Source: Beijerinckiaceae bacterium (lineage in GTDB: Bacteria; Pseudomonadota; Alphaproteobacteria; Rhizobiales; Beijerinckiaceae). From it: a DNA stretch of 64,000 nt. The DNA lies in NCBI GenBank assembly GCA_027532775.1, contig JAPZTO010000008.1, positions 187,501 to 251,500 on the forward strand. Direction: 5' to 3'. Positions 1 through 64,000 of the stretch are shown here, piece after piece. Under the pieces are notes generated by a model. That model had not been told where the DNA came from. It worked only from the letters and a program-made list of their open reading frames with translations, and did no database searches. Position 1 is the stretch's first letter. Each line of letters opens with the position of its first letter. Both the position numbers and the translations under genes were made by a program.

Positions 1-954
1 GCGGTCTATGCCGAACGGCTTCGTGCCGCGCGACCGGATGAAATCGTCGTCGAGGCGGCTGTCGGGCCGGACGGGCAGGAGACGACCCTGTTCGAATTCG
101 CCGGGACAGGGATGACAACCGCGCGGGCGGATTATGCGGATACGCATGGCAAGTCCGGGTTTGAATTTGTTCCCGTCAAGATGGTCACCCGGACGCTGGC
201 GTCGATCTTCGAGGCGTTTCCGCATACGGACATCCACTGGTTGAAAGTCGATGTCGAGGGGATGGAGCGGGCTGTCATCGAAAGCTGGGGCGACCATCCT
301 GCCCGGCCGTGGATTGTTGTCCTGGAGATGACGCTGCCCAATTCGACAGTCGAGGTCGATGACGGGGTCAGCGACCTACTGTCCGAACGCGGCTATCGCT
401 CGGTCTATTTCGACGGGCTGAACCGCTTCTTCCTTCACGAAAGCCATAACGAGCTTGCGATCCATTTCGGACCCGGACCAAACGTTTTCGACCGCTTCCG
501 GTTGACTCCGAATTCGGCCTTCGTGCTTCACCTGCGCGAGCAGATCGAAGCTGGCGAGGACCCATACGGGGTCGTGCTCAAGTTGCGGGAAGCGTTCACG
601 AAAGGGTTGGTGGCGCAGGGCGTCGAGGCTTCCGACAATCGTGTCCGGCTCGATGCGCAACTGGCTTCGGCCTGGTCGCAGGTGAGGCAGCTCGAGGCAC
701 AATTGAGGGATGCTGAAGAGCGCTTCGCTGGGGTAGTTCGGGAATTGTCCGAATCGCAGCGTCTTGCGCTCGTCCGCATTGCCGAGGAGCGCGAGGCCGC
801 GAGCCGCGCCGCGGAAGCGATGGTCGAGCGGGCGGAAATGCGTGCGCGGATCGCCCAGCACCGTCTCCTCCGGATCCGGAAGTGGTTCCGGCGCGGCTTG
901 CGGGTGCGCAGCTTGCCGCTGTTCGGCGGGCTTTTCTTCTCGCGCGAAGGTTGA
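1..954 (+). CDS. FkbM-family methyltransferase, 5' end outside window
   Basis: The reading frame is open from base 1, so the start and N-terminal part lie upstream of the window. The visible 317 residues hold the C-terminal half of an FkbM-type SAM-dependent methyltransferase. The hallmark is LKVDVEGMERAVI (around base 240), the family's conserved VDVEG segment, followed by a VVLEM strand and a GYRSVYFDGLNRFF segment. The last ~110 residues are Arg/Glu/Ala-rich and probably a coiled coil ending in a basic tail, which is outside the core fold. FkbM enzymes usually O-methylate sugars or other small substrates; the substrate here is unknown. A second FkbM gene lies at 21286-22317, so the two flank the flagellar locus. 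The family is clear, the role is inferred. Confidence 0.8.
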   Translation, partial: AVYAERLRAARPDEIVVEAAVGPDGQETTLFEFAGTGMTTARADYADTHGKSGFEFVPVKMVTRTLASIFEAFPHTDIHWLKVDVEGMERAVIESWGDHPARPWIVVLEMTLPNSTVEVDDGVSDLLSERGYRSVYFDGLNRFFLHESHNELAIHFGPGPNVFDRFRLTPNSAFVLHLREQIEAGEDPYGVVLKLREAFTKGLVAQGVEASDNRVRLDAQLASAWSQVRQLEAQLRDAEERFAGVVRELSESQRLALVRIAEEREAASRAAEAMVERAEMRARIAQHRLLRIRKWFRRGLRVRSLPLFGGLFFSREG

Positions 955-1132
955 AGCCGCAAAGCAGGTCGGGCGCCCAGTCCCGCGCCGCTGCGGGTGC
1001 GAAAGTTCCGTCTGATAAAAAATTAAACACAAAAGGACGTCCGCCGGTTCTGGCCGGCGAGAATTTACGCCTTTGTAGCAGTTTCCGGGGATTGCTCAGG
1101 GTTGTGCCGCCCAGAATGGAGCTTCTCGCCCG

Positions 1133-2041
1133 ATGCGTGTCCTTCTTGCCGAACCGACGCGCATTGGGCGGACCATCGTGTCCGGCATGCTCGCGCAGGA
1201 AGGCTACACGCTGATCCCTGTCGATTCCGCCGAAGCGGCGCTCGAGGCACTGCAGAGCGACGAGGACATCGATGTCCTCATCACGGCCATCGAATTCGCC
1301 ACCATGTCTGGCTTGGAGCTGTGCTGGGAAGCCCGGCTGCATGCCGATAACGGGCGGCCGCTCTATGTGATCGTGCTCTCGTCCTCGCGCGAGGAGGCCA
1401 AGCTTGTCGAGGCGCTCGATTCCGGCGCCGACGACTTCATCAACAAGCCGCCGAACCGGAACGAGCTTCTGGCGCGGCTCCGTTCAGCCTCACGCCTGAT
1501 CCAGGCGCAGCGCCAGCTGATCCGCTTCGCCAATTTCGATGCGCTGACGGGCTTGCGGAACCGGCGTTCCTTCTTCGAGGAGCTGGACCGGATGAAGGAT
1601 GTCGAGACCGTGCGCTCGGTCGTCATGCTCGACATCGACTATTTCAAGCAGGTCAATGACCGCTACGGCCATGATGCCGGTGACGACGTGCTGCGCGAGG
1701 TCGGCGCCCGGCTGGCCCGGGCGGATCGCGCCTTTGCCCGGCTCGGTGGCGAGGAATTCGCGGTTGTTGTGGCGGGTGATGCCAACAAGGCCGGCGAATT
1801 GGCCGAACTGATCCGCAATGTGATCGCCTCGACGCCGGTGGAGACCTGTGCCGGCCCGCTGGCGATCACCGCCAGTGTCGGCGTCGCGGAGCGCTGGCCG
1901 GGCACCGAATTCGACCAGACGATGAAGAATGCCGATATCGCGCTCTATGCCTCCAAATCGGCCGGCCGCAACCGCGTGACGATTTCCGCCTCATCCGGCG
2001 GAGAGCACCGCCAGGAAATCCGCCACGCTTTGGTGGCTTGA
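1133..2041 (+). CDS. Response-regulator diguanylate cyclase with degenerate receiver (PleD-like)
   Basis: A 302-aa protein with an N-terminal receiver domain (about residues 1-120) and a GGDEF domain (about 130-290). The active-site loop is GGEEF at 205-209, and the metal-binding MLDIDYFKQVND stretch (165-176) is intact, so it should make c-di-GMP from GTP. In the receiver the invariant Lys is present (K105 in INKPP), but the position of the phospho-acceptor Asp is Ala52 (LITAIEF instead of a LLDxxMP-type strand), and the acidic pair near residue 7 is reduced. Normal phosphorylation therefore looks impossible. The product-inhibition motif RxxD before GGEEF is also not canonical (R196-A-D-R199). 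It is probably a single-gene unit ending at the hairpin at 2101. Cyclase call secure; regulation inferred. Confidence 0.9.
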   Translation: MRVLLAEPTRIGRTIVSGMLAQEGYTLIPVDSAEAALEALQSDEDIDVLITAIEFATMSGLELCWEARLHADNGRPLYVIVLSSSREEAKLVEALDSGADDFINKPPNRNELLARLRSASRLIQAQRQLIRFANFDALTGLRNRRSFFEELDRMKDVETVRSVVMLDIDYFKQVNDRYGHDAGDDVLREVGARLARADRAFARLGGEEFAVVVAGDANKAGELAELIRNVIASTPVETCAGPLAITASVGVAERWPGTEFDQTMKNADIALYASKSAGRNRVTISASSGGEHRQEIRHALVA

Positions 2042-2046
2042 TTCTA

Positions 2047-2147
2047 CAGGTCCCTCGCGACGGCCCCATGGGGGCCTGCTCGGCGGCACATTCGTGCCTA
2101 GGCCAGCCCGTGGGGCTGGCCGTTTGTTCTTCAGGTCCCTCGCGACG
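2047..2147. repeat. 16-bp direct repeat pair downstream of the diguanylate cyclase
   Basis: The sequence caggtccctcgcgacg occurs at 2047-2062 and again at 2132-2147, 85 bases apart. The copies bracket the GGCC-rich hairpin at 2101-2121. No gene is seen in 2042-2362, which holds this repeat, several hairpins and two terminator-like structures. Confidence 0.6.
2101..2131 (+). terminator. Rho-independent terminator of the diguanylate cyclase gene
   Basis: A perfect 9-bp stem (ggccagccc, loop gtg, gggctggcc) at 2101-2121 is followed by the T-rich tail gtttgttctt. It lies 60 bases after the cyclase stop codon and points in the same direction. Confidence 0.7.
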
Positions 2148-2187
2148 CCGCCTGACGTGCGGCTGCCCCGCGTGAAGAACCTGCCTG

Positions 2188-2233
2188 CAAAAACGAAAAC
2201 CCCCGGAACCGCGAGGAGCAGGATTCCGGGGGG
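2188..2233 (-). terminator. Rho-independent terminator of the flgFGAH operon
   Basis: On the minus strand a 9-bp GC stem (arms 2224-2232 and 2200-2208, ccccc-ggaa type) is followed by a T-rich run (complement of 2188-2199). It lies about 130 bases beyond the flgH stop. A further 9-bp hairpin without a T tract (2325-2348) sits between it and flgH. Confidence 0.75.
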
Positions 2234-2362
2234 TGTGAAGCATCGGGGCCCGCAAAGGGGGGAGCGAGGGGCGCACGATGCCGTGCCCACGCGATACGCG
2301 AGACCGGTTCGCGGGGGGCGGGAGCGGCGCCTGCATGGACAGGCGCCGGTCTTTCGGGAAGG

Positions 2363-3136
2363 TCAGAAGGGCAGGACGATATCGAGGACCTGCTGGCCGA
2401 GGCGCGGCTGCTGGACATCGGTGATCTGCCCGCGGCCGCCATAGGCGATGCGCTGCTGGGCGATCTTGGTGGAGTCGATCTGGTTGCCGGCCTCGATGTC
2501 TTCCGGGCGGACGACACCGGCCACGACCAGCTCGCGCACCTCGAAATTCACGCGGACTTCCTGCTTGCCCTCGATCACGAGGTTGCCATTCGGCAGGACC
2601 TGCGTGACGACAGCGGCAATATCGGTAACGAGCTGCTCGGAGCGCTTCACCGTGCCTTCGCCCTTGGACGAGCTGGTCGAGCCGAGATCGACGAGGCCCT
2701 TGCCGGTCGCGCCCTTGGCGAAGAGCTTGTTGAGCCGGTCCTCCTGCCCGAAGAAGCCCTCGACATCCATGCCCTCTTCGTTGGTGCGCTTCCGCGAGGT
2801 CGTGTTGTCGATCGCGGCCTTGTCGGTGATGCGGACGCGGACGGTGAGCAGGTCACCGACCTGCTGGGCACGCTGGTCCTTGAAGAAGGCGCGGCTGCCG
2901 GTGCGCCATAGCGAGTTGGCCTGGTAGCTCAGGGGCTTCGGGGCCGGCATCGGCATCTGCACCGGGCGATAGCCGGGTTGCGCGGTCGGGTTCTCGATGG
3001 CCGAGAGCGACGGCGCCTTGCCGACATTGGCCAGCCGGTCGAGGCTGCCGCAGGCGGAAAGGCCGATCCCCATCAGGGCGAGCGAACCGAGGCGAGCCGC
3101 AAGGCGGGTCGAGGAGGCGGTGGGAAGGGTCATCAC
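2363..3136 (-). CDS. flgH: Flagellar L-ring protein FlgH (lipoprotein)
   Basis: A 257-aa protein forming the outer-membrane L-ring through which the flagellar rod passes. The N-terminus is a lipoprotein signal with a lipobox (LSAC at about residues 26-29), so the mature protein is lipidated. The FlgH core follows: SLWRTGSRAFFKDQRA, GDLLTVRVRITDKA, and the C-terminal GEGTVKRSEQL...GNLVIEGKQEVRVNFE block. An internal ATG one codon in is an equally good start. It is the last gene of flgF-flgG-flgA-flgH, 21 bases after flgA. The P-ring gene flgI, often next to flgA, is not in this operon. Confidence 0.95.
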   Translation of the reverse strand: MMTLPTASSTRLAARLGSLALMGIGLSACGSLDRLANVGKAPSLSAIENPTAQPGYRPVQMPMPAPKPLSYQANSLWRTGSRAFFKDQRAQQVGDLLTVRVRITDKAAIDNTTSRKRTNEEGMDVEGFFGQEDRLNKLFAKGATGKGLVDLGSTSSSKGEGTVKRSEQLVTDIAAVVTQVLPNGNLVIEGKQEVRVNFEVRELVVAGVVRPEDIEAGNQIDSTKIAQQRIAYGGRGQITDVQQPRLGQQVLDIVLPF

Positions 3137-3157
3137 AGGGATCCTTTACTGAAACAA

Positions 3158-4138
3158 TCAGCGGCGCGCGGCGGGCGCCGCTTCCGCAAGGTTCGGGGTC
3201 GGGGCCGGCGGGGCGCTGATGGTGATCTGGGCCTGGCCCGTCACGACACCCTCGACGATCCGCTTGGATTGCGGGTTCTGCACGCGGATGGCCTCGCCCA
3301 TCGAGCCGGAATTCTGCGAACGCCCGCGCATCGAAAGGTTGAGCCCGCCGGAATTGTAGAGGACGGTGACGATCTGGTTCTTCTCGACCAGGATCGGCTT
3401 GGCGAGATCGGAATTGCGGATCGGCTCGCCCGCCTTGAGCGTACGACGGGGGATCATGCCGGTCAGGTCGGCATCGGCCGTCAGCACGTCATTGCCGATC
3501 AGGTTGACCGGGCGGCGGACCAGCACGAGCTTGCGGGCCTCGATGGCATCGCCGCGCTCGAGATCCTGGGCCGGCACCGCGATCTCGCGGGTTTCCACCA
3601 CCGAACCGGTGAGCATCCAGCCCTCCGAGGTCGGATCACCCGCGAGGATGACACGCGCCTCGAAGCGGCCGCTGGTGGGGTCGCGCACCAGCCTGGTGAC
3701 GCGGATTTCCTCGCGCCGCGCGGAATCGACGGTGCGGGCGACAAGGTGGTCATCGAGCGTGACCTCGAGATCACCCTTGGCGCCGCGCTCGGCCAGAGCC
3801 TTGGCGACGATGCCCTGCAGGTCCAGCCGGGAGATGACCCGGCCGGGCCTGTGGATGGTGACGGTGACGAGCGAACCGGCATCAATGCCGGTGATGCCCA
3901 TATCCCGCGCAGCAGCGATGACGCGGTCCGCCCGGATGGTGCCCCGGGTACCCGGCGCCGGAGCCCGGAAGACCGGAACATCGGCGCTGGGGTCGATGCC
4001 CTCGACGAGATGGCCCAGGCGGACCTGCTCGCCATCGACAACGGATTCCGCCCGAAGCCGCAACGTCTCGGCCAGAGCTGTGCCGGAGAGGAGCGCGAAA
4101 GCGAGGCCCGCGCCGGAAAGGAGAGTAGCGATCCGCAT
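3158..4138 (-). CDS. flgA: Flagellar P-ring assembly chaperone FlgA
   Basis: A 326-aa periplasmic protein that assists assembly of FlgI subunits into the P-ring. It starts with a Sec signal peptide (hydrophobic residues ~4-22, cleavage after TALA). The C-terminal SAF-type domain includes VPAQDLERGDAIEARKLV and the FlgA signature RRTLKAGEPIRNSDL, then a VTVLYNSGGLNLSMRG beta segment and VQNPQSKRIVEGVV. It is longer than minimal FlgA proteins (~220 aa); the extra length lies in the N-terminal half. It follows flgG by 11 bases and precedes flgH, so it is almost certainly cotranscribed. Confidence 0.95.
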   Translation of the reverse strand: MRIATLLSGAGLAFALLSGTALAETLRLRAESVVDGEQVRLGHLVEGIDPSADVPVFRAPAPGTRGTIRADRVIAAARDMGITGIDAGSLVTVTIHRPGRVISRLDLQGIVAKALAERGAKGDLEVTLDDHLVARTVDSARREEIRVTRLVRDPTSGRFEARVILAGDPTSEGWMLTGSVVETREIAVPAQDLERGDAIEARKLVLVRRPVNLIGNDVLTADADLTGMIPRRTLKAGEPIRNSDLAKPILVEKNQIVTVLYNSGGLNLSMRGRSQNSGSMGEAIRVQNPQSKRIVEGVVTGQAQITISAPPAPTPNLAEAAPAARR

Positions 4139-4149
4139 GGCGAGCCTCC

Positions 4150-4941
4150 TCAGGCGCGATACATCTGCGCGGTGGACGACAGCATCTGGTCGGCCCCGGT
4201 GATGATCTTGGAGTTGAGTTCGTAGGCGCGCTGGGCCTGGATCATGGCGGCGATCTCGGTCACCGCATTGACGTTCGATTCCTCGAGATAGCCCTGCTGG
4301 AGGTTGCCGAAGCCCTCGCCGCCGGGCGTGCCTTCGATCGCCGGGCCGGAGCCCGCCGTTTCGAGATAGAGGTTGTCGCCGATGGATTCGAGGCCGGTCT
4401 TGTTGATGAAGCGTGCGAGGCTGATCTGACCGAGCAGCTGCGGCTGGGCATTGCCCGGCAGCAGCGCCGAGACCTGGCCCTGCTGGTTGATGGCCACGCT
4501 GGTCGCATCCTGCGGGATGGTGATGCCGGGATCGACCAGATAGCCTTCCTTCGTCACGATGCGGCCCTGGGCGTCGGTCTCGAAACCGCCGTCGCGGGCA
4601 TAGGCCGTGCGGCCATCCGGCATCTGGACGCGGAAGAAGCCCTCGCCGCGGATGGCGAGATCATAGGTGCGCTCGGTCTGGGTGATGTTGCCCTGCGACA
4701 TGATACGCGGGGTGGCGACGACCCGGGTGCCCGAGCCGACGAATACGCCGGCGGGGGCCTGGGTGTTCTGGTCGGAGGTGGGCGCGCCGGCCCGGCGCTG
4801 GTGGTCGTAGAGCAGATCCTGGAAATGGATCATCTGCCGCTTGAACCCCGTCGTCCGCATGTTGGCGACGTTGTTCGAAATGACCTCGACACTCTTTTCC
4901 TGGGCCTTCATGCCGGTGGCGGCCGTGTAAAGCGCGCGCAT
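4150..4941 (-). CDS. flgG: Flagellar distal rod protein FlgG
   Basis: A 263-aa distal rod subunit exported by the flagellar type III apparatus. The N-terminal rod/hook signature MKAQEKSVEVISNNVANMRTT and the C-terminal EIAAMIQAQRAYELNSKII block are both typical, and the length matches the family (~262 aa). There is no cleavable signal, as expected for a type III substrate. The gene lies 115 bases after flgF, and the gap holds a strong hairpin (5033-5051) that could set relative transcript levels. Confidence 0.97.
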   Translation of the reverse strand: MRALYTAATGMKAQEKSVEVISNNVANMRTTGFKRQMIHFQDLLYDHQRRAGAPTSDQNTQAPAGVFVGSGTRVVATPRIMSQGNITQTERTYDLAIRGEGFFRVQMPDGRTAYARDGGFETDAQGRIVTKEGYLVDPGITIPQDATSVAINQQGQVSALLPGNAQPQLLGQISLARFINKTGLESIGDNLYLETAGSGPAIEGTPGGEGFGNLQQGYLEESNVNAVTEIAAMIQAQRAYELNSKIITGADQMLSSTAQMYRA

Positions 4942-5032
4942 GGGATTCTTCCTTCTGACTTCGGTGAGGGCCGCGCGCCGGGTAACGCGCCCGCGATCGC
5001 GGCCTCGTGAACATGAACTCGGGTGACGGAGA

Positions 5033-5051
5033 GCCGGCCGACGGGGCCGGC
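5033..5051 (-). other. Intercistronic hairpin between flgF and flgG
   Basis: Seven-bp arms GCCGGCC (5033-5039) and GGCCGGC (5045-5051) around a 5-base loop, immediately after the flgF stop. There is no T tract, so it is more likely an RNA-stability or attenuation element than a full terminator. Confidence 0.5.
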
Positions 5052-5056
5052 CTTAC

Positions 5057-5797
5057 TCAGATGGGCTCGCCAAGGCGCTGGATGGCCGAGCGGCGGATCT
5101 CGTCCTGCCGCCCGATCAGGCCTGCGATGCTCTGGTACTGACGCGTGACCTCGATCATCCGGCTGATCTCGACGACCGGACGCACATTCGACCGTTCCAG
5201 GAAGCCCGACTGCACGCGGGCCTGCAGGGCAGGCTGCGGCTGGACCTGGGTGGTGAAGAGATTCGACCCCGCATTCTCGAGCACCTGCGGGTTCTCGAAG
5301 CGCACGAGGCGCAACCGGCCCCGGTTGCCGTTGGACGAGGTGACGTTGCCATCCGGCGCGACCGCAAGGTCACGCTCGTCGGCGTTGAACTGATAGACGC
5401 CCTGCTCGCCGAGCACGGGGAACCCGTCGCTGTTCACGAGCTGGCCGTTGGCATTGACCATCAGCGCGCCGTTGCGGGTGAAGCGTTCGCCATTCGGCGT
5501 CTGCACCACCAGGAAGGCATCGCCGCTGATCGAAATGTCCAGCGGATTGCCCGTCGGCTCGACGGTGCCGAGGGACATGTCGAGCGGCGTGCCGCGGTCG
5601 ACGACGAAGGAAACACGCCGGTCCTCGCCCCGCTTGAACGTTTCCGCGGCGGCTTTCGGCATCTGGAATTCACGGCTGTCAGCCGAGCGGCGCTTGAAGC
5701 CGTTCGTCTGCGCATTCGCGACATTGTTCGCGATGACATCCAATTCTCGCCTGAGCGCCATCTGGCGCGACAGGCTGACGAGAAGAACGTTCTCCAT
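5057..5797 (-). CDS. flgF: Flagellar proximal rod protein FlgF
   Basis: A 246-aa rod protein. The open frame extends 74 codons further upstream, but the start was placed at the ATG encoding MENVLLVSLSRQMALRREL: this matches the family N-terminus, is preceded by an AAGGGAG ribosome site, and the upstream residues look non-coding. Rod-family motifs are VIANNVANAQTNGFKR near the N-terminus and VVEISRMIEVTRQYQSI near the C-terminus. First gene of the minus-strand rod/ring operon; its promoter region is shared divergently with fliL and has CtrA-type half sites. Confidence 0.93.
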   Translation of the reverse strand: MENVLLVSLSRQMALRRELDVIANNVANAQTNGFKRRSADSREFQMPKAAAETFKRGEDRRVSFVVDRGTPLDMSLGTVEPTGNPLDISISGDAFLVVQTPNGERFTRNGALMVNANGQLVNSDGFPVLGEQGVYQFNADERDLAVAPDGNVTSSNGNRGRLRLVRFENPQVLENAGSNLFTTQVQPQPALQARVQSGFLERSNVRPVVEISRMIEVTRQYQSIAGLIGRQDEIRRSAIQRLGEPI

Positions 5798-6120
5798 GGA
5801 ACGGACTCCCTTTGCTCCTCGAGTGGTGGCCTGTTCTCCTCGCTCCCCAGCGCAAGAACCTGCCGATGCCTTTAACCATAACAAGGCGCGTGCCAGACCG
5901 AGGTTTCGATAAAAATGTCGGTAAAACAGAGGGATAATCGAAATCCACTGCCGCCATCCTGTAGGGCGGAATTTCCAGCCGGCAAAAAGGATCAGGCAAA
6001 ATTTGCCGGGCGGGGCCATTTGGAAAGTAATCGTTAACCATGGTCCGCCAAGGTCAGCTCTGACGGCGGTACCGATTCCGGAACCGCACCAGGCAGACCA
6101 CCACCAGTTAGGGCGAGAAC
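5798..6120. promoter_or_regulatory. Divergent flgF/fliL promoter region with two CtrA-type half sites
   Basis: This 323-bp region has no gene. TTAACCAT, the CtrA recognition half site, occurs at 5872-5879 (75 bases from the flgF start) and at 6034-6041 (80 bases before fliL). Neither has a perfect TTAA partner at the 7-base spacing. The stretch is more AT-rich than its surroundings, as expected for promoters. Assignment to CtrA is inference from the motif plus the flagellar context. Confidence 0.55.
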
Positions 6121-6627
6121 ATGGCGACCGACGTGGCGAATGCGGACCAGATCCCGGTTGAGGGGCAGCAGCCTGCCAAGGCGGCGCCGATGCCGAAGAA
6201 GAAGAAAATGATGCTGTTCGGCGCGGCGGCCCTCGTGGCGCTGATCGCGGCGGGCGGCGGGGTTTATTTCTTCCTCGGCAAAGGTGCCAGCAAGCAGCAG
6301 GCCTCGACGGCCAAGAAGATGGTGTTCTTCGACCTGCCGGAAATCACCACCAATCTCGCGATGGTGCCCGGCCAGGAGCGGCCGGTCTATCTCAAGATGA
6401 AGGTTGCGCTCGAACTCGAGGACCAGAAAATGGTCGCCGAGATCCAGCCGCTGATGCCGCGCGTCATGGACAATTTCCAGATCTTCCTGCGCGAATTGCG
6501 GCCTTCGGATCTCGAGGGATCGGCGGGGCTCTATCGCCTCAAGGAAGAGCTGGTGCGGCGGATCAATGCCGCGATCTATCCGGCCCGGGTCGAAGCCATC
6601 CTGTTCAAGGACGTGCTGGTGCAGTGA
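6121..6627 (+). CDS. fliL: Flagellar basal-body protein FliL
   Basis: A 168-aa single-span inner-membrane protein associated with the stator and switch. A Lys-rich cytoplasmic segment (KKKK, ~26-29) is followed by one transmembrane helix (about 31-51) and a periplasmic domain with the FliL features FFDLPEITTNLA, YLKMKVALEL and a C-terminal ARVEAILFKDVLVQ. It starts the fliL-fliM-DUF6468-motE unit, with fliM 47 bases downstream. FliL is thought to help stator recruitment or torque; nothing in this copy departs from the family. Confidence 0.95.
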   Translation: MATDVANADQIPVEGQQPAKAAPMPKKKKMMLFGAAALVALIAAGGGVYFFLGKGASKQQASTAKKMVFFDLPEITTNLAMVPGQERPVYLKMKVALELEDQKMVAEIQPLMPRVMDNFQIFLRELRPSDLEGSAGLYRLKEELVRRINAAIYPARVEAILFKDVLVQ

Positions 6628-6674
6628 GCTGACGCGGTTATCGCGGCCTCGACGAGCATAGCGGAGAAAGACAC

Positions 6675-7817
6675 GTGGCAGACACCCCCGACCAGACCCA
6701 GGACGATCTTGCCGACGAATGGGCCAAGGCACTCGGTGAATCCGGCGATGGCCAGGAAACCGGCCTTGATGCCCGTCCGGCGGATGCGGGCCTGGACCTC
6801 GATCTCGGTACCGGGCTCTTCCTCGACCAGGAGGAAGTGGACACGATCTTCGGGTTCGACCCGGAAGATGCCGACCAGTCGAAGCAGAACGGCGTGCGCG
6901 CCATCGTCGATTCGACGGTGGTTTCCTACGAGCGCCTCCCGATGCTCGAAATCGTCTTCGACCGCCTCGTGCGGACGCTGACAACCAGCCTGCGCTCCTT
7001 CTTCTCGGACAATGTCGAAGTCAGCCTCGACGATGTGACCTCGGTGCGCTTCGGCGACTATGTCTCGTCGCTGCCGCTGCCGACCATCCTCTCGGTGTTC
7101 AAGGCCGAGCCCTGGGAAAACTATGGGCTGGTGACGATCGATTCCGATCTGATCTACCTCGTCATGGACGTGCTGCTGGGCGGGCGCCGGGGTCTCTCGA
7201 ATTTCCGCATCGAGGGCCGGCCCTACACCACGGTCGAGGTGAGCCTCGTCAAAAGGCTGCTCGACCTGGTCCTCGGCGAGGCCGAACAGGCCTTCCAGCC
7301 GCTCTCGCCGGTGAAGTTCCTTGCCGAGCGCATCGAAACCAACCCGCGCTTCGCCTCGATCACCCGGCCGGCCAATGCCGCGATCCTGATCGCGCTGGCC
7401 ATCGACCTCGAAGGCCGCGGCGGGCGCGTGGAGCTGCTGCTCCCCTATGCCACGATCGAGCCGATCCGCGAATTGCTCCTCCAGAGCTATATGGGGGAGA
7501 AGCTCGGCCGCGACCATATCTGGGAAGGGCATCTCGCCAGCGAGATCTGGCAGGCCAAGCTCGATATCGACGCCGTTCTCCATGAAACCCAGATGCCGGT
7601 GAAGAAGGTGCTCGACCTCAAGGTCGGCGACACCCTGGTCTTCGATGTCCGGGGCGACCCCCTTGTGACGCTCCGTTGCGGTGACATGCTGGTCACGCAG
7701 GGGCGAATCGGGAGAATGGGTGACAATATGGCGATTGAAATCGCCAAGCCTCTCAAACGGTCGAAGACGACCTTCGCAGCTTTCGAACAGGGCGCTTCCG
7801 TGCGGCGCGACAGGTGA
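6675..7817 (+). CDS. fliM: Flagellar motor switch protein FliM
   Basis: A 380-aa C-ring switch protein that binds phospho-CheY and sets rotation direction. It has an acidic N-terminal region, then the FliM middle domain (MLEIVFDRLVRTLTTSLRSF, VSSLPLPTILSVFKAEPWE, then the VMDVLLGG segment) and a C-terminal surface-presentation domain (VLDLKVGDTLVFD, TQGRIGRMGDNMAIEI). The N-terminal segment carries EVDTIFGF, which resembles the CheY-binding peptide (normally nearer the N-terminus) and here lies about residue 55 after a 50-residue acidic extension. It is followed after 3 bases by the DUF6468 gene. Confidence 0.95.
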   Translation: MADTPDQTQDDLADEWAKALGESGDGQETGLDARPADAGLDLDLGTGLFLDQEEVDTIFGFDPEDADQSKQNGVRAIVDSTVVSYERLPMLEIVFDRLVRTLTTSLRSFFSDNVEVSLDDVTSVRFGDYVSSLPLPTILSVFKAEPWENYGLVTIDSDLIYLVMDVLLGGRRGLSNFRIEGRPYTTVEVSLVKRLLDLVLGEAEQAFQPLSPVKFLAERIETNPRFASITRPANAAILIALAIDLEGRGGRVELLLPYATIEPIRELLLQSYMGEKLGRDHIWEGHLASEIWQAKLDIDAVLHETQMPVKKVLDLKVGDTLVFDVRGDPLVTLRCGDMLVTQGRIGRMGDNMAIEIAKPLKRSKTTFAAFEQGASVRRDR

Positions 7818-7820
7818 CAT

Positions 7821-8282
7821 ATGGCAGGCAATCTCGGGTTGGTCATTGAATTGATGGTTGTCGGCCTGCTGGTCGTCACCATCGGCTATTGCATGATGCT
7901 CGACCGGCGCCTGCGGCAGGTCCGGCAGGACGAGGCCATCATGCGCAAGACGGTGGTGGAACTCGGCGCTGCCACCGAGCGCGCCGAACGGGCCATCGAT
8001 GCCCTGCGCGCCACTTTGGGCGATTGCGACCGCACTTTGGCCGAGCGGCTCCGCGTGGCCGAGCGCTATACCGCCGATCTCGAGGACCAGATCCGTTCCG
8101 GTGACGACATCCTCAACCGGATCAGCCGGATCGTCTCCACGACCGGCGTGCCGGCCGCGGATCCTGCCGCCGGCCAGCGCGGCCTTTCGCGCATCAACCA
8201 GACCCTTGCCACCGCGCAGGCCCTTGCCAGCCAGGCCCAGTCGCGCGTGGCTGATCCGACCCAACGGGATAACGTGGCATGA
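7821..8282 (+). CDS. DUF6468-type flagellar-locus membrane protein
   Basis: A 153-aa protein with one N-terminal transmembrane helix (about residues 6-25) and then a long, charged, probably coiled-coil region. It lies between fliM and motE, 3 bases after fliM and overlapping motE by an ATGA junction, so it is made with them. The sequence resembles the DUF6468 family of alphaproteobacterial flagellar clusters. In Caulobacter a small bitopic protein, PflI, involved in flagellar positioning, is also linked to fliLM; an equivalent role here is a guess from position and topology only. Confidence 0.7.
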   Translation: MAGNLGLVIELMVVGLLVVTIGYCMMLDRRLRQVRQDEAIMRKTVVELGAATERAERAIDALRATLGDCDRTLAERLRVAERYTADLEDQIRSGDDILNRISRIVSTTGVPAADPAAGQRGLSRINQTLATAQALASQAQSRVADPTQRDNVA

Positions 8283-9136
8283 CACGGCTCCGCCTGCTTC
8301 CTGTCCTTGTTTTCGGCATGGTCTCGCTGCTGTCGCTGAAGCTGCTGCAGCTGGCGCTCAACGCCCCGCCGCAAAGCTCCTTCCCGGCGCGGGAAGCGAA
8401 TGGCGCGTCGTTCTCCCGTGTCATCACGGCGGCGCGCGAGGGCCATCCGGACGAGCAGATCATCACCGGCGCCATCACCAAGAAAAAGGACGAGCCGGGC
8501 AAGGCGGATGACGATGTGCCCGCGCCCGGGGCCAAGGTCACGCCGGAAGAGCAGGCGCGGATCGACAAGGCGCGGGCTGACCTGAGGGCCAAGGCCGAGC
8601 CGGAGGGCACCCGCATTGTCGTGCCACAGAATCCCGGCGCCGTCGCCCAGGCCGGCGGCAGCGCGGAGGAGCGCGCCCTGCTGGAGCGCCTGCGCAACCG
8701 CCGCAACGAGATCGAGTCGAAGGACCGCGATCTCGACCTTCGCGACAACCTGCTCCGGATGAGCGAGCGCAAGCTCGACGAGCGGATCGGCGAATTGCGC
8801 ACCCTCGAATCCCAGCTTGGCCAAGGCGGCAACAAGAACGACGTCAAGACCCGCTACAAGCCGCTCGTCGTCATGTACGAGAGCATGAAGCCGAAAGAGG
8901 CGGCCCGTGTGTTCGACCGGCTCGACACCCGCATCCTCATGGATCTCGTCGGCCATATGAACCCGCGCAAGGTGTCGGAAATCATGGCGGTGATGGATGC
9001 TGCCGCGGCCGAGAAGCTGACGATCGCGCTGGCCCGCCAGGCGGCGCAGGGCGATGCCCAGCTCGCCGAAACCGCAGCGCAGCCCGCCAGCACCGAACTG
9101 GAGAGGCTGCCGGCGCCGAACGCGCCGCGCCGCTGA
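8279..9136 (+). CDS. motE: MotE-type motility chaperone with MgtE N-terminal-like domain
   Basis: A 285-aa protein with an N-terminal membrane/signal segment (residues ~6-27), a Lys/Glu/Ala-rich linker, a heptad-rich helix (about 125-180) and a C-terminal MgtE_N/FliG-like helical domain with YESMKPKEAARVFDRLD and MNPRKVSEIMAVMD. This layout matches MotE, described in Sinorhizobium as a periplasmic chaperone for the motility protein MotC. It overlaps the DUF6468 gene (ATGA). The next gene downstream, a giant periplasmic TPR-like protein, is a candidate client. Confidence 0.75.
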   Translation: MTRLRLLPVLVFGMVSLLSLKLLQLALNAPPQSSFPAREANGASFSRVITAAREGHPDEQIITGAITKKKDEPGKADDDVPAPGAKVTPEEQARIDKARADLRAKAEPEGTRIVVPQNPGAVAQAGGSAEERALLERLRNRRNEIESKDRDLDLRDNLLRMSERKLDERIGELRTLESQLGQGGNKNDVKTRYKPLVVMYESMKPKEAARVFDRLDTRILMDLVGHMNPRKVSEIMAVMDAAAAEKLTIALARQAAQGDAQLAETAAQPASTELERLPAPNAPRR

Positions 9137-9185
9137 GGGCAAGCGCCGGAATAATCGACGCTTCGCTCAACAGCGGCAGGCAGGG

Positions 9186-9200
9186 TTAATCTGCCGTTAG
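9186..9200 (+). promoter_or_regulatory. CtrA-like site upstream of the 1190-aa protein gene
   Basis: TTAA (9186-9189), 7 bases, TTAG (9197-9200): one mismatch to the CtrA consensus TTAA-N7-TTAA. It lies 17 bases before the GTG start at 9218, close for an activator site, so it may act negatively or the start may be further in. Confidence 0.4.
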
Positions 9201-9217
9201 GCATGAACGCCTAGGAT

Positions 9218-12200
9218 GTGATCACGCGTTTCCTTTCGAGTGTGGTCAGTCCCGTGTTGCGTAATCGTTCTGCCGCCGCTTCCCTCCTCAGGTCACTGGC
9301 TGCCCGCGTGGGCATGGCGGCTCTCGCCTTCGGGCTCGGGGTTGGCGCGGCGCTTGCCGCGCGCGGCCTTGTCGTCGGCTCCGAGATGCAGGGCTTCGGG
9401 CGCATCGTCTTCTCGCTCGACAAGGAAGTTCCCGCCCGGACGCGGATCGTCAACTCGGTCCTGATCGTCGAGTTCGAAGAGCCGATCACGGTCGATCTCG
9501 ACAAGCTCAACACCCAGCTGCCCAATTATGTCTCGATCGCGCGGGCCGACCCGGATGGCAAGTCGCTGCGCTTCGGCCTGAATGACCGCTACAAGATCGA
9601 CATGAAACCCGCCGGCGAGCGCGTCTATATCGACCTGCTGCCGCCGCGCTGGCAGGGTCTGCCGCCGGCGCTGCCGGCCGAGGTGGTGCAGGATCTTGTC
9701 CGCCGTGCGCGGCTGGCCGAGGACCAGCTGCGCAAGATCCAGCGCGAGGCCGAGCGCAAGCTCAACCGCGACATCGAGATCAAGGTCGGCTCCACGCCGC
9801 AATTCCGCCGCGCGATCTTCCAGATGCCGTGGACGGCGCCCGTCGACCACACGATGAAGGACGGGAAAATGACCATCGTGTTCGATGGCAATTTCCAGTT
9901 GTCACGCGAGGTTGTGCGGGCCCGGATGGCCGGGCTTCTTCAGAATGTCGAGATCGAGGCCGGCGAGGATACCCTCCGGGTGATCCTCCAGCCGGCGGAC
10001 GGGCTGAAGCTCCGGGCTTTCCGCGAGGATGATTCGCTGACGCTCGATTTCTCGCGCGCGGATGGCCAGCCGATGGATGCCGATGCGCCTCGCGCCGAGG
10101 CTCCGGCCGTTCCGGCTCCGGCGGCTCCGGCTGTGGCTGCAACGCCCGCCAGCCCGGCTGCGGCCGCCCCTGCCGCGCCCGCCACGCCGCCGGTTCAGGC
10201 GCCGGCCCGCGCCGCCGTGATGCCGGGCACCGCGCCCGTTGCCTTGCCGCAGGGCGAGACCGATGCCCAACGGCAGATGGCCGCCCGCGCCGAACCGCCC
10301 CGTCAGGTGACGACCACCGAACTCGCTACCCAGCGGCCGATCGAGGCCCGGATCGAGGGCGGCCAGGATGCCCAGGGCTTTGCCCTGCGCCTTGCCGACC
10401 TGCGCGATGCGCCGGTGGCGATCGTCCAGCGCGGCAAGGCACTGTTCGTGCTGATCGAGACGGCTGAATCCCTCAACAACCCCGTTGTGCCGGCCCCGCA
10501 GGCCGGTGCGGTTGAATCCGTCGCACTCAGCCGGATGCCGGGCGCCACGCTCCTGCGCCTCCAGCCGGCGCGTGACGGGCGCTTCTGGCTGACGCGCGAG
10601 GGCGAGGATCTGGTGATCCATCGCGGCGCCACCACCGGACCGGGCGAGGTGCATTCGCCGCAGCCGATCGCGCTGCGCCGGGCCTTTGACAATAACGGTC
10701 GGGAATCCCTCGAGGCGCCGGTCGGTCCGGTTGGTGCGCTCCACATGATCGATGATCCGGCCACGGGCCAGCGGCTGGCCATGGTGCCGGTGCCCCGTGC
10801 TGCGATGGCCTCGCTCCGTTCGATGCAATTCGCCGAATTCGAGATCGAACCGACCCTTTCCGGTTTTGCCCTGCTGCCGAAGGATGAATCGGTCGTCCTG
10901 CGCCGGCAGCCCGAGACGGTGCTGATCGGGCACGAAATCCGGCTCAATCTCTCGGCCCTGCCGCAGGAAGCGGCGGAAGGGCCGCGCGCCGTCCGGCCGC
11001 TGATGCTCGACATCGATGGCTGGACCGAGGATTCGCGCGGCTCGATCCGGAAGATCGAACGCGAACTGATCCGTGCGGCTGCGGAATCGCCGCGCGTCAC
11101 GCGCAGCGAGGCCCGGGCCAAGCTGGCGCGGTTCTATCTGTCCAACGCGCTTTATCCGGAAGCGCAGGCCGTTCTCGATGTGCTGGCCGTCGACGACAAG
11201 TCCGCGGCCGCGACCAAGCAGATCGTGTTCCTGCGCGCCTTTGCTGCGACGATGATGAACCGCCTTGTCGAGGCCGGGCGCCTGCTGAATGACCCCGCCA
11301 TTGCCATGGAGGGCGAACAGAAGCTGCTGCAAGCCATCGTCGATGCCAAGGCCATGCGCTATCCGCAGGCCAATGCGCATTTCCGCCAGGCCACGCAGGA
11401 ACTGGATCGCTATCCCGAGCCGCTGCAGGCCTTGTTCCGTCCGATTGCCGTGACCGCCGCCATCGAGGCGAAGGATGTCTCCTTCGCGCGTGAGATGCTG
11501 CAGGGCTTCGACAAGGTCGATACGCGCTATCGCGATCCCAATCTCCAGCAATTGCTGGCCGGCCGCCTCGCCGAAATGCAGGGCCGCCATGGCGAGGCGT
11601 ATCATGCCTATTCGGTGGCGATGACCTCGCGCGACCGGGCGATCGAGGCCGAGGCCCGGTTCGGCCGCGCGGTTTCGGGCCTGGCCGAGGGAAAGGTTGC
11701 GCCCGAGGATGCCCGCTCCGAATTCGAGACGCTCAGCACGATCTGGCGCCGGACCGAAGTCGAAGTGAAGTCGCTGGAACTTCTCGGCGAGATGTATGCC
11801 AAGGACGGGCGCTGGCGCGAGGCCTTCCTGATGGCGCAGCGTGCCAGCCAGATCATGCCCGAGCATCCGGCAACACGCCGCCTCGAGGATGCGATGGGCC
11901 GTCGGTTCGAGAACCTGTTCCTCGACAACGAGGCCGACAAGCTGCCCAAGGTCGAGGCGCTGGCGCTCTATCAGGAATTCCGCTCGCTGATGCCGGTCGG
12001 CCGGCGTGGCGACGAGATTGCCCGGCGGCTGGCAGACCGGCTGCATGAGCTTGACCTCGTCAACGAGGCGGCCGAAATCCTCGATCATCAGGTCAAGCAC
12101 CGGCTCGAGGGCGTGGCCCGTGCCTCCGTTGCGGCGCGGCTTGCCGTGATGCACCTGCAGAACCGCCAGCCGGCCAAGGCGCTCACGGTCCTTCGCGGCA

Positions 12201-12790
12201 CCCGGCTCGCCTCGCTGCCGGAGGATCTGCGCCGGCCGCGGGCCCTGCTGGAGGCCCGGGCTTTGGGCGATCTGTTCCGCACCGATCTTGCGATCGAGGT
12301 GCTGGCCAATGATCGCGGCGAGGATGTCGAGCGCCTTCGGGCGGATATCTACTGGAAGGGCAAGCGCTGGCGCGAGGCCGGCGAATCCTACGAGCGCGTG
12401 CTGGGCGATTCCTGGCAGAATGCCGAGCCGCTCAATGAGGGGCAGCGCCTGGACGCCTTGCGCGCCGGGCTTGCCTATGTGCTCGGCGACGAAAAGCTGT
12501 CGCTCGACCGCCTCCGCGGGCGCTACCTTGCGAAGATGAGCCAGACCGAGGATGCCGGCGCCTTCCGGCTGATCGCGACCGACAACCTGACGCGGCCGCA
12601 GGCCTTCCGCGACGTGGCGCGGGCGGTGGTCAGCGCCGACACGATGGTCGAATTCATGGCGTCCTACCGGAAGCGCTATCCGGAAACCGCCGGCACGGCA
12701 CGGCCCGTCCGCAGCGCGGGCGATGGCCGCCAGTCCGTGCTCGACCGGCGCGAGCCGGCGCAACCGATCCCGCCGCCAGGCAACGGCTGA
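9218..12790 (+). CDS. Large periplasmic TPR-like protein of the flagellar locus, function unknown
   Basis: A 1190-aa protein starting at GTG. Residues ~20-47 form a signal peptide (hydrophobic run ending GAALAAR). Residues ~48-290 are beta-rich with an AMIN-like feel (GFGRIVFSLDKEV, LRVILQPADGLKLRAF). About 290-335 is an Ala/Pro linker. A second beta-rich region runs to ~610. From ~630 to ~1150 it is helical with TPR-like pairs (LARFYLSNALYPEAQAVLDVL, LAEMQGRHGEAYHAYSVAM, YWKGKRWREAGESYERVL). No enzyme motif is seen. It sits 81 bases after motE and converges with fliP. By position it could be a MotC-like periplasmic motility protein or an envelope scaffold; this is inference. Confidence 0.8.
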   Translation: MITRFLSSVVSPVLRNRSAAASLLRSLAARVGMAALAFGLGVGAALAARGLVVGSEMQGFGRIVFSLDKEVPARTRIVNSVLIVEFEEPITVDLDKLNTQLPNYVSIARADPDGKSLRFGLNDRYKIDMKPAGERVYIDLLPPRWQGLPPALPAEVVQDLVRRARLAEDQLRKIQREAERKLNRDIEIKVGSTPQFRRAIFQMPWTAPVDHTMKDGKMTIVFDGNFQLSREVVRARMAGLLQNVEIEAGEDTLRVILQPADGLKLRAFREDDSLTLDFSRADGQPMDADAPRAEAPAVPAPAAPAVAATPASPAAAAPAAPATPPVQAPARAAVMPGTAPVALPQGETDAQRQMAARAEPPRQVTTTELATQRPIEARIEGGQDAQGFALRLADLRDAPVAIVQRGKALFVLIETAESLNNPVVPAPQAGAVESVALSRMPGATLLRLQPARDGRFWLTREGEDLVIHRGATTGPGEVHSPQPIALRRAFDNNGRESLEAPVGPVGALHMIDDPATGQRLAMVPVPRAAMASLRSMQFAEFEIEPTLSGFALLPKDESVVLRRQPETVLIGHEIRLNLSALPQEAAEGPRAVRPLMLDIDGWTEDSRGSIRKIERELIRAAAESPRVTRSEARAKLARFYLSNALYPEAQAVLDVLAVDDKSAAATKQIVFLRAFAATMMNRLVEAGRLLNDPAIAMEGEQKLLQAIVDAKAMRYPQANAHFRQATQELDRYPEPLQALFRPIAVTAAIEAKDVSFAREMLQGFDKVDTRYRDPNLQQLLAGRLAEMQGRHGEAYHAYSVAMTSRDRAIEAEARFGRAVSGLAEGKVAPEDARSEFETLSTIWRRTEVEVKSLELLGEMYAKDGRWREAFLMAQRASQIMPEHPATRRLEDAMGRRFENLFLDNEADKLPKVEALALYQEFRSLMPVGRRGDEIARRLADRLHELDLVNEAAEILDHQVKHRLEGVARASVAARLAVMHLQNRQPAKALTVLRGTRLASLPEDLRRPRALLEARALGDLFRTDLAIEVLANDRGEDVERLRADIYWKGKRWREAGESYERVLGDSWQNAEPLNEGQRLDALRAGLAYVLGDEKLSLDRLRGRYLAKMSQTEDAGAFRLIATDNLTRPQAFRDVARAVVSADTMVEFMASYRKRYPETAGTARPVRSAGDGRQSVLDRREPAQPIPPPGNG

Positions 12791-12821
12791 CCGCATAGGG
12801 CCGCCCTTTCAGGCACGGTGA

Positions 12822-12837
12822 CGCCCCGGAAGGGGCG
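12822..12837. terminator. Hairpin between convergent genes (TPR protein and fliP)
   Basis: CGCCCC (12822-12827), loop ggaa, GGGGCG (12832-12837), abutting the fliP stop codon. It lies between two converging genes and could end both transcripts, but there is no clear T tract on either strand. Confidence 0.4.
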
Positions 12838-13605
12838 CTATCCGATCTGTCCGAAGCTCTGGACGAGCGAACCGGCGACCAGCCTCCAGCCATCCACCAG
12901 AACGAAGAAGATCAGCTTGAACGGCAACGAGACCATTGCCGGCGGCACCATCATCATACCCATCGAGATCAGGATCGACGAGACGACAAGGTCGATGATC
13001 AGGAAGGGCAGGAAGAGCAGGAAGCCGATCTCGAAGGCCCGGCGCAATTCCGAGATCATGAAGGCCGGCACGAGGCTGCCGAGTGGCGTGGCTTCGGGCG
13101 TGGCCGGCCGGGGCTGGCGTGAGAGATCGAGGAAAAGCTCGAGATCAGTCGGGCGCACATGCTTCAGCATGAACTGCTTGAAGGGCTGGGATGCCCGCTC
13201 GAAGGCCTCAACCTCGCGGATCTGCCCGGCAACCAGTGGCTGGATGCCGGCCTCGTAGGAGGCCTGGAAGGTCGGCGCCATGATGAAGGCGGTGAGGAAC
13301 AGGGCGAGCCCGGTCAGCACTGTGTTCGGCGGCGCGGACTGCGTGCCGATCGCCATGCGGAGCAGCGACAGCACGATCACGATCCGGGCGAAGGATGTCA
13401 CCATGATCAGGATCGACGGCGCCAGGGACAGAACAGTCAGCAGGGCGACGAGCTGAAGCGCCCGTTCGCTGACACCGGTGCCGCCGAAATTGATCGAGAT
13501 ATCCTGCGCATAGGCCATGCCGCAGGCCGCAAGGAAGAAGCCGGCCGGGATGGCCGCGTACCGGAGCGCGCGCCGGAACGGGTTGCCAGGCTGGCGGGCT
13601 GTCAT
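12838..13605 (-). CDS. fliP: Flagellar export gate protein FliP
   Basis: A 255-aa core subunit of the type III export gate. A cleavable N-terminal segment (FFLAACGMAYA) precedes QDISINFGGTG. Family hallmarks are SLAPSILIMVTSFARIVIVLSL, APPNTVLTGLALFLTAFIM, and the C-terminal RRAFEIGFLLFLPFLIIDLVV and VDGWRLVAGSLVQSF. It overlaps fliO by 4 bases (ATGA), so the two are translationally coupled. fliQ and fliR are in a separate plus-strand unit. Confidence 0.96.
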   Translation of the reverse strand: MTARQPGNPFRRALRYAAIPAGFFLAACGMAYAQDISINFGGTGVSERALQLVALLTVLSLAPSILIMVTSFARIVIVLSLLRMAIGTQSAPPNTVLTGLALFLTAFIMAPTFQASYEAGIQPLVAGQIREVEAFERASQPFKQFMLKHVRPTDLELFLDLSRQPRPATPEATPLGSLVPAFMISELRRAFEIGFLLFLPFLIIDLVVSSILISMGMMMVPPAMVSLPFKLIFFVLVDGWRLVAGSLVQSFGQIG

Positions 13606-14861
13606 GGCGCCTTGGGCGGGTTGGGCCGGCCGAGCAGCCGCGCCATTTCTTCTTCCAGCATATCCATGTCGGATTCGACCGGCTTGGCAGCCTGCGGCGG
13701 TGCCGCGGCAGGCGCGGCCGCAGCAGGCGGCGGGTTCGGTGAGGTCGGCGGTGCCTTCGGCGGGTCGATCATGCTGGCCAGAAGGTCGAGCTCGTCGAGC
13801 GAATTGACCGGCGCGGCCTTGCGCGGCTCCGTGGCCGGCGTGGCGACAACAGGAGCCGGTGCCGGCTCGGCTGGCGGTGCGGGCGGCGGCGGAGGCGGTG
13901 GCATGACCGATGGCGTCGACGGAACCGGCGGGATCGGCTTGTTGAAAGGCGGGCGCAGCTGGCCGCTCAGCGGCTTCTGAAGCACCTCGTTGAGACGGCG
14001 CGCCATTTCGCTGACCGGCTCCTGCCGGGCAGGCCGCTGTGGCGCCGGCGCAGCGGCCGGGGCAGCTGCGGACGGAGCGGCAGGCGGCGGGGGCGGTGCC
14101 ATCTGCGGTGGAGGAGGAGGGGGAGGCGGCGGCGGAGCGACCGGACGGGCCGGCGGGGCAGCGGGGCGCATCGGCGGCGACGAGACGAGCGAACGCTCGA
14201 ATTCGTCATCCATCTGTGCGGCGCTGGCCGGCGGTGTGACGACCGGCCGCGAAGGCGGCGGAGCCATCGGTGCCGGAGCCATCGGTGCCATGGGGGCGGG
14301 GGCCATCGGCGGCATCGGCGCCATGCGCGGCGGGGCCATCGGGGGCAGGACGGGCGCGGCAGGCGGGGCCATGGGAGGCGGGGCCATGGGAGGCGGGGCC
14401 ATAGGAGGTGGGGCCACCTGGGCCGGCGGCGGCTGGAAGCTGGCGGGCGCCATCGGCATTTCCGGGCGCACCGGCGCATCGGGAGCGGACAGGCCCTCGA
14501 CGATCGAGGCCAGTTCGTCCGGACCCGGCCGGGCGCGGCCTGCCCGCTCGCCCCGGACGATATTGCCCTCGACGAGGACATCGTTGGGGCCGCCGATCAG
14601 CAGCAGATGTTCGACATTGTCGCGCCGGACGATGACAAGCTTGCGGCCATCCCTGTCCAGGTTGAAGGCGTCGGTCACGGCGAGGCGCTGGGGCCGGCCA
14701 CCGCGCCCGCTTCCGCCCAGGTTGAGGCTGGGCCTCAGCACGCGCACGAGCCAGGCGGCGAGCGCCACCACCACGATCAGCAGCAGGAGCGAGAGGCCGA
14801 TCCAGAGGATCAGCGAGACCGTGCTCTCCCCGAGGCCGAGCTTGTCAATGATGCTTTGCAT
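13602..14861 (-). CDS. fliO: FliO-type flagellar export protein with long proline-rich tail
   Basis: A 419-aa protein. The start was set at the ATG for MQSIIDKLGLG, preceded by GGGAGAAGG, rather than the ATG 21 codons upstream. A transmembrane helix (about 14-37) is followed by a FliO domain (about 50-105: RLAVTDAFNLDRDG, RRDNVEHLLLIGG). FliO proteins are usually 90-150 aa; here about 300 further residues are low complexity, rich in Pro and Ala with tandem MAPPP units and poly-Pro runs, ending with an acidic SDMDMLEEEMARLLGR helix. Start codon of fliP overlaps its stop. FliO stabilises FliP during gate assembly; the tail's role is unknown. Confidence 0.85.
   Translation of the reverse strand: MQSIIDKLGLGESTVSLILWIGLSLLLLIVVVALAAWLVRVLRPSLNLGGSGRGGRPQRLAVTDAFNLDRDGRKLVIVRRDNVEHLLLIGGPNDVLVEGNIVRGERAGRARPGPDELASIVEGLSAPDAPVRPEMPMAPASFQPPPAQVAPPPMAPPPMAPPPMAPPAAPVLPPMAPPRMAPMPPMAPAPMAPMAPAPMAPPPSRPVVTPPASAAQMDDEFERSLVSSPPMRPAAPPARPVAPPPPPPPPPPQMAPPPPPAAPSAAAPAAAPAPQRPARQEPVSEMARRLNEVLQKPLSGQLRPPFNKPIPPVPSTPSVMPPPPPPPAPPAEPAPAPVVATPATEPRKAAPVNSLDELDLLASMIDPPKAPPTSPNPPPAAAAPAAAPPQAAKPVESDMDMLEEEMARLLGRPNPPKAP
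14361..14415. repeat. 15-bp tandem repeat within fliO encoding MAPPP units
   Basis: A unit aggcggggccatggg repeats about 3.7 times (14361-14375, 14376-14390, 14391-14405 with one change, then a partial copy). On the minus strand it encodes repeated Met-Ala-Pro-Pro-Pro. Frame-preserving copy-number changes would only lengthen or shorten the tail. Confidence 0.8.
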
Positions 14862-15231
14862 GCCTTCTCCCGCAACTGGTCGATCCGGCCTTAGCGCCCT
14901 CCTGCCCGCGAGTAAACGCCGCAATGCGATGGAGGGCAGCGCGAACCTGCCAAGTCCTTCTCATAGAGGGTTTTCCCGCCCAAATGAATGCGCGTGCAGC
15001 CCTGTGCCACGGTTATCCGCATCTTCGTGCTGTGTGTCGAGCCGCCATTAACCATGATGCGGGCTCTTGCGGGCTCCTGACGGCCCGGTGCGGGGCCAGC
15101 GCGCGCCGATCTGTCCCCAAATCGGACAGAAGCCGCCGGAATATATATTAGCATTAACTCCGAATTAACCATGACGCAGGCAATAATTGCCGGAATTGGC
15201 ATTGAGCCGGTTCGAAATTGCCGAGGTGTTC
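14862..15231. promoter_or_regulatory. Divergent fliO/flgB promoter region
   Basis: A 370-bp gene-free region. It holds a CtrA half site TTAACCAT (15048-15055), an inverted repeat CTGTCC...GGACAG (15111-15129), an AT-rich patch atatatatta, and a full CtrA-type box at 15154-15172. Open frames crossing it on both strands have no family features. Confidence 0.6.
15154..15172 (+). promoter_or_regulatory. Full CtrA-type box upstream of flgB
   Basis: TTAA (15154-15157), 7 bases, TTAACCAT (15165-15172): an exact match to the CtrA consensus TTAA-N7-TTAACC, 59 bases before the flgB start. It is the best regulatory match in the window and fits control of the flgB operon by the CckA-CtrA pathway. Confidence 0.75.
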
Positions 15232-15666
15232 ATGATTCAGGATCTCGCGACCTTTGCGGCCCTCAAGGAGCGGATGCGCTTCCTTCAGACCCGCCAGAAG
15301 GTGCTGGCGCAGAATGTCGCCAATGCCGATACGCCCGGCTATCGCCCGAAGGACATCCGCCAGCTCGGCATTGACCCGGCCACGCGCGGCAGCGATGCCG
15401 CCCGCCGGCTCGCCGGCTTCGCGGGCTACGCACCCCAGGGCGGCATTGCCGTCACCGATCCGCGCCACATCATGCCGGCTGCCGGCAACGGCATGGCGAC
15501 GGTCGATCGCGGCGCCAGTTTCGAGACGCGCCCCTCCGGAAACGCGGTCGATCTCGAGAACGAGATGCTCAAGGTTTCCCAGAACCAGATCGATTTCCAG
15601 ACGGCAGCGAACATCTATCAGCGCGGGATCGCCACGCTGAAGATCGCGCTTGGCCGCAGGGCCTGA
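15232..15666 (+). CDS. flgB: Flagellar proximal rod protein FlgB
   Basis: A 144-aa proximal rod subunit. The start chosen is the ATG for MIQDLATFAALKERM; the frame extends 15 codons upstream without family similarity, and GAGGTG lies just before this ATG. The signature QKVLAQNVANADTPGYRPKD is present, and the C-terminal EMLKVSQNQIDFQTAANIY block is typical. First gene of flgB-flgC-fliE-fliQ-fliR-flhB; flgC follows after 14 bases. Confidence 0.95.
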   Translation: MIQDLATFAALKERMRFLQTRQKVLAQNVANADTPGYRPKDIRQLGIDPATRGSDAARRLAGFAGYAPQGGIAVTDPRHIMPAAGNGMATVDRGASFETRPSGNAVDLENEMLKVSQNQIDFQTAANIYQRGIATLKIALGRRA

Positions 15667-15680
15667 GGAGGGCTTGGACC

Positions 15681-16091
15681 ATGGATTTCTTCCGCTCGCT
15701 CGCCGTCGCTGCTGCCGGGCTCCGCGCCCAGGCCGGGCGCATGCGCGTCATTTCCGAGAATATCGCCAATGCCGACACGACCGCGACGCGGCCGGGGGGT
15801 GACCCCTACCGCCGGAAGGTCGCAACATTCGAGAAGACGCTCGATGCCGAAATGGGTGTCGAAACCGTCCAGCTGGGGCGCATCAGACGCGATCGTGCCG
15901 CCTTCAAGGCCCAATTCGAACCTGGCCATCCGATGGCCGATGCGCGCGGCTATGTCCAGAAGCCGAATGTCGACACCATGATCGAGACTCTCGACATGCG
16001 CGAAGCGCAGCGGTCCTACGAGGCCAATCTGAACGTCATTTCAACCACGCGGCGGATGTTGGCCAGGACGCTCGACATCCTCCGCGCGTAA
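15681..16091 (+). CDS. flgC: Flagellar proximal rod protein FlgC
   Basis: A 136-aa rod protein of normal family length. It carries the N-terminal AAAGLRAQAGRMRVISENIAN helix and the FlgC-typical C-terminal block YVQKPNVDTMIETLDMREA followed by YEANLNVI. It lies 14 bases after flgB and 28 before fliE. No anomalies. Confidence 0.97.
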   Translation: MDFFRSLAVAAAGLRAQAGRMRVISENIANADTTATRPGGDPYRRKVATFEKTLDAEMGVETVQLGRIRRDRAAFKAQFEPGHPMADARGYVQKPNVDTMIETLDMREAQRSYEANLNVISTTRRMLARTLDILRA

Positions 16092-16119
16092 TCCCCTCGA
16101 ATCGTTTATGGAGAATGCC

Positions 16120-16443
16120 ATGAAGACGACCCTGAACCCGAGCCTTGCGGCCAGTGCCTATGCCCTGACGCAGAAGATGGGCTCGAACCCGGCCGCGGCA
16201 CTGACGCGTCCGGGCGAAGCCGGCAACAGCTTCGCTGACGTACTCGAAGCCACGGTGGGCCGCGCCCGCGAATCCGGCAAGCGCGCCGATGCCATGGCGA
16301 TGACCACGGCAGCCGGCCGCCCGACCGATCTCGTCGAGGTGGTTACCGCCGTCGCCGAGAGCGAAGCGGCACTCGAATCACTCGTCGCGGTCCGGGACCG
16401 GGTTGTCGCGGCCTATGAAGAAATCATGCGGATGCCGATCTGA
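16120..16443 (+). CDS. fliE: Flagellar hook-basal body protein FliE
   Basis: A 107-aa protein linking the MS-ring to the rod. The ATG at 16120 was chosen over one 4 codons upstream because a GGAGA ribosome site sits inside those four codons at the right distance. The family C-terminus is intact: VVTAVAESEAALESLVAVRD then VVAAYEEIMRMPI. Its stop overlaps the fliQ start by one base (TGATG), indicating coupling. Confidence 0.93.
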   Translation: MKTTLNPSLAASAYALTQKMGSNPAAALTRPGEAGNSFADVLEATVGRARESGKRADAMAMTTAAGRPTDLVEVVTAVAESEAALESLVAVRDRVVAAYEEIMRMPI

Positions 16444-16709
16444 TGAACCCAGCCGACCTGATCGAGATCTCCCGTGACGGCATCATGACCTTCTTCAAGG
16501 TCGGGATGCCTGTCATGGTGATCGGATTGCTGGTCGGCGTGATCATCTCGCTCTTCCAGGCGCTGACCCAGATCCAGGAGCAGACCCTCGTCTATGTGCC
16601 GAAGGTCGTAGCCATTTTCGGCTCCCTTCTGCTGCTCCTCCCCTTCATGGCCGATGGCATGGCGTCCTATATGGCGCGGATTGCCTCGCGGATTTCCGGC
16701 GTCGGCTAG
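16443..16709 (+). CDS. fliQ: Flagellar export gate protein FliQ
   Basis: An 88-aa, two-helix inner-membrane export gate subunit. Matches FliQ throughout: VGMPVMVIGLLVGVIISLFQ, then ALTQIQEQTLVYVPK, then LPFMADGMASYM. Coupled to fliE. A 90-base gap with an imperfect hairpin separates it from fliR, unusually long inside this otherwise tight operon. Confidence 0.96.
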   Translation: MNPADLIEISRDGIMTFFKVGMPVMVIGLLVGVIISLFQALTQIQEQTLVYVPKVVAIFGSLLLLLPFMADGMASYMARIASRISGVG

Positions 16710-16799
16710 CCTGACGGCAGGCGGCCTCTCCGTTGCGCTCCGCCACGCCCTGCCGGGTGTGGCGTTCGCGTTTTCGAGCGAATCACACGACAATCGGGC

Positions 16800-17573
16800 A
16801 TGACCCTCAGCGTCCTTCCCGAATTCGCGATCGCCTTCGCCCTGATCTTCGCGCGGATCGGCACGATGATGATGCTGCTGCCCGGATTCGGTGAACGGAC
16901 AACGCCGCAGCGCGTACGGCTGACTTTGGCCGTGCTCGTGGTTCTCGTTACGCTGCCGGTTGTCCGGGCCGGGCTGCCGACCTCGCTCGTCAACCTGCCG
17001 GGGCTGGTGCAATTGCTGATCGGGGAATTGATGATCGGCTTCACCTTCGGCCTGGCCGGGCGGTTCCTGATGTCCAGCCTGTCGACGGCAGGCGTGATCA
17101 TCGCGCAGCAGCTCGGGCTCTCCTTCACGATGATCTTCGACCCGGCCAATGCCGATCAGGGGCAATCCGCGATCCTCGGCACATTTCTCTCGCTGCTGGG
17201 CGTCTGCCTCATCCTCGGGCTCAACCTGCATCATGTCGCGCTGCTCGGCGTGGTCGACAGCTACCAGACCTTCCGGCCCGGCGAGGTTCCCGCCAGCGGG
17301 GATGCCGCGCAGCTCGTTCTGTCGGTCGCGACTTCTGCCTTCGCCACCGCCATCCAGATCTCCGCGCCGTTCCTTGTCTTCGGCCTCGTGTTCAATGTCG
17401 GACTCGGCGTGCTCTCGCGCATGATGCCGCAGCTTCAGGTCTTCTTCCTCGCGATGCCCGCCTCGATCCTGCTCGGCACGCTGATTCTCGCGCTCGTGCT
17501 CGGCCTGATGATGGAGGGGTTTCTCGAGCATATCATGCGGGTCTACCGCGAGATGTTCCCCGGAGGCCGCTGA
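16800..17573 (+). CDS. fliR: Flagellar export gate protein FliR
   Basis: A 257-aa polytopic export gate subunit that caps the FliPQ helical assembly. Typical features are the N-terminal FALIFARIGTMMMLLPGFGE, the GELMIGFTFGLAGRF segment, LGLSFTMIFDP, and the C-terminal helix with RMMPQLQVFFLAMPASILLG. flhB starts 3 bases downstream. Confidence 0.96.
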   Translation: MTLSVLPEFAIAFALIFARIGTMMMLLPGFGERTTPQRVRLTLAVLVVLVTLPVVRAGLPTSLVNLPGLVQLLIGELMIGFTFGLAGRFLMSSLSTAGVIIAQQLGLSFTMIFDPANADQGQSAILGTFLSLLGVCLILGLNLHHVALLGVVDSYQTFRPGEVPASGDAAQLVLSVATSAFATAIQISAPFLVFGLVFNVGLGVLSRMMPQLQVFFLAMPASILLGTLILALVLGLMMEGFLEHIMRVYREMFPGGR

Positions 17574-17576
17574 CCG

Positions 17577-18647
17577 ATGGCCGGTGAGGACAAGGACCAG
17601 GAAGACAAGACAGAAGACCCGACCGACCGCCGGATCGAGCAGGCCATCGAGCGCGGCGATGTGCCGAAAAGCATGGAAGTGGCGACCTTCTTCGCCCTTG
17701 CGGCGGGCACGCTGGCCATCATGATCACCGGCGCGGTGGGCCTCGGCGATTTCGTCGGCTCGCTGCGCGGGATGGTCGGCAATGCGCACCAGATCTCGAT
17801 CAATCCCGGCGGAATGATGAACCTTGCGGAATATTCCGCGGTCAAGATCCTCGCGGTGGTCGCGCTGCCTTTTGCTTTCGCCCTCCTCGCCGGAATCGCG
17901 CAGGGGCTGCTCCTGCATCGCCCGCTCTGGACGGTGGAGCCGATGATGCCGAAGCTCAACCGGATCTCTCCTATTGCCGGGTTCAAGCGGATCTTCGGGC
18001 GCGAGGCCTTCGTCCAGTTCATCAAGAGCCTGCTGAAATTCACTATCGTCGCCGTGGTCATGTACATGGTGCTGATGCCGGAGCGCGGGAAACTGGATGC
18101 GCTCGTCCGGCTCGATCCGGTCCGGATGATCGATGCGAGCTGGGTCCTGACGCTGAAGCTGCTGGGCGCGGTGCTCGCGGTCTATGCCTTCGTTGCCGTC
18201 CTCGACGTGCTGTACCAGCGGTTTTCCTGGCGCCAGAAGCTGAAGATGACGCGCGAGGAAATGAAGCAGGAATTCAAGGAGACCGAAGGCAGCCCCGAGG
18301 TGAAGGCCCGTATCCGCAAGGTGCGGATGGAGATCCTGAAGCGGCGGATGATGGCGAATGTGCCCAAGGCTTCGGTGATCCTGACCAACCCGACGCATTT
18401 TGCGGTGGCCCTGCGCTACGAAGCCGGCATGAACGCGCCGGTCTGCCTCGCCAAGGGGGTCGATTCGCTGGCGCTCCGCATCCGGGAGATCGGCGGCGAG
18501 CATGATATCCCCATCATCGAGAACCCGCCGCTTGCGCGCGCCTTGCATGCGACAGTCGAAATCGACGAGGAAATCCCCGAGGAACACTATAAAGCTGTTG
18601 CGGAAGTCATCGGATACGTGATGCGCTTGAGGCGGCAGCGTTTGTGA
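17577..18647 (+). CDS. flhB: Flagellar export switch protein FlhB
   Basis: A 356-aa protein with four transmembrane helices and a cytoplasmic autocleaving domain. The N-terminal EDKTEDPTDRRIEQA motif and the NPTH autocleavage site (N271-H274) are intact, so the switch from hook to filament substrates should work normally. The WRQKLKMTREEMKQEFKETEG linker is also conserved. It ends the flgB operon, 49 bases before cckA. Confidence 0.97.
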   Translation: MAGEDKDQEDKTEDPTDRRIEQAIERGDVPKSMEVATFFALAAGTLAIMITGAVGLGDFVGSLRGMVGNAHQISINPGGMMNLAEYSAVKILAVVALPFAFALLAGIAQGLLLHRPLWTVEPMMPKLNRISPIAGFKRIFGREAFVQFIKSLLKFTIVAVVMYMVLMPERGKLDALVRLDPVRMIDASWVLTLKLLGAVLAVYAFVAVLDVLYQRFSWRQKLKMTREEMKQEFKETEGSPEVKARIRKVRMEILKRRMMANVPKASVILTNPTHFAVALRYEAGMNAPVCLAKGVDSLALRIREIGGEHDIPIIENPPLARALHATVEIDEEIPEEHYKAVAEVIGYVMRLRRQRL

Positions 18648-18696
18648 GCCAGAACGGGGCGTTGGGCGGGACTGGTCCCTGCCGGGGTGGGAAAGC

Positions 18697-21291
18697 ATGC
18701 TGAAGGAGACGCCTGTCGGCGCGCCGATCGACCGTAGCCAGCGTCACGGTTCGCCGACGCTGCTGCTGCTGATCACGCTTGTGATCGTCGGCGCCGTGGT
18801 CGGCATGGTCTATCTCGACGAGCGCCAGCATGCGCTGTTCATGACCCTGTTCCTCGCCTTCTTCGCCGCGATCGGCGTGCTGGTGGCCTTCCTCTATGCG
18901 ATCGGCATCCTGCAGTTTGCCGGCAGGGCGGCCCGGAACGACGTGACCAAGGCGCTGATCGACACGGCCTCCGAGGGCACCCTCGTGGTCGATCGCGAAG
19001 GCCGGGTCCTCTATGCCAATGCGGCCTACCAGTCCCTGTGCGGGGGTATGCCCGGCCGTGTGGCCAGCGTGCGCCCGGTCGAGCGGCTCTTCGCCGGATC
19101 GCCCGAGGTGAGCGAGGCCACCTACCGGCTGGCGCAGGCGGCGCGCGAGGGAAGGAGCGCGACGGAGATCATCCGCCTCGTGCCGGCTTTGGCCGGCGGG
19201 GCCCCCTCGGCCTGGTACCGGGTGCGGGTGCGGCCGCTGGAACGCGGCGGCGAGACGGTGCAGCACTGGACCGTGAGCGATGTCACCCGCGAGCGCGAGC
19301 GGAACGAGAACGAGTTCCAGGAACTCCAGCAGGCGATTTCCTATCTCGACAATGCCCCGGCCGGGTTCTTCTGCGCCCATCCGGACGGAAAGCTCGTCTA
19401 TCTCAATGCCACTCTGGCGGATTGGCTCGATCTCGACATTGCCGAGATCGCCGACCAGAAGCTCGAACTGAAGGATATCGTGTCGGGCGGCGGCGCGGCC
19501 CTGATCGCCTCCGTGCAGGGCATGCCGGGCGGGCTCAAGACCGAGACGATCGATCTCGACCTCAAGCGCCGCAACGGGCAGACGCTGCCGGTGCGGCTGA
19601 TCCATCGCGTCGCCTTCGCCGCCGACGGCACGGCAGGCATCTCGCGCACCCTCGTGCTCAACCGCAGCCAGGGGCAGGGGACCGAGGCCTCCGAGGGCCT
19701 GCGCGCGGCGGAAGTGCGGTTCGCGCGGTTCTTCAACAACTCGCCGCTCGCCATCGCCACGCTCGACCATGACGGCAGCATCCGCTCGACCAATGCCCGG
19801 TTCGCCAGCCTGCTGCCGCCGGCCCAGGCGGGCGAGCGGCGGACATTGCTCTCCATGGTTGCGGCGGGCGACCGGCCCCGCGTCGAGGCGGCCTTCGCCG
19901 AGGCTGTCGCCGGGCGCGGCGAGATCGACCCCGTCGATGCGGCGATCGAAGGCGAGGGCAGCCGGTCGGCCCGGTTCTTCTTCGTGCCGGCCGAGGTGCG
20001 GGGTCAGGATCCGGAGGTGGCACTGGTCTATCTCATCGAGACGACCGAGGAAAAGAAGCTGCAGGAGCAGTTCTTCCAGTCAATGAAGATGAACGCGATC
20101 GGCCAGCTGGCCGGCGGCGTCGCCCATGATTTCAACAATCATCTCCAGGCGATTGTCGGCTTCGCGGACCTGCTGATCGGCAATTACCGCGCCTCCGACC
20201 CCCGCTATCAGGACGTGATGCAGATCAAGAATTCGGCCAACCGGGCCAAGAGCCTGGTTCGGCAATTGCTGGCCTTCTCCCGCCAGCAGACATTGCTGCC
20301 GGAATCGATCGATCTCGGCGAGCGGCTGAGCGACCTGACCAACCTGCTGAAGCGCTCGATCGGGCCGAATGTCGAGCTGGAAGTCCGGCATGGCCGCGAT
20401 CTCTGGGGCATCAATGCCGATCCGGCCTCGTTCGACAACATGATCATCAATCTCGCGGTCAATGCCCGTGATGCCATGCCCGAGGGCGGCAAGCTGCTGA
20501 TCCGGACGGCGAATATCGTGGCGGGCGAGGTCGAGGCCTTTGCCGTCGAGGGGATGCCCGAAGCCGATTACGTGCTGGTGGAGGTTTCGGATACCGGCAC
20601 CGGCATGAGCGAGGAGGTGCGCAAGAAGATTTTCGAGCCCTTCTTCACCACCAAGGAAGTCGGTCGTGGCACCGGGCTCGGCCTGTCCTCGGTCTATGGG
20701 TTCGTCACCCAGTCGAACGGCTTCATCGCCTGCGACAGCACGGTCGGCGAAGGCACGACCTTCCGGATCTTCCTGCCCCGGCATGACATCGTCCTGGCGC
20801 CGGTGGCTGTGCCCGTGCGGCCGGCCGAGACTGCCCTGGCCCCGGCCGATCCGGACGCCGCCGCGCCGGGCGAGAACCGGCCGGCTGCGACGCCCATTGC
20901 CGACATGACGGGCAAGGGCACGATCCTGCTCGTCGAGGACGAGGATGCCGTGCGCGGCTTCGGGGCCCGGGCCCTGCGCTCGCGCGGTTATACGGTCATC
21001 GAGGCTCAGAGCGGCGTCGATGCGCTCGAGCAGGTGGGGGATGCGATCGAGAGCATCGACCTTGTCGTGTCGGATGTGGTGATGCCGGAAATGGACGGGC
21101 CGACGCTCCTGCGCGAATTGCGGGCCCGCAAGCCGGATCTCAAGGTGATCTTCGTATCCGGCTATGCCGAGGAGGCGTTCCGGAAGAACCTGCCGGATGG
21201 CCAGCAATTCGACTTCCTGCCCAAGCCTTTCGGCCTCAAGCAGCTGATCGAGACTGTGAAGGGCGTGATGGGCTCCGCGCCCGGCTCATGA
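18697..21291 (+). CDS. cckA: Hybrid histidine kinase CckA, upstream of CtrA
   Basis: An 864-aa membrane-bound hybrid kinase. Two transmembrane helices (about 23-43 and 49-72) precede two or three PAS-like regions, then a dimerisation domain with the H-box [10 protein letters not shown] (H477), a catalytic domain with N-box [20 protein letters not shown] and [11 protein letters not shown], and a C-terminal receiver with the phospho-acceptor D793 in [12 protein letters not shown]. This is the standard CckA layout: it feeds ChpT and then CtrA/CpdR. It lies 49 bases after flhB and may share its transcript. CtrA-type sites upstream of flgB and between flgF and fliL place kinase and targets in one locus. 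Its stop overlaps the convergent FkbM gene by 6 bases. Confidence 0.93.
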
Positions 21292-22317
21292 GGGCGTATC
21301 CACGGAGCGCGCCTCGCCATCCGGCGCGGCCTCTTCCTCGGTGATCATCCCGCCATCATAGAAGGCCGCGAGCCGGCCGATCGCCGCTCTTGCATGGTCG
21401 TCGAAAGCCGCGCGCGCATCGACAGGCGTTCCACCTTCCGGAGCCGGCAGGTTGCCGCGCAGCAGGCGCACCAGATCGCCCGGCGCCTCGAGCCCGTCCG
21501 GCCCAGCCGAGGCTTCGATCAGGGCGAGGATCTCCTCCGGGCTCTTCCTGCCAAGGCCGGCGAGAAACCCCTTCAGCAGGCGCTGCAGCAGCGCGCGGTC
21601 GGGATGATCGGGGCGGTCGAGGGCCGGGCCGAGTTCGTAATAGTGCCGCACGCAATCCCAGGGTGCAGGCTTTTCCGGAAAGCGTTCCGCAAGGTAGCTC
21701 TCCTCCGCGGCGACATAGAAACGGTTGATGCCATCGGCGAGAGCGAGCGTATAGCCGGCGGACAGGACAATCGGTTCCCAGGAATCCCAGGCCGGCTCGC
21801 CGGTTCCGGGCTGGATCGCCTCGATGCAGAGCACCGAAGGCCGGTGGCGGGCCCAGTCAACGCCGCGGAGCACCTCGGCCTCCGCGCCCTCCACATCGAT
21901 CTTGAGGAAGGCGATCGGGCCGATTCCGTGCGAATCAATCAGCCCGGACAGCCGGCGGATCGGCCGCATCTCGGTGCGGAATCCGGCCCCGAAAGCGGCT
22001 GCACCCTCGGCATTGGCCTTCACGATTGTGGAAAACCCATGCAGCCGATCGACGCGGTGGAACGGAACCTCGCCATCCCCGGCGCCGACCAGCACATCGA
22101 GCACGATGTCGCGCGGGCGGAGATGGCGATAAAGGGCCGCAAGATTGCCTTGTGGTTCGATGATGAGCCCGCGCCAGCCCTTGAGATAGAAGTGATAGCT
22201 CACATTATCCGCGAGCGGGTGGCCACCTCCCACATCGATATAGGCTGCGCCCTGCCGGTCTCCCAGCACGCGATCCAGATGATAATCCTCGAGAAATTGC
22301 GCATAGGAGAGGTGCAT
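21286..22317 (-). CDS. FkbM-family methyltransferase
   Basis: A 343-aa enzyme. The start at the ATG for MHLSYAQFLEDYHLDRVLGD was preferred; the longer frame would begin only a few bases from the recA LexA box. FkbM features are AAYIDVGGGHPLADNVS (SAM site), GLIIEPQGN, and IAFLKIDVEGAEAEVLRGVD. The C-terminal ~130 residues (RHYYELGPALD onward) are a helical extension of unknown function. It resembles the partial gene at 1-954 in ending with GINRFYVA-type and extra C-terminal segments. Likely O-methylation of a surface glycan; the substrate is not shown. Confidence 0.85.
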   Translation of the reverse strand: MHLSYAQFLEDYHLDRVLGDRQGAAYIDVGGGHPLADNVSYHFYLKGWRGLIIEPQGNLAALYRHLRPRDIVLDVLVGAGDGEVPFHRVDRLHGFSTIVKANAEGAAAFGAGFRTEMRPIRRLSGLIDSHGIGPIAFLKIDVEGAEAEVLRGVDWARHRPSVLCIEAIQPGTGEPAWDSWEPIVLSAGYTLALADGINRFYVAAEESYLAERFPEKPAPWDCVRHYYELGPALDRPDHPDRALLQRLLKGFLAGLGRKSPEEILALIEASAGPDGLEAPGDLVRLLRGNLPAPEGGTPVDARAAFDDHARAAIGRLAAFYDGGMITEEEAAPDGEARSVDTPS

Positions 22318-22386
22318 CCGGCGGGTCCTGGCGAAAACGGGCTTCCAGCTTAGGGCGGGAAGCCACGCCGGCGCAATGGCCGTTAA

Positions 22387-22401
22387 GAACAAAAAAAGAA
22401 C
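22387..22401. promoter_or_regulatory. LexA (SOS) box of recA
   Basis: GAAC (22387-22390), seven bases, GAAC (22398-22401): an exact match to the alphaproteobacterial LexA operator GTTC-N7-GTTC read on the other strand. A TTGACT -35-like hexamer follows at 22405-22410. It lies 75 bases before the recA start and fits LexA repression of recA. Confidence 0.8.
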
Positions 22402-22476
22402 TTCTTGACTAGAACAAAACAGGAATTACCCTGTTGTTGTGCCTGCTGCGCCGATCCCCTAAGGAGGAAGAATTCG

Positions 22477-23541
22477 ATGTCGCAATCCCAGCTTCGCCTC
22501 GTAGAAGGTTCCTCCATGGACAAGACCAAGGCTCTCGACGCCGCCCTTTCCCAGATCGAGCGTGCATTCGGCAAGGGGTCGATCATGCGGCTCGGCCAGA
22601 AGACCTCGATGGAGATCGAGGCGATTCCCACGGGTTCGCTTTCGCTGGATATCGCTCTGGGTGTCGGCGGTCTTCCCAAGGGGCGGATCATCGAGATCTA
22701 CGGGCCGGAATCCTCGGGCAAGACCACGCTTGCGCTGCATGTGGTGGCCGAGGCGCAGAAGCGGGGCGGGGTCTCGGCCTTTGTCGATGCCGAGCATGCG
22801 CTGGATCCGGTCTATGCGCGCAAGCTGGGTGTCAATCTCGACAACCTGCTGATCTCACAGCCGGATACTGGCGAACAGGCGCTCGAGATCGCCGATACGC
22901 TCGTGCGCTCCGGCGCCGTGGATGTGCTGGTGATCGATTCGGTGGCTGCACTCACGCCCAAGGCGGAAATCGAAGGCGAGATGGGCGAGATGCAGCCCGG
23001 CCTGCAGGCGCGCCTGATGAGCCAGGCCCTCCGCAAGCTGACCGGCTCGATTTCCCGCTCGAATTGCATGGTCATTTTCATCAACCAGATCCGCATGAAG
23101 ATCGGGGTGATGTATGGCAGCCCGGAAACCACGACCGGCGGAAACGCGCTCAAATTCTACGCCTCGGTCCGTCTGGATATCCGGCGCATTGCCTCGATCA
23201 AGGAGCGCGAGGATGTCGTCGGCAACCAGACCCGCGTGAAGGTCGTGAAGAACAAGGTTGCCCCGCCCTTCAAGCAGGTCGAGTTCGACATCATGTATGG
23301 CGAGGGGATTTCCCGCACCGGCGAGCTGGTCGATCTCGGGGTCAAGGCCGGCATTGTCGAGAAGTCGGGGGCCTGGTTTTCCTATGACAGCGTCCGCCTC
23401 GGCCAGGGGCGCGAGAATGCGAAGACATTCCTCAAGCAGAATCCGGAAGTGGCGGACAAGATCGAGCAATCCATCCGCCAGAATGCCGGCCTGATCGCGG
23501 ATTCGATTCTCGCGGGTTCCCCCGAGCCCGGGGATGAGTGA
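22477..23541 (+). CDS. recA: Recombinase A
   Basis: A 354-aa DNA-dependent ATPase for homologous recombination and SOS activation. The start at the ATG for [11 protein letters not shown] was chosen because AAGGAGGAA precedes it; the frame is open 24 codons further up, through the promoter. The Walker A motif is GPESSGKTT (starting at residue 76), and [20 protein letters not shown] and [15 protein letters not shown] are invariant RecA segments. The C-terminus is short and acidic (SPEPGDE). Regulated by the LexA box upstream. Confidence 0.98.
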
Positions 23542-23698
23542 GGCGCACCCTGGTTGGCGCCTGACTGCTTTTCCCGGGCAGTCCCAATGTCGCGCTGCTT
23601 TTCGCCATGTGGACAGGGGGCATTCCCCTGACTAGAACCAACCTGAACAATCAGGGTCCGGCATGGCGTGCCGGGCGAGAACAGGCAGGGTTTGGTCC

Positions 23699-26341
23699 AT
23701 GAGTAGCGTCAACGACATCCGTTCGACCTTTCTGGGGTATTTCGGCAAGAACGGGCATGCGGTTGTGGATTCCTCGCCACTGGTGCCGCGCAATGACCCG
23801 ACGCTGATGTTCACCAATGCCGGGATGGTGCAGTTCAAGAACCTGTTCACCGGCGTCGAGACGCGAAGCTATTCCCGGGCGGCCACCTCGCAGAAATGCG
23901 TCCGCGCCGGCGGCAAGCATAACGATCTCGACAATGTAGGCTACACAGCCCGCCATCACACCTTCTTCGAGATGCTGGGGAATTTCTCCTTCGGGGATTA
24001 TTTCAAGGAAGACGCGATCCATTTCGCCTGGACCCTGGTCACCAAGGAGTTCGGCCTTTCCAAAGACAAGCTCAGCGTCACGGTCTATCACGAGGATGAC
24101 GAGGCATTCGGCCTCTGGAAGAAGATCGCGGGCCTGCCGGACGAGCGGATCATCCGCATCGCGACCTCCGACAATTTCTGGGCGATGGGCGATACCGGGC
24201 CCTGCGGTCCCTGTTCCGAGATCTTCTACGATCATGGGCCGCACATTCCCGGTGGGCCGCCCGGCTCGCCGGACCAGGACGGCGACCGGTTCATCGAGAT
24301 CTGGAACCTCGTCTTCATGCAGTTCGAGCAATTGCCCGGCGGCGAACGGATTCGCCTGCCGAAGCCCTCGATCGATACCGGCATGGGGCTGGAGCGGATT
24401 GCCGCGGTGCTGCAGGGCACGCATGACAATTACCGCACCGACCTGATGCGCAGCCTCGTCCGGGCGGTTGCCGACCTTGTTTCGGTCGATCCGGACGGAC
24501 CTCAGGGCGCGAGCCACCGCGTGATCGCCGATCACCTGCGTGCCTCCAGCTTCCTTGTGGCAGATGGCGTGCTGCCCTCGAACGAAGGGCGGGGCTATGT
24601 CCTCCGGCGGATCATGCGGCGCGGCATGCGGCATGCCCAACTGCTGGGCGCAAAGGATCCGCTGATGTTCCGGCTGGTTCCGGCCCTCGTTCGGGAGATG
24701 GGACAGGCCTATCCGGAACTGGTACGGGCCGAGGGCCTGATCACCGAAACGCTGAAGCTCGAGGAGAGCCGGTTCCGCAAGACCCTGGAGCGCGGGCTTG
24801 GCCTGCTTGAAAGCGAGACATCGTCGCTGGGCTCCGGGCAGAAGCTTTCGGGCGAGACGGCGTTCCGCCTCTATGACACGTTCGGTTTCCCGCTCGATCT
24901 GACACAGGATGCGTTGCGGGCCCGCGGCATCGGTGTTGATCTCGACGGGTTCAATGCGGCGATGGCGCGGCAGAAGGCCGAGGCCCGTGCGGCCTGGGCC
25001 GGCTCGGGCGATGCGGCGAGCGAGGCGATCTGGTTTGCCGTGCGCGAGGCGGTCGGCGCGACCGAGTTTCTCGGGTACGAGACCGAGCAGGCCGAGGGTG
25101 CGGTGACCGCGCTTGTCGAGGGCGGCCGGCAGGTGGACAGCCTGACCGGCGAGGGCTCCATCATTCTCAACCAGACGCCGTTCTACGCCGAATCCGGCGG
25201 GCAGGTCGGCGATGAAGGCGTCATTGCCGGCGAGGGATTCCGTTTCCGCGTGACGGATACGATCAAGCGCGCCGGGGATGTCTTCGTGCATCAGGGTCGT
25301 GTCGAGGAGGGGGTTGTCAAGGTCGGTACCGCGGCAGTTCTGAAAGTCGATACCGGCCGCAGGGGCGCGATCCGCGCCAATCATTCCGCGACGCATCTTC
25401 TCCACGAGGCTTTGCGCCAGGTTCTGGGTGACCATGTGGCGCAGAAGGGCTCGCTGGTCGAGCCGGATCGGCTTCGCTTCGATATCTCGCATCCCAAGCC
25501 GGTCCTCGGCGAGGAACTGATGCAGGTCGAGGATCGCGCCAACCAGATCATCCTGCAGAACAGCCCGGTCGTGACCCGGCTGATGGCGGTGGACGAGGCA
25601 ATCAATTCCGGCGCGCGGGCGCTGTTCGGCGAGAAATACGGCGACGAGGTCCGCGTTGTGTCGATGGGCCTCGAGGCGGATGGCCGCGCCTATTCGATCG
25701 AACTCTGCGGTGGCACCCATGTCGGCCGGACCGGCGATATCGGCCTCGTGTCGATTGTCGGCGAGGGCGCGGTTTCGGCCGGTGTCCGCCGGATCGAAGC
25801 GCTGACCGGCATGGCGGCGCGGCGGCATCTCAATGCCGAGCGCGAACGCCTGCGGGATATCGCGGCCAGCCTCAAGGTCGGCGTGGACGAGGCACCCGGG
25901 CGTGTTGTCCAGATCGCCGAGGAACGCCGCAAGCTCGAGCGTGATCTGGCCGAAACGCGACGCAAGCTGGCGATGGGCGGCGGCGAGGCGGCGGATGCAC
26001 CGCAGCGGATCGGGGCCATCGCCTATCTCGGCAAGCAGGTCGAGGGGGTCGAGGTGAAGGATCTCAAGGGGCTTGCGGACCAGCACAAGGCGAAGATCGG
26101 CTCGGGGGTGATCGCGCTCGGTGTGGTGGGCGAGGACCAGCGCGCCGGCATCGTCGTGGCCGTGACCGAGGATCTCGCTGGCAAGGTCAATGCGGTCGAT
26201 CTCGTCCGTACCGCATCGGAAATCCTGGGCGGCAAGGGCGGCGGTGGCCGGCCGGACATGGCCCAGGCCGGCGGGCCGGATGGCGGCAAGCTGCCGGAAG
26301 CCCTCCAGGCTATCGCCAGCCGTCTGGCTGCTGTCAACTGA
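23699..26341 (+). CDS. alaS: Alanyl-tRNA synthetase
   Basis: An 880-aa class II synthetase of usual length that charges tRNA-Ala and edits mischarged Ser/Gly. Domains in order: catalytic ([43 protein letters not shown]), anticodon-side helical region, editing domain with [16 protein letters not shown] and the zinc-type [13 protein letters not shown], and the C-terminal oligomerisation region ending [17 protein letters not shown]. Start chosen at [11 protein letters not shown]. It follows recA by 157 bases with a possible promoter of its own. Confidence 0.98.
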
Positions 26342-26427
26342 AGCCTGCCGGCGCGGGGAAAGCCGCTACCGGTTGAACCGGGCCCGGTGCCACGTCAATT
26401 GTGGCGTCGGCTCCGGTGATTGCGCAC

Positions 26428-27534
26428 TCAATCCTGTCGGCGGGCGTGGAACGGGCGCAAGCTCTGCGTGCCGGCGGGTAGCCGGGCTTCCAGCCAATGC
26501 TGGATCGCGACGCGCCGCCGGGCATAGGCGATGCCGAGCCCGACCATGACCAAGCCCATGGCCGAGAGCGCGAAGGGGAAGAGCAGCGAGTCCTTGAACA
26601 CGCCATAGGCGAGATGGCCGAGATAGACCATCACCCCGATCACGCCGAAGACCGAGTAGACGCGGCGCCCGAGGAAGACCGCCAGCCCGATCAGCCCGAT
26701 ATTGATGAGGCAATAAATGAACTTGCCCCATTCGCTGCCGGAGGACTGGAAGGTGAGCCCGCCCCAGAGCGTGATTGCGGCGACAAGGTGCAACCAGAAG
26801 CCGTAGTCGGACCGCCGGGCCTTCAGTTCGCTCGCCCAGGTCGCGACCATCAGCACCAGCCCGAAGACCAGCGAGACCTGCCGGCGCAGGGTGTAGTCGA
26901 AGCTCTGCTCCTTCGCGAGCCAGGCCGCGAGATCCATCGACAGGAACCAAAGGCAGATCGCCGCCGGGAAGGCGATGAAGGTGAAGGGATAGCGCCGCAG
27001 GGCGAGGACGCTGATGACGAGCGTCGCCAGTTCCATCGGGATCCAGCCCGCCTTGATGTAGTGGAAGAACGAGCGGTATTGCCCGGGCGCGGACGAGCCG
27101 GGCCAGATATCGGCGGCGCTCTGCACACCGAAGACGATCAGCGGCACCATGGACAGGGCGGCGGCGATCAGCAGGCCGCCGGGCGTGCGCGTCTCCTCGC
27201 GCTGCCAGAGGCGGTGGCCGCCAGCCCAGAGGCCGAGCCCGTAGATCAGGCCTGTCACCGCAAGGCCGGCGCCGCCCATGGCCGAGAAGGCAAGGGTGGA
27301 GAACAGGCCCATGGCGCTCATGATGATGAGCGCGCCGGCATACCAGAGCACATGGGTCAGGTCGAAGCGCGAGGCTGCAGCCGGCCTGGCGATGGCGGCC
27401 GGCGCTGGCGCCCGTCCGGCAAGGAACCCCTTGAGGCGTTCGGCGGCGGCGGGTTCGAGCAGGCCGGCCTCGACGGCGGCGTCGAGATCGCGGGGGGAGA
27501 ATCGGGCATCGGCGTTCATCCCGGCATTTTCCAC
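26428..27534 (-). CDS. Polytopic membrane protein, DUF2157-like, function unknown
   Basis: A 368-aa protein (or 363 aa from the ATG five codons in). Residues ~10-45 form a soluble helical segment (SPRDLDAAVEAGLLEPAAAERLKGFL), followed by about ten predicted transmembrane helices from ~60 to ~345 and a basic tail. The N-terminal layout recalls DUF2157 membrane proteins, but I am not sure. No transporter or enzyme motif is visible. It is on the minus strand, with a thioesterase gene upstream (45-base gap) that may share its transcript. Confidence 0.75.
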   Translation of the reverse strand: MENAGMNADARFSPRDLDAAVEAGLLEPAAAERLKGFLAGRAPAPAAIARPAAASRFDLTHVLWYAGALIIMSAMGLFSTLAFSAMGGAGLAVTGLIYGLGLWAGGHRLWQREETRTPGGLLIAAALSMVPLIVFGVQSAADIWPGSSAPGQYRSFFHYIKAGWIPMELATLVISVLALRRYPFTFIAFPAAICLWFLSMDLAAWLAKEQSFDYTLRRQVSLVFGLVLMVATWASELKARRSDYGFWLHLVAAITLWGGLTFQSSGSEWGKFIYCLINIGLIGLAVFLGRRVYSVFGVIGVMVYLGHLAYGVFKDSLLFPFALSAMGLVMVGLGIAYARRRVAIQHWLEARLPAGTQSLRPFHARRQD

Positions 27535-27579
27535 AGCGGGAATTGCGCCAACAAGTGCGCCGGCGCACCGCGCTGTGAA

Positions 27580-28029
27580 TCATCCCTCGGGAAAGGGCGC
27601 AAAAGCGCGGTAAAGATCGCGGACGCGCTCCGGGATGGCGGTGGCGCGATGGTTTTTCTGGTCGGTGTAGACCTGCACCACCTCGCCAGTCGTCAGCAGG
27701 CGGTCCTCGCCCTGCGGGAAGATCCCGAGCGCATAGGTCAGGCTGGAGCGGCCCATCCGCGCGACGCGGACGCCGACCTCGAAGGCCTGATCGTAGAGCA
27801 GCGGCGCGCGATATTCGACCAGCGCCCGCACGACATGCCAGTCCTCCTGCAGGTCTTCGGCCTCACGCGTCTGGTCATAGCCGATGGCGCGGTAGAACTC
27901 GAAGATCGCCGTGTCGAACCAGGTCAGATAATGGGCGTTGTAGGCCACTTTCTGGCCGTCGATCTCCGAATAGCGGACGCGGAACGGGAAGAAGAAGGGG
28001 AAATCGGAGCGGGCAGGCAGCGACGTCAC
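27580..28029 (-). CDS. Acyl-CoA thioesterase, hotdog fold (4HBT family)
   Basis: A 149-aa hotdog-fold thioesterase of YbgC/FadM type. Key segment: FPFRVRYSEIDGQKVAYNAHYLTWFD, where the Asp and the VAYNAHYLTWF stretch are the usual active-site region, then EFYRAIGYDQTR and VRVARMGRSSLTY. The start is set at GTG 28029 (VTSLPARSDF) because the upstream 45 codons look non-coding and cross a palindromic repeat; the ribosome site is weak. Substrate unknown. Probably cotranscribed with the membrane protein downstream. Confidence 0.8.
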   Translation of the reverse strand: MTSLPARSDFPFFFPFRVRYSEIDGQKVAYNAHYLTWFDTAIFEFYRAIGYDQTREAEDLQEDWHVVRALVEYRAPLLYDQAFEVGVRVARMGRSSLTYALGIFPQGEDRLLTTGEVVQVYTDQKNHRATAIPERVRDLYRAFAPFPEG

Positions 28030-28134
28030 GGGCAGGATCCGGCAGGCTGGAGGAGGTTGCGGGCAGTCTAGGGGGCCTGACCGGGCCTGCAAGCGGGGTG
28101 GCCGGGATTCTTGTGCCCATCGCCTTCGCATCCC

Positions 28135-28169
28135 TGTCATGGCCGGGCCTGTCCCGGCATCCACGACTT
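28135..28169. repeat. REP-like palindromic intergenic repeat
   Basis: TGTCATGGCCGGGCCTGTCC-type sequence with arms GCCGGG (28142-28147) and CCCGGC (28153-28158), followed by ATCCACGACTT. This resembles the dispersed TCATGGCCGGG...ATCCACG repeats I know from Hyphomicrobiales intergenic regions. It lies between the thioesterase start and icd stop; 28030-28231 holds no gene. Confidence 0.55.
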
Positions 28170-28181
28170 GCCGTCCCGCCC

Positions 28182-28206
28182 AACAAAAAAGAGGCCGCGA
28201 GGCCCC
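28182..28206 (-). terminator. Rho-independent terminator of icd
   Basis: On the minus strand the stem ggggcc/ggcctc (28191-28206, one G-U pair, 4-base loop) is followed by TTTTTTGTT (28182-28190). It lies about 25 bases after the icd stop. Confidence 0.7.
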
Positions 28207-28231
28207 TTCCTGTTCCGTCGGCCGGGCGCGA

Positions 28232-29446
28232 TCAGGCGCCCATCGCCTTCTTGAGATTCTCGTCGACCTTGTCGAGGAAGCCCGAGGTCGAGAGCCATTT
28301 CTGGTCGGCGCCGACGAGGAGCGCGAGATCCTTCGTCATGTGGCCGGCCTCGACCGTATCGACGCAGACCTTCTCGAGCGTCTTGGAGAACTTCGCCAGT
28401 TCCTCGTTGCCATCTAGCTTGGCGCGATGGGCGAGGCCGCGCGTCCAGGCGAAGATGGAGGCGATCGAGTTGGTCGAGGTTTCCTTGCCCTTCTGGTGCT
28501 CGCGGTAATGGCGAGTCACGGTGCCATGGGCGGCCTCGGCCTCCACCACCTTGCCGTCCGGGGTCATCAGCACCGAGGTCATCAGGCCGAGCGAGCCAAA
28601 GCCCTGCGCCACCACGTCCGACTGCACGTCGCCATCATAGTTCTTGCAGGCCCAGACATAGCCGCCTGACCATTTCAGCGCCGAGGCGACCATGTCGTCG
28701 ATCAGGCGATGCTCGTAGATCAGGCCCTTTTCCTTGAACTTGTCGGCATATTCGGCATCGAACACTTCCTGGAAGATGTCCTTGAAGCGGCCGTCATAGA
28801 CCTTGAGAATGGTATTCTTGGTCGAGAGATAGACCGGATAGTTGCGCAGCAGGCCGTAGGAGAAGGAGGCGCGGGCGAAATCACGGATCGAATCGTCGAG
28901 ATTGTACATCGACAGCGAGATGCCGGCGCCCGGCGCCTTGAAGACTTCCTTCTCGATGACCTGGCCATCCTCGCCGACAAACCTGATCGACAAGGTGCCC
29001 TTGCCGGGGAACTTGAAATCGGTGGCGCGATACTGGTCCCCGTAGGCGTGGCGGCCGACGACGATCGGCTGGGTCCAGCCCGGAACGAGGCGCGGCACGT
29101 TCTTGCAGATGATCGGCTCGCGGAAGATGGTGCCGCCGAGAATATTGCGGATCGTGCCGTTCGGCGATTTCCACATTTCCTTGAGGTTGAATTCCTTCAC
29201 GCGGGCTTCATCCGGCGTGATGGTCGCGCATTTCACGGCGACGCCGTATTTCTTGGTGGCTTCCGCGGAATCGATCGTGACCTGATCGTTCGTTGCGTCA
29301 CGGTTCTCGACCGAGAGATCATAGTATTTCAGGTCGATATCCAGGTAGGGGTGGATCAGCTTCTCCTTGATGAAGGCCCAGATGATCCGCGTCATCTCAT
29401 CGCCGTCCATTTCGACGACCGGGTTGGCGACCTTGATTTTCTTCAT
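28232..29446 (-). CDS. icd: Isocitrate dehydrogenase (NADP-dependent, homodimeric type)
   Basis: A 404-aa TCA-cycle enzyme converting isocitrate to 2-oxoglutarate and CO2 with NADP. The start at [23 protein letters not shown] matches the family and the length; the frame is open far upstream by chance. Substrate and cofactor segments are present: [37 protein letters not shown], and [24 protein letters not shown]. This resembles the eukaryote-type dimeric enzyme common in alphaproteobacteria. Divergent from trmJ across ~190 bases. Confidence 0.97.
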
Positions 29447-29636
29447 CGTGAGCAGACCTTCAGAGCAGGGACAAACGGGGAGTCGCATTCGTCTTTTTCT
29501 GGCAGTATCACTCCGGCCGGAGCGGACGATGCACCGGAGCGGGCTATAGCACCGCTTTCCCGCGAGGCAAAGATTGACGAAGGGCGGAGAGAGGGGCATC
29601 TGCCGGGGCAGCCACGCTTTTCGCAGGATTGCCGGT

Positions 29637-30422
29637 TTGTCCGACCCCGCCCGCCCCGTCATCATCCTTGTCCGGCCGCAGCTTGCCGAGAATATCGGCA
29701 TGTGCGCGCGCGCCATGGCGAATTTTTCGCTGACGGAGATGCGGCTCGTCGCCCCGCGGGATGGCTGGCCGCAGAAGACGCGGATGAAAAAGGGCGCGGT
29801 CTCGGCGGCGGCCGGCGCGACCGCCATTCTCGACAGGGCACAGCTTTTCCCGGATCTGCCAAGCGCCATCGCCGACCTGCACCATGTCTATGCCACCACG
29901 GCGCGGGAACGCGGGCAGGCCAAGCCGGTGCTCGGGCCGCATCAGGCCATGGAAGAGGCGAAGGGGCGGATCGGGCAGGGGCAGCGCGTGGGCATCCTGT
30001 TCGGGCCGGAGCGGACCGGCCTCGAGAACGAGGATGTCGCTCTGGCCAGCACGATCATCACCTTCCCGGTCAACCGGGAATTCGCCTCGCTCAATCTCGC
30101 ACAGGCCGTGCTGCTGACCGGCTATGAATGGTTCCGCCATGCCGAGGGTGATGCGGCGCCCTTCGCCATGCCGGAAATGAGCCCGCCGGCGACGCGCGAG
30201 AGCTTGCTTTCCTTCTTCGATTTCCTCGAAGGCCATCTCGAACGGGCGCGCTATTTCTTCCCCGAGAGCAAGCGCCCGCAAATGGTGCGGAACATGCGGA
30301 ACATCATCCACCGGTTGCAGCCGAGCGAGCAGGATATCCGCACGCTCCGCGGCGCGGTGGACTGGCTGGTCAAGCGCGGCAAGCCGGCGCCGCGGCGGAG
30401 CGATCCGAACACGGAAATGTGA
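29637..30422 (+). CDS. trmJ: tRNA/rRNA methyltransferase, SpoU family (TrmJ-like)
   Basis: A 261-aa SPOUT-class enzyme, probably 2'-O-methylating position 32 of tRNAs. The knot motifs are all present: [38 protein letters not shown], and [19 protein letters not shown], followed by the TrmJ-type C-terminal helical region ([18 protein letters not shown]). There is no ATG near the N-terminus; TTG 29637 (preceded by AGGA at 8 bases) gives [15 protein letters not shown] 29574 would add 21 residues. The identity is firm as a SpoU-family methyltransferase, likely as TrmJ. Confidence 0.85.
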
Positions 30423-30503
30423 GCGGGATTCCCGGGCGGGCCGGTCCAGCGACCTCTTCTGGCCGTATTCCAGAAGGCCTATGGCTGACTTCAGGAGCCT
30501 GCC

Positions 30504-31859
30504 ATGATCTCGCGACGCCACTTCACTGCCGGAACGTTGCTTGCTGCCGGGAGCCTCGCCTCGCCGGCCTTTCTCTCTTCGCCTGCCCGGGCGCAGGTAA
30601 GGGCTGATCTCGACCTTGCGATCATCGGGGCGGGCGCGGCCGGCCTTGTTGCGGCCCACCGGGCGCGGGAGAAGAAGCTCACCGCGAGGATTTTCGAGGC
30701 GCAGGGCCGCGTCGGAGGCCGGGTCCATACCGATGAGAGCCTCGGCGCCGGGTTCGAGGCCGGGGCGTTCTATATCCATTTTGCCGAACGCAACCCGTGG
30801 CGGGAGATTGCCGAACGGCAGAAATTCGAGCTGGTCGACGACAACACGCTCTGGGGCGGGTTCAACGTGTTCCGCCATGGCAAACCACTTCCGGCGGAGG
30901 AGCGCAGCCGGCGGCGCGGCGCCTTCGGGCGGCTGTCGATGGAATTGGAACGGGAGGGCCGTGATGCCGATCTCTCCTTCGCGGAGGCGGCGCGCCGCCA
31001 TGCGCCGGAACTGCTCGAGGCCGCGCAGGGGCTGACTTTGCTCTCCCTCGGCGAGGACCCGGAGCATGTGTCGATCCGCGATTATCAGGCGCTTGATTCC
31101 GGAGATGATTTCGTGCTGCCCGCCGGCTATGGCCATCTGCTCGAGACGCATGGGAAGGGCCTCGATATCGCGCTGAACAGCCCCGTCTCGGCGATCGATC
31201 TTTCCGGCCCCGGCGTCCGGCTCACCGTGCCCGGTGGCGTTGTGACGGCGCGGGCCGTGCTGCTCACCGCCTCGATCGGGGTGCTGCAGGCCGGCGGTAT
31301 CCGAATCACGCCGGACTGGCCGGCGGAGATTCAGCGCGCCCTGTCCGGCCTCCGGATGGGGGCGATGACCAAGGTCGCGCTCCGGATGGATGGCGACCGG
31401 CTCGGCCTCAGCCCGTGGACGCAGTATTTCGACCAGGGCGATGGTGATGAACTCGTCAATTTCGAGTTCTGGCCCTTCGGACGGCCGCTCATCGTCGCGA
31501 CGTTCGGCGGAAACTATGCGCGGAGCCTCGCAAAAGCCGGCGAGGCGACCGCCGTCTCGACGATTCGTGACCGGCTGGTGGCGATCCTCGGCGAATCCGA
31601 GCGCACGCGGCTGCCGCAGGGCCGGCTCGCCGGCTGGAGCGCCGATCCGCATGCGCTGGGTTCCTATTCCATCGCGCTGCCGGGGCAAATGGAGGCGCGG
31701 CGTGTGCTGGAACGCCCCGTGCGGGACCGGCTCTGGCTGGCCGGCGAGGCCAATGCCGGGCCGGCCTCGATGACGGCCGGCGGCGCCGCCCTTTCTGCGC
31801 AACGCGTGGTGGACGATATCGTCCGCCGCCTTGCCACGGGGACGATTCGGCGCGATTGA
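30504..31859 (+). CDS. Tat-exported FAD-dependent amine oxidase
   Basis: A 451-aa flavin amine oxidase. The N-terminus is a twin-arginine signal (MISRRHFTAGTLLAAGS, cleavage after ARAQ), so it folds with FAD before export. The dinucleotide site DLAIIGAGAAGLVAAHRA and the GRVGGRVHTD motif are intact, and the C-terminal flavin contact is WLAGEANAGPASMTAGGA. The start is 81 bases after trmJ. The murI start overlaps its stop codon (TTGA). The substrate could be a polyamine, an aromatic amine or an amino acid; the sequence does not say which. Confidence 0.88.
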   Translation: MISRRHFTAGTLLAAGSLASPAFLSSPARAQVRADLDLAIIGAGAAGLVAAHRAREKKLTARIFEAQGRVGGRVHTDESLGAGFEAGAFYIHFAERNPWREIAERQKFELVDDNTLWGGFNVFRHGKPLPAEERSRRRGAFGRLSMELEREGRDADLSFAEAARRHAPELLEAAQGLTLLSLGEDPEHVSIRDYQALDSGDDFVLPAGYGHLLETHGKGLDIALNSPVSAIDLSGPGVRLTVPGGVVTARAVLLTASIGVLQAGGIRITPDWPAEIQRALSGLRMGAMTKVALRMDGDRLGLSPWTQYFDQGDGDELVNFEFWPFGRPLIVATFGGNYARSLAKAGEATAVSTIRDRLVAILGESERTRLPQGRLAGWSADPHALGSYSIALPGQMEARRVLERPVRDRLWLAGEANAGPASMTAGGAALSAQRVVDDIVRRLATGTIRRD

Positions 31860-32674
31860 CGGGGAGCCGTCACACCCCCGGATGCCCCTTGCCCACACGC
31901 CAGAAGATCCTCGTTTTCGATTCCGGCCTCGGCGGGCTCACGGTCTTCCGCGAGATCCGGAAGGTGCGGCCCGATGCCGATTTCCTCTATCTCGGCGATG
32001 ATGCGCTTTTCCCCTACGGCGCGCTGGCGCCGGAGGCGCTCGTGGCGCGGGTGGAAACGGTGATCGGAGAGGCTTTGGCCGGCTTTCCCGCCGATGCCAT
32101 CGTGATTGCCTGCAACACAGCCTCCACTTTGGTGCTGCCGCCGCTCCGGGCGCGGCATGCCATGCCGATTGTCGGCACGGTTCCGGCGATCAAGCCGGCG
32201 GCGGCGGCGACGCAGAGCGGCATGATCTCCGTTCTCGCGACGCCCGGCACCGTCAGCCGCGATTACACCGCCGAGTTGATCCGCGATTTCGCGCAAGGGA
32301 TTGCCGTCACGCTGGTCGGCTCGAAGGCGCTGGCCGGTCTGGCCGAGCGGGCCTTGCGCGGCGAGGCGGTGCCGGATGAGGCGATCGCGGCGGAGATCGC
32401 GCCCTGTTTCGCCGAGGCGGAAGGCCGGCGCACCGATGTCGTGGTTTTGGCCTGCACGCATTATCCGCTGCTGCTCGACCGGCTGAAAGCGCTCGCGCCC
32501 TGGCCTGTTCAATGGATCGACCCGGCCCCCGCCATCGCGCGCCGTGTCGTGCAGGTGCTGGGCGAATGCCGCCTCGACAGCCCCGGCTCGGCCCGGATGG
32601 AGATGACCGCGGGCAACCCGCCGGAGGCGCTGCTGGGGCCTCAGCCGGCCGCGGGAATGCCAGCTTCCGGTTGA
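31856..32674 (+). CDS. murI: Glutamate racemase
   Basis: A 272-aa enzyme making D-glutamate for peptidoglycan. Both catalytic cysteines are present: ACNTAS (C86) and ACTHYP (C200), with the N-terminal [14 protein letters not shown] and GDDALFPYG segments. The start codon is TTG 31856, overlapping the amine-oxidase stop; a TTG at 31889 is the alternative and would trim 11 poorly conserved residues. No in-frame ATG exists upstream of the conserved region, so a rare start is needed either way. Confidence 0.93.
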
Positions 32675-32952
32675 CGCGGGCGGCGATTTCCCCTATCGAC
32701 CGCGCTCCGGCATGGGAAACCTGCCCGGAGGGAGGGGAACCTCCCGCACGCACCCGCGATCCTCCGGAACCGGCCACGGCCATCCCGGTCGATCTGTCGC
32801 CCCGCATATTCCGCAAGGGATGGGGAGAGGAGGGCGCGTTCCTCCTGAACTTGAACCCTAATCGGGCGTTCGGGGAACGTGGATCGGCGCGCAACCCGCC
32901 TTCGGGCCGGGTGCGGCTGCTTTCGTTCCTCCTGCCCTTGAGAGGAACTGCG
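32675..32952 (+). promoter_or_regulatory. rpsD leader region
   Basis: 278 bases without a gene. It contains TTGAAC (32851-32856, a possible -35), a small CGTTC/GAACG hairpin (32867-32879) and an imperfect GC-rich stem near 32897-32918, just ahead of the ribosome site AGAGGAA. I see no clear -10. The stems might belong to an S4 autoregulatory leader, but I cannot support that from sequence alone. Confidence 0.35.
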
Positions 32953-33570
32953 ATGACCAAGCGTCACGAAGCCAAATACAAGATCGATCGCCGCATGGGC
33001 GAGAATATCTGGGGCCGCCCGAAGTCCCCGGTGAACAAGCGCGAATACGGCCCGGGCCAGCATGGCCAGCGCCGCAAGGGCAAGATGTCGGATTTCGGCA
33101 CCCAGCTCCGCGCCAAGCAGAAGCTGAAGGGCTATTACGGCTCGATTTCGGAAAAGCAGTTCCGCCGTTACTATGCCGAAGCCGTCCGCATGAAGGGTGA
33201 CTCGGGTGCGAACCTGATCGGCCTGCTCGAGCGCCGCCTCGACGCCGTCGTCTATCGCGCCAAGTTCGTCCCGACCGTGTTCGCCGCGCGCCAGTTCGTC
33301 AGCCACGGCCATATCCGCGTCAACGGCAAGCGCGTCAACGTTCCGAGCTATCTCGTGAAGGTGGGCGATGTCGTTGAGGTGAAGGAAGCCTCGAAGCAGC
33401 TGACCCTCGTTCTCGAAGCCGCCGGCCTTGCCGAGCGTGACACGCCGGACTTCCTCGAAGTCGATCACGGCAAGATGACGGCCAAGTTCGCCCGCATTCC
33501 GGTTCTGACCGATGTGCCCTATCCGGTGCAGATGGAACCGAACCTCGTCATCGAATTTTATTCGCGCTGA
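32953..33570 (+). CDS. rpsD: 30S ribosomal protein S4
   Basis: A 205-aa primary rRNA-binding protein. The start at [20 protein letters not shown] has AGAGGAA at the right spacing and gives the family length; the open frame upstream runs through the leader by chance. The S4 RNA-binding domain is clear ([40 protein letters not shown]). Its last three codons are part of a 60-bp direct repeat whose second copy lies 1.28 kb downstream. Confidence 0.98.
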
Positions 33571-33620
33571 TCGATCGATCCACGCAAGGAATGCAAAAGC
33601 CGCCCTCCGGGGCGGCTTTT
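33561..33620 (+). repeat. 60-bp direct repeat, copy 1 (rpsD 3' end and terminator)
   Basis: This 60-bp segment begins inside the last codons of rpsD, includes its stop codon, a GATCGATC palindrome and the terminator stem, and recurs without mismatch at 34842-34901. Beyond it the two copies diverge except for a short ctg. Confidence 0.95.
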
Positions 33621-33623
33621 TTT
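33596..33623 (+). terminator. Rho-independent terminator of rpsD
   Basis: AAAGCCGCCC, loop, GGGGCGGC followed by seven T residues; 26 bases after the rpsD stop. A shorter-tailed copy (four T) exists at 34877-34901 within the second direct repeat. Confidence 0.9.
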
Positions 33624-33669
33624 CTGACGTGATCACCCCTCCCGCGGTCCCCCTGCAGGCCGGCAATGC

Positions 33670-33698
33670 AAAAAGGCTGCCCGCAGGGGCAGCCTTTG
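33670..33698 (-). terminator. Terminator of the outer-membrane protein gene
   Basis: An 11-bp perfect stem (33672-33682 with 33687-33697, loop around gcag) followed on the minus strand by TTTTT (33670-33674). It lies 24 bases past the stop of the beta-barrel gene and is also usable, more weakly, on the plus strand. Confidence 0.85.
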
Positions 33699-33721
33699 CC
33701 TTCTCGGAAAGAGCGCGGGTC

Positions 33722-34522
33722 TCAGAACTTGTAGTTCAGGCCAACCCGAACCGTATGGAACGAGAAGCGCGTCCTGACCTGCTCGGTGTAGGCTGGAGCC
33801 ACAAAAGCACTTCCCGGCAGATAGACCGAGCTCTTCGAAGCTCTTCCGAGATCCGTGTAGAGATACTCGAGCTTCGCCGTCCAGTTGCGGGTGAAAGCAT
33901 GCTCAACACCTGCACCGACGGTAAAGCCGGCGCGAACGCTTGAATTGCTCATGGCCTTGAGATAGTTGCCGCTCGAGGCGACGGACCAGTTATCCTTCAC
34001 CTGAGCGATCGCCAGGCCGCCGGTCACATAGAGCAACGTCCGGTCGAATGCATAGCCGACACGCGGGCGGATTGTGATGAGCCAGTCTGTGTCGACGCGG
34101 CGGGTGAAGTTATAGGTCAGCCCCGGAAAGCCACCTGCATTGTTAAGCGTGTTCGCCGTCCGTTTGCGGATATCGAAGAAATTGATGTCGACTTCACCGC
34201 CAACGACCACGCGGCCATATTGTTGGTTGTAACCGGCCTGAACGCCGCCAATGAAACCACCGCCACGAAGGTTGCCACCGCCGCCGTCACGAAAGGCATT
34301 CTGCAAGGCTGCTGCTTCTGTTGCCCACTGGCCACCGAGGCCAAGACGGGTGCGCTGCTCGCCGAATGCATAACCAGCATTCGCACCGACATAGAAACCG
34401 GTCCAGGTATACGATGCCATTACGGGCAGCACTGGAGCGCCCGGCTTCTTCCCGAGATCCGCAGCAAAGGCGGGCGCCGCCATTATTGTTGTGACCGCAA
34501 TGAGTGCCGACAGTTTGCGCAT
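33722..34522 (-). CDS. Outer-membrane beta-barrel protein (Omp25/Omp31-like porin family)
   Basis: A 266-aa protein. The ATG for MRKLSALIAVTTIMAAPAFA has GGAGGAC upstream and begins a Sec signal peptide. The mature protein has the pattern of alternating beta strands seen in rhizobial Omp25/Omp31-type barrels: YTWTGFYVGANAGYAFGEQ, GFIGGVQAGYNQQYGRVVVG, a AKLEYLYTDLG strand, and a terminal VRVGLNYKF ending in Phe. It is the only gene between the two copies of the 60-bp rpsD repeat, opposite in direction to its neighbours and less GC-rich than they are. Probably an acquired cassette. Confidence 0.88.
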   Translation of the reverse strand: MRKLSALIAVTTIMAAPAFAADLGKKPGAPVLPVMASYTWTGFYVGANAGYAFGEQRTRLGLGGQWATEAAALQNAFRDGGGGNLRGGGFIGGVQAGYNQQYGRVVVGGEVDINFFDIRKRTANTLNNAGGFPGLTYNFTRRVDTDWLITIRPRVGYAFDRTLLYVTGGLAIAQVKDNWSVASSGNYLKAMSNSSVRAGFTVGAGVEHAFTRNWTAKLEYLYTDLGRASKSSVYLPGSAFVAPAYTEQVRTRFSFHTVRVGLNYKF

Positions 34523-34841
34523 GAAGTCCTCCGCAAGCCAATGTTGACCCATTAGATGCTTAGCGTACCGGATTTTTTTTGTCATTCCTGGATTCGGGTT
34601 TTTATTTATTATCTGCTGTAATGTTGCTTGGTAACAACAAAAAATCAAGATTTCAGGAAAGTCACAGAGTCTTCGTGTGGAATGACTGCTTTAATTTCTA
34701 TATATACAATATACAATCATTTGAGATTGCTTTCTCCAAAGCAGAGATCAAGCAGATAAGGGTATGGCTTTGTTTCTATTCCGGTTCTCGCGGGCTTGCC
34801 CGGTCCGGCTCGGGCAAGGCAACCCTCATCGTCGGTTGCCC
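34523..34841. other. AT-rich intergenic stretch upstream of the barrel gene
   Basis: About 34560-34770 is far more AT-rich than any other part of the window (for example the stretches around 34600-34640 and 34680-34720). It holds the barrel gene's ribosome site and presumably its promoter. An open frame here (34579-34851, plus) has no family resemblance and runs into palindromes, so I do not call it. The base composition suggests foreign origin. Confidence 0.6.
34795..34840. repeat. Two tandem hairpins abutting the second direct repeat
   Basis: Hairpin A: CTTGCCCG (34795-34802) with CGGGCAAG (34811-34818). Hairpin B: GGCAACC (34818-34824) with GGTTGCC (34834-34840). The pair ends one base before the 60-bp repeat copy 2. 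It resembles a REP-type element or a recombination end structure. Confidence 0.65.
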
Positions 34842-34901
34842 TTCGCGCTGATCGATCGATCCACGCAAGGAATGCAAAAGCCGCCCTCCGGGGCGGCTTT
34901 T
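34842..34901 (+). repeat. 60-bp direct repeat, copy 2
   Basis: Perfect copy of 33561-33620. Here it is not attached to a coding sequence: it carries the rpsD stop region and terminator stem as a remnant, and a promoter for the next gene starts immediately after it. Confidence 0.95.
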
Positions 34902-34904
34902 CTG

Positions 34905-34933
34905 TTGCGCGCCGGACGGGTCGAGCCCTATAT
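34905..34933 (+). promoter_or_regulatory. Candidate sigma-70 promoter of the MBL-fold gene
   Basis: TTGCGC (34905-34910), 17 bases, CTATAT (34928-34933), a good alphaproteobacterial -35/-10 pair, 55 bases before the start codon. Confidence 0.5.
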
Positions 34934-34987
34934 ATTCAAACCAAGCTATATGACGCCTGCACGGAAGACAGGCGGGGAGACAACGTC

Positions 34988-35911
34988 ATGGACACCCTCA
35001 ACCGCCGCGAGGCGCTTGCGTTGGCTGCCGGCCTTGGCGCCACGATGGCGCTGCCGGGCGCCGCACGCGCGCAGAGCGTGATGACGCTCGGGCCGCGTAG
35101 CCTGCATGTGCTCTCCGATGGCGGCTTCGAATTGCCCGTTTCGATGGTGGCGCGGCAGGTGCCGGAGGCGGAGGTGCAGGCCCTGCTCAAGGCCGAGGGC
35201 CTGCCGACGGATATTTCCCGCTCGGTCCTGAATGTTACGCTGCTGAAGGACCCGGATGGCTGGATCATCTTCGATTGCGGTTCCGGTGCCAATTTCCTGC
35301 CCGGTTCGGGCAAGCTGGCGGCCAGCCTCGAGGCGGCGGGCATCGCAGCGGCGGACGTGAAGCGCGTCATCTTCACCCATGCCCATCCGGACCATCTCTG
35401 GGGGGCGATCGACGAATTCGACTCGGACCTCTTTCCGAACGCGACCTATCAGATCTCCGGCGCGGAATGGGATTTCTGGGCGGCGCCGGATGTCTATTCG
35501 AAGCTGCCGGAGGATCGGCATGCCTTCGCGGCCGGCGCGCAGCGGATCTTCAAGGCGATTGCGGGAAAAGTGACGCGCATCGCCGCCGGGCAGGAGGTTG
35601 CGCCCGGCATCCTCGCCGTCGACACGTCGGGCCATACGCCCGGGCATCTCGCCTTTGTCGTGGCCGGGGGCGGCAAGCAGGCCATGATCCTCGGCGATGC
35701 GCTGACGCATCGCGCGATTTCCTTCCGCCATCCGGAATGGCGGACAGGGTCGGATACGGACCCCGACAGGGGCGCCGCGACCCGCAAGGCGTTGCTCGAC
35801 CGGCTGGTGGCCGACAAGCTGCCCTTCATCGGCTATCACCTGCCTTCGCCCGGCCTTGGCCATGCGGTGAAGGAGGGCAGCGCCTATCGGTTTGTCGCCG
35901 GCGCGCCCTGA
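34988..35911 (+). CDS. Exported MBL-fold metallo-hydrolase
   Basis: A 307-aa metallo-beta-lactamase-fold hydrolase. The ATG for MDTLNRREALALAAG begins a Tat-like signal (NRREAL, then a hydrophobic run to AARAQ). The metal site is HAHPDH (H131, H133, D135, H136) with later DTSGHTPGHLAF and the LGDAL aspartate. The frame extends upstream through the repeat but this start fits the signal peptide. Family members include lactonases, glyoxalase II and other hydrolases; the specific substrate is not evident. Located just outside the cassette, it was probably the original neighbour of rpsD. Confidence 0.87.
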   Translation: MDTLNRREALALAAGLGATMALPGAARAQSVMTLGPRSLHVLSDGGFELPVSMVARQVPEAEVQALLKAEGLPTDISRSVLNVTLLKDPDGWIIFDCGSGANFLPGSGKLAASLEAAGIAAADVKRVIFTHAHPDHLWGAIDEFDSDLFPNATYQISGAEWDFWAAPDVYSKLPEDRHAFAAGAQRIFKAIAGKVTRIAAGQEVAPGILAVDTSGHTPGHLAFVVAGGGKQAMILGDALTHRAISFRHPEWRTGSDTDPDRGAATRKALLDRLVADKLPFIGYHLPSPGLGHAVKEGSAYRFVAGAP

Positions 35912-35927
35912 TCAAAGCGGGCCATCC

Positions 35928-36479
35928 TCACAGCTGGCGGAGGAAACCGGCGAAACGCAACAGCCCCTCCGGCCAGGGGCCATGGCCGGATTCGACATTG
36001 ATATGGCCGGCCTCGCCGGCATCGACCAGCGCCGAGCCCCAGGCATTGGCGAAATCCGCGGCGGTTTCGAATTCGCAGTAGGGATCGTTCTGGCTGGCGA
36101 CAAGCAGCGAAGGGAAGGGCAGCGGCTCCCGCGGGATCGGCGCGAAATCATGGCTCAGCCCGGGCAGCAATTGGGGCCGGTTCCAATCCGACAGGCCGAC
36201 CAGGAAGGCGCCGCGCACCACTCCGGCGGGCAGGGATGGTGCCACATGGGCGATGGCGGCGACGCCGATGGAATGCGCGACAAGGATGACCGGCCGCCCG
36301 GCGGCTTCGACCGCTGCGCGGATGGCGCCGGTCCATTGCGCGCGATCAGGGCGGTTCCAGTCCGGCTGGACCACCCGCCGCGCGGTGGAGAGCTTGCCCT
36401 CCCAGCGGGTCTGCCAATGGTCCGGGCCGGAATTGCCCAGCCCCGGAATGATGAGGATATCAGCGTCGGCGGTTTTCAT
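35928..36479 (-). CDS. RBBP9/YdeN-type alpha/beta hydrolase
   Basis: A 183-aa serine hydrolase. Start at MKTADADILIIPGLGNSGPDHW, typical of the RBBP9/YdeN family. The nucleophile motif is VAHSIGV, the acid lies in SLLVASQNDPYCEF and the His in AGHINVESGHGPWPEG, so the catalytic triad is complete. The frame is open 64 codons further up through an intergenic repeat, which I exclude. It converges with the MBL-fold gene (17-base gap). Confidence 0.88.
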   Translation of the reverse strand: MKTADADILIIPGLGNSGPDHWQTRWEGKLSTARRVVQPDWNRPDRAQWTGAIRAAVEAAGRPVILVAHSIGVAAIAHVAPSLPAGVVRGAFLVGLSDWNRPQLLPGLSHDFAPIPREPLPFPSLLVASQNDPYCEFETAADFANAWGSALVDAGEAGHINVESGHGPWPEGLLRFAGFLRQL

Positions 36480-36561
36480 GGCGTGGGCATAGCGATGCCC
36501 GGTGGCGCGGGCAAGGGGCGAGACGTCCGGACCATGCGCGCCGTTATCGCGGGGCGCGAAG

Positions 36562-36643
36562 CGACGTGGCGATCCAGCGCCGTGCCCCATCCTGCCGCGT
36601 GGGATGGATTGCCGCGTCGGGCTTCGCCCTCCTCGCAATGACG
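36562..36643. repeat. Palindromic intergenic repeat between hydrolase and purB
   Basis: Imperfect arms CGACGTGGCGATCCA (36562-36576) and TGGATTGCCGCGTCG (36605-36619; 13 of 15 pair), followed by GGGCTTCGCCCTCCTCGCAATGACG. The TCGCAATGACG/GGATTGC signature is one I recognise from dispersed repeats in rhizobial genomes. It fills most of the gap 36480-36692. Confidence 0.65.
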
Positions 36644-36692
36644 AGGGGGGGGAGAGGCGGGCTTGTCCCATGGATGAGACAGCCTGACGGGA

Positions 36693-37994
36693 TTACCCGA
36701 ACACCCGGTCGAAGATCGTCTCGACATGCTTGAAATGATAGCCGAGATCGAACATCGCTTCGAGTTCGACGGCCGGGATGCGCGAGGAAACCTCGGGATC
36801 GCCTTTCAGCGAGGAGAGGAAATCCGCACCGTGTTCCCAGGTCTTCATCGCGTTGCGCTGGACAAGGCGGTAGCTGTCCTCGCGGCTCACACCGGCCTGT
36901 GTCAGGGCCAGAAGCACGCGCTGCGAATTGTGCAGGCCGGAGAGCCGGTCGAGGTTCTTCTTCATGTTCTCCGGATAGACGAGCAGCTTGTCGATGACGC
37001 CCGTCAGGCGGTGCAGGGCGAAATCCAGCGTGATCGTGGCATCGGGGCCGATATAGCGCTCGACCGAGGAATGCGAGATGTCCCGCTCGTGCCAGAGCGC
37101 CACATTCTCCATGGCCGGGATGCAATAGGAGCGGACCATGCGGGCAAGGCCGGTGAGGTTCTCCGTCAATACCGGGTTGCGCTTGTGCGGCATGGCCGAG
37201 GAGCCCTTCTGGCCCGGTGAGAAATATTCCTCCGCCTCATAGACCTCGGTGCGCTGGAGATGGCGGATCTCGGTGGCCAGCCGCTCGACCGACGAGGCGA
37301 TGACCGCCAGCGTGGCGAAGAACATCGCGTGCCGGTCCCGCGGGATGACCTGGGTGGAGACCGGCTCGACGGCGAGGCCGAGTTGCTGGGCGACATGGGC
37401 TTCGACGCGCGGGTCGATATTGGCGAAGGTGCCGACAGCGCCGGAAATCGCGCAGGTCGCCACTTCCGACCGGGCATTGAGCAGGCGGGCGCGGCAGCGC
37501 TCGAATTCGGCATAGGCCTGCGCAAGCTTCAGCCCGAAGGTGACCGGCTCGGCATGGATGCCATGGCTGCGGCCGATGGTGGGCGTGAATTTGTGCTCCA
37601 TCGCCCGGCGCTTCAGCGCGGCGAGCAACGCATCGAGATCCGTCAGCAGGATGTCGCTGGCGCGGGTGAGCTGCACGGCGAGGGTGGTATCGAGCACGTC
37701 GGACGAGGTCATGCCCTGATGGACGAAGCGGGCCTCGGGGCCGACAATCTCCGAGAGATGCGTCAGGAAAGCGATGACATCATGCTTCACCTCGCGCTCG
37801 ATCTCGTCGATCCGCGCGACATCGAAGGTGGCGGGCCCGCCCTTTTCCCAGACCTTGCGCGCGGCCTCCTTCGGCACGACGCCGAGTTCGGCCAGCGCAT
37901 CGGTGGCATGAGCCTCGATCTCGAACCAGATGCGGAAGCGCGTTTCCGGCGACCAGATGGAGACCATGTCGGGGCGGGCGTAACGGGGGATCAT
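36693..37994 (-). CDS. purB: Adenylosuccinate lyase
   Basis: A 433-aa purine enzyme acting twice, on SAICAR and on adenylosuccinate. Start at [20 protein letters not shown], standard for the family. Catalytic signature [11 protein letters not shown] is present, as are the [16 protein letters not shown] and [17 protein letters not shown] segments. Length and layout are normal. An open frame of 142 codons upstream of this start has no similarity to anything I know. Confidence 0.97.
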
Positions 37995-38049
37995 CGATGT
38001 TCTTTCTGGCTGGAAAGCGGGGCCGGCATGGCTGGCACGCGGCCTCTCG

Positions 38050-38562
38050 TTACACCCGGGGGGGCGCAGGCTCAACCGGCTTTGCAGCCTTTGCGGGGCC
38101 TGCCAGCAGCCAGGCTGCGCATCCGGCGAGGAGCGGGAGCGGCCAGGGCAGGAGATAGGGCGGCACCGAGACAAGGAAGAGCAGGGAGGTCTGCATCGAA
38201 GCAAAGGCGATGCTGCGGAGATAGCGGTCCGGCCGGCCTTCGAACTGGCCGCTGATCGCGATCGCGTAGACGAGGTAGCCGGCGAGCATCGCGGCCATGA
38301 AGCCGGCGCAGAAGACAAGGCCGGTGGCGAAAAGGCGCCTCGCGGTGCGGCGGAATCGGCCGAGCGGCCCCGCCAGCAGCAGGACAAGCAGGCCGCCGCC
38401 CAGCCCGCCAAGGCCGGCAAGGCCTGTCAGCCAGTAGGTCCGGTCGAGCCAGATCTCGCCCCGCTCGACGATGCGCAGCGCGAACACGGCCATGGCCAGA
38501 ACCGGCAGGACAAAAGCCGCCCGCAGCCAGCGAGCGGCCGGCAGTGCGGCGGCTTCTGTCAC
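38050..38562 (-). CDS. Small polytopic membrane protein, function unknown
   Basis: A 170-aa protein beginning at GTG 38562, whose codon overlaps the rpe stop (GTGA). Four or five hydrophobic helices are evident ([55 protein letters not shown] region, [20 protein letters not shown]). No motif identifies a function. The coupling to rpe suggests cotranscription, with purB 55 bases downstream. Confidence 0.7.
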
Positions 38563-39230
38563 CGGCGACCGGCTTCCGCCGCGGCGCGGATGGCCGCGAC
38601 ATTGGCGGCATAGGCCTGGCGGCCGCCCTTGAACGCCGCCGAGCCGGCGACCAGCACATTCGCACCGGCTGCGGCGATGGCGCCGGCATTCTCCGGCGTC
38701 ACGCCGCCATCGACCTCGAGATCGACCGGGCGGCTGCCGATGATCGCGCGGACATCGCGGATGGTCCCCAGCACGGAGGGGATGAAGCTCTGGCCGCCGA
38801 AGCCGGGATTGACGCTCATGCAGAGCACGAGATCGACCATGTCGATCACCGGCGCGATGGCGCTGGCCGGCGTGCCGGGGCAGATCACCACGCCGGATTT
38901 CTTCCCGAGGCCGCGGATCGCCTGAAGCGAGCGGTGGATATGCGGGCCGGCCTCGACATGGACAGAAATGAGGTCTGACCCGGCTTCCGCGAAATCCTTG
39001 AGGTAGGGATCCGCCGGGGCGATCATCAGATGGGTGTCGAACAAAGCGGGCGTCGCCTTGCGGATCGCCTTGATGATCGGGGCGCCGAACGAGATGTTCG
39101 GCACGAAATGCCCATCCATCACGTCGATATGCACCCAATCGGCGCCGGCGCCCATCATCGCCGCGACATCGGCACCGAGATCGGCGAAATCAGCCGAGAG
39201 GATGGAGGGAGCGATCAGCAGGGGGCGCAT
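38559..39230 (-). CDS. rpe: Ribulose-phosphate 3-epimerase
   Basis: A 223-aa TIM-barrel enzyme of the pentose phosphate and Calvin pathways. Start at [19 protein letters not shown]. Metal and catalytic residues are in [16 protein letters not shown], and the [18 protein letters not shown] and [14 protein letters not shown] blocks are intact. It precedes the small membrane protein (GTGA overlap) and is 16 bases after the BASS-type transporter, all on the minus strand. Confidence 0.97.
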
Positions 39231-39246
39231 GGCATGTGGCTCCGGA

Positions 39247-40215
39247 TCAGGCGGCATCGGGGCGCGGGGCGGCCGGGCGGGGCTCGAGCCGGGCCTTTGC
39301 CCATTTCAGCATCATCGGTGCCATGTAGACCGGCACCTGGGCCAGCGCGAAATACAGGAAGGTATCGCCTGGCACCAGAGAAATGATCGGCGCGACCAGC
39401 AGGCCCATATTGCGCAGGCCGATCGAGATGGCGATGGAGAAGCGGTCATTGAACCCGAGCAGCCCGGTGACCAGATAGGCCGCCGCGAAGCCGAGCATGC
39501 AGAACAGGGTCGAACCGGCAATCATGCCGGCCACCAGCCAGGGCCGTGTCAGCGTGGCATCGATCACCCCGTCCATCGCGGCAATGGCGAAGAGGAAATA
39601 GAGCACCACGCCGAAGCCATCGAGTTCGTTCTTCAGCGCGGTGATGCGCGGCAGGCCGACCAGCCGGCGGAAGGCCAGCCCGACCAGGATGCCGCCGCCG
39701 ATGAAGATGGCGAGGCGCTGGGCGAGGGTGAGGGGCGAGATCGGCACTTCCGCCCCGACGAGGAAAGAGGCGAGCGCCGGCGAGACCAGCGGCGCGACCA
39801 CCATGCCGAGAACCAGCATGGAGAGGGCGAAGCTGTTCTCCAGCCCGACTACGGCGGCATAGACCGGCGAGGCCATGAGCGGCGGGGCGGCGGCCATCAG
39901 CGCGATGCCGAGCCGGATCGAGGGGTCGAGCCCCGGCAGGGCCTGCAGGACGATCCAGCCGATCATTGGCGGCAGCAAGGTGGACAGCGCGAGGCCGAGG
40001 GCCAGATGGCCTGGCCTTTGCAGCACGGCCTTCAGGCCGGGCAGGTTGGCCCGGGCGAAGGACAGGACGATGAAGGTGAAGATCGAGATCGGGATCATCG
40101 GCTTCAGTGTTGCCGCCAGAGCCGGCAAAGCGAGGCCGACAAACATCGACAGCGCATAGGCAATCGTGGCGTGTCGGCCGAGGAAGGCGAGCAGGATGCG
40201 CAGGGGGTTCAGCAT
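39247..40215 (-). CDS. BASS-type (bile acid:Na+ symporter superfamily) transporter
   Basis: A 322-aa protein with about ten transmembrane helices. The pattern fits the BASS superfamily: crossover-type segments [19 protein letters not shown] in the first half and [17 protein letters not shown] in the second. I judge the family from topology and these motifs, so the substrate (an organic anion is likely) is not predictable. The gene starts 125 bases from the divergent D-amino-acid dehydrogenase and is upstream of rpe. Confidence 0.65.
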
Positions 40216-40340
40216 GAAGTGCCGCGATTTTCACTAGATCCAGGCAGATATTCCAACACAATCACGGGGAATGGCGGGATATCGTGATTGAGTTGAGGTA
40301 GTGGTTTGGGCAGATTGGCGGCAACGGGAGGGGAGTTTCC

Positions 40341-41585
40341 ATGCGGTTCGATGTTCTTGTTCTCGGGGGCGGCATTGTCGGCACCTCGCTTGCCCTCGAC
40401 CTCGCGCTGCGCGGCCGCGCAGTGGCCCTGGTCGACCGGGGTCGCCCGGGTGCGGAGACCTCGTTCGGCAATGCCGGCCTGATCCAGAGCGAAGCCGTCA
40501 TGCCCTATGCCTTCCCGCGCGATCCCCTCCTTCTCCTGCAATATGCGCTCAACCTCAAGCCGGAAGCGCATTACCACATCAAAGACCTGTTCAAGATCGC
40601 GCCCTTCATGGCGCGCTACTTCATGGCCTCGAACCGGGCCGGCCAGCTGAAGACGGCAGCGGCCAATGCGCCGATTTTCGGCGCCTGCCTTGCCGAGCAC
40701 CGGCGCCTCGCCGGCGCGGCCGGTGCGGAATCGATGCTGCGCCCCGGCGGGTGGCTCAAGGTGTTCCGCAAGGAAGAGAGCCTCAAGAAGGTGCTTGAGG
40801 AAACGCGCCGCGATCTCGAGCCGTTCGGCGTCGAATATTCCGTGCTCGACAAGGCGGCCCTGCAGGCGATGGAGCCCTCGCTGTCGGATGTCGTTGTCGG
40901 AGGCATCCACTGGACGACGCCCTACAGCCTCAACGATCCCGAAGCGCTGACCCTCGCCTATGCCCGCAAATTCGAGGCCCTGGGCGGGCGCTTCCTCAGC
41001 GGCAATGCGATGTCTCTGGCCGAGGAGCGCGATGGCTGGTCGGTCAAGACGGAGGCGGGCCCGGTCTCGGCGCGCGATTGCGTCGTGGCGCTCGGCCCCT
41101 GGGCGCCGGACCTTCTTCGCCCGATGGGCTACAAGGTGCCGATGGGCGTCAAGCGCGGCTACCATGTCCATATGCGGCCGAAGGGCAATGCGACGCTCGG
41201 CCTGCCGGTTCTCGATGCGGATATCGGCTATATGCTCGTGCCGATGGCGCGCGGCATCCGGCTGACCTCGGGCGCGGAATTCGCCCATCGCGACAGCCCG
41301 GCCACGCCGCGCCAGATTGACATGATCGAGCCGCATGCGCGCGAGATCATGCCGCTGGAGGGGCGTGTCGAGGCGCAGCCCTGGAAGGGCGCACGGCCCT
41401 GCATGCCGGACATGCTGCCGGTGATGGGCCAGGCGCCGCGACACAAGGGGCTGTGGTTCAATTTCGGCCATGCCCATCACGGATTGACGCTGGCCGGCTC
41501 GGCCGCGCGGCTGCTCGGCGAGATGATCACCGGCGAGGCGCCCTATACCGATCCGACGCCGTATTCCCTGGCGCGGTTCAACTGA
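40341..41585 (+). CDS. FAD-dependent D-amino-acid dehydrogenase (DadA family)
   Basis: A 414-aa flavoenzyme. FAD site: FDVLVLGGGIVGTSLALDLA with the acidic VDRG end, plus GAETSFGNAGLIQSE, the DadA-type motif. C-terminal flavin contact is WFNFGHAHHGLTLAGSAARLL. It oxidises D-amino acids or similar (D-hydroxyproline dehydrogenases belong to the same family), passing electrons to the respiratory chain. It is not adjacent to the hydroxyproline-type genes at 50.8-53.5 kb, so a link is only possible. Confidence 0.88.
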   Translation: MRFDVLVLGGGIVGTSLALDLALRGRAVALVDRGRPGAETSFGNAGLIQSEAVMPYAFPRDPLLLLQYALNLKPEAHYHIKDLFKIAPFMARYFMASNRAGQLKTAAANAPIFGACLAEHRRLAGAAGAESMLRPGGWLKVFRKEESLKKVLEETRRDLEPFGVEYSVLDKAALQAMEPSLSDVVVGGIHWTTPYSLNDPEALTLAYARKFEALGGRFLSGNAMSLAEERDGWSVKTEAGPVSARDCVVALGPWAPDLLRPMGYKVPMGVKRGYHVHMRPKGNATLGLPVLDADIGYMLVPMARGIRLTSGAEFAHRDSPATPRQIDMIEPHAREIMPLEGRVEAQPWKGARPCMPDMLPVMGQAPRHKGLWFNFGHAHHGLTLAGSAARLLGEMITGEAPYTDPTPYSLARFN

Positions 41586-41695
41586 AGCGCCTCGCGAAGG
41601 GGATGAGGCCCCTGCCGGATTGATTCAGGTTCGGCAGAAAAAGGCTGCATTTCCAGAGGCTTGTGCCGGCAGACCAACAGGCTGATTCCGCTGCT

Positions 41696-42733
41696 TCATG
41701 CGCCGGTTTCACCGCCAAACCGCGTCTGCCAGTCCGGCAGGGCGCCCGGAAACGGCAGCGCGCGGGCGTGATAGACCGCGCGGGCAATGGCCCGGGCGAC
41801 GCAATCCGCCGCCAGCATGCCGAGTTCCGTCAGGTCGCGCAGCGGATCCGCCAAAGCCTGCCGGCCTGTCGCCGCCGCGAAAAGCGTGTCTCCATCCATG
41901 GCGGCATGAGCAGGGCGGATGGCGCGGGCGAGGCCATCATGCGCCATGAGCGCGAGGCGATGCGCCTGTGCCTTGGTGAGCCGGGCATCGGTCACCACCG
42001 CGCCGATCGTGGTCGCGGGCTCGGCGGCATGGCCCTTGATGCGGAGGGCGATGGCCTCCTTCGGCAACGCCAAGGGCCAGCCCTGCCCGCCGAATTCATC
42101 GCCCTGTTCGAAGGGCGCTGCCCAGAAGCGGCCGGTCTCGCCGATGGTCGCGACCCCGATCGCGTTGACGGCGATGAAGGCCTGGACAGCGATGCCGTTC
42201 CGCGTTGTCGCGCTTGCCGTGCCGAAACCGCCCTTGAGGTTTGCCAATGTCGCGCCGAGGCCGGCGCCGACCGAGCCTTCGGGCGTTGTCGCCTCGGCCG
42301 TCAGCACGGCCTGCCGGCCCCATTCCCAATAGGGGGGCGGGTTGTCCCAGACCTTGTTGCCGCCGTTCAGCAGGTCGAAGAGGATCGCCTGCGGCACGAT
42401 CGGCACGCGCATCGGCCCGACCGGGAAGCCGCGTCCGGCCGCAGCCAGCGCCGCCATCGCGCCGCCCGCTGCATCGAGACCGAAGGCCGAGCCGCCCGAG
42501 AGCAGCAGCGCATCGACCTGCTCGACGGTCATTTCCGGGGCGAGGAGAGCGGTGTCCCGCCCGCCGGGCGCGCCGCCCAGCACCGCAACAGCGGCGGTGG
42601 CGGGCTCCGCGAAGACCAGAGCCGTCACGCCGCTGGCCACGCTTTCATCGCCGGCATGGCCGATGGCGAGACCGGCGGGCACAACCGGGACGGCGGGGGA
42701 GCGGGTTTGGGGCAAGCGAACCTTCCGGGACAT
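41696..42733 (-). CDS. P1-family (S58) peptidase, DmpA-like
   Basis: A 345-aa N-terminal-nucleophile type aminopeptidase/esterase. The family motifs are LLSGGSAFGLDAAGGAMAAL, GSVGAGLGATLANLKGGFGT, and the self-cleavage region around VTDARLTKAQAHRLALMAHD, which ends with the DLGRAIRP-like DGLARAIRPAH segment. Members hydrolyse N-terminal or D-amino-acid peptides and beta-peptides. No signal peptide, so it is cytoplasmic. Divergent from ccdA across 89 bases. Confidence 0.87.
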   Translation of the reverse strand: MSRKVRLPQTRSPAVPVVPAGLAIGHAGDESVASGVTALVFAEPATAAVAVLGGAPGGRDTALLAPEMTVEQVDALLLSGGSAFGLDAAGGAMAALAAAGRGFPVGPMRVPIVPQAILFDLLNGGNKVWDNPPPYWEWGRQAVLTAEATTPEGSVGAGLGATLANLKGGFGTASATTRNGIAVQAFIAVNAIGVATIGETGRFWAAPFEQGDEFGGQGWPLALPKEAIALRIKGHAAEPATTIGAVVTDARLTKAQAHRLALMAHDGLARAIRPAHAAMDGDTLFAAATGRQALADPLRDLTELGMLAADCVARAIARAVYHARALPFPGALPDWQTRFGGETGA

Positions 42734-42822
42734 CGCGCATGTTCACGACAAGGTGTCCGGCTCGTGGGATTTTCTCAACCCTTGTTGCTGTAGAAAGCGG
42801 GGGAACATCCGACGGAATTGCC

Positions 42823-43560
42823 ATGACGCCCGAACTGACCCTGCCTGTCATTTTCTTCGCGGGATTGCTCTCCTTCCTGAGCCCCTGCGTGCTGCCGCTG
42901 GTGCCGCCCTATCTGTGCTATCTCGCCGGGACCAGCGTGTCGGAACTGTCCCGGGCCGGCGAGATCGATCGCGGCCTGCGCCGCCATGCGCTGCTGGCCG
43001 CCCTGTTCTTCGTGCTCGGCTTCTCGACCGTGTTCATCGCCCTCGGGGCCGGGGCCTCGCTGGTCGGGGCGCTGCTCCGCGCCTATGCGCATATCCTCGC
43101 GCAGGTGGCGGGCGTCGCCATCATTCTGATGGGCCTGCATTTTCTCGGGGTTTTCCGGCTCGGCATCATGGCGCGCGAGGCGCGCATGGAGGTGGAGAAG
43201 CCGGCGGGCTTTCTCGGGGCCTTCGTGATGGGGCTGGCCTTCGCCTTCGGCTGGACGCCCTGCATCGGCCCGGTTCTGGCCGGGGTTCTGGCGGTTGCCG
43301 GCAGCGAGAGCAGTGTCGCGCGGGGGGCGGGCTTGCTGGCGATCTATTCGGCCGGCCTCGGCGTGCCCTTCCTGCTGGCCGCCTTCATGATGGGGCCGTT
43401 CCTGCGGTTCCTGCAGAAATTCCGTGCGCATATCGGCAAGGTCGAGAAGGTGATGGGCGTGCTGCTCGTGCTGACCGGGCTGGCTTTCCTGACGGGGTCC
43501 TTCTCGCAATTCGGGTTCTACCTGCTCGAGGCCTTTCCGGCGCTCGGCAAGCTGGGGTGA
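42823..43560 (+). CDS. ccdA: Cytochrome c biogenesis protein CcdA
   Basis: A 245-aa six-helix membrane protein that moves reducing power from cytoplasmic thioredoxin to the periplasm for cytochrome c maturation. The two functional cysteines are C22 (LSPCVLPLVPP) and C147 (GWTPCIGPVLAG); C32 is extra. Start ATG 42823; the open frame upstream is antisense to the peptidase. An AhpD-like gene follows after 9 bases. Confidence 0.92.
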   Translation: MTPELTLPVIFFAGLLSFLSPCVLPLVPPYLCYLAGTSVSELSRAGEIDRGLRRHALLAALFFVLGFSTVFIALGAGASLVGALLRAYAHILAQVAGVAIILMGLHFLGVFRLGIMAREARMEVEKPAGFLGAFVMGLAFAFGWTPCIGPVLAGVLAVAGSESSVARGAGLLAIYSAGLGVPFLLAAFMMGPFLRFLQKFRAHIGKVEKVMGVLLVLTGLAFLTGSFSQFGFYLLEAFPALGKLG

Positions 43561-43569
43561 GGGCAGACC

Positions 43570-43971
43570 ATGCGGCTGTTGAGCGATGACGAGTTGTCGC
43601 CCGAGGCGGAGGCCGTCTTCGACGAGATCCGCAAGGTCCGGCAAACGCCGTACATCACCAATTTCTGGCGGGCGCTGGCGCATAACCCGCCGCAGCTTCG
43701 CAGCGTCTGGGACGAGATGCGCCCGGTCCTGCGCGCGGGCGAGCTCGATCCGCTGGTCAAGGAGATGATCTATCTCGCACTCTCGATCAGCAATGCCTGC
43801 CCCTATTGCATTGCCCAGCACAAGAGCCAGGCACGGGCGCGCGGCATGACGGAGGGGCAGTATATCGAGCTGATCGCGCTGGTGAATCTCGCCAACCGCA
43901 CCAACCGGCTCGCGACGGGCATGCAGGTTCCGGTGGACGAGATCTTCCGCCAGCCGGCGGATTCGGCCTGA
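43570..43971 (+). CDS. Carboxymuconolactone decarboxylase / AhpD-like protein
   Basis: A 133-aa all-helical protein. The redox motif CPYC (C77, C80) in SNACPYCIAQHKSQA marks it as the AhpD-like branch, with peroxidase or disulfide-reductase potential rather than true decarboxylase activity. Nine bases after ccdA and in the same direction, so probably cotranscribed: both are thiol-redox proteins, though ccdA acts at the membrane. Confidence 0.85.
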   Translation: MRLLSDDELSPEAEAVFDEIRKVRQTPYITNFWRALAHNPPQLRSVWDEMRPVLRAGELDPLVKEMIYLALSISNACPYCIAQHKSQARARGMTEGQYIELIALVNLANRTNRLATGMQVPVDEIFRQPADSA

Positions 43972-44028
43972 AGACCGGCGGGTTGCCGCTTCCCGCCTGG
44001 AATGATGCGGGGGCTCGGGCTGATTTCA

Positions 44029-44065
44029 GGGGTTGGGATGATCTTTTGGGGTTGGGATGATTTTT
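44029..44065. repeat. 19-bp G/T-rich tandem duplication
   Basis: ggggttgggatgatctttt (44029-44047) is repeated as ggggttgggatgattttt (44048-44065), one deletion apart. It lies in the gap between the AhpD-like and DUF1203 genes and resembles no known site. Confidence 0.6.
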
Positions 44066-44170
44066 GGGCCTGCCCCGTCTGCCGGCGCCAGTCTTTGTCC
44101 CCGGCTGTGAAATCGGGTGGCGAAGCCGGTGCAGGCGCGCAAGGCTGGATGATCCCGAAGGAGATTGTCC

Positions 44171-44716
44171 ATGCCCGCAACCCGCCCTCAAGTCCGGCCC
44201 TTGCCGCCCCAAGCCTCCATCCCAAGTTCCCGGCCGGCTTCCATCCGGCTTGCCATTCGCGGCCTTGATCCCGCACTCTTCGCCCCCCTGTTCCGGCTGG
44301 CGGATGCCGCGCTGATGGCGCGCGGAATCCGCCGGGTTGTGGTGCCGGAGGATCCTGGCATCCAGTATCCCTGCCGGGTCAGCCTCGACTATCCGCAGGC
44401 CGGCGAGGAGATGCTGCTGCTCAACTACCGGCATCTCGACCATCCCGCCTCGCCCTATCGGTCGGAAGGGCCGATCTTCGTCCGGCGCGGCGTGCCGGCC
44501 TTCGATGCAGTCGACCGGCTGCCGCCGATCATCATCCAGCGACCGATGGCCGTGCGCGCCTATGACGAGGAGATGATGATGGTCGAAGCAGAGATCGCCG
44601 GGAAGGACGAACTCGCCGATCTTGCCCGCCAATGGCTGGAGCAACCCGGCATCGCCCATGTCGATGTGCATTCGATGCGCCGTGGCTGCTTCTTCTGTCG
44701 CATCCATCGACGCTGA
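44171..44716 (+). CDS. DUF1203 family protein
   Basis: A 181-aa protein from ATG 44171, which has AAGGAG seven bases upstream. DUF1203 features: IRGLDPALFAPLFRLADA, PGIQYPCRVSLDYPQAGEEM, LLLNYRHL and SPYRSEGPIFVRRG, with a C-terminal VDVHSMRRGCFFCRIHRR. The function is unknown; the family is small and found mainly in proteobacteria. It stands alone, ended by the shared terminator at 44751. Confidence 0.8.
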   Translation: MPATRPQVRPLPPQASIPSSRPASIRLAIRGLDPALFAPLFRLADAALMARGIRRVVVPEDPGIQYPCRVSLDYPQAGEEMLLLNYRHLDHPASPYRSEGPIFVRRGVPAFDAVDRLPPIIIQRPMAVRAYDEEMMMVEAEIAGKDELADLARQWLEQPGIAHVDVHSMRRGCFFCRIHRR

Positions 44717-44750
44717 CCGCCCCGCAACGGCGGTTGCCATGCGCACAAAC

Positions 44751-44776
44751 AAAAAGCCCGCCGGATGGCGGGCTTT
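44751..44776. terminator. Bidirectional terminator between DUF1203 and the Liv binding protein
   Basis: AAAGCCCGCC, loop ggat, GGCGGGCTTT (44754-44776) with AAAAA on one side and TTT on the other. The T tract is stronger on the minus strand (TTTTTGTTTG), ending the binding-protein gene. Confidence 0.85.
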
Positions 44777-44799
44777 CCGTTTCAAGGCGTGAGCCCTGA

Positions 44800-45915
44800 T
44801 TAGTTCTGGACGTAGGTGACCTTGCCGTCCGCACCCTTTTTCCAGGTGTACATGACGTAATCCGGACGGGTGATGTCGCCCTTCTTGTCGAAGGAGAGAT
44901 CACCGATGACCGTCTTGAAGGTCATGCCGGAATGCATCTTTTCGGCAACCTTCTTCGGATCGAGCGACTTGGCCGATTCCGCAGCCTGCTTGATCACTTC
45001 CATCGCCGCGTAGGTGTAGAGCGTGTAGGCTTCCGGGTTGATGCCCTTGGCCTTGAACGCCGCAACGATCTTGGCGGCTTCCGGACGGCTGCGCGGATCC
45101 GGCGGGAAGGTCATCAGCGTGCCTTCGACGCCCGGGCCGCCGATCGTGGCGAACTCGTCCGAGGTGATGCCGTCGCCCGACATCATGACGGCCTTGACGC
45201 CCTGATCACGCATCTGGCGGACGATGAGGCCACCTTCCGTGTGCAGGCCGCCCCAGTAGACGACATCGATGTTGGCGTTCTTCATCTTGGTGATGAGGGC
45301 CGAGAAGTCCTTCTCGCCGGTATTCACGCCTTCATAGAGCGCTTCCTTCACGCCCTTGGCATTCATCGCCTTCCGGGTCTCGTCAGCGAGGCCCTGGCCA
45401 TAGGTGGTCTTGTCGTGGATGACAGCGACCTTCTTGTCCTTCAGGTTCTTGACGATGTAATCGGCGGCGACAGCGCCCTGCTGGTCATCGCGGCCGCAGG
45501 TGCGGAACACGTTCCACAGCTTGCGCTCGGTGACGCGCGGGTTGGTGGCCGACGGGGTGACCATGAGGACACCGTTCTCGGCATAGACTTCCGAAGCCGG
45601 GATGGTGACGCCCGAGTTGAAGGGGCCGACCACGAACTTCACGCCGTCACCGACGAACTTGTTCGCAACCGAGACGCCCTGCTTCGGGTCCGACACGTCG
45701 TCACCCTTCGAGAGGGCGATCTTCTGGCCGAGAATGCCACCAGCGGCATTGAAATCGGCAGCAGCCTGTTCGGCGCCGTCCGTAAGCTGCTTGCCGAAGG
45801 CGGCGTTCGGACCGGTGATCGGGCCGGTCACGCCGAATTTCAGCTGAGCATTGGCAGCGCCCGCGAAAGCGAGCGTGGCGGCAAGCGCGACGCCGGCCAA
45901 CAAGGTTTTCTTCAT
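44800..45915 (-). CDS. Branched-chain amino-acid ABC transporter, periplasmic binding protein
   Basis: A 371-aa type I periplasmic binding protein of the LivJ/LivK family. Start at the ATG for MKKTLLAGVALAATLAFAGA, a Sec signal peptide cleaved after ANA. The mature start QLKFGVTGPITGPNAAFG and the ADYIVKNLKDKKVAVIHDK region are typical. It captures Leu/Ile/Val or another amino acid for LivHMGF. The permease/ATPase genes are upstream on the same strand but separated by 250 bases after the small membrane protein gene, so it may have its own promoter. The long frame beyond residue -38 is not coding. Confidence 0.92.
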   Translation of the reverse strand: MKKTLLAGVALAATLAFAGAANAQLKFGVTGPITGPNAAFGKQLTDGAEQAAADFNAAGGILGQKIALSKGDDVSDPKQGVSVANKFVGDGVKFVVGPFNSGVTIPASEVYAENGVLMVTPSATNPRVTERKLWNVFRTCGRDDQQGAVAADYIVKNLKDKKVAVIHDKTTYGQGLADETRKAMNAKGVKEALYEGVNTGEKDFSALITKMKNANIDVVYWGGLHTEGGLIVRQMRDQGVKAVMMSGDGITSDEFATIGGPGVEGTLMTFPPDPRSRPEAAKIVAAFKAKGINPEAYTLYTYAAMEVIKQAAESAKSLDPKKVAEKMHSGMTFKTVIGDLSFDKKGDITRPDYVMYTWKKGADGKVTYVQN

Positions 45916-46111
45916 CAGGTCTCTCCCTGTGACTGATAAGACGGGTTGATCTCGCCACCCGCAAGCGTCTCCAGCCGTGTCAATTAACACGCCTGAAACC
46001 ATCAAAGCCGGTTTTTTTGTCTCTGTCACCAGCCAAATTCACGCAAAATTCGATAATATTCGGGGCATTTCACCGCAACCAACGGCGATTTTCCGGTCGT
46101 CCCGCGAGGAA

Positions 46112-46144
46112 CCGATTTTTCCCGCGCAATCCCGAAAAAATCGG
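46112..46144. promoter_or_regulatory. Inverted repeat upstream of the Liv binding protein
   Basis: CCGATTTTT (46112-46120) pairs perfectly with AAAAATCGG (46136-46144), loop 15. It lies in the 250-bp gap between the DUF6867-like gene and the binding protein, about 200 bases from the latter's start. It could be an operator or an mRNA stem; it has no T tract like a terminator's. The rest of the gap is moderately AT-rich. Confidence 0.45.
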
Positions 46145-46165
46145 CCCCGGTGTAGCAAGCCGTGC

Positions 46166-46516
46166 TCATGCTGCCTTGCGTCGCCAGCTGATCGCCGACG
46201 TCTTCTCGAAGGCAAAACCATACTGGCGCACCATCGCATTGGCGCGTTCATTCCGCCAGCCGAGATAGGCGAAGATCGAGATCAGCACGGTGTCGATCAC
46301 GTAGAAATGCAGCGAGAACAGCGTGCCGTGGAACAGGGCGAAATGGATGAACCGGACCGCCATGCCGAGAAGCGCCATGTAGGGAACCAGCATCCAGGAT
46401 GGACGCCAGGTCTTCGCGATGGCCTTGCCCGTCCGCCAGGCGGCCCAGCCGCCCATGATCACGGTGACCAGCAGGAACAACCAGATCGACGGTTCCTCGT
46501 AGAGAATTCCTTGCAT
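46166..46516 (-). CDS. Small membrane protein of the liv operon (DUF6867-like)
   Basis: A 116-aa protein with three transmembrane helices (about 11-30, 43-62, 70-90) and a basic tail. It sits directly after livF (33-base gap) inside the transporter gene set. Sequence and position match a small alphaproteobacterial family, DUF6867, that travels with liv-type transporters; I am moderately sure of that family. No function is known. It could be an accessory subunit of the permease. Confidence 0.65.
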   Translation of the reverse strand: MQGILYEEPSIWLFLLVTVIMGGWAAWRTGKAIAKTWRPSWMLVPYMALLGMAVRFIHFALFHGTLFSLHFYVIDTVLISIFAYLGWRNERANAMVRQYGFAFEKTSAISWRRKAA

Positions 46517-46549
46517 CGGGGTTTTCCTTGTTCGGGGTTTGCCCGGGCT

Positions 46550-47283
<734 letters not shown>

Positions 47284-47287
<4 letters not shown>

Positions 47288-48195
47288 AGGCCCACCTCCG
47301 CTTCGATCTTCTCCACTTCCGCCTCGTCCTCGGCGCCAAGATAGGCAGCGATGACCCTTGGATCGGATTTGACCTGGTCGGGCGTGCCGTCCGAAATCTT
47401 GGTGCCGTAATCCAGCACCACGACATGGTCGGAAATTTCCATGACAACCGACATGTCATGCTCGATGAGCAGCAGCGACGTGCCGTGATCATCGCGGATC
47501 GAGCGCAGCAGCGCGTTGAGCTCGAGGCTCTCGCGCGGGTTGAGGCCAGCCGCCGGCTCGTCGAGGCAGAGCAGGACGGGCTCGGTGCACATGGCGCGTG
47601 CGATTTCCAGCCGGCGCTGGTCGCCATAGGGCAGCTCGCCGGCGGGATCATCGGCGCGATCGATCAGCTTGGTCTTCTCGAGCCAGTATTTGGCGGATTC
47701 GATCGCCGCCTTCTCGCGCTTGCGGAAGCCGGCAAAGCCGAGCAGGCCGCCGATGGTCCAGTTCGAGGCGACCATCAGCGGATTATGCTGCGCCACCATG
47801 AGGTTCTCGAGGACGGTCATCCCGGAGAAAAGGCGGATATTCTGGAACGTCCGGGCGACTTTCGCCCGCGCCGAGACCTGAAAATCCGGCATCCGTTCGA
47901 GCAGGTAGAGGCTGCCATCGGCGCTCTTGAGATGGTCGTTCGGCGTGTCTGTCAGCCGCTCGACATAGGCGTCGATGTCGATCGTGCCGTGGCGAAGGGC
48001 CATGCGGCCCGTCGTCGGCTTGTAGAACCCGGTGATGCAGTTGAACACCGTGGTCTTGCCGGCCCCATTGGGACCGATCAGGGCCGTGATGTCTCCACGG
48101 CCGGCCGTGAAGGTCAGGTCATTGACCGCGACGAGACCGCCGAAGCGCATCGTCAGGTTCTGGACCTTGAGGATCGGATCCGAAAGCGCACGCAT
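47284..48195 (-). CDS. livG: Branched-chain amino-acid ABC transporter ATPase LivG
   Basis: A 303-aa ATPase. The start at MRALSDPILKVQNLTMRFGGL was preferred; ATG 48261 would overlap livM by 8 bases and add 22 residues. Walker A GPNGAGKTTVFNCITGFY, the LivG-type signature LPYGDQRRLEIARAM and Walker B LLCLDEPAAGLNP are intact. About 40 extra residues lie between Walker A and the signature compared with short LivG proteins (a variable insert with DIDAYVERLTDTPND). Overlaps livF by ATGA. Confidence 0.95.
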
Positions 48196-48253
48196 CAGAA
48201 TTCTTCTTTCCGCAGGAGCCGGAGCGCGGGGTGAACAGGCGGGAACCGGCGGA

Positions 48254-49672
48254 TCATCCATGCCCCTCCTTCACCAGGTCGGACGACACGGCCTTCTTCT
48301 CCTTGAGGAAGACGGAGGGCTCGCGCACCGAAATCAGGCCGCGCGGTTTCCAGAGCATCATCAGCACCATGCAGGCGCCGAAGATCAGCATCCGGTACTG
48401 GGCCGGATCGAAATTGTCGCCGAAATAGGCTTTCAGGAAATCCAGCTCGCGCAGCAATTCGACACCGCCCACCAGCAGGATCGAGGCAATCACGACGCCG
48501 AGCAGGCTGCCCATGCCGCCGAGCACGACAATGGCCAGGATCTGCGCGGATTCGAGGAAGACGAAGCTTTCCGGCGATATGAAGCCCTGGCGGGCCGCGA
48601 AGAAGGCGCCGGCAAATCCGCCGAACATCGCGCCGATGGCGAAGGCCGTCAGCTTGGTGTTCACGGTGTTGATGCCCAGCGAGCGGCAGGCGATCTCATC
48701 CTCGCGCAGCGCTTCCCAGGCCCGGCCGACCGGCAATCGCCGGAGCCGCGTGGAGACCACGGCCGTGATCAGCGCCAGGATCAGGATGACGTAGAAGAGG
48801 AAGATCGTTCGGTAGATCGGCGTGAATTCGAGCCCGAATGTCGCGGCAAATCCGCTCTCCGTGGCATTGAACGGCACGCCGAAGAAGCTCGGCCTCGGGA
48901 TTGACGAAATGCCGGCATAGCCTCCCGAGAACTCGACCCAGTTGATCAGCACGAGGCGGATGATCTCCCCGAAGGCGAGGGTGACGATGGCGAGATAGTC
49001 ACCGCGCAGCCGCAGGACCGGGAAGCCGAGCAGGACGCCCCAGAAGGCGGCAAGGATGCCGGCAACCGGAAGGCAGATCCAGAAGGCCCAGAGGGGCCAG
49101 AAGGTCGGGCCGACCACGCCGGCCATGAATTCCCGCACCGGTTCCGATGTGGCCAGCAAGGCATAGGAATAGGCGCCGACGGCGTAGAAGGCGACGTAGC
49201 CGAGATCGAGCAGGCCCGCGAGGCCGACAACGATGTTCAGACCCCAGCCGAGCATGATGTAGATCAGGATCTGGATGCCCAGATTGTCGATCCACTTGAT
49301 CGCGCCCGAGGGCCCGGCAGTCCCGAGAACCATCATCGGGTAGACAAAGAGGAAGCCGACAAAGGCCGCCGTGCCGTATTTCTCGATCTTGAGGGCAAGC
49401 GGCGTCGCCGGGGCCTTCCGCTTCGTGATCTTGCCGGCATTGACCGCCTGCCAGTAACCGATCAGGAACCGGCCGACAAAGACGAGGCCGACAACAGCGG
49501 CGAGCAGGCCCGGCCGCGGCACGAGGACCATCTGGTTGTTGAGCGTCTGGTCGGTCTTCAGACCGAGCATCAGCGAGAAGAGGCCGAAGGCGATGGCAGC
49601 CGCAAAGGCCGCATCCTTCAGCAGGCCGGCGAAATTCACCGGCTCACGTGCAGGCGCTTCCATCATCATCAC
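48254..49672 (-). CDS. livM: Branched-chain amino-acid ABC transporter permease LivM
   Basis: A 472-aa permease with about ten to eleven helices. The conserved inner loop VGRAWEALREDEIACRSLGIN is present, with GLAGLLDLGYVAFYAVGAYSYAL and GVVIASILLVGG. It is longer than E. coli LivM (425 aa) because of extra N-terminal helices. The gene overlaps livH (ATGA). Translation starts with four Met codons; the first is used here. Confidence 0.94.
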   Translation of the reverse strand: MMMMEAPAREPVNFAGLLKDAAFAAAIAFGLFSLMLGLKTDQTLNNQMVLVPRPGLLAAVVGLVFVGRFLIGYWQAVNAGKITKRKAPATPLALKIEKYGTAAFVGFLFVYPMMVLGTAGPSGAIKWIDNLGIQILIYIMLGWGLNIVVGLAGLLDLGYVAFYAVGAYSYALLATSEPVREFMAGVVGPTFWPLWAFWICLPVAGILAAFWGVLLGFPVLRLRGDYLAIVTLAFGEIIRLVLINWVEFSGGYAGISSIPRPSFFGVPFNATESGFAATFGLEFTPIYRTIFLFYVILILALITAVVSTRLRRLPVGRAWEALREDEIACRSLGINTVNTKLTAFAIGAMFGGFAGAFFAARQGFISPESFVFLESAQILAIVVLGGMGSLLGVVIASILLVGGVELLRELDFLKAYFGDNFDPAQYRMLIFGACMVLMMLWKPRGLISVREPSVFLKEKKAVSSDLVKEGHG

Positions 49673-50592
49673 ACCTTCTCGACTTCGGGTTTGCCCAGGA
49701 GGCCTTGCGGCATGAAGATCAGAACGATGGCCAGGATCGAGAAGGCGGCAACATCCTTGTAATCAATGGAGAAATACGCCGACCAGAAGGTCTCGATCAG
49801 GCCGATGAGCATGCCGCCGAGCACCGCCCCGGGCAGGGAGCCGATGCCTCCGAGCACGGCCGCCGTAAAGGCCTTCACGCCGGGGACGAACCCGTCGGAG
49901 AACACGACGACCCCGTAATAGGTCAGGAACATGGTGCCGGCGACCGCCGCGAGGGCCGCGCCCATGATGAAGGTGACGGCGATGGTGCGGTCGACATTGA
50001 TGCCGAGCAGGGCCGCCATCTTCTGGTCCTGCTCGCAGGCGCGCTGCGCCCGGCCCAGCGGCGTCTTCTGGACGACATACCAGAAGATCCCCAGCAGGAT
50101 TGCCGTGACCAGGATGATCAGGATCTGCTTGTAGGAGATGGCGACGACGAAGCCGTCCTTCTCGAAGAGGCTGATCGTATCGCGCATGATCGGGGGGATG
50201 GGCTTGTTGCGTGCCCCCTGGGCAACCTGCACAAAATTCATCAGCAGGATCGACATGCCGATCGCCGAGATCAGCGGCGCCAGGCGGAACGACCCACGCA
50301 GTTTCCGGTAGGCGACCCGTTCGATCGTCCAGCTGAAGAGGGATGTCACGATCATCGACACGATCAGCGCGACAAGCAACGCCAGGAAGACGGCGCCTCC
50401 CGTCATGCCGGCCAGGGCCGTTACGGCCATGAAACAGATGAGTGCCACGAAGGCGGAGATCATGAACACGTCGCCATGGGCGAAGTTCACCATCCCGATG
50501 ATGCCGAAGACCATCGTGTAACCGATGGCGATAAGCCCGTAGACGGCGCCAAGCGTGACGCCATTAATCAATTGCTGGACGAATACTTCCAT
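49669..50592 (-). CDS. livH: Branched-chain amino-acid ABC transporter permease LivH
   Basis: A 307-aa permease. Start at MEVFVQQLINGVTLGAVYGL, the usual LivH beginning; the frame upstream is non-coding. Conserved IGMVNFAHGDVFMISAF and the coupling-loop TPLGRAQRACEQDQKMAALLGIN are present. First gene of livH-livM-livG-livF-DUF6867; the promoter should lie in 50593-50816, where I see an AT-rich patch but no clear boxes. Confidence 0.95.
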   Translation of the reverse strand: MEVFVQQLINGVTLGAVYGLIAIGYTMVFGIIGMVNFAHGDVFMISAFVALICFMAVTALAGMTGGAVFLALLVALIVSMIVTSLFSWTIERVAYRKLRGSFRLAPLISAIGMSILLMNFVQVAQGARNKPIPPIMRDTISLFEKDGFVVAISYKQILIILVTAILLGIFWYVVQKTPLGRAQRACEQDQKMAALLGINVDRTIAVTFIMGAALAAVAGTMFLTYYGVVVFSDGFVPGVKAFTAAVLGGIGSLPGAVLGGMLIGLIETFWSAYFSIDYKDVAAFSILAIVLIFMPQGLLGKPEVEKV

Positions 50593-50816
50593 CCTGAAAC
50601 CAACGCCTCCCCATAACGTCTCCCGTTCTATGCGGGAATTGTGCCAGTTGGCGAAACCACCCACCGGCGAAGCCACGCTAGCAGCAAGCCGCAAGGCCGG
50701 CAATCACGTGGCGGTAAGACATGGACCAGCCCGTTTAGGGCTTCAATCAAAAAAATCACTCCGAACTAGCGAATACCGCCAAAGAATGCCGGAAAGGGCA
50801 CGGATTTCGCCGTTCG

Positions 50817-51827
50817 TTAAGCCCGGTCGGCCAGAACAAAGCCATGGGCGAATGGATCGTGGTCATCGACGAAGATTGTGTTCAGGCCCGTCATGACCGC
50901 CCAGCCCTCGATCGAGGGGATGATGGCGGCGTATTCTCCGACCTGCGTCTCGCCCTCGATCCGGCCGGTGAAGAGCGAGCCGATGATGCTCTCGTGAATG
51001 AAATCCTCGCCCGGCTTCAGCCGGCCGCGCGCTGCCCATTGCGCCAGACGGGCGGAGGTTCCGGTGCCGCAGGGCGAGCGGTCGATCGCCTTCTCGCCAT
51101 AAAACACCGCATTGCGCGCGGTGGCGCCCGGCACGGTCGGCTTGCCGGCCCAGAGCACGTGGCGGCAGCCGCGGATGGCCGGGTTTTCCGGGTGGACGAG
51201 GTCAATCGCCGCATTCACGGCCGCGCGGACACGCGGTGACCAGCGCAGGATGTCGGAGGGTTGCACCGCCTCGACGCCGGCAAAGGCGGGCTGCGGGTCG
51301 ATGATCGCGTAGAAGTTGCCGCCATAGGAGATATCGACCACCAGCTTGCCGAGCCCCTCCACCTCGATGGCCAGATCGCGCACGAAGAGGAAGGAGGGGA
51401 TGTTGATCAGCTTGACCGAGGTGACGCGGCCGCCTTCCTCGCGGTAATGCGCCTCGACAAGGCCGGCCGGCGTGTCGAGCCGGAGGATGCCCGGCGTGCG
51501 GGCCTTCACCAGCCCCTGCTCCAGCGCCATCGTGACGGTGCCGATCGTGCCATGGCCGCACATGGGCAGGCAGCCGGTGGTCTCGATATAGAGGATGGCG
51601 ATGTCGCAATCGGGCCGCGTCGGCGGATAGAGGATCGAGCCGGACATCATGTCATGGCCGCGCGGCTCGAACATGAGCGCGGTGCGGATCCAGTCATAGT
51701 CGCGGATGAAATGATCGCGCTTCTCGCTCATCGTGGCGCCCTTGAGATCGGGGCCACCGCCGACGACCATGCGGACCGGATTGCCGCAGGTATGCCCGTC
51801 GACGCAGAAGAACGTGTGCCTTGCCAT
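50817..51827 (-). CDS. Proline racemase family, 4-hydroxyproline 2-epimerase-like
   Basis: A 336-aa PrdF/proline-racemase-fold enzyme. Both acid/base cysteines are present: C90 (MCGHGTIG) and C253 (SPCGTGTSA), which points to an epimerase rather than a dehydratase (those have Ser or Thr). The N-terminal CVDGHTCGNPVRMVVGG is the family substrate loop. It lies downstream of two aconitase X genes, 20 bases after the small subunit, making a hydroxyproline-type catabolic set. The exact substrate (4- or 3-hydroxyproline) cannot be read from sequence. Confidence 0.88.
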   Translation of the reverse strand: MARHTFFCVDGHTCGNPVRMVVGGGPDLKGATMSEKRDHFIRDYDWIRTALMFEPRGHDMMSGSILYPPTRPDCDIAILYIETTGCLPMCGHGTIGTVTMALEQGLVKARTPGILRLDTPAGLVEAHYREEGGRVTSVKLINIPSFLFVRDLAIEVEGLGKLVVDISYGGNFYAIIDPQPAFAGVEAVQPSDILRWSPRVRAAVNAAIDLVHPENPAIRGCRHVLWAGKPTVPGATARNAVFYGEKAIDRSPCGTGTSARLAQWAARGRLKPGEDFIHESIIGSLFTGRIEGETQVGEYAAIIPSIEGWAVMTGLNTIFVDDHDPFAHGFVLADRA

Positions 51828-51847
51828 GGTCTTGAATGCCCTGCTTT

Positions 51848-52258
51848 TCAGGAAAGGGGAGAAACGTTGCCGCCGGCATCGATCCGTGCCGCTCCCGGCA
51901 TGAGGGCCTGCCCGGCCGGGTCGAGCGCGAAGGCGGGCGGGGCGGCCCAGCCCATCTCGCGTGCGACGAGGCAGCCAATCATCAGGATCGCATCCGGCGT
52001 GCCCATGACGAGGGCTGCCGGCGCGATGCCGAGGCGGATCAGTTCGAGCAGCACGGCCGAGGAGGAGGAGGAGCCGATCGTGGCCGGGAGGCAGAGGATC
52101 GCGCCGCCGATGGTGCGGCCGCAATCCGGGTGGCGGACCTGGGTGATCCGGCCGGTGGCAGGATCAACGCCTCCCCAGAAGGACAGCGGCGCGGAAAGCT
52201 GCAGCACCGGGCCGGAAGCCTCGCCGGGCAGGAGGGGGGTGAGCGCGGGAAATGTCAT
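51848..52258 (-). CDS. Aconitase X swivel (small) subunit, DUF126
   Basis: A 136-aa protein with the AcnX small-subunit pattern: LSFWGGVDPATGRI, HPDCGRTIGGAILCLPATIG, SSSSSAVLLELIR, APAALVMGTPDAILMIG. It forms the swivel domain of cis-3-hydroxyproline dehydratase or mevalonate-5-phosphate dehydratase type enzymes. ATG overlaps the large-subunit stop (ATGA), so the two are translated together. Confidence 0.88.
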   Translation of the reverse strand: MTFPALTPLLPGEASGPVLQLSAPLSFWGGVDPATGRITQVRHPDCGRTIGGAILCLPATIGSSSSSAVLLELIRLGIAPAALVMGTPDAILMIGCLVAREMGWAAPPAFALDPAGQALMPGAARIDAGGNVSPLS

Positions 52259-53508
52259 GACCAGAGCCTTTCCTCGCGGACCAGGCGGCCCGAGACGGCA
52301 CTCTCGACGCATTCCGCCATGGCGCCGTATTGCACGGCATAGCCGGTATTGCCGGGCGCGTAATGGGCGAATTTGCCCGAATTGGTCATCAGCACGCCTT
52401 TCACGCCATCGAGGATCGGCGTGACGACGACGCAGGTATCGGCCACCAATGTGACCCCCGCCTGCTCGAGGGCACGGCGGCGGCCGGCAGCCTCGAGTTC
52501 GGCCACGGCATGGCGCCCGGTGCAGGCATAGAAGGGCCGCGTGAGGCGGCGGCCGGCGATGAGCCGGTCGAGTTCCAGCAATTCCTCCGCCGAGCAATGC
52601 GGCGAGCCGATCGCCACAGCGTCGATCGCGGTCTCGCCGGTGGTCGAGAGTCCGGCGCGGGCGGCATTCAGCATGGCCGCCGTGACCGGAACGACCGGGA
52701 TATCCTGCCCGCCGGTGACGGTGGCGAGGTCCGGGGCTTCCGGCGTCTCGCCGAGAATATGGAACAGGCCGACCGCGCCCGCCGAAGCGGCAGCGGCACC
52801 GAAGGCCTTCAGCCGGTCCTCGGTCGCGCAGCCTTCGAGGCCGAGGACGACGCCGATATCCGTTCCCGCGCGCTGGCCGAACAGGGTGCCGATGACCGGC
52901 CAGAAGACATCCGAGTTCCGCAGCGAGGGGGAAAGGCCGGAGCAATCGAGCGCGAAGACGGCGCGGCGGTTCTCCGGAATGTGCAATCCGTAATAGGGCG
53001 CGCGGGCGGTCATCGCGCAGCATATGTCGAGAAAATCGCCGTAGCGGTTGGTCCGGGCGCCCAGCACGGAATTGCAGAAGGCGACCGCGTTGGATTCCCC
53101 CCAGGCGACATCGCTGCCGAAAGCAGGGCGGTGTCCAGCCTGATAGGGCGCGCAGGTCCAGGTCGGGGCGCAGCCCATGGCCTCGTAGGCGCGCATCATC
53201 CGGTAGGCCATGTCATGCTGGTGGGGCGGCAGCCGCGTCTTCGCGCCGCAGGCAAGGTCCAGAGCGCCGACATTCAGCGTGGTCGGGATGGCCAGTTTCG
53301 CGCCAAGCCGGACGAGGTGTTCGGCGAAAAGCGTGCCGGAATCGCCGTGATAGAGCGCGCCGTCAATATGGGCGGAGACAACCGGCACCAGCCGGCTGGC
53401 GCCCATCAGGCGCGCCGTCTCGGTGATGACGCGCATGGCCAAAGCCATGCCTTCGCCCTGATCGCCGGCGAGCAGGCGGGTTTCTTCCGGGGTCAGGGCA
53501 AGGCTCAT
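52255..53508 (-). CDS. Aconitase X catalytic (large) subunit, DUF521
   Basis: A 417-aa AcnX large subunit. Family segments: LTPEETRLLAGDQGEGMALAM, SAHIDGALYHGDSGTLFAE, and YQAGHRPAFGSDVAWGESN then AVAFCNSVLGARTNRYGDFLD (cysteine for the iron-sulfur site). Bacterial two-subunit forms act on cis-3-hydroxy-L-proline. Here the neighbours (proline racemase family enzyme, amino-acid transporter) favour that role over mevalonate metabolism. First gene of a three-gene minus-strand unit with a candidate operator 36 bases upstream. Confidence 0.88.
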   Translation of the reverse strand: MSLALTPEETRLLAGDQGEGMALAMRVITETARLMGASRLVPVVSAHIDGALYHGDSGTLFAEHLVRLGAKLAIPTTLNVGALDLACGAKTRLPPHQHDMAYRMMRAYEAMGCAPTWTCAPYQAGHRPAFGSDVAWGESNAVAFCNSVLGARTNRYGDFLDICCAMTARAPYYGLHIPENRRAVFALDCSGLSPSLRNSDVFWPVIGTLFGQRAGTDIGVVLGLEGCATEDRLKAFGAAAASAGAVGLFHILGETPEAPDLATVTGGQDIPVVPVTAAMLNAARAGLSTTGETAIDAVAIGSPHCSAEELLELDRLIAGRRLTRPFYACTGRHAVAELEAAGRRRALEQAGVTLVADTCVVVTPILDGVKGVLMTNSGKFAHYAPGNTGYAVQYGAMAECVESAVSGRLVREERLWS

Positions 53509-53543
53509 GCAGGATTCCCAGAGGCAGGAGGATCAGCCGGAAA

Positions 53544-53560
53544 TTGTATCCAATATACGA
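53544..53560. promoter_or_regulatory. Candidate repressor operator upstream of aconitase X
   Basis: TTGTAT (53544-53549), CCAAT, ATACGA (53555-53560): an inverted repeat with one mismatched pair, about 36 bases ahead of the aconitase X start. TTGTAT-type half sites are typical of GntR-family (FCD) regulators that control such catabolic genes. No regulator gene lies in the window. Confidence 0.45.
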
Positions 53561-53718
53561 TTGGGGCCACGGTGACACGGCAAACGAGTTCTGGCAAGGG
53601 CATCGGCGCGGGAGCATAGCGGCTCCGGGCCCTGCGTAAATCACCCGCGCGAAATCATTGCGGAATCCCCTTGCCGTTTCGGCCCAATGTCGTCACTTGA
53701 GGGGTAAGGAGACCAAGC

Positions 53719-54237
53719 GTGACTGCAACAGCCTCGGCGCCCCCGGATGCGGCCTCGCCGGATCGGCAGGCCCTTTTCCGCGATGCCATGAGCCGGGTTG
53801 CCGGTGCCGTGCATCTGATCACCACCGATGGCCCTGCTGGCCGCGGCGGACTGACCGCGACAGCCGTAACCTCGGTTTCCGACGCGCCGCCCACTTTGCT
53901 CGTCTGCCTCAACCAGAACAGCCGCACGGCCGCGATCCTCCGGCAGAACATGGCCTTCGCCGTCAACACGCTGGGGGTCGGCCAGCAGGAACTGGCCAAT
54001 GTCTTTGCCGGGCGGACGCCGGCCCGCGGCGAGGCGCGGTTCACGCATGGTGCCTGGCGCAAGGGCGCGGCCGGACAGCCGCTGCTCGGCGATGCACTGG
54101 TCCATTTCGAGGCGCGGGTGATCGATTTCCGCCCCGTGGCCAGCCATTTCGTCGTGATCGGCGAGATTCTCGGCATCGGCCTCGGCCATGCCCATGGCGG
54201 GCTGGTCTATGTCCGCCGGGCCTATCACGCGGTGTGA
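53719..54237 (+). CDS. Flavin reductase domain protein (HpaC-like)
   Basis: A 172-aa FMN-binding split-barrel protein starting at GTG 53719 with AAGGAG upstream. The family features are MSRVAGAVHLITTDG, GLTATAVTSVSDAPPTLLVCLN and the C-terminal HAHGGLVYVRRAYH. Such proteins supply reduced flavin to a monooxygenase, yet no monooxygenase is nearby. Divergent from aconitase X; the 210-base gap holds the candidate operator. Confidence 0.87.
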   Translation: MTATASAPPDAASPDRQALFRDAMSRVAGAVHLITTDGPAGRGGLTATAVTSVSDAPPTLLVCLNQNSRTAAILRQNMAFAVNTLGVGQQELANVFAGRTPARGEARFTHGAWRKGAAGQPLLGDALVHFEARVIDFRPVASHFVVIGEILGIGLGHAHGGLVYVRRAYHAV

Positions 54238-54265
54238 GTGATCCTAACGGGCGGTCCCTTCCGGC

Positions 54266-54961
54266 TCAGACCGAGCGGGTGATGCCCCCATCCACCCTGA
54301 TGTTCTGGCCGGTGATGTAGCCGGCATCCTCCGAGAGAAGGAAGGCCGCTGTCTTGGCGATCTCGGCCACCGTGCCATAGCGCTTCATCGGAATGCGCGC
54401 CTTGAACATTTCCTTTTCCGGCAGGGAATCGATGAAGCCGGGCAGGAGGTTGTTCATGCGGATGTTCTGCGCCGCATAGCGGTCGGCGTAGAGCTTGGCG
54501 AAAGAGGCGAGGCCGGCACGCAACGTGCAGGAAATCGGGAAGACGGGATCGGGCTCGAAAGCCGCGAAGGTCGAGATATTGACGATGGCCCCGCCGCCCT
54601 GCTTCTCCATGATCGGGGTGATCAGGCGGCAGATCCGGACGACGTTGAGGATGATCAGGTCGAGGCCCTTCGCCCAGTCCTCGTCCGAGAGGGCGAGCAG
54701 ATCGCCTTTCGGCGGATGGCCGGTGGAGAGGACGGCGCCGTCAATCCGGCCCCAGGCGTTCATCGCGCCGTCCACCAGCCGGGCGAGATCAGCCGGGTCG
54801 GTGACCGAGCCGGTTATCCCGATGCCGCCAAGTTCCTTCGCCAGTGTTTCCGCATTGCCGGAGGGGGAGAGCAGCGCGACATTCCAGCCGCGGGCGGCGA
54901 GTTCACGCGCGGCGGCACCGCCCATGCCCTTGCCGGCACCGGTGAGGATCGCGACAGGCAT
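54266..54961 (-). CDS. Short-chain dehydrogenase-like protein with altered catalytic site
   Basis: A 231-aa Rossmann protein. The cofactor motif TGAGKGMGG (7-15) and the structural Asn (N106) and Ser (S130 in NISTF) are present. The invariant YxxxK is not: at that position the sequence reads SCTLR (S144...R148). It may be inactive as a standard oxidoreductase or use other chemistry. It shares one base with the PcaD-like gene upstream and is probably cotranscribed with it. Confidence 0.8.
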   Translation of the reverse strand: MPVAILTGAGKGMGGAAARELAARGWNVALLSPSGNAETLAKELGGIGITGSVTDPADLARLVDGAMNAWGRIDGAVLSTGHPPKGDLLALSDEDWAKGLDLIILNVVRICRLITPIMEKQGGGAIVNISTFAAFEPDPVFPISCTLRAGLASFAKLYADRYAAQNIRMNNLLPGFIDSLPEKEMFKARIPMKRYGTVAEIAKTAAFLLSEDAGYITGQNIRVDGGITRSV

Positions 54962-55758
54962 CAGGCGGCTCCGAGGAAGGACGAGACGACGCGGTTGTAT
55001 TCGGCCGGGGATTCGCAATTGGCGATATGCGAGCCGGGCACGACGGCCTTTTTCGCGCCGGGGATGTTCCGGACCATGATCTCGCCCATGGCCGGCGTGG
55101 TGGCGATGTCCTTCTCGCCGATCACCACGAGGACGGGGTTCGAGATCGACTTGATGGCCTCGCGCTGGTCCATGTCGCGCAGGGCGGCGCAGCAGGCGGT
55201 GTAGCCGGTCACGGTCGCCTCGCGCACCTGATCGGTGATGCGGGCCACTTCGCCGGGGTTCGACTGGTTGAAGGCGGGCGTGAACCAGCGCATCTTCATC
55301 GCCTCGGCGATGGCGCCCATGCCCTCTCGATGCGCGATGCGGATCCGGGCATTCCAGTCGGTGAAGGGCGGGCCCATGAAAGCCGCCGTGTTGCCGAGCA
55401 CGGCCCGGTTGATCCGGTCGGGGTGATGCGTGAGCAGATACATGCCGACCATGCCGCCCATCGAGCAGCCGATCCAGTCGACCTTGTGGATATGGAGCGT
55501 GTCGAGGATGCGCAACGCATCCTGCGCCAGCATGGCCAGCGAATAGGGGCCGGGCGGGCAGGAGGAGCCGCCATGGCCGCGCACGTCGTAGCGGATCACG
55601 CGGTGCGTTTCGGCGAAGACGGGGATCTGGTCACTCCACATTTCCAGCGTCGCGCCGAGGCTGTTCGAGAACATGAGCGGCGGGGAGGCCTTGGAGCCGT
55701 CACGCGCGATACGGAACCGGACATCGCCGGCATCGATGAAGGAGATTTCGGAAGACAA
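54961..55758 (-). CDS. PcaD-like alpha/beta hydrolase (3-oxoadipate enol-lactonase family)
   Basis: A 265-aa hydrolase. Triad elements: nucleophile in GCSMGGMVGM, acid in VVIGEKDIATTP and His in VPGSHIANCESP, with the N-terminal LMFSNSLGATLEMWSDQIP, HRVIRYDVRGHGGSS typical of PcaD. Other pca genes are absent, so the true substrate may differ from the enol-lactone. It leads the two-gene unit with the SDR. Confidence 0.85.
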   Translation of the reverse strand: MSSEISFIDAGDVRFRIARDGSKASPPLMFSNSLGATLEMWSDQIPVFAETHRVIRYDVRGHGGSSCPPGPYSLAMLAQDALRILDTLHIHKVDWIGCSMGGMVGMYLLTHHPDRINRAVLGNTAAFMGPPFTDWNARIRIAHREGMGAIAEAMKMRWFTPAFNQSNPGEVARITDQVREATVTGYTACCAALRDMDQREAIKSISNPVLVVIGEKDIATTPAMGEIMVRNIPGAKKAVVPGSHIANCESPAEYNRVVSSFLGAA

Positions 55759-56090
55759 AGGGAGATCCTCGGGCAGGGTTCGTCGCGAACATGCCTAGCT
55801 TCACGGCAATCGGATGGAAAAACAAGCGAAAGCGGCAGGGCATTTTCGCCGGCATGCCTGTGGCGCGGTGCCGATGACTTCCGGCTGTTTTCTTGCCGGC
55901 TACCGGCTTTTCATTTGCTGCGATGCGCAAACGAATTTGCCGGGTTGCGCGCAATTGGCCGCTTGACGGTTTCTTTAGAACGGGTCCACCTTAGAAAAAT
56001 CGGGGAAAACGACCCAAAAACGGCATTGCAAAGCCCCGTCAGGAAACGTTGGGCGCGGTTTTGTGCCCATTTTCGCTCAAGGAGAGTTTC
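55759..56090. promoter_or_regulatory. Divergent region upstream of coxS
   Basis: 332 bases with no gene. It contains a TTGACG hexamer (55963-55968) that could be a -35, without a clear -10. The coxS ribosome site is AAGGAG (56079-56084). I find no inverted repeat strong enough to call an operator. Confidence 0.3.
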
Positions 56091-56579
<489 letters not shown>

Positions 56580-56581
56580 CA

Positions 56582-56650
56582 GGGCAGTCGGGGTTCGGCC
56601 ATCGGCAACCGGGGTCAATCCCGTTGCCGACCGCCTGCTGCCCACTGCCC
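56582..56650. repeat. Nested palindrome between coxS and coxL
   Basis: Outer arms GGGCAGT (56582-56588) and ACTGCCC (56644-56650); inner arms CGGCAAC (56603-56609) and GTTGCCG (56623-56629) with an additional GGG/CCC extension after one bulge. It resembles the rhizobial intergenic palindromes built on gcagtcgg/ctgcccactgccc. It may stabilise or attenuate the transcript; it lacks a T tract. Confidence 0.65.
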
Positions 56651-56672
56651 ATAAAAACCAGGAGGGAACACC

Positions 56673-59036
56673 ATGGCTGGTACCGGTATCGGTGCGCGCG
56701 TGATGCGCAAGGAAGATTTCCGTTTCATCACCGGCAAGGGCAACTACACGGACGATATCAATCGCCCCGGACAGGCCCATGCCTATTTCCTGCGTTCGCC
56801 GCATGCCCATGCGAAGATCCGGAAGATCGACACTGCCAAGGCCGCGGCGATGCCGGGCGTGGTGGCCATCTTCACCGGCGCCGATATCGAGGCGGACAAG
56901 GTCGGCGGGCTGATCTGCGGCTGGATGATCCATTCGAAGGATGGCACGCCGATGAAGGCGGGCGCCCATCCGGCGCTGGCGGTAGGCAAGGTGCGCTATG
57001 TCGGGGACCATGTCGCCGTCGTCATAGCCGAGACGCTGGCTGAAGCCCGCGACGCGGCGGAGGCCATCCTCGTCGATTACGAACCGCTCAAGCCGGTTGT
57101 CGATCTTGCTTCCGCGACGAAGAAGGGCAGCCCGGTCATCCATGATGCTGCCCCGGACAACCAGGTCTATGACTGGCATCTCGGCGACGAGGCCGCCGTG
57201 AAGGCCGCCTTCAAGAAGGCGAAGCACGTCACAAAGATCGATCTCGTCAACAATCGCCTCATCCCCAACGCGATGGAGCCACGGGCGGCGATCGGCGACT
57301 ACAATTCCGGCGAGGAAGCCTTCACGCTGTACACGACCAGCCAGAACCCGCATGTCGCGCGGCTGGTGCTATCGGCCTTCATCGGCATCGCGCCGGAGCA
57401 CAAGCTCCGCGTCATCGCGCCGGATGTCGGGGGCGGCTTCGGTTCGAAGATCTTCATCTATGCCGAAGAGACGATCTGCGTCTGGGCGGCGAAGAAAGTC
57501 GGGCGGCCGGTGAAATGGGTGGCCGACCGGACGGAGGAATTCCTCGCCATCGCCCATGGCCGCGACCATCTCACCCATGCCGAGATGGCGATCGACGAGA
57601 ATGGCCGGATCCTCGGGCTCCATGTGAAGACGCGGGCCAATCTCGGCGCCTATCTCTCGACCTTCGCCTCTTCGGTTCCGACCTATCTCTACGTGCCGCT
57701 GCTTTCCGGGCAGTACAATATCCCCGCCATCTACGGCGAGGTGGAGGCCGTCTACACCAACACCGCGCCGGTCGATGCCTATCGCGGGGCGGGGCGGCCG
57801 GAAGCCACCTTCGTGATCGAGCGGCTGATGGAAGTGGCGGCGCGCGAACTCGGCATGGATCCGGCGGCGTTCCGGAAGAAGAACTTCATCAAGTCCTTCC
57901 CGCACCAGACGCCGGTGATCATGTGCTACGACACCGGCGACTACAATGCCTCGCTGGCCAAGGCGATGGAGATCCATGACGTCAAGGGCTTTGCCCGCCG
58001 CAAGCGCGAGAGCGCCAAGGCCGGCAAGCTGCGTGGTCTCGGCTATTCGGCCTATATCGAAGCCTGCGGCATCGCGCCGTCGGCGGCGGTGGGCTCGCTC
58101 GGGGCCGGTGTCGGCCTCTGGGAATCGGCCGAGGTGCGCGTCAATCCGGTCGGGACGGTGGAAGTGCTGACCGGCTCGCACAGCCATGGCCAGGGCCACG
58201 AAACCACTTTCGCCCAGCTGGTGGCGGGGCGGCTCGGCATCCCGATCGAGAATGTCGCCATTGTCCATGGCGATACCGACAAGGTGCAGATGGGCATGGG
58301 CACCTATGGCTCGCGCTCCGGCGCAGTGGGCATGAGCGCCATCGTCAAGGCGCTCGACAAGGTCGAGGCCAAGGCCAAGAAGGTTGCCAGCTTCGTGCTG
58401 GAAGCTGCCGAGGCCGATATCGACTTCAAGGACGGCAAGTTCTCGGTCAAGGGCACCGACAAGTCGATCGATTTCGCCTCGGTCGCCCTGCAAGCCTATG
58501 TCGCCCACAAATTCACCGGGGAGCAGCTCGAACCGGGGCTGAAGGAAGGGGCCTTCTATGACCCGACCAACTTCACCTTCCCCTCGGGCGTGCATATTGC
58601 CGAGGTCGAGATTGACCCCGATACCGGCGTCACCACCATCGCCAAATGGACCGCGGTGGATGATTTCGGGGTGATCATCAACCCCATGATCGTCGAGGGG
58701 CAGGTGCATGGCGGGATCGCGCAGGGGATCGGCCAGGCGCTTCTCGAAGGCGCCGTCTACGATGCCAACGGCCAGCTGTTGACGGCGAGCTACATGGATT
58801 ACGCCATGCCGCGCGCCGATGACCTGCCATCCTTCCGGGTCGACCACACGACCACGCCGTGCCTGTCGAACCCGTTGGGGATCAAGGGGTGTGGCGAGGC
58901 CGGGGCGATCGCGGCGCCGGCGGCTGTGATGAACGCCATCACCGATGCGCTCGGCCACGAGAATATCGCCATGCCGGCCACGCCACAGGCCGTCTGGCAG
59001 GCGGCTCAGGCCGGCCTGGCCAGGGCTGCGGAATGA
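56673..59036 (+). CDS. coxL: Form II CO dehydrogenase-family molybdenum large subunit
   Basis: A 787-aa molybdenum hydroxylase large subunit. The active-site loop is AYRGAGR (A369-R375), the form II type; form I CO dehydrogenases have AYxCSFR, so CO oxidation is doubtful. The catalytic Glu is kept in [16 protein letters not shown]. Molybdopterin contacts such as GGGFGSK and QGHETTF are present. Together with coxS and coxM it forms an LMS enzyme; the substrate could be an aldehyde, a purine or another heterocycle as well as CO. Confidence 0.93.
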
Positions 59037-59043
59037 GGATTCC

Positions 59044-59188
59044 CCCCTCATCCGGCGCTGGGCGCCACCTTCTCCCGCAACGGGAGAAGGATCGCTTGTG
59101 CCCATCGCCCTCGCTTTGTTTCATATAATGCCTCTCCAGACCCCCCTCTCCCCTTGCGGGAGAGGGTGCCCAAAGGGCGGGTGAGGGG
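59044..59188. repeat. Inverted pair of RIME-like repeats between coxL and coxM
   Basis: Copy 1 (59044-59090) reads CCCCTCATCCGGCGCTGGGC-type and ends in a 10-bp stem, CCTTCTCCCG-CAA-CGGGAGAAGG. Copy 2 (59143-59188) is the reverse orientation, with its own CCCTCTCCC/GGGAGAGGG stem and GGCGGGTGAGGGG end. The CCCTCATCCG...CTTCTCCC...GGGAGAAGG signature is a dispersed intergenic repeat familiar from rhizobial genomes (RIME type). Confidence 0.75.
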
Positions 59189-59216
59189 AAACCCATTCCG
59201 ATCAAGGAGATCCACC

Positions 59217-60023
59217 ATGTACGCTTTTGATTTCCATCGCCCCGCGACGCTCCGCCAGGCGAATAACCTTGTCGGCAAGGTCGAGGATGCGAAGATCCTC
59301 GCCGGCGGGCAGACCCTGCTTCCCACCATGAAGCAGCGGCTGGCGAGCCCTGCCGCCGTGATCGACCTGTCCGGCGTGCCGGAACTGGTCGGGATCGAGC
59401 AGAAGGGCCGCAATCTCGTCATCGGTGCGATGACGAGCCATGCCGAAGTGGCTTCCTCCGCGCTCGTCCGGGCCGCGTTGCCGGGCCTCGCGGCCCTGGC
59501 TGCCGGTATCGGCGACCCGCATGTCCGCCACAAGGGTACGATCGGCGGCTCGATCGCCAATAATGATCCGGCGGCGGATTACCCGGCCGGTCTGCTGGCC
59601 CTCGGCGCGACGATCGTGACCAACCGCCGCAAGATCCCGGCGGGCGATTTCTTCACCGGCATGTTCTCGACCGCGCTCGACGAGGGCGAGATCATCACCA
59701 AGGTGATCGTGCCGACCGGGGCCAAGTTCGCCTATGCGAAGTTCCGCAACCCGGCCTCGCGCTATGCCATGGTCGGCGTGGCCGTTGGCAAGAAGGGCTC
59801 GTCGGTGGTCGTCGCGGTGACCGGCGCCGGCTCCGACGGCGTTTTCCGCTGGGCGGATGCCGAGGCGGCCCTCGGCAAGCGCTTCAACGCGAAATCGCTC
59901 GACGGAATCAAGAACCCGGCGGCGAAGGAGCTGAACAGCGATATCCATGCCTCGGCGGAATATCGCAGCCATCTCATCGGTGTCATGGCCCGTCGGGCTG
60001 TTACGGCCGCCACGGCAAAATGA
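59217..60023 (+). CDS. coxM: CO dehydrogenase-family FAD subunit
   Basis: A 268-aa FAD-binding middle subunit. The AGGQTLLPTMKQRLASP and TIGGSIANNDPAADYP motifs bind FAD, and the C-terminal CO_deh_flav_C domain is present. Start at MYAFDFHRPATLRQAN with AAGGAG upstream. It is separated from coxL by the 180-bp repeat region yet remains in line with it. Confidence 0.93.
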   Translation: MYAFDFHRPATLRQANNLVGKVEDAKILAGGQTLLPTMKQRLASPAAVIDLSGVPELVGIEQKGRNLVIGAMTSHAEVASSALVRAALPGLAALAAGIGDPHVRHKGTIGGSIANNDPAADYPAGLLALGATIVTNRRKIPAGDFFTGMFSTALDEGEIITKVIVPTGAKFAYAKFRNPASRYAMVGVAVGKKGSSVVVAVTGAGSDGVFRWADAEAALGKRFNAKSLDGIKNPAAKELNSDIHASAEYRSHLIGVMARRAVTAATAK

Positions 60024-60061
60024 GCGCTGAACCGGCCGGAGCGGATCCGGCCGGCCTTCCC

Positions 60062-60424
60062 TCAGGCGGTGGGATAGAAGAACCGCTCCTCGACGATCCT
60101 GCCGTCCCTGACGGTGTAGAGGCCGAACTCTTCCATCTGCATGCGCTGGCCGGTCATTTTCGGGGTGACGTCCAGCGAGAACCGCATCAGGAACTGGTCA
60201 CCGTTGATCAGGGGGCCGTCCGACTCGGCAGAATGGATCTCATGGTTGGCGTACCACCAGTCGCTCTTGGCCTTCACGGCGGCGGTGCCCCGGCAGATCG
60301 CCATGTCGCCCGGCATGGCCTCGAGGCTGACAATGTCCGGAGCGTTGAAGCGTTCGGCGGCCTCGATATGCTGCCCGGCCTTGAGCATGGCGGTGAAGGC
60401 TTTGGCGATTGCGGCGGTATCCAT
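60062..60424 (-). CDS. SnoaL-like / NTF2-fold protein
   Basis: A 120-aa protein with an NTF2-like fold: AKAFTAMLKAGQHIEAAERF, AICRGTAAVKAKSDWWYANH, FGLYTVRDGRIVEERFFYPT. The only minus-strand gene in the cox block, inserted between coxM and a LysE gene. Members include cyclases and ligand-binding proteins; no active site is recognisable. Start ATG 60424. Confidence 0.82.
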   Translation of the reverse strand: MDTAAIAKAFTAMLKAGQHIEAAERFNAPDIVSLEAMPGDMAICRGTAAVKAKSDWWYANHEIHSAESDGPLINGDQFLMRFSLDVTPKMTGQRMQMEEFGLYTVRDGRIVEERFFYPTA

Positions 60425-60513
60425 GGAATGAACTCCCTTCGGCAAATGAGAACAAGACAAGAACATTGGCATGTTGCCCGGGTCCCTGGCAAGCCCCCCG
60501 GCCGGGCCTCCTG

Positions 60514-61116
60514 ATGCGCCTGCCTGAATTTGCACTGGCCGCCCTGCTGATCGAGATGACTCCCGGTCCGAACATGGCCTATCTCGCCTCGCTGACCCTT
60601 GCCGAGGGGCGCCGGATCGGAATGGCCGCGGTGGCCGGGGTTGCGCTGGGTCTGACAGGGATCGGGCTCGCCTCGATGTTCGGCCTCGCCCGGCTGGTCG
60701 AGGCCATTCCCATGGCGCATGACGGGCTGCGCTATGCCGGTGCCGCATTCCTGCTTTACCTCGCCTGGGATGCCTGGCGCGGGGCCGCCGGAAAGGGCAA
60801 TGCGCCTGCCGCGCCGCGTCCGGCCTTCCGGCGGGCCCTGATGACCAACCTGCTCAACCCGAAGGCTGCTGCCTTCTATTTGCTGGTGCTGCCGCTCTTC
60901 GTCACGCCGGAAACCGGGGGCGAAACCGGGCAGGCGCTCCTCCTCGGGCTGATCTACGTGATGGTGGCGACGGCGGTCCACACCATGATCGTGCTGTTCG
61001 CAGCCGCGCTCAGGCCCTATCTCGTACAGGGGCCGCGCGAGCGGCTGGTCCGCCGCCTGCTGGCGGTGTCGATCGCGCTGGTCGCGGTCTGGTTTTTCTG
61101 GGGGACCCGTCAATGA
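60514..61116 (+). CDS. LysE/RhtB-family exporter
   Basis: A 200-aa six-helix exporter. The family motif is near the N-terminus (ALLIEMTPGPNMAYL) with LMTNLLNPKAAAFYLLVLPLF in the middle. The start ATG 60514 has no obvious ribosome site; the frame is open upstream. It overlaps coxD (ATGA), so it is translated with the cox accessory genes. Probably exports an amino acid or related metabolite. Confidence 0.87.
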   Translation: MRLPEFALAALLIEMTPGPNMAYLASLTLAEGRRIGMAAVAGVALGLTGIGLASMFGLARLVEAIPMAHDGLRYAGAAFLLYLAWDAWRGAAGKGNAPAAPRPAFRRALMTNLLNPKAAAFYLLVLPLFVTPETGGETGQALLLGLIYVMVATAVHTMIVLFAAALRPYLVQGPRERLVRRLLAVSIALVAVWFFWGTRQ

Positions 61117-62015
61117 TCCACGCGCCTGCCTCGATCGATGCCACGCTCGATCTGCTCCGCGCCGAATCCTATGTCGCCGATCGCGGCTTCGCGACCGTGC
61201 TGTTCCTCGCGCTCCGCATGGGCCGGCCACTCTTCCTCGAGGGCGAGGCGGGGGTCGGCAAGACCGAGATCGCCAAGGTGCTGGCACGGGCTCTGGGCCG
61301 CAAACTGATCCGGCTGCAATGCTACGAGGGGCTCGACAGCGCCGCCGCGCTCTACGAATGGAACTATGCCGGGCAGATGATGGCCATCCGCCTCGGCGAG
61401 GCCTCGGGCGAGCATGACCGGGCGAAGCTCGCGGCGGATGTGTTTTCCGAGCGTTTCCTTGTCAAGCGGCCGCTGCTCCAGGCGCTGGAGGCCGATCCGG
61501 CCGGCCCGCCGGTTTTGCTGATCGACGAGCTTGACCGCACGGACGAGGCCTTCGAAGCCTTCCTGCTGGAAATCCTCTCGGATTTCCAGGCGACGATCCC
61601 GGAACTCGGCACGATCCGCGCGCCGGCGCCGCCCATTGTCATCATCACCTCGAACCGCACCCGCGAGGTGCATGATGCCCTGAAGCGCCGCTGCCTCTAT
61701 CATTGGGTCGATTATCCGGATACCGCCCGGGAACTCGCCATCCTCAAGGCCAAGGCGCCGAAAACCCCGGCACAGCTCTCGAAGCAGATTGTCGCCTATG
61801 TCCAGGCGATCCGGCAGGAAGACCTGTTCAAGGTGCCCGGCGTGGCGGAAACGCTGGACTGGGCGACGGCGCTGGTGGAACTCGATGCCGTGGCGCTCGA
61901 CCCGGCTCTCGTTTCCGACACGCTCGGCGTGCTGCTGAAATACCAGGACGATATCGTGAAGCTGCAGGGCAGCCGCGCCAAGGAGATCCTCGATCAGGTG
62001 AAGGCGGGGTTGTGA
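61113..62015 (+). CDS. coxD: MoxR-type AAA ATPase CoxD
   Basis: A 300-aa MoxR AAA+ ATPase. Walker A GEAGVGKT (44-51), Walker B VLLIDELDR, and sensor-type IITSNRTREVHDALKRR are present. CoxD is required for maturation of the molybdenum/copper or sulfide centre of CO dehydrogenase and partners with CoxE. Overlaps both neighbours (ATGA with LysE, TGATG with the NTF2-like gene). Confidence 0.92.
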   Translation: MIHAPASIDATLDLLRAESYVADRGFATVLFLALRMGRPLFLEGEAGVGKTEIAKVLARALGRKLIRLQCYEGLDSAAALYEWNYAGQMMAIRLGEASGEHDRAKLAADVFSERFLVKRPLLQALEADPAGPPVLLIDELDRTDEAFEAFLLEILSDFQATIPELGTIRAPAPPIVIITSNRTREVHDALKRRCLYHWVDYPDTARELAILKAKAPKTPAQLSKQIVAYVQAIRQEDLFKVPGVAETLDWATALVELDAVALDPALVSDTLGVLLKYQDDIVKLQGSRAKEILDQVKAGL

Positions 62016-62416
62016 TGACAGGAGCACAGGAAATGATGCAGGATGATGATGATCTCGTGGCCATCCGCGCGGCGGTGCAAACCTATCTCGATGGGTTGTA
62101 TGAGGGCGATGCGGATAAACTCGCTTCCGTCTTTCATCCCACATCCGCGCTGACCCAGTTCAGCGATGGCCAGTTGCGGATCACGCCGCGGGATGCCTGG
62201 CTCGATGCCGTGCGCAACCGCCCCTCGCCGCGCGCAACGGGGCTCGCCCGCCATGATCGGATCCTGACGATCGACCTTGCTGGCCCCGGGATGGCCCATG
62301 TGAAACTCGCCTGTGCCATTCCGCCCCGGTTTTTCACGGATATGCTGTCTTTCCTCAAGATCGACGGAAAATGGCAGATCGCCCAGAAGGTTTTCATGAC
62401 AGAGGCGCGCGCGTGA
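62015..62416 (+). CDS. NTF2-like (lumazine-binding type) protein
   Basis: A 133-aa protein: IRAAVQTYLDGLYEGDADKL, FHPTSALTQFSDGQL, and LSFLKIDGKWQIAQKVF, the pattern of putative lumazine-binding or NTF2-like proteins. Its start overlaps coxD and its stop overlaps coxE (GTGA), so it is a fixed part of this operon, though not a standard cox gene. A second ATG at 62033 is possible. Confidence 0.8.
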   Translation: MTGAQEMMQDDDDLVAIRAAVQTYLDGLYEGDADKLASVFHPTSALTQFSDGQLRITPRDAWLDAVRNRPSPRATGLARHDRILTIDLAGPGMAHVKLACAIPPRFFTDMLSFLKIDGKWQIAQKVFMTEARA

Positions 62417-63639
62417 CATTGGCTGTCGCGCCTGTCCCTGCCGGCGGCCATCTCGCGGAGAATGTCGCCTTTTTCGGCCGCGCCCTGCGGCAGGCGGGCA
62501 TGGCTGTCGGCCCCGGTGCGATGCTCGATGCCGTGGCGGCAATCGAGGTGATCGGGATCGGCCATCGAGACGAATTCCGCGCGGCGCTCGAGGCGGTCTT
62601 CGTCAAGCGGCGGCAGGATGCGGACCTGTTCGACCAGGCGTTCCGGCTGTTCTGGCGGCGGCGGGCGCTGCTCGAGAAGATGATGGCGACGATGATGCCG
62701 GTGGCGCCGGGTGATCCGGATCCGAAGCGCGAGGAGGCTTTGCGCCGGCTGACCGAGGCCCTGTTCCAGCCGAAACCGCCCGAGGACCAGCCGGAGCGGG
62801 AACGGGTCGACCTCGATTCCCGTCTCACCGTGTCCGATATCGAGGTGTTCCGCAGCCGGGATTTCGATGGCATGTCGGCGCTGGAACTGGCCGAGGCCAA
62901 ACGCGAGGTGGCGCGGCTGGTCATGCCGCTGCAACGGGTGAAGACCCGGCGTTTCCTTGCCGATCCGCATGGCAACAGGCCTGATCCCCGGCGGGCGATG
63001 CGCGCCAGCCTCCGGGCCGGCGGGGATGCGTTCGAACTGCGCTTCCGGGCGCGGGCCGAGAAGGTGCCGCCTCTGGTTGCCCTCTGCGACATTTCCGGCT
63101 CGATGAGCCAGTATTCGCGGATTTTCCTGCATTTCCTGCATGCGGTGGCCCAAACCGGGCGGCGTGTATCGGCCTTCACCTTCGCCACCGAACTGACCAA
63201 TGTCAGCCATGCGCTGAAGAGCACGAAGGACCCCGATCTCGCTTTGCGCGGTGCGGCGAAGATGGTGCGCGACTGGGATGGCGGTACGCGGATCGGCCAG
63301 ACGCTGGAGCGTTTCAACAAGCGCTGGGCGCGGCGGGTCATGAGCGGCGGGGCCGTCGTGCTGCTCATCACCGACGGGCTGGAGCGCGACCTCCGCCCCG
63401 ATCTCGCGCGCGAACTTGCGCGGCTCCGGCGCACGGCGCGGCGGCTGATCTGGCTCAATCCGCTGCTGCGTTTCGACGGGTTCGAAGCCAGGGCGGCCGG
63501 CATCCGGGCGATGCTGCCGCATGTTGACGAATTCCGCACCTGTCATAGCCTGAACGCCATGGCCGATCTGTGCCGGGCGCTGGCCGACGGGCAGGACACG
63601 GGCGCAGATCCGCGCCGCTACCTCCGGGAGGAACCATGA
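62413..63639 (+). CDS. coxE: VWA-domain protein CoxE
   Basis: A 408-aa CoxE-type protein starting at GTG 62413 (overlap with the previous stop). The C-terminal VWA domain carries the MIDAS motif DISGSMS (D226-x-S-x-S), then VLLITDGLERD, with the conserved DGGTRIGQTLERFN. MoxR ATPase plus VWA pairs act as metal-insertion chaperones; here they serve the molybdenum enzyme. Overlaps the next gene by ATGA. Confidence 0.92.
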   Translation: MTLAVAPVPAGGHLAENVAFFGRALRQAGMAVGPGAMLDAVAAIEVIGIGHRDEFRAALEAVFVKRRQDADLFDQAFRLFWRRRALLEKMMATMMPVAPGDPDPKREEALRRLTEALFQPKPPEDQPERERVDLDSRLTVSDIEVFRSRDFDGMSALELAEAKREVARLVMPLQRVKTRRFLADPHGNRPDPRRAMRASLRAGGDAFELRFRARAEKVPPLVALCDISGSMSQYSRIFLHFLHAVAQTGRRVSAFTFATELTNVSHALKSTKDPDLALRGAAKMVRDWDGGTRIGQTLERFNKRWARRVMSGGAVVLLITDGLERDLRPDLARELARLRRTARRLIWLNPLLRFDGFEARAAGIRAMLPHVDEFRTCHSLNAMADLCRALADGQDTGADPRRYLREEP

Positions 63640-63980
63640 GCGAGCATGTTGCGGGTGGGCTGGCCACCGAAACCGAAATCCTCGCCACGGCCGAGGCGTG
63701 GCGTAAGGCCGGGCGGGGCGTCGCGCTCGCGACCGTGACCGAGACCTGGGGCTCCGCGCCGCGGCCAGTCGGCTCACATCTCGTCATTGACGGGGAGGGG
63801 AATTTCCTCGGCTCGGTTTCCGGCGGCTGCGTCGAGGGCGCGGTGGTGACCGAGGCGATCGATGTTATTGCCAGCGGGGTGCCGAAGCTGCTCGAATTCG
63901 GCGTGGCCGACGAGACGGCCTGGCGGGTCGGCCTGTCCTGCGGCGGGCGGATCGCCGTGCATGTCGTTCCGGTGAATTGA
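63636..63980 (+). CDS. XdhC/CoxI-family protein, N-terminal domain only
   Basis: A 114-aa protein carrying only the XdhC_CoxI N-terminal domain: WRKAGRGVALATVTETWGSAPRPVG, GSVSGGCVEGAVVTEA, LSCGGRIAVHVV. Single-chain XdhC proteins add a C-terminal Rossmann domain; here the frame ends before it. A possible GTG start at 63990 immediately after could encode the missing domain as a separate gene beyond the window. Likely role: molybdenum cofactor sulfuration or delivery. Confidence 0.87.
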   Translation: MSEHVAGGLATETEILATAEAWRKAGRGVALATVTETWGSAPRPVGSHLVIDGEGNFLGSVSGGCVEGAVVTEAIDVIASGVPKLLEFGVADETAWRVGLSCGGRIAVHVVPVN

Positions 63981-63989
63981 GGATTTCCG

Positions 63990-64000
63990 GTGGATCTCGC
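63990..64000 (+). CDS. Possible start of next gene (truncated by window end)
   Basis: A GTG at 63990 follows GAGGAT by a short spacer, and the frame is open to the end. Position suggests the XdhC C-terminal domain. Too little sequence to judge. Confidence 0.25.

What the first reader, a model, noticed from the sequence alone, without database searches (positions are those of the whole stretch)
33561..34901. 60-bp rpsD-end repeat flanks an AT-rich outer-membrane protein cassette
A perfect 60-bp direct repeat (33561-33620 and 34842-34901) covers the last rpsD codons, stop and terminator. Between the copies lie one beta-barrel gene in the opposite direction and an unusually AT-rich stretch, ended by two tight hairpins. 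Copy 2 ends 3 bases before a good promoter for the MBL gene, so rpsD and the MBL gene were probably adjacent before insertion. The duplicated target restores an intact rpsD end, as att duplications do, but no recombinase is present. This looks like a minimal cassette entering at a ribosomal protein gene.
Basis: partly seen in the sequence, partly recalled or inferred. Interest (0 to 1): 0.75.

Follow-up and report, generated by a model that had tools for sequence, protein, structure and literature searches.

The report
Transferred membrane-protein gene beside rpsD
A single outer-membrane protein gene sits just behind the ribosomal gene rpsD, between two identical copies of that gene's end; three close relatives have one copy and no insert, so the gene was probably brought in (or lost) by ordinary recombination, and nothing found so far points to a new mobile element.

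Summary
The 60-bp perfect repeat is real and occurs in full only at these two places in the genome. Four close relatives in an uncultured Beijerinckiaceae genus settle most of the question. G015 carries the same cassette between two slightly diverged copies. The barrel orthologue was found in only 3 of 17 genus genomes (G000, G015, G008), in all three directly behind rpsD and facing it; no second unit was detected in G008. Between G000 and G015 the barrel gene is the second least diverged of 97 compared genes (dS about 0.11 against a median of 0.308), so the cassette was probably exchanged horizontally. No recombinase, transposase, attC site or terminal inverted repeat was found. Best reading (about 0.5): rpsD-anchored recombination of a fragment carrying rpsD end plus barrel gene, leaving the recipient's own rpsD end and terminator displaced on the far side. 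Site-specific integration and old presence with repeat-mediated loss remain possible. A tidy small case of a known process, not a new element class.

The parts
32953..33570 (+). rpsD (30S ribosomal protein S4), intact
   Evidence: TIGR01017 234.5 bits and NF003717 268 bits, both above cut-off; translation
33561..33620 (+). copy 1 of the 60-bp unit: last codons and stop of rpsD, spacer, intrinsic-terminator hairpin
33621..34841 (.). insert (1221 bp) absent from G016, G014, G013
33671..33699 (-). terminator-like hairpin of the barrel gene (read from the sequence); the stretch around it is similar in G008
   Evidence: sequence; similarity to G008 score 125 against 65.8 +- 12.2 in shuffles, 0 of 1000 reach it
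33722..34522 (-). outer-membrane beta-barrel protein gene, 266 aa
   Evidence: PF13505 E 3.4e-15; orthologues in G015 97% and G008 73%
34523..34770 (.). AT-rich stretch (37.1% GC) with promoter-like sites on both strands (minus 34637-34608 towards the barrel gene; plus 34682-34710)
34730..34841 (+). possible decayed tail of rpsD coding sequence in register left of copy 2 (doubtful)
   Evidence: anchored score 93, reached by 1 of 2911 window stretches and 1 of 1500 shuffles; unanchored, 8 of 2911 stretches reach it and 13 other places in about 703 kb match as well or better
34795..34840 (+). two adjacent hairpins; in G015 the first is much more stable as plus-strand RNA (-12.2 against -5.0 kcal/mol)
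34842..34901 (+). copy 2 of the 60-bp unit
34988..35911 (+). MBL-fold hydrolase gene (AidB-lactonase-like, below that model's cut-off), neighbour of rpsD at the empty sites

Best explanation
An OMP gene that in this genus has been linked to the 3' side of rpsD entered the G000/G015 lineage on a piece of a relative's DNA. The conserved rpsD end served as homologous anchor on the left. The right end of the incoming piece was joined (illegitimately or by short homology) upstream of or at the last codons of the recipient's own rpsD. rpsD therefore stays intact with one end and terminator, and the recipient's displaced rpsD end and terminator remain as copy 2 before the MBL gene. Once both copies exist, ordinary recombination between them, or between copy 2 and a naive rpsD, can delete the cassette or carry it to a new right flank without any recombinase. 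Shown: repeat, empty sites, second carrier, low divergence of the barrel gene, linkage to rpsD in 3 of 3 carriers. Inferred: direction of transfer, the joining step, and recombination as the agent.
For: Empty sites in G016, G014, G013 and a filled site in G015. Barrel orthologue in 3 of 17 genus genomes, 3 of 3 next to rpsD in the same orientation; two independent random landings there are unlikely. In a family-wide draw of 397 genomes, 22 have a match at E <= 1e-40; the 19 outside the genus reach at most 48% identity. Barrel dS G000-G015 is 0.108. In a control over contig C10 against G015 contig C12, 97 ORFs kept as genes have median dS 0.308 (quartiles 0.259-0.365), and the barrel ORF (0.114 with its longer start) is second lowest. 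Two other barrel genes have 0.261 and 0.655. Codon constraint alone does not explain this: barrel dS to G008 is 1.165, above the seven other genes compared (0.469-1.103). The stretch from copy 2 to the MBL start (143-147 bases, unit included) is 66.4% identical G000-G015, but 91.2% G000-G016 and 76.2% G015-G013, as if the cassette sits on two different right flanks with a break at copy 2. The unit of G000, G015 and G016 is nearly the same, while G013 and G014 differ, so the duplication looks young. No recombinase found.
Against: The upstream noncoding part is only 84.2% identical between G000 and G015, less than the barrel gene (96.6%), which a single recent exchange does not predict unless noncoding sequence evolves faster. 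rpsD, also slow (dS 0.088), and one other gene at 0.087 show that low dS can come from constraint. The donor-type arrangement is known from one distant genome only (G008). The possible rpsD tail left of copy 2 is far more diverged (67 of 107 aligned bases identical, even over codon positions) than the unit itself (100%), so one event cannot have made both without later homogenisation or terminator constraint. Local relationships are mixed by recombination.
Confidence: 0.5

Rival explanations
1. Site-specific integration: the unit is an att identity block at the 3' end of rpsD, used by a tyrosine recombinase acting in trans or since lost, and the insert is the remnant of an integrative element.
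For: The block runs from the last codons to the end of the terminator and restores rpsD, as att blocks at gene ends do (the comparison is recalled); empty sites exist; the insert is AT-rich.
Against: No recombinase or other element gene found in the insert; the 39-nt part of the unit has no exact match in viral contigs; among 44 rpsD loci the only duplicated ends with an insert are G000 and G015, both with the same cassette (limited to about 1.4 kb downstream in 28 of them); G008 has the gene at the same place with no repeat detected; a paper search for rpsD with genomic island, direct repeat and integrase gave one paper, whose abstract start is on another subject (listing only). A recombinase elsewhere in the genome was not searched for.
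Confidence: 0.2
2. Old presence with loss: the barrel gene and both units were in the ancestor of the G000 clade, and G013, G014 and G016 lost the cassette by recombination between the two units, which leaves exactly the empty site seen.
For: A 60-bp direct repeat can delete by recombination (general knowledge); G008 carries the gene at the same place; barrel divergence to G008 (dS 1.165) is at least that of the other genes (0.469-1.103).
Against: The barrel gene is second lowest in dS of 97 genes between G000 and G015; 14 of 16 relatives lack the orthologue (one of these, G010, is 78% complete and its rpsD locus was not found); the repeat itself still needs an insertion or duplication to explain it.
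Confidence: 0.22
3. Local duplication inside one genome: template switching or unequal exchange copied the rpsD end and terminator behind an already present barrel gene, with no DNA from outside.
For: Gene order behind rpsD is unstable in the genus: the small membrane-protein gene and the MBL gene occur in either order, or one or both are missing.
Against: Does not explain why the gene is absent from the closest relatives nor its low divergence between G000 and G015.
Confidence: 0.08

Closest known systems
Homology-facilitated illegitimate recombination (natural transformation; also E. coli conjugation, PMC3240628, start of abstract seen in the listing)
   Same: One end of an incoming fragment joins by homology, the other without; inserts foreign DNA with no dedicated recombinase and can leave displaced or duplicated recipient sequence
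   Different: Here only the end product is seen; competence or transfer of this organism was not tested
Displaced 3' ends and orphan immunity genes in T6SS and Rhs loci (PMC5361080, passages seen)
   Same: A conserved upstream part anchors the new piece and the old 3' end is pushed downstream
   Different: Anchor is a ribosomal protein gene that must stay whole, and the cargo is a lone outer-membrane protein gene, not an effector-immunity pair
Integrative elements at the 3' ends of genes (tRNA genes, icd; recalled)
   Same: Direct repeat of a gene end restores the gene; single-copy empty sites in relatives
   Different: No integrase found, 1.2 kb with a single gene, no other element seen at this site
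Omp25/Omp31-like outer-membrane beta-barrel proteins of Hyphomicrobiales (name recalled; PF13505)
   Same: Same domain; several relatives per genome (6 matched stretches in G000)
   Different: This orthologue group was found in 3 of 17 genus genomes only

Membership tests
Homology-facilitated illegitimate recombination product | Insert next to a stretch homologous between donor and recipient | tested here: inconclusive
   Insert begins directly at the rpsD end, a conserved gene (98.1% identical between the two carriers); the donor itself is unknown
Homology-facilitated illegitimate recombination product | Other junction with no or little homology to the recipient | tested here: inconclusive
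   Left of copy 2 only a weak in-register similarity to rpsD; donor sequence unknown
Homology-facilitated illegitimate recombination product | No dedicated recombinase in the insert | tested here: met
Integrative element with tyrosine recombinase | Integrase gene in the element | tested here: not met
   Five other ORFs of 84-143 aa have no Pfam match at E <= 1 except one far below cut-off (SirB, 14.1 against 30.9 bits)
Integrative element with tyrosine recombinase | Repeats that restore the target gene, and empty sites in relatives | tested here: met
Integrative element with tyrosine recombinase | Excised circle | not testable with these tools
   needs reads or PCR
Integron gene cassette | attC site bounded by RYYYAAC and GTTRRRY at the cassette end | tested here: not met
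   One match of each motif per strand, all inside 33901-34148, within the barrel gene and not at the ends
Insertion sequence or transposon | Transposase and terminal inverted repeats | tested here: not met
   9 of 40 terminal bases match, ungapped; no transposase found
OMP_b-brl (PF13505) | Profile match above gathering score | tested here: met
   57.1 bits against 28.7

The most novel reading that the evidence does not exclude
A recombinase-free portable cassette: a surface-protein gene framed by two copies of a universal gene's end, which by the repeats alone can be dropped into or removed from any relative's rpsD locus by RecA recombination, restoring rpsD and its terminator each time. The hairpins and plus-strand promoter-like site upstream of the barrel gene could add a divergent small RNA that ends on the borrowed rpsD terminator.
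Probability: 0.15. Interest if true: 0.5.

Novelty: new member of a known kind. Interest (0 to 1): 0.33.

Why it matters
It gives a small, clean natural case, with filled, empty and repeat-less sites in one genus, of how a surface gene can come and go at a ribosomal protein gene without a mobile-element enzyme of its own. Such inserts are easily mistaken for att-flanked elements.

Tried and rejected
Dispersed repeat: rejected, two full copies only. Chance: rejected. Assembly artefact: unlikely, since an independent genome (G015) has the same structure with diverged copies. Weak second-site match of the unit on contig C16: it lies inside an ORF that looks like a methyl-accepting chemotaxis protein, judged chance (the name is my reading of the sequence). 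Rfam: none of 29 listed matches in 33400-35100 reaches its gathering score. A barrel gene near rpsD in another Beijerinckiaceae genome (L195, 34% identity; 1 of 78 loci other than G015 and G008) has another gene between and is taken as coincidence. Plasmids: 257 records hold relatives, all under 60% identity; viral contigs: 11 relatives at 25-39%. Decayed rpsD tail in G008: not significant (167 of 1000 shuffles reach it). In one search, 7 ORFs were compared and 2 dropped because dN exceeded dS (shadow frames); of the 5 kept, one (235 aa, dS 0.313) is an unidentified frame. In one search, 838 ORFs gave 216 usable hits, 116 with dN below 0.6 dS, and 97 after removing overlaps; rpsD does not appear among the 14 lowest printed, probably because its open frame starts far upstream. 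Literature: 0 papers for illegitimate recombination with natural transformation, orphan, direct repeat and terminator together. An earlier count said about 710 kb and the right figure is about 703 kb.

Full report
What is there. The 60-bp unit is present at 33561-33620 and 34842-34901 without a mismatch. It holds the last codons and stop of rpsD, a short spacer and the terminator hairpin. The genome held (17 contigs, 3.80 Mb) has exactly these two full copies; the other matches are short and weak. In about 703 kb read in full it is the only exact direct repeat of 26 nt or more at 0.2-12 kb spacing. The 1221-bp insert holds one outer-membrane barrel gene facing rpsD, a terminator-like hairpin for it, and the most AT-rich place of the window, then two hairpins. 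Five other ORFs of 84-143 aa have no accepted Pfam match.

Where it comes from. Of 17 genus genomes, rpsD was found whole in 16; G010 (78% complete) gave only a weak off-target match.

Empty and filled sites. G015 has rpsD, unit, barrel gene (97% identical), AT-rich part, second unit, MBL gene. Relative to the unit of G000, its copy 2 matches 48 of 48 bases from position 13 on, after a short deletion, and its copy 1 matches 58 of 59. G016, G014 and G013 have rpsD, one unit and then the MBL gene, whose first base is 137 after the rpsD stop. From the unit to the MBL start these are 91.2% (G016), 78.2% (G014) and 65.3% (G013) identical to copy 2 and what follows it in G000. This is the pattern of an insertion, or of precise deletion between the repeats.

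Who has the gene. The barrel orthologue is found in 3 of 17 genus genomes (G000, G015, G008). In a family-wide draw of 397 genomes, which includes the genus, 22 have a match at E <= 1e-40, and the 19 outside the genus reach at most 48% identity. In all three carriers the gene lies right behind rpsD and faces it; in G008 it is followed by a small membrane-protein gene and no second unit is detected. In five other genus genomes (G001, G002, G005, G006, G012) that small gene lies 143-179 bp behind rpsD, so G008 too looks like an insertion into, or retention in, this gap.

Timing. Between G000 and G015 the barrel gene has dS 0.108. Eight neighbouring genes other than rpsD (icd, trmJ, ao, murI, MBL, hyd, purB, rpe) have 0.266-0.538, and rpsD 0.088 (gene names are my labels for the ORFs). 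Two other barrel genes have 0.261 and 0.655. As a wider control I compared ORFs of contig C10 with contig C12 of G015: 97 were kept, median dS 0.308, quartiles 0.259 and 0.365, and the barrel ORF, at 0.114 with its longer start, is second lowest; the lowest is 0.087. To G008 the barrel dS is 1.165, above the seven other genes compared (0.469-1.103), so its synonymous sites are not frozen. I read this as exchange of the cassette between the G000 and G015 lineages after their genomes had diverged. Against it: the upstream noncoding part is 84.2% identical, and identity along the locus falls from about 97% in rpsD and barrel gene to about 80-84% in the AT-rich part and 59% just behind copy 2.

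Phylogeny. A tree from six linked proteins groups the five close genomes and places G000 with G013 and G016, then G015, then G014 (supports 91-97). Upstream of rpsD G015 is closest to G016, while from copy 2 to MBL G000 is closest to G016, so the locus is recombining and the tree cannot count gains and losses safely.

The left side of copy 2. Extending leftwards from copy 2 in register, there is weak similarity to the rpsD coding tail over about 100-110 bp. The anchored score is reached by 1 of 2911 stretches of the window, and by 1 of 1500 shuffles for G000 and 0 of 1500 for G015; unanchored, 8 of 2911 stretches reach it. An unanchored search of about 703 kb finds 13 other places matching as well or better, the identity is 67 of 107 evenly over codon positions, and an old tail does not fit a young, perfect unit. 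I leave it open. If real, the displaced rpsD piece was about 170 bp long and only the terminator part was kept or homogenised.

Mechanism. The best fit is recombination anchored in rpsD. A fragment from a relative with rpsD end plus barrel gene pairs by rpsD; its other end joins ahead of the recipient's own rpsD end, which remains as copy 2 and still carries a terminator in front of the MBL gene. This resembles displaced 3' ends in T6SS and Rhs loci (PMC5361080, passages). The E. coli conjugation paper (PMC3240628) was seen only as listing with the start of its abstract. Site-specific integration is not excluded, but beyond the repeat and the empty sites none of its parts was found; a recombinase elsewhere in the genome was not looked for. 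The gene's role is inferred only from its domain: a small outer-membrane barrel, probably a surface protein that varies between strains.

Possible RNA. Promoter-like sites point both ways in the region (3 found, 0.9 expected), and the 124 nt ending just behind copy 2 fold better than shuffles (z -3.23), though the pair of hairpins alone does not (z -0.96). In G015 the full-length fold differs, while each hairpin folded alone still forms on the plus strand. A divergent small RNA is a guess.

What the check changed. Returning to the calls, I corrected the number of relatives lacking the gene (14 of 16), added the 97-gene control and the limit.

Noticed in passing
L058 (G011:C1), 215-574 bp behind the rpsD stop: An ORF with the look of a transposase fragment lies close behind rpsD in G011 (my reading of the translation; not searched).
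   Followed up: no
L045 (G016), L051, L049, L052 behind rpsD: The small membrane-protein gene and the MBL gene occur in opposite order in G016 compared with G001, G004 and G005.
   Followed up: partly
L044, L045 upstream of rpsD: G015 and G016 share an upstream arrangement (94.2% over 1798 bases) that aligns with G000, G014 and G013 over only 864-876 bases.
   Followed up: no
G007, several contigs: The terminator hairpin part of the unit (about its last 25 bases) recurs at several places in G007 at 88-96% identity.
   Followed up: no
window 44800-46029: The least diverged gene between G000 and G015 in the 97-gene control (409 aa, 99% identical, dS 0.087); not identified.
   Followed up: no
window 14361-14402: Short tandem repeat with a 15-bp period (27-nt exact repeat).
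   Followed up: no
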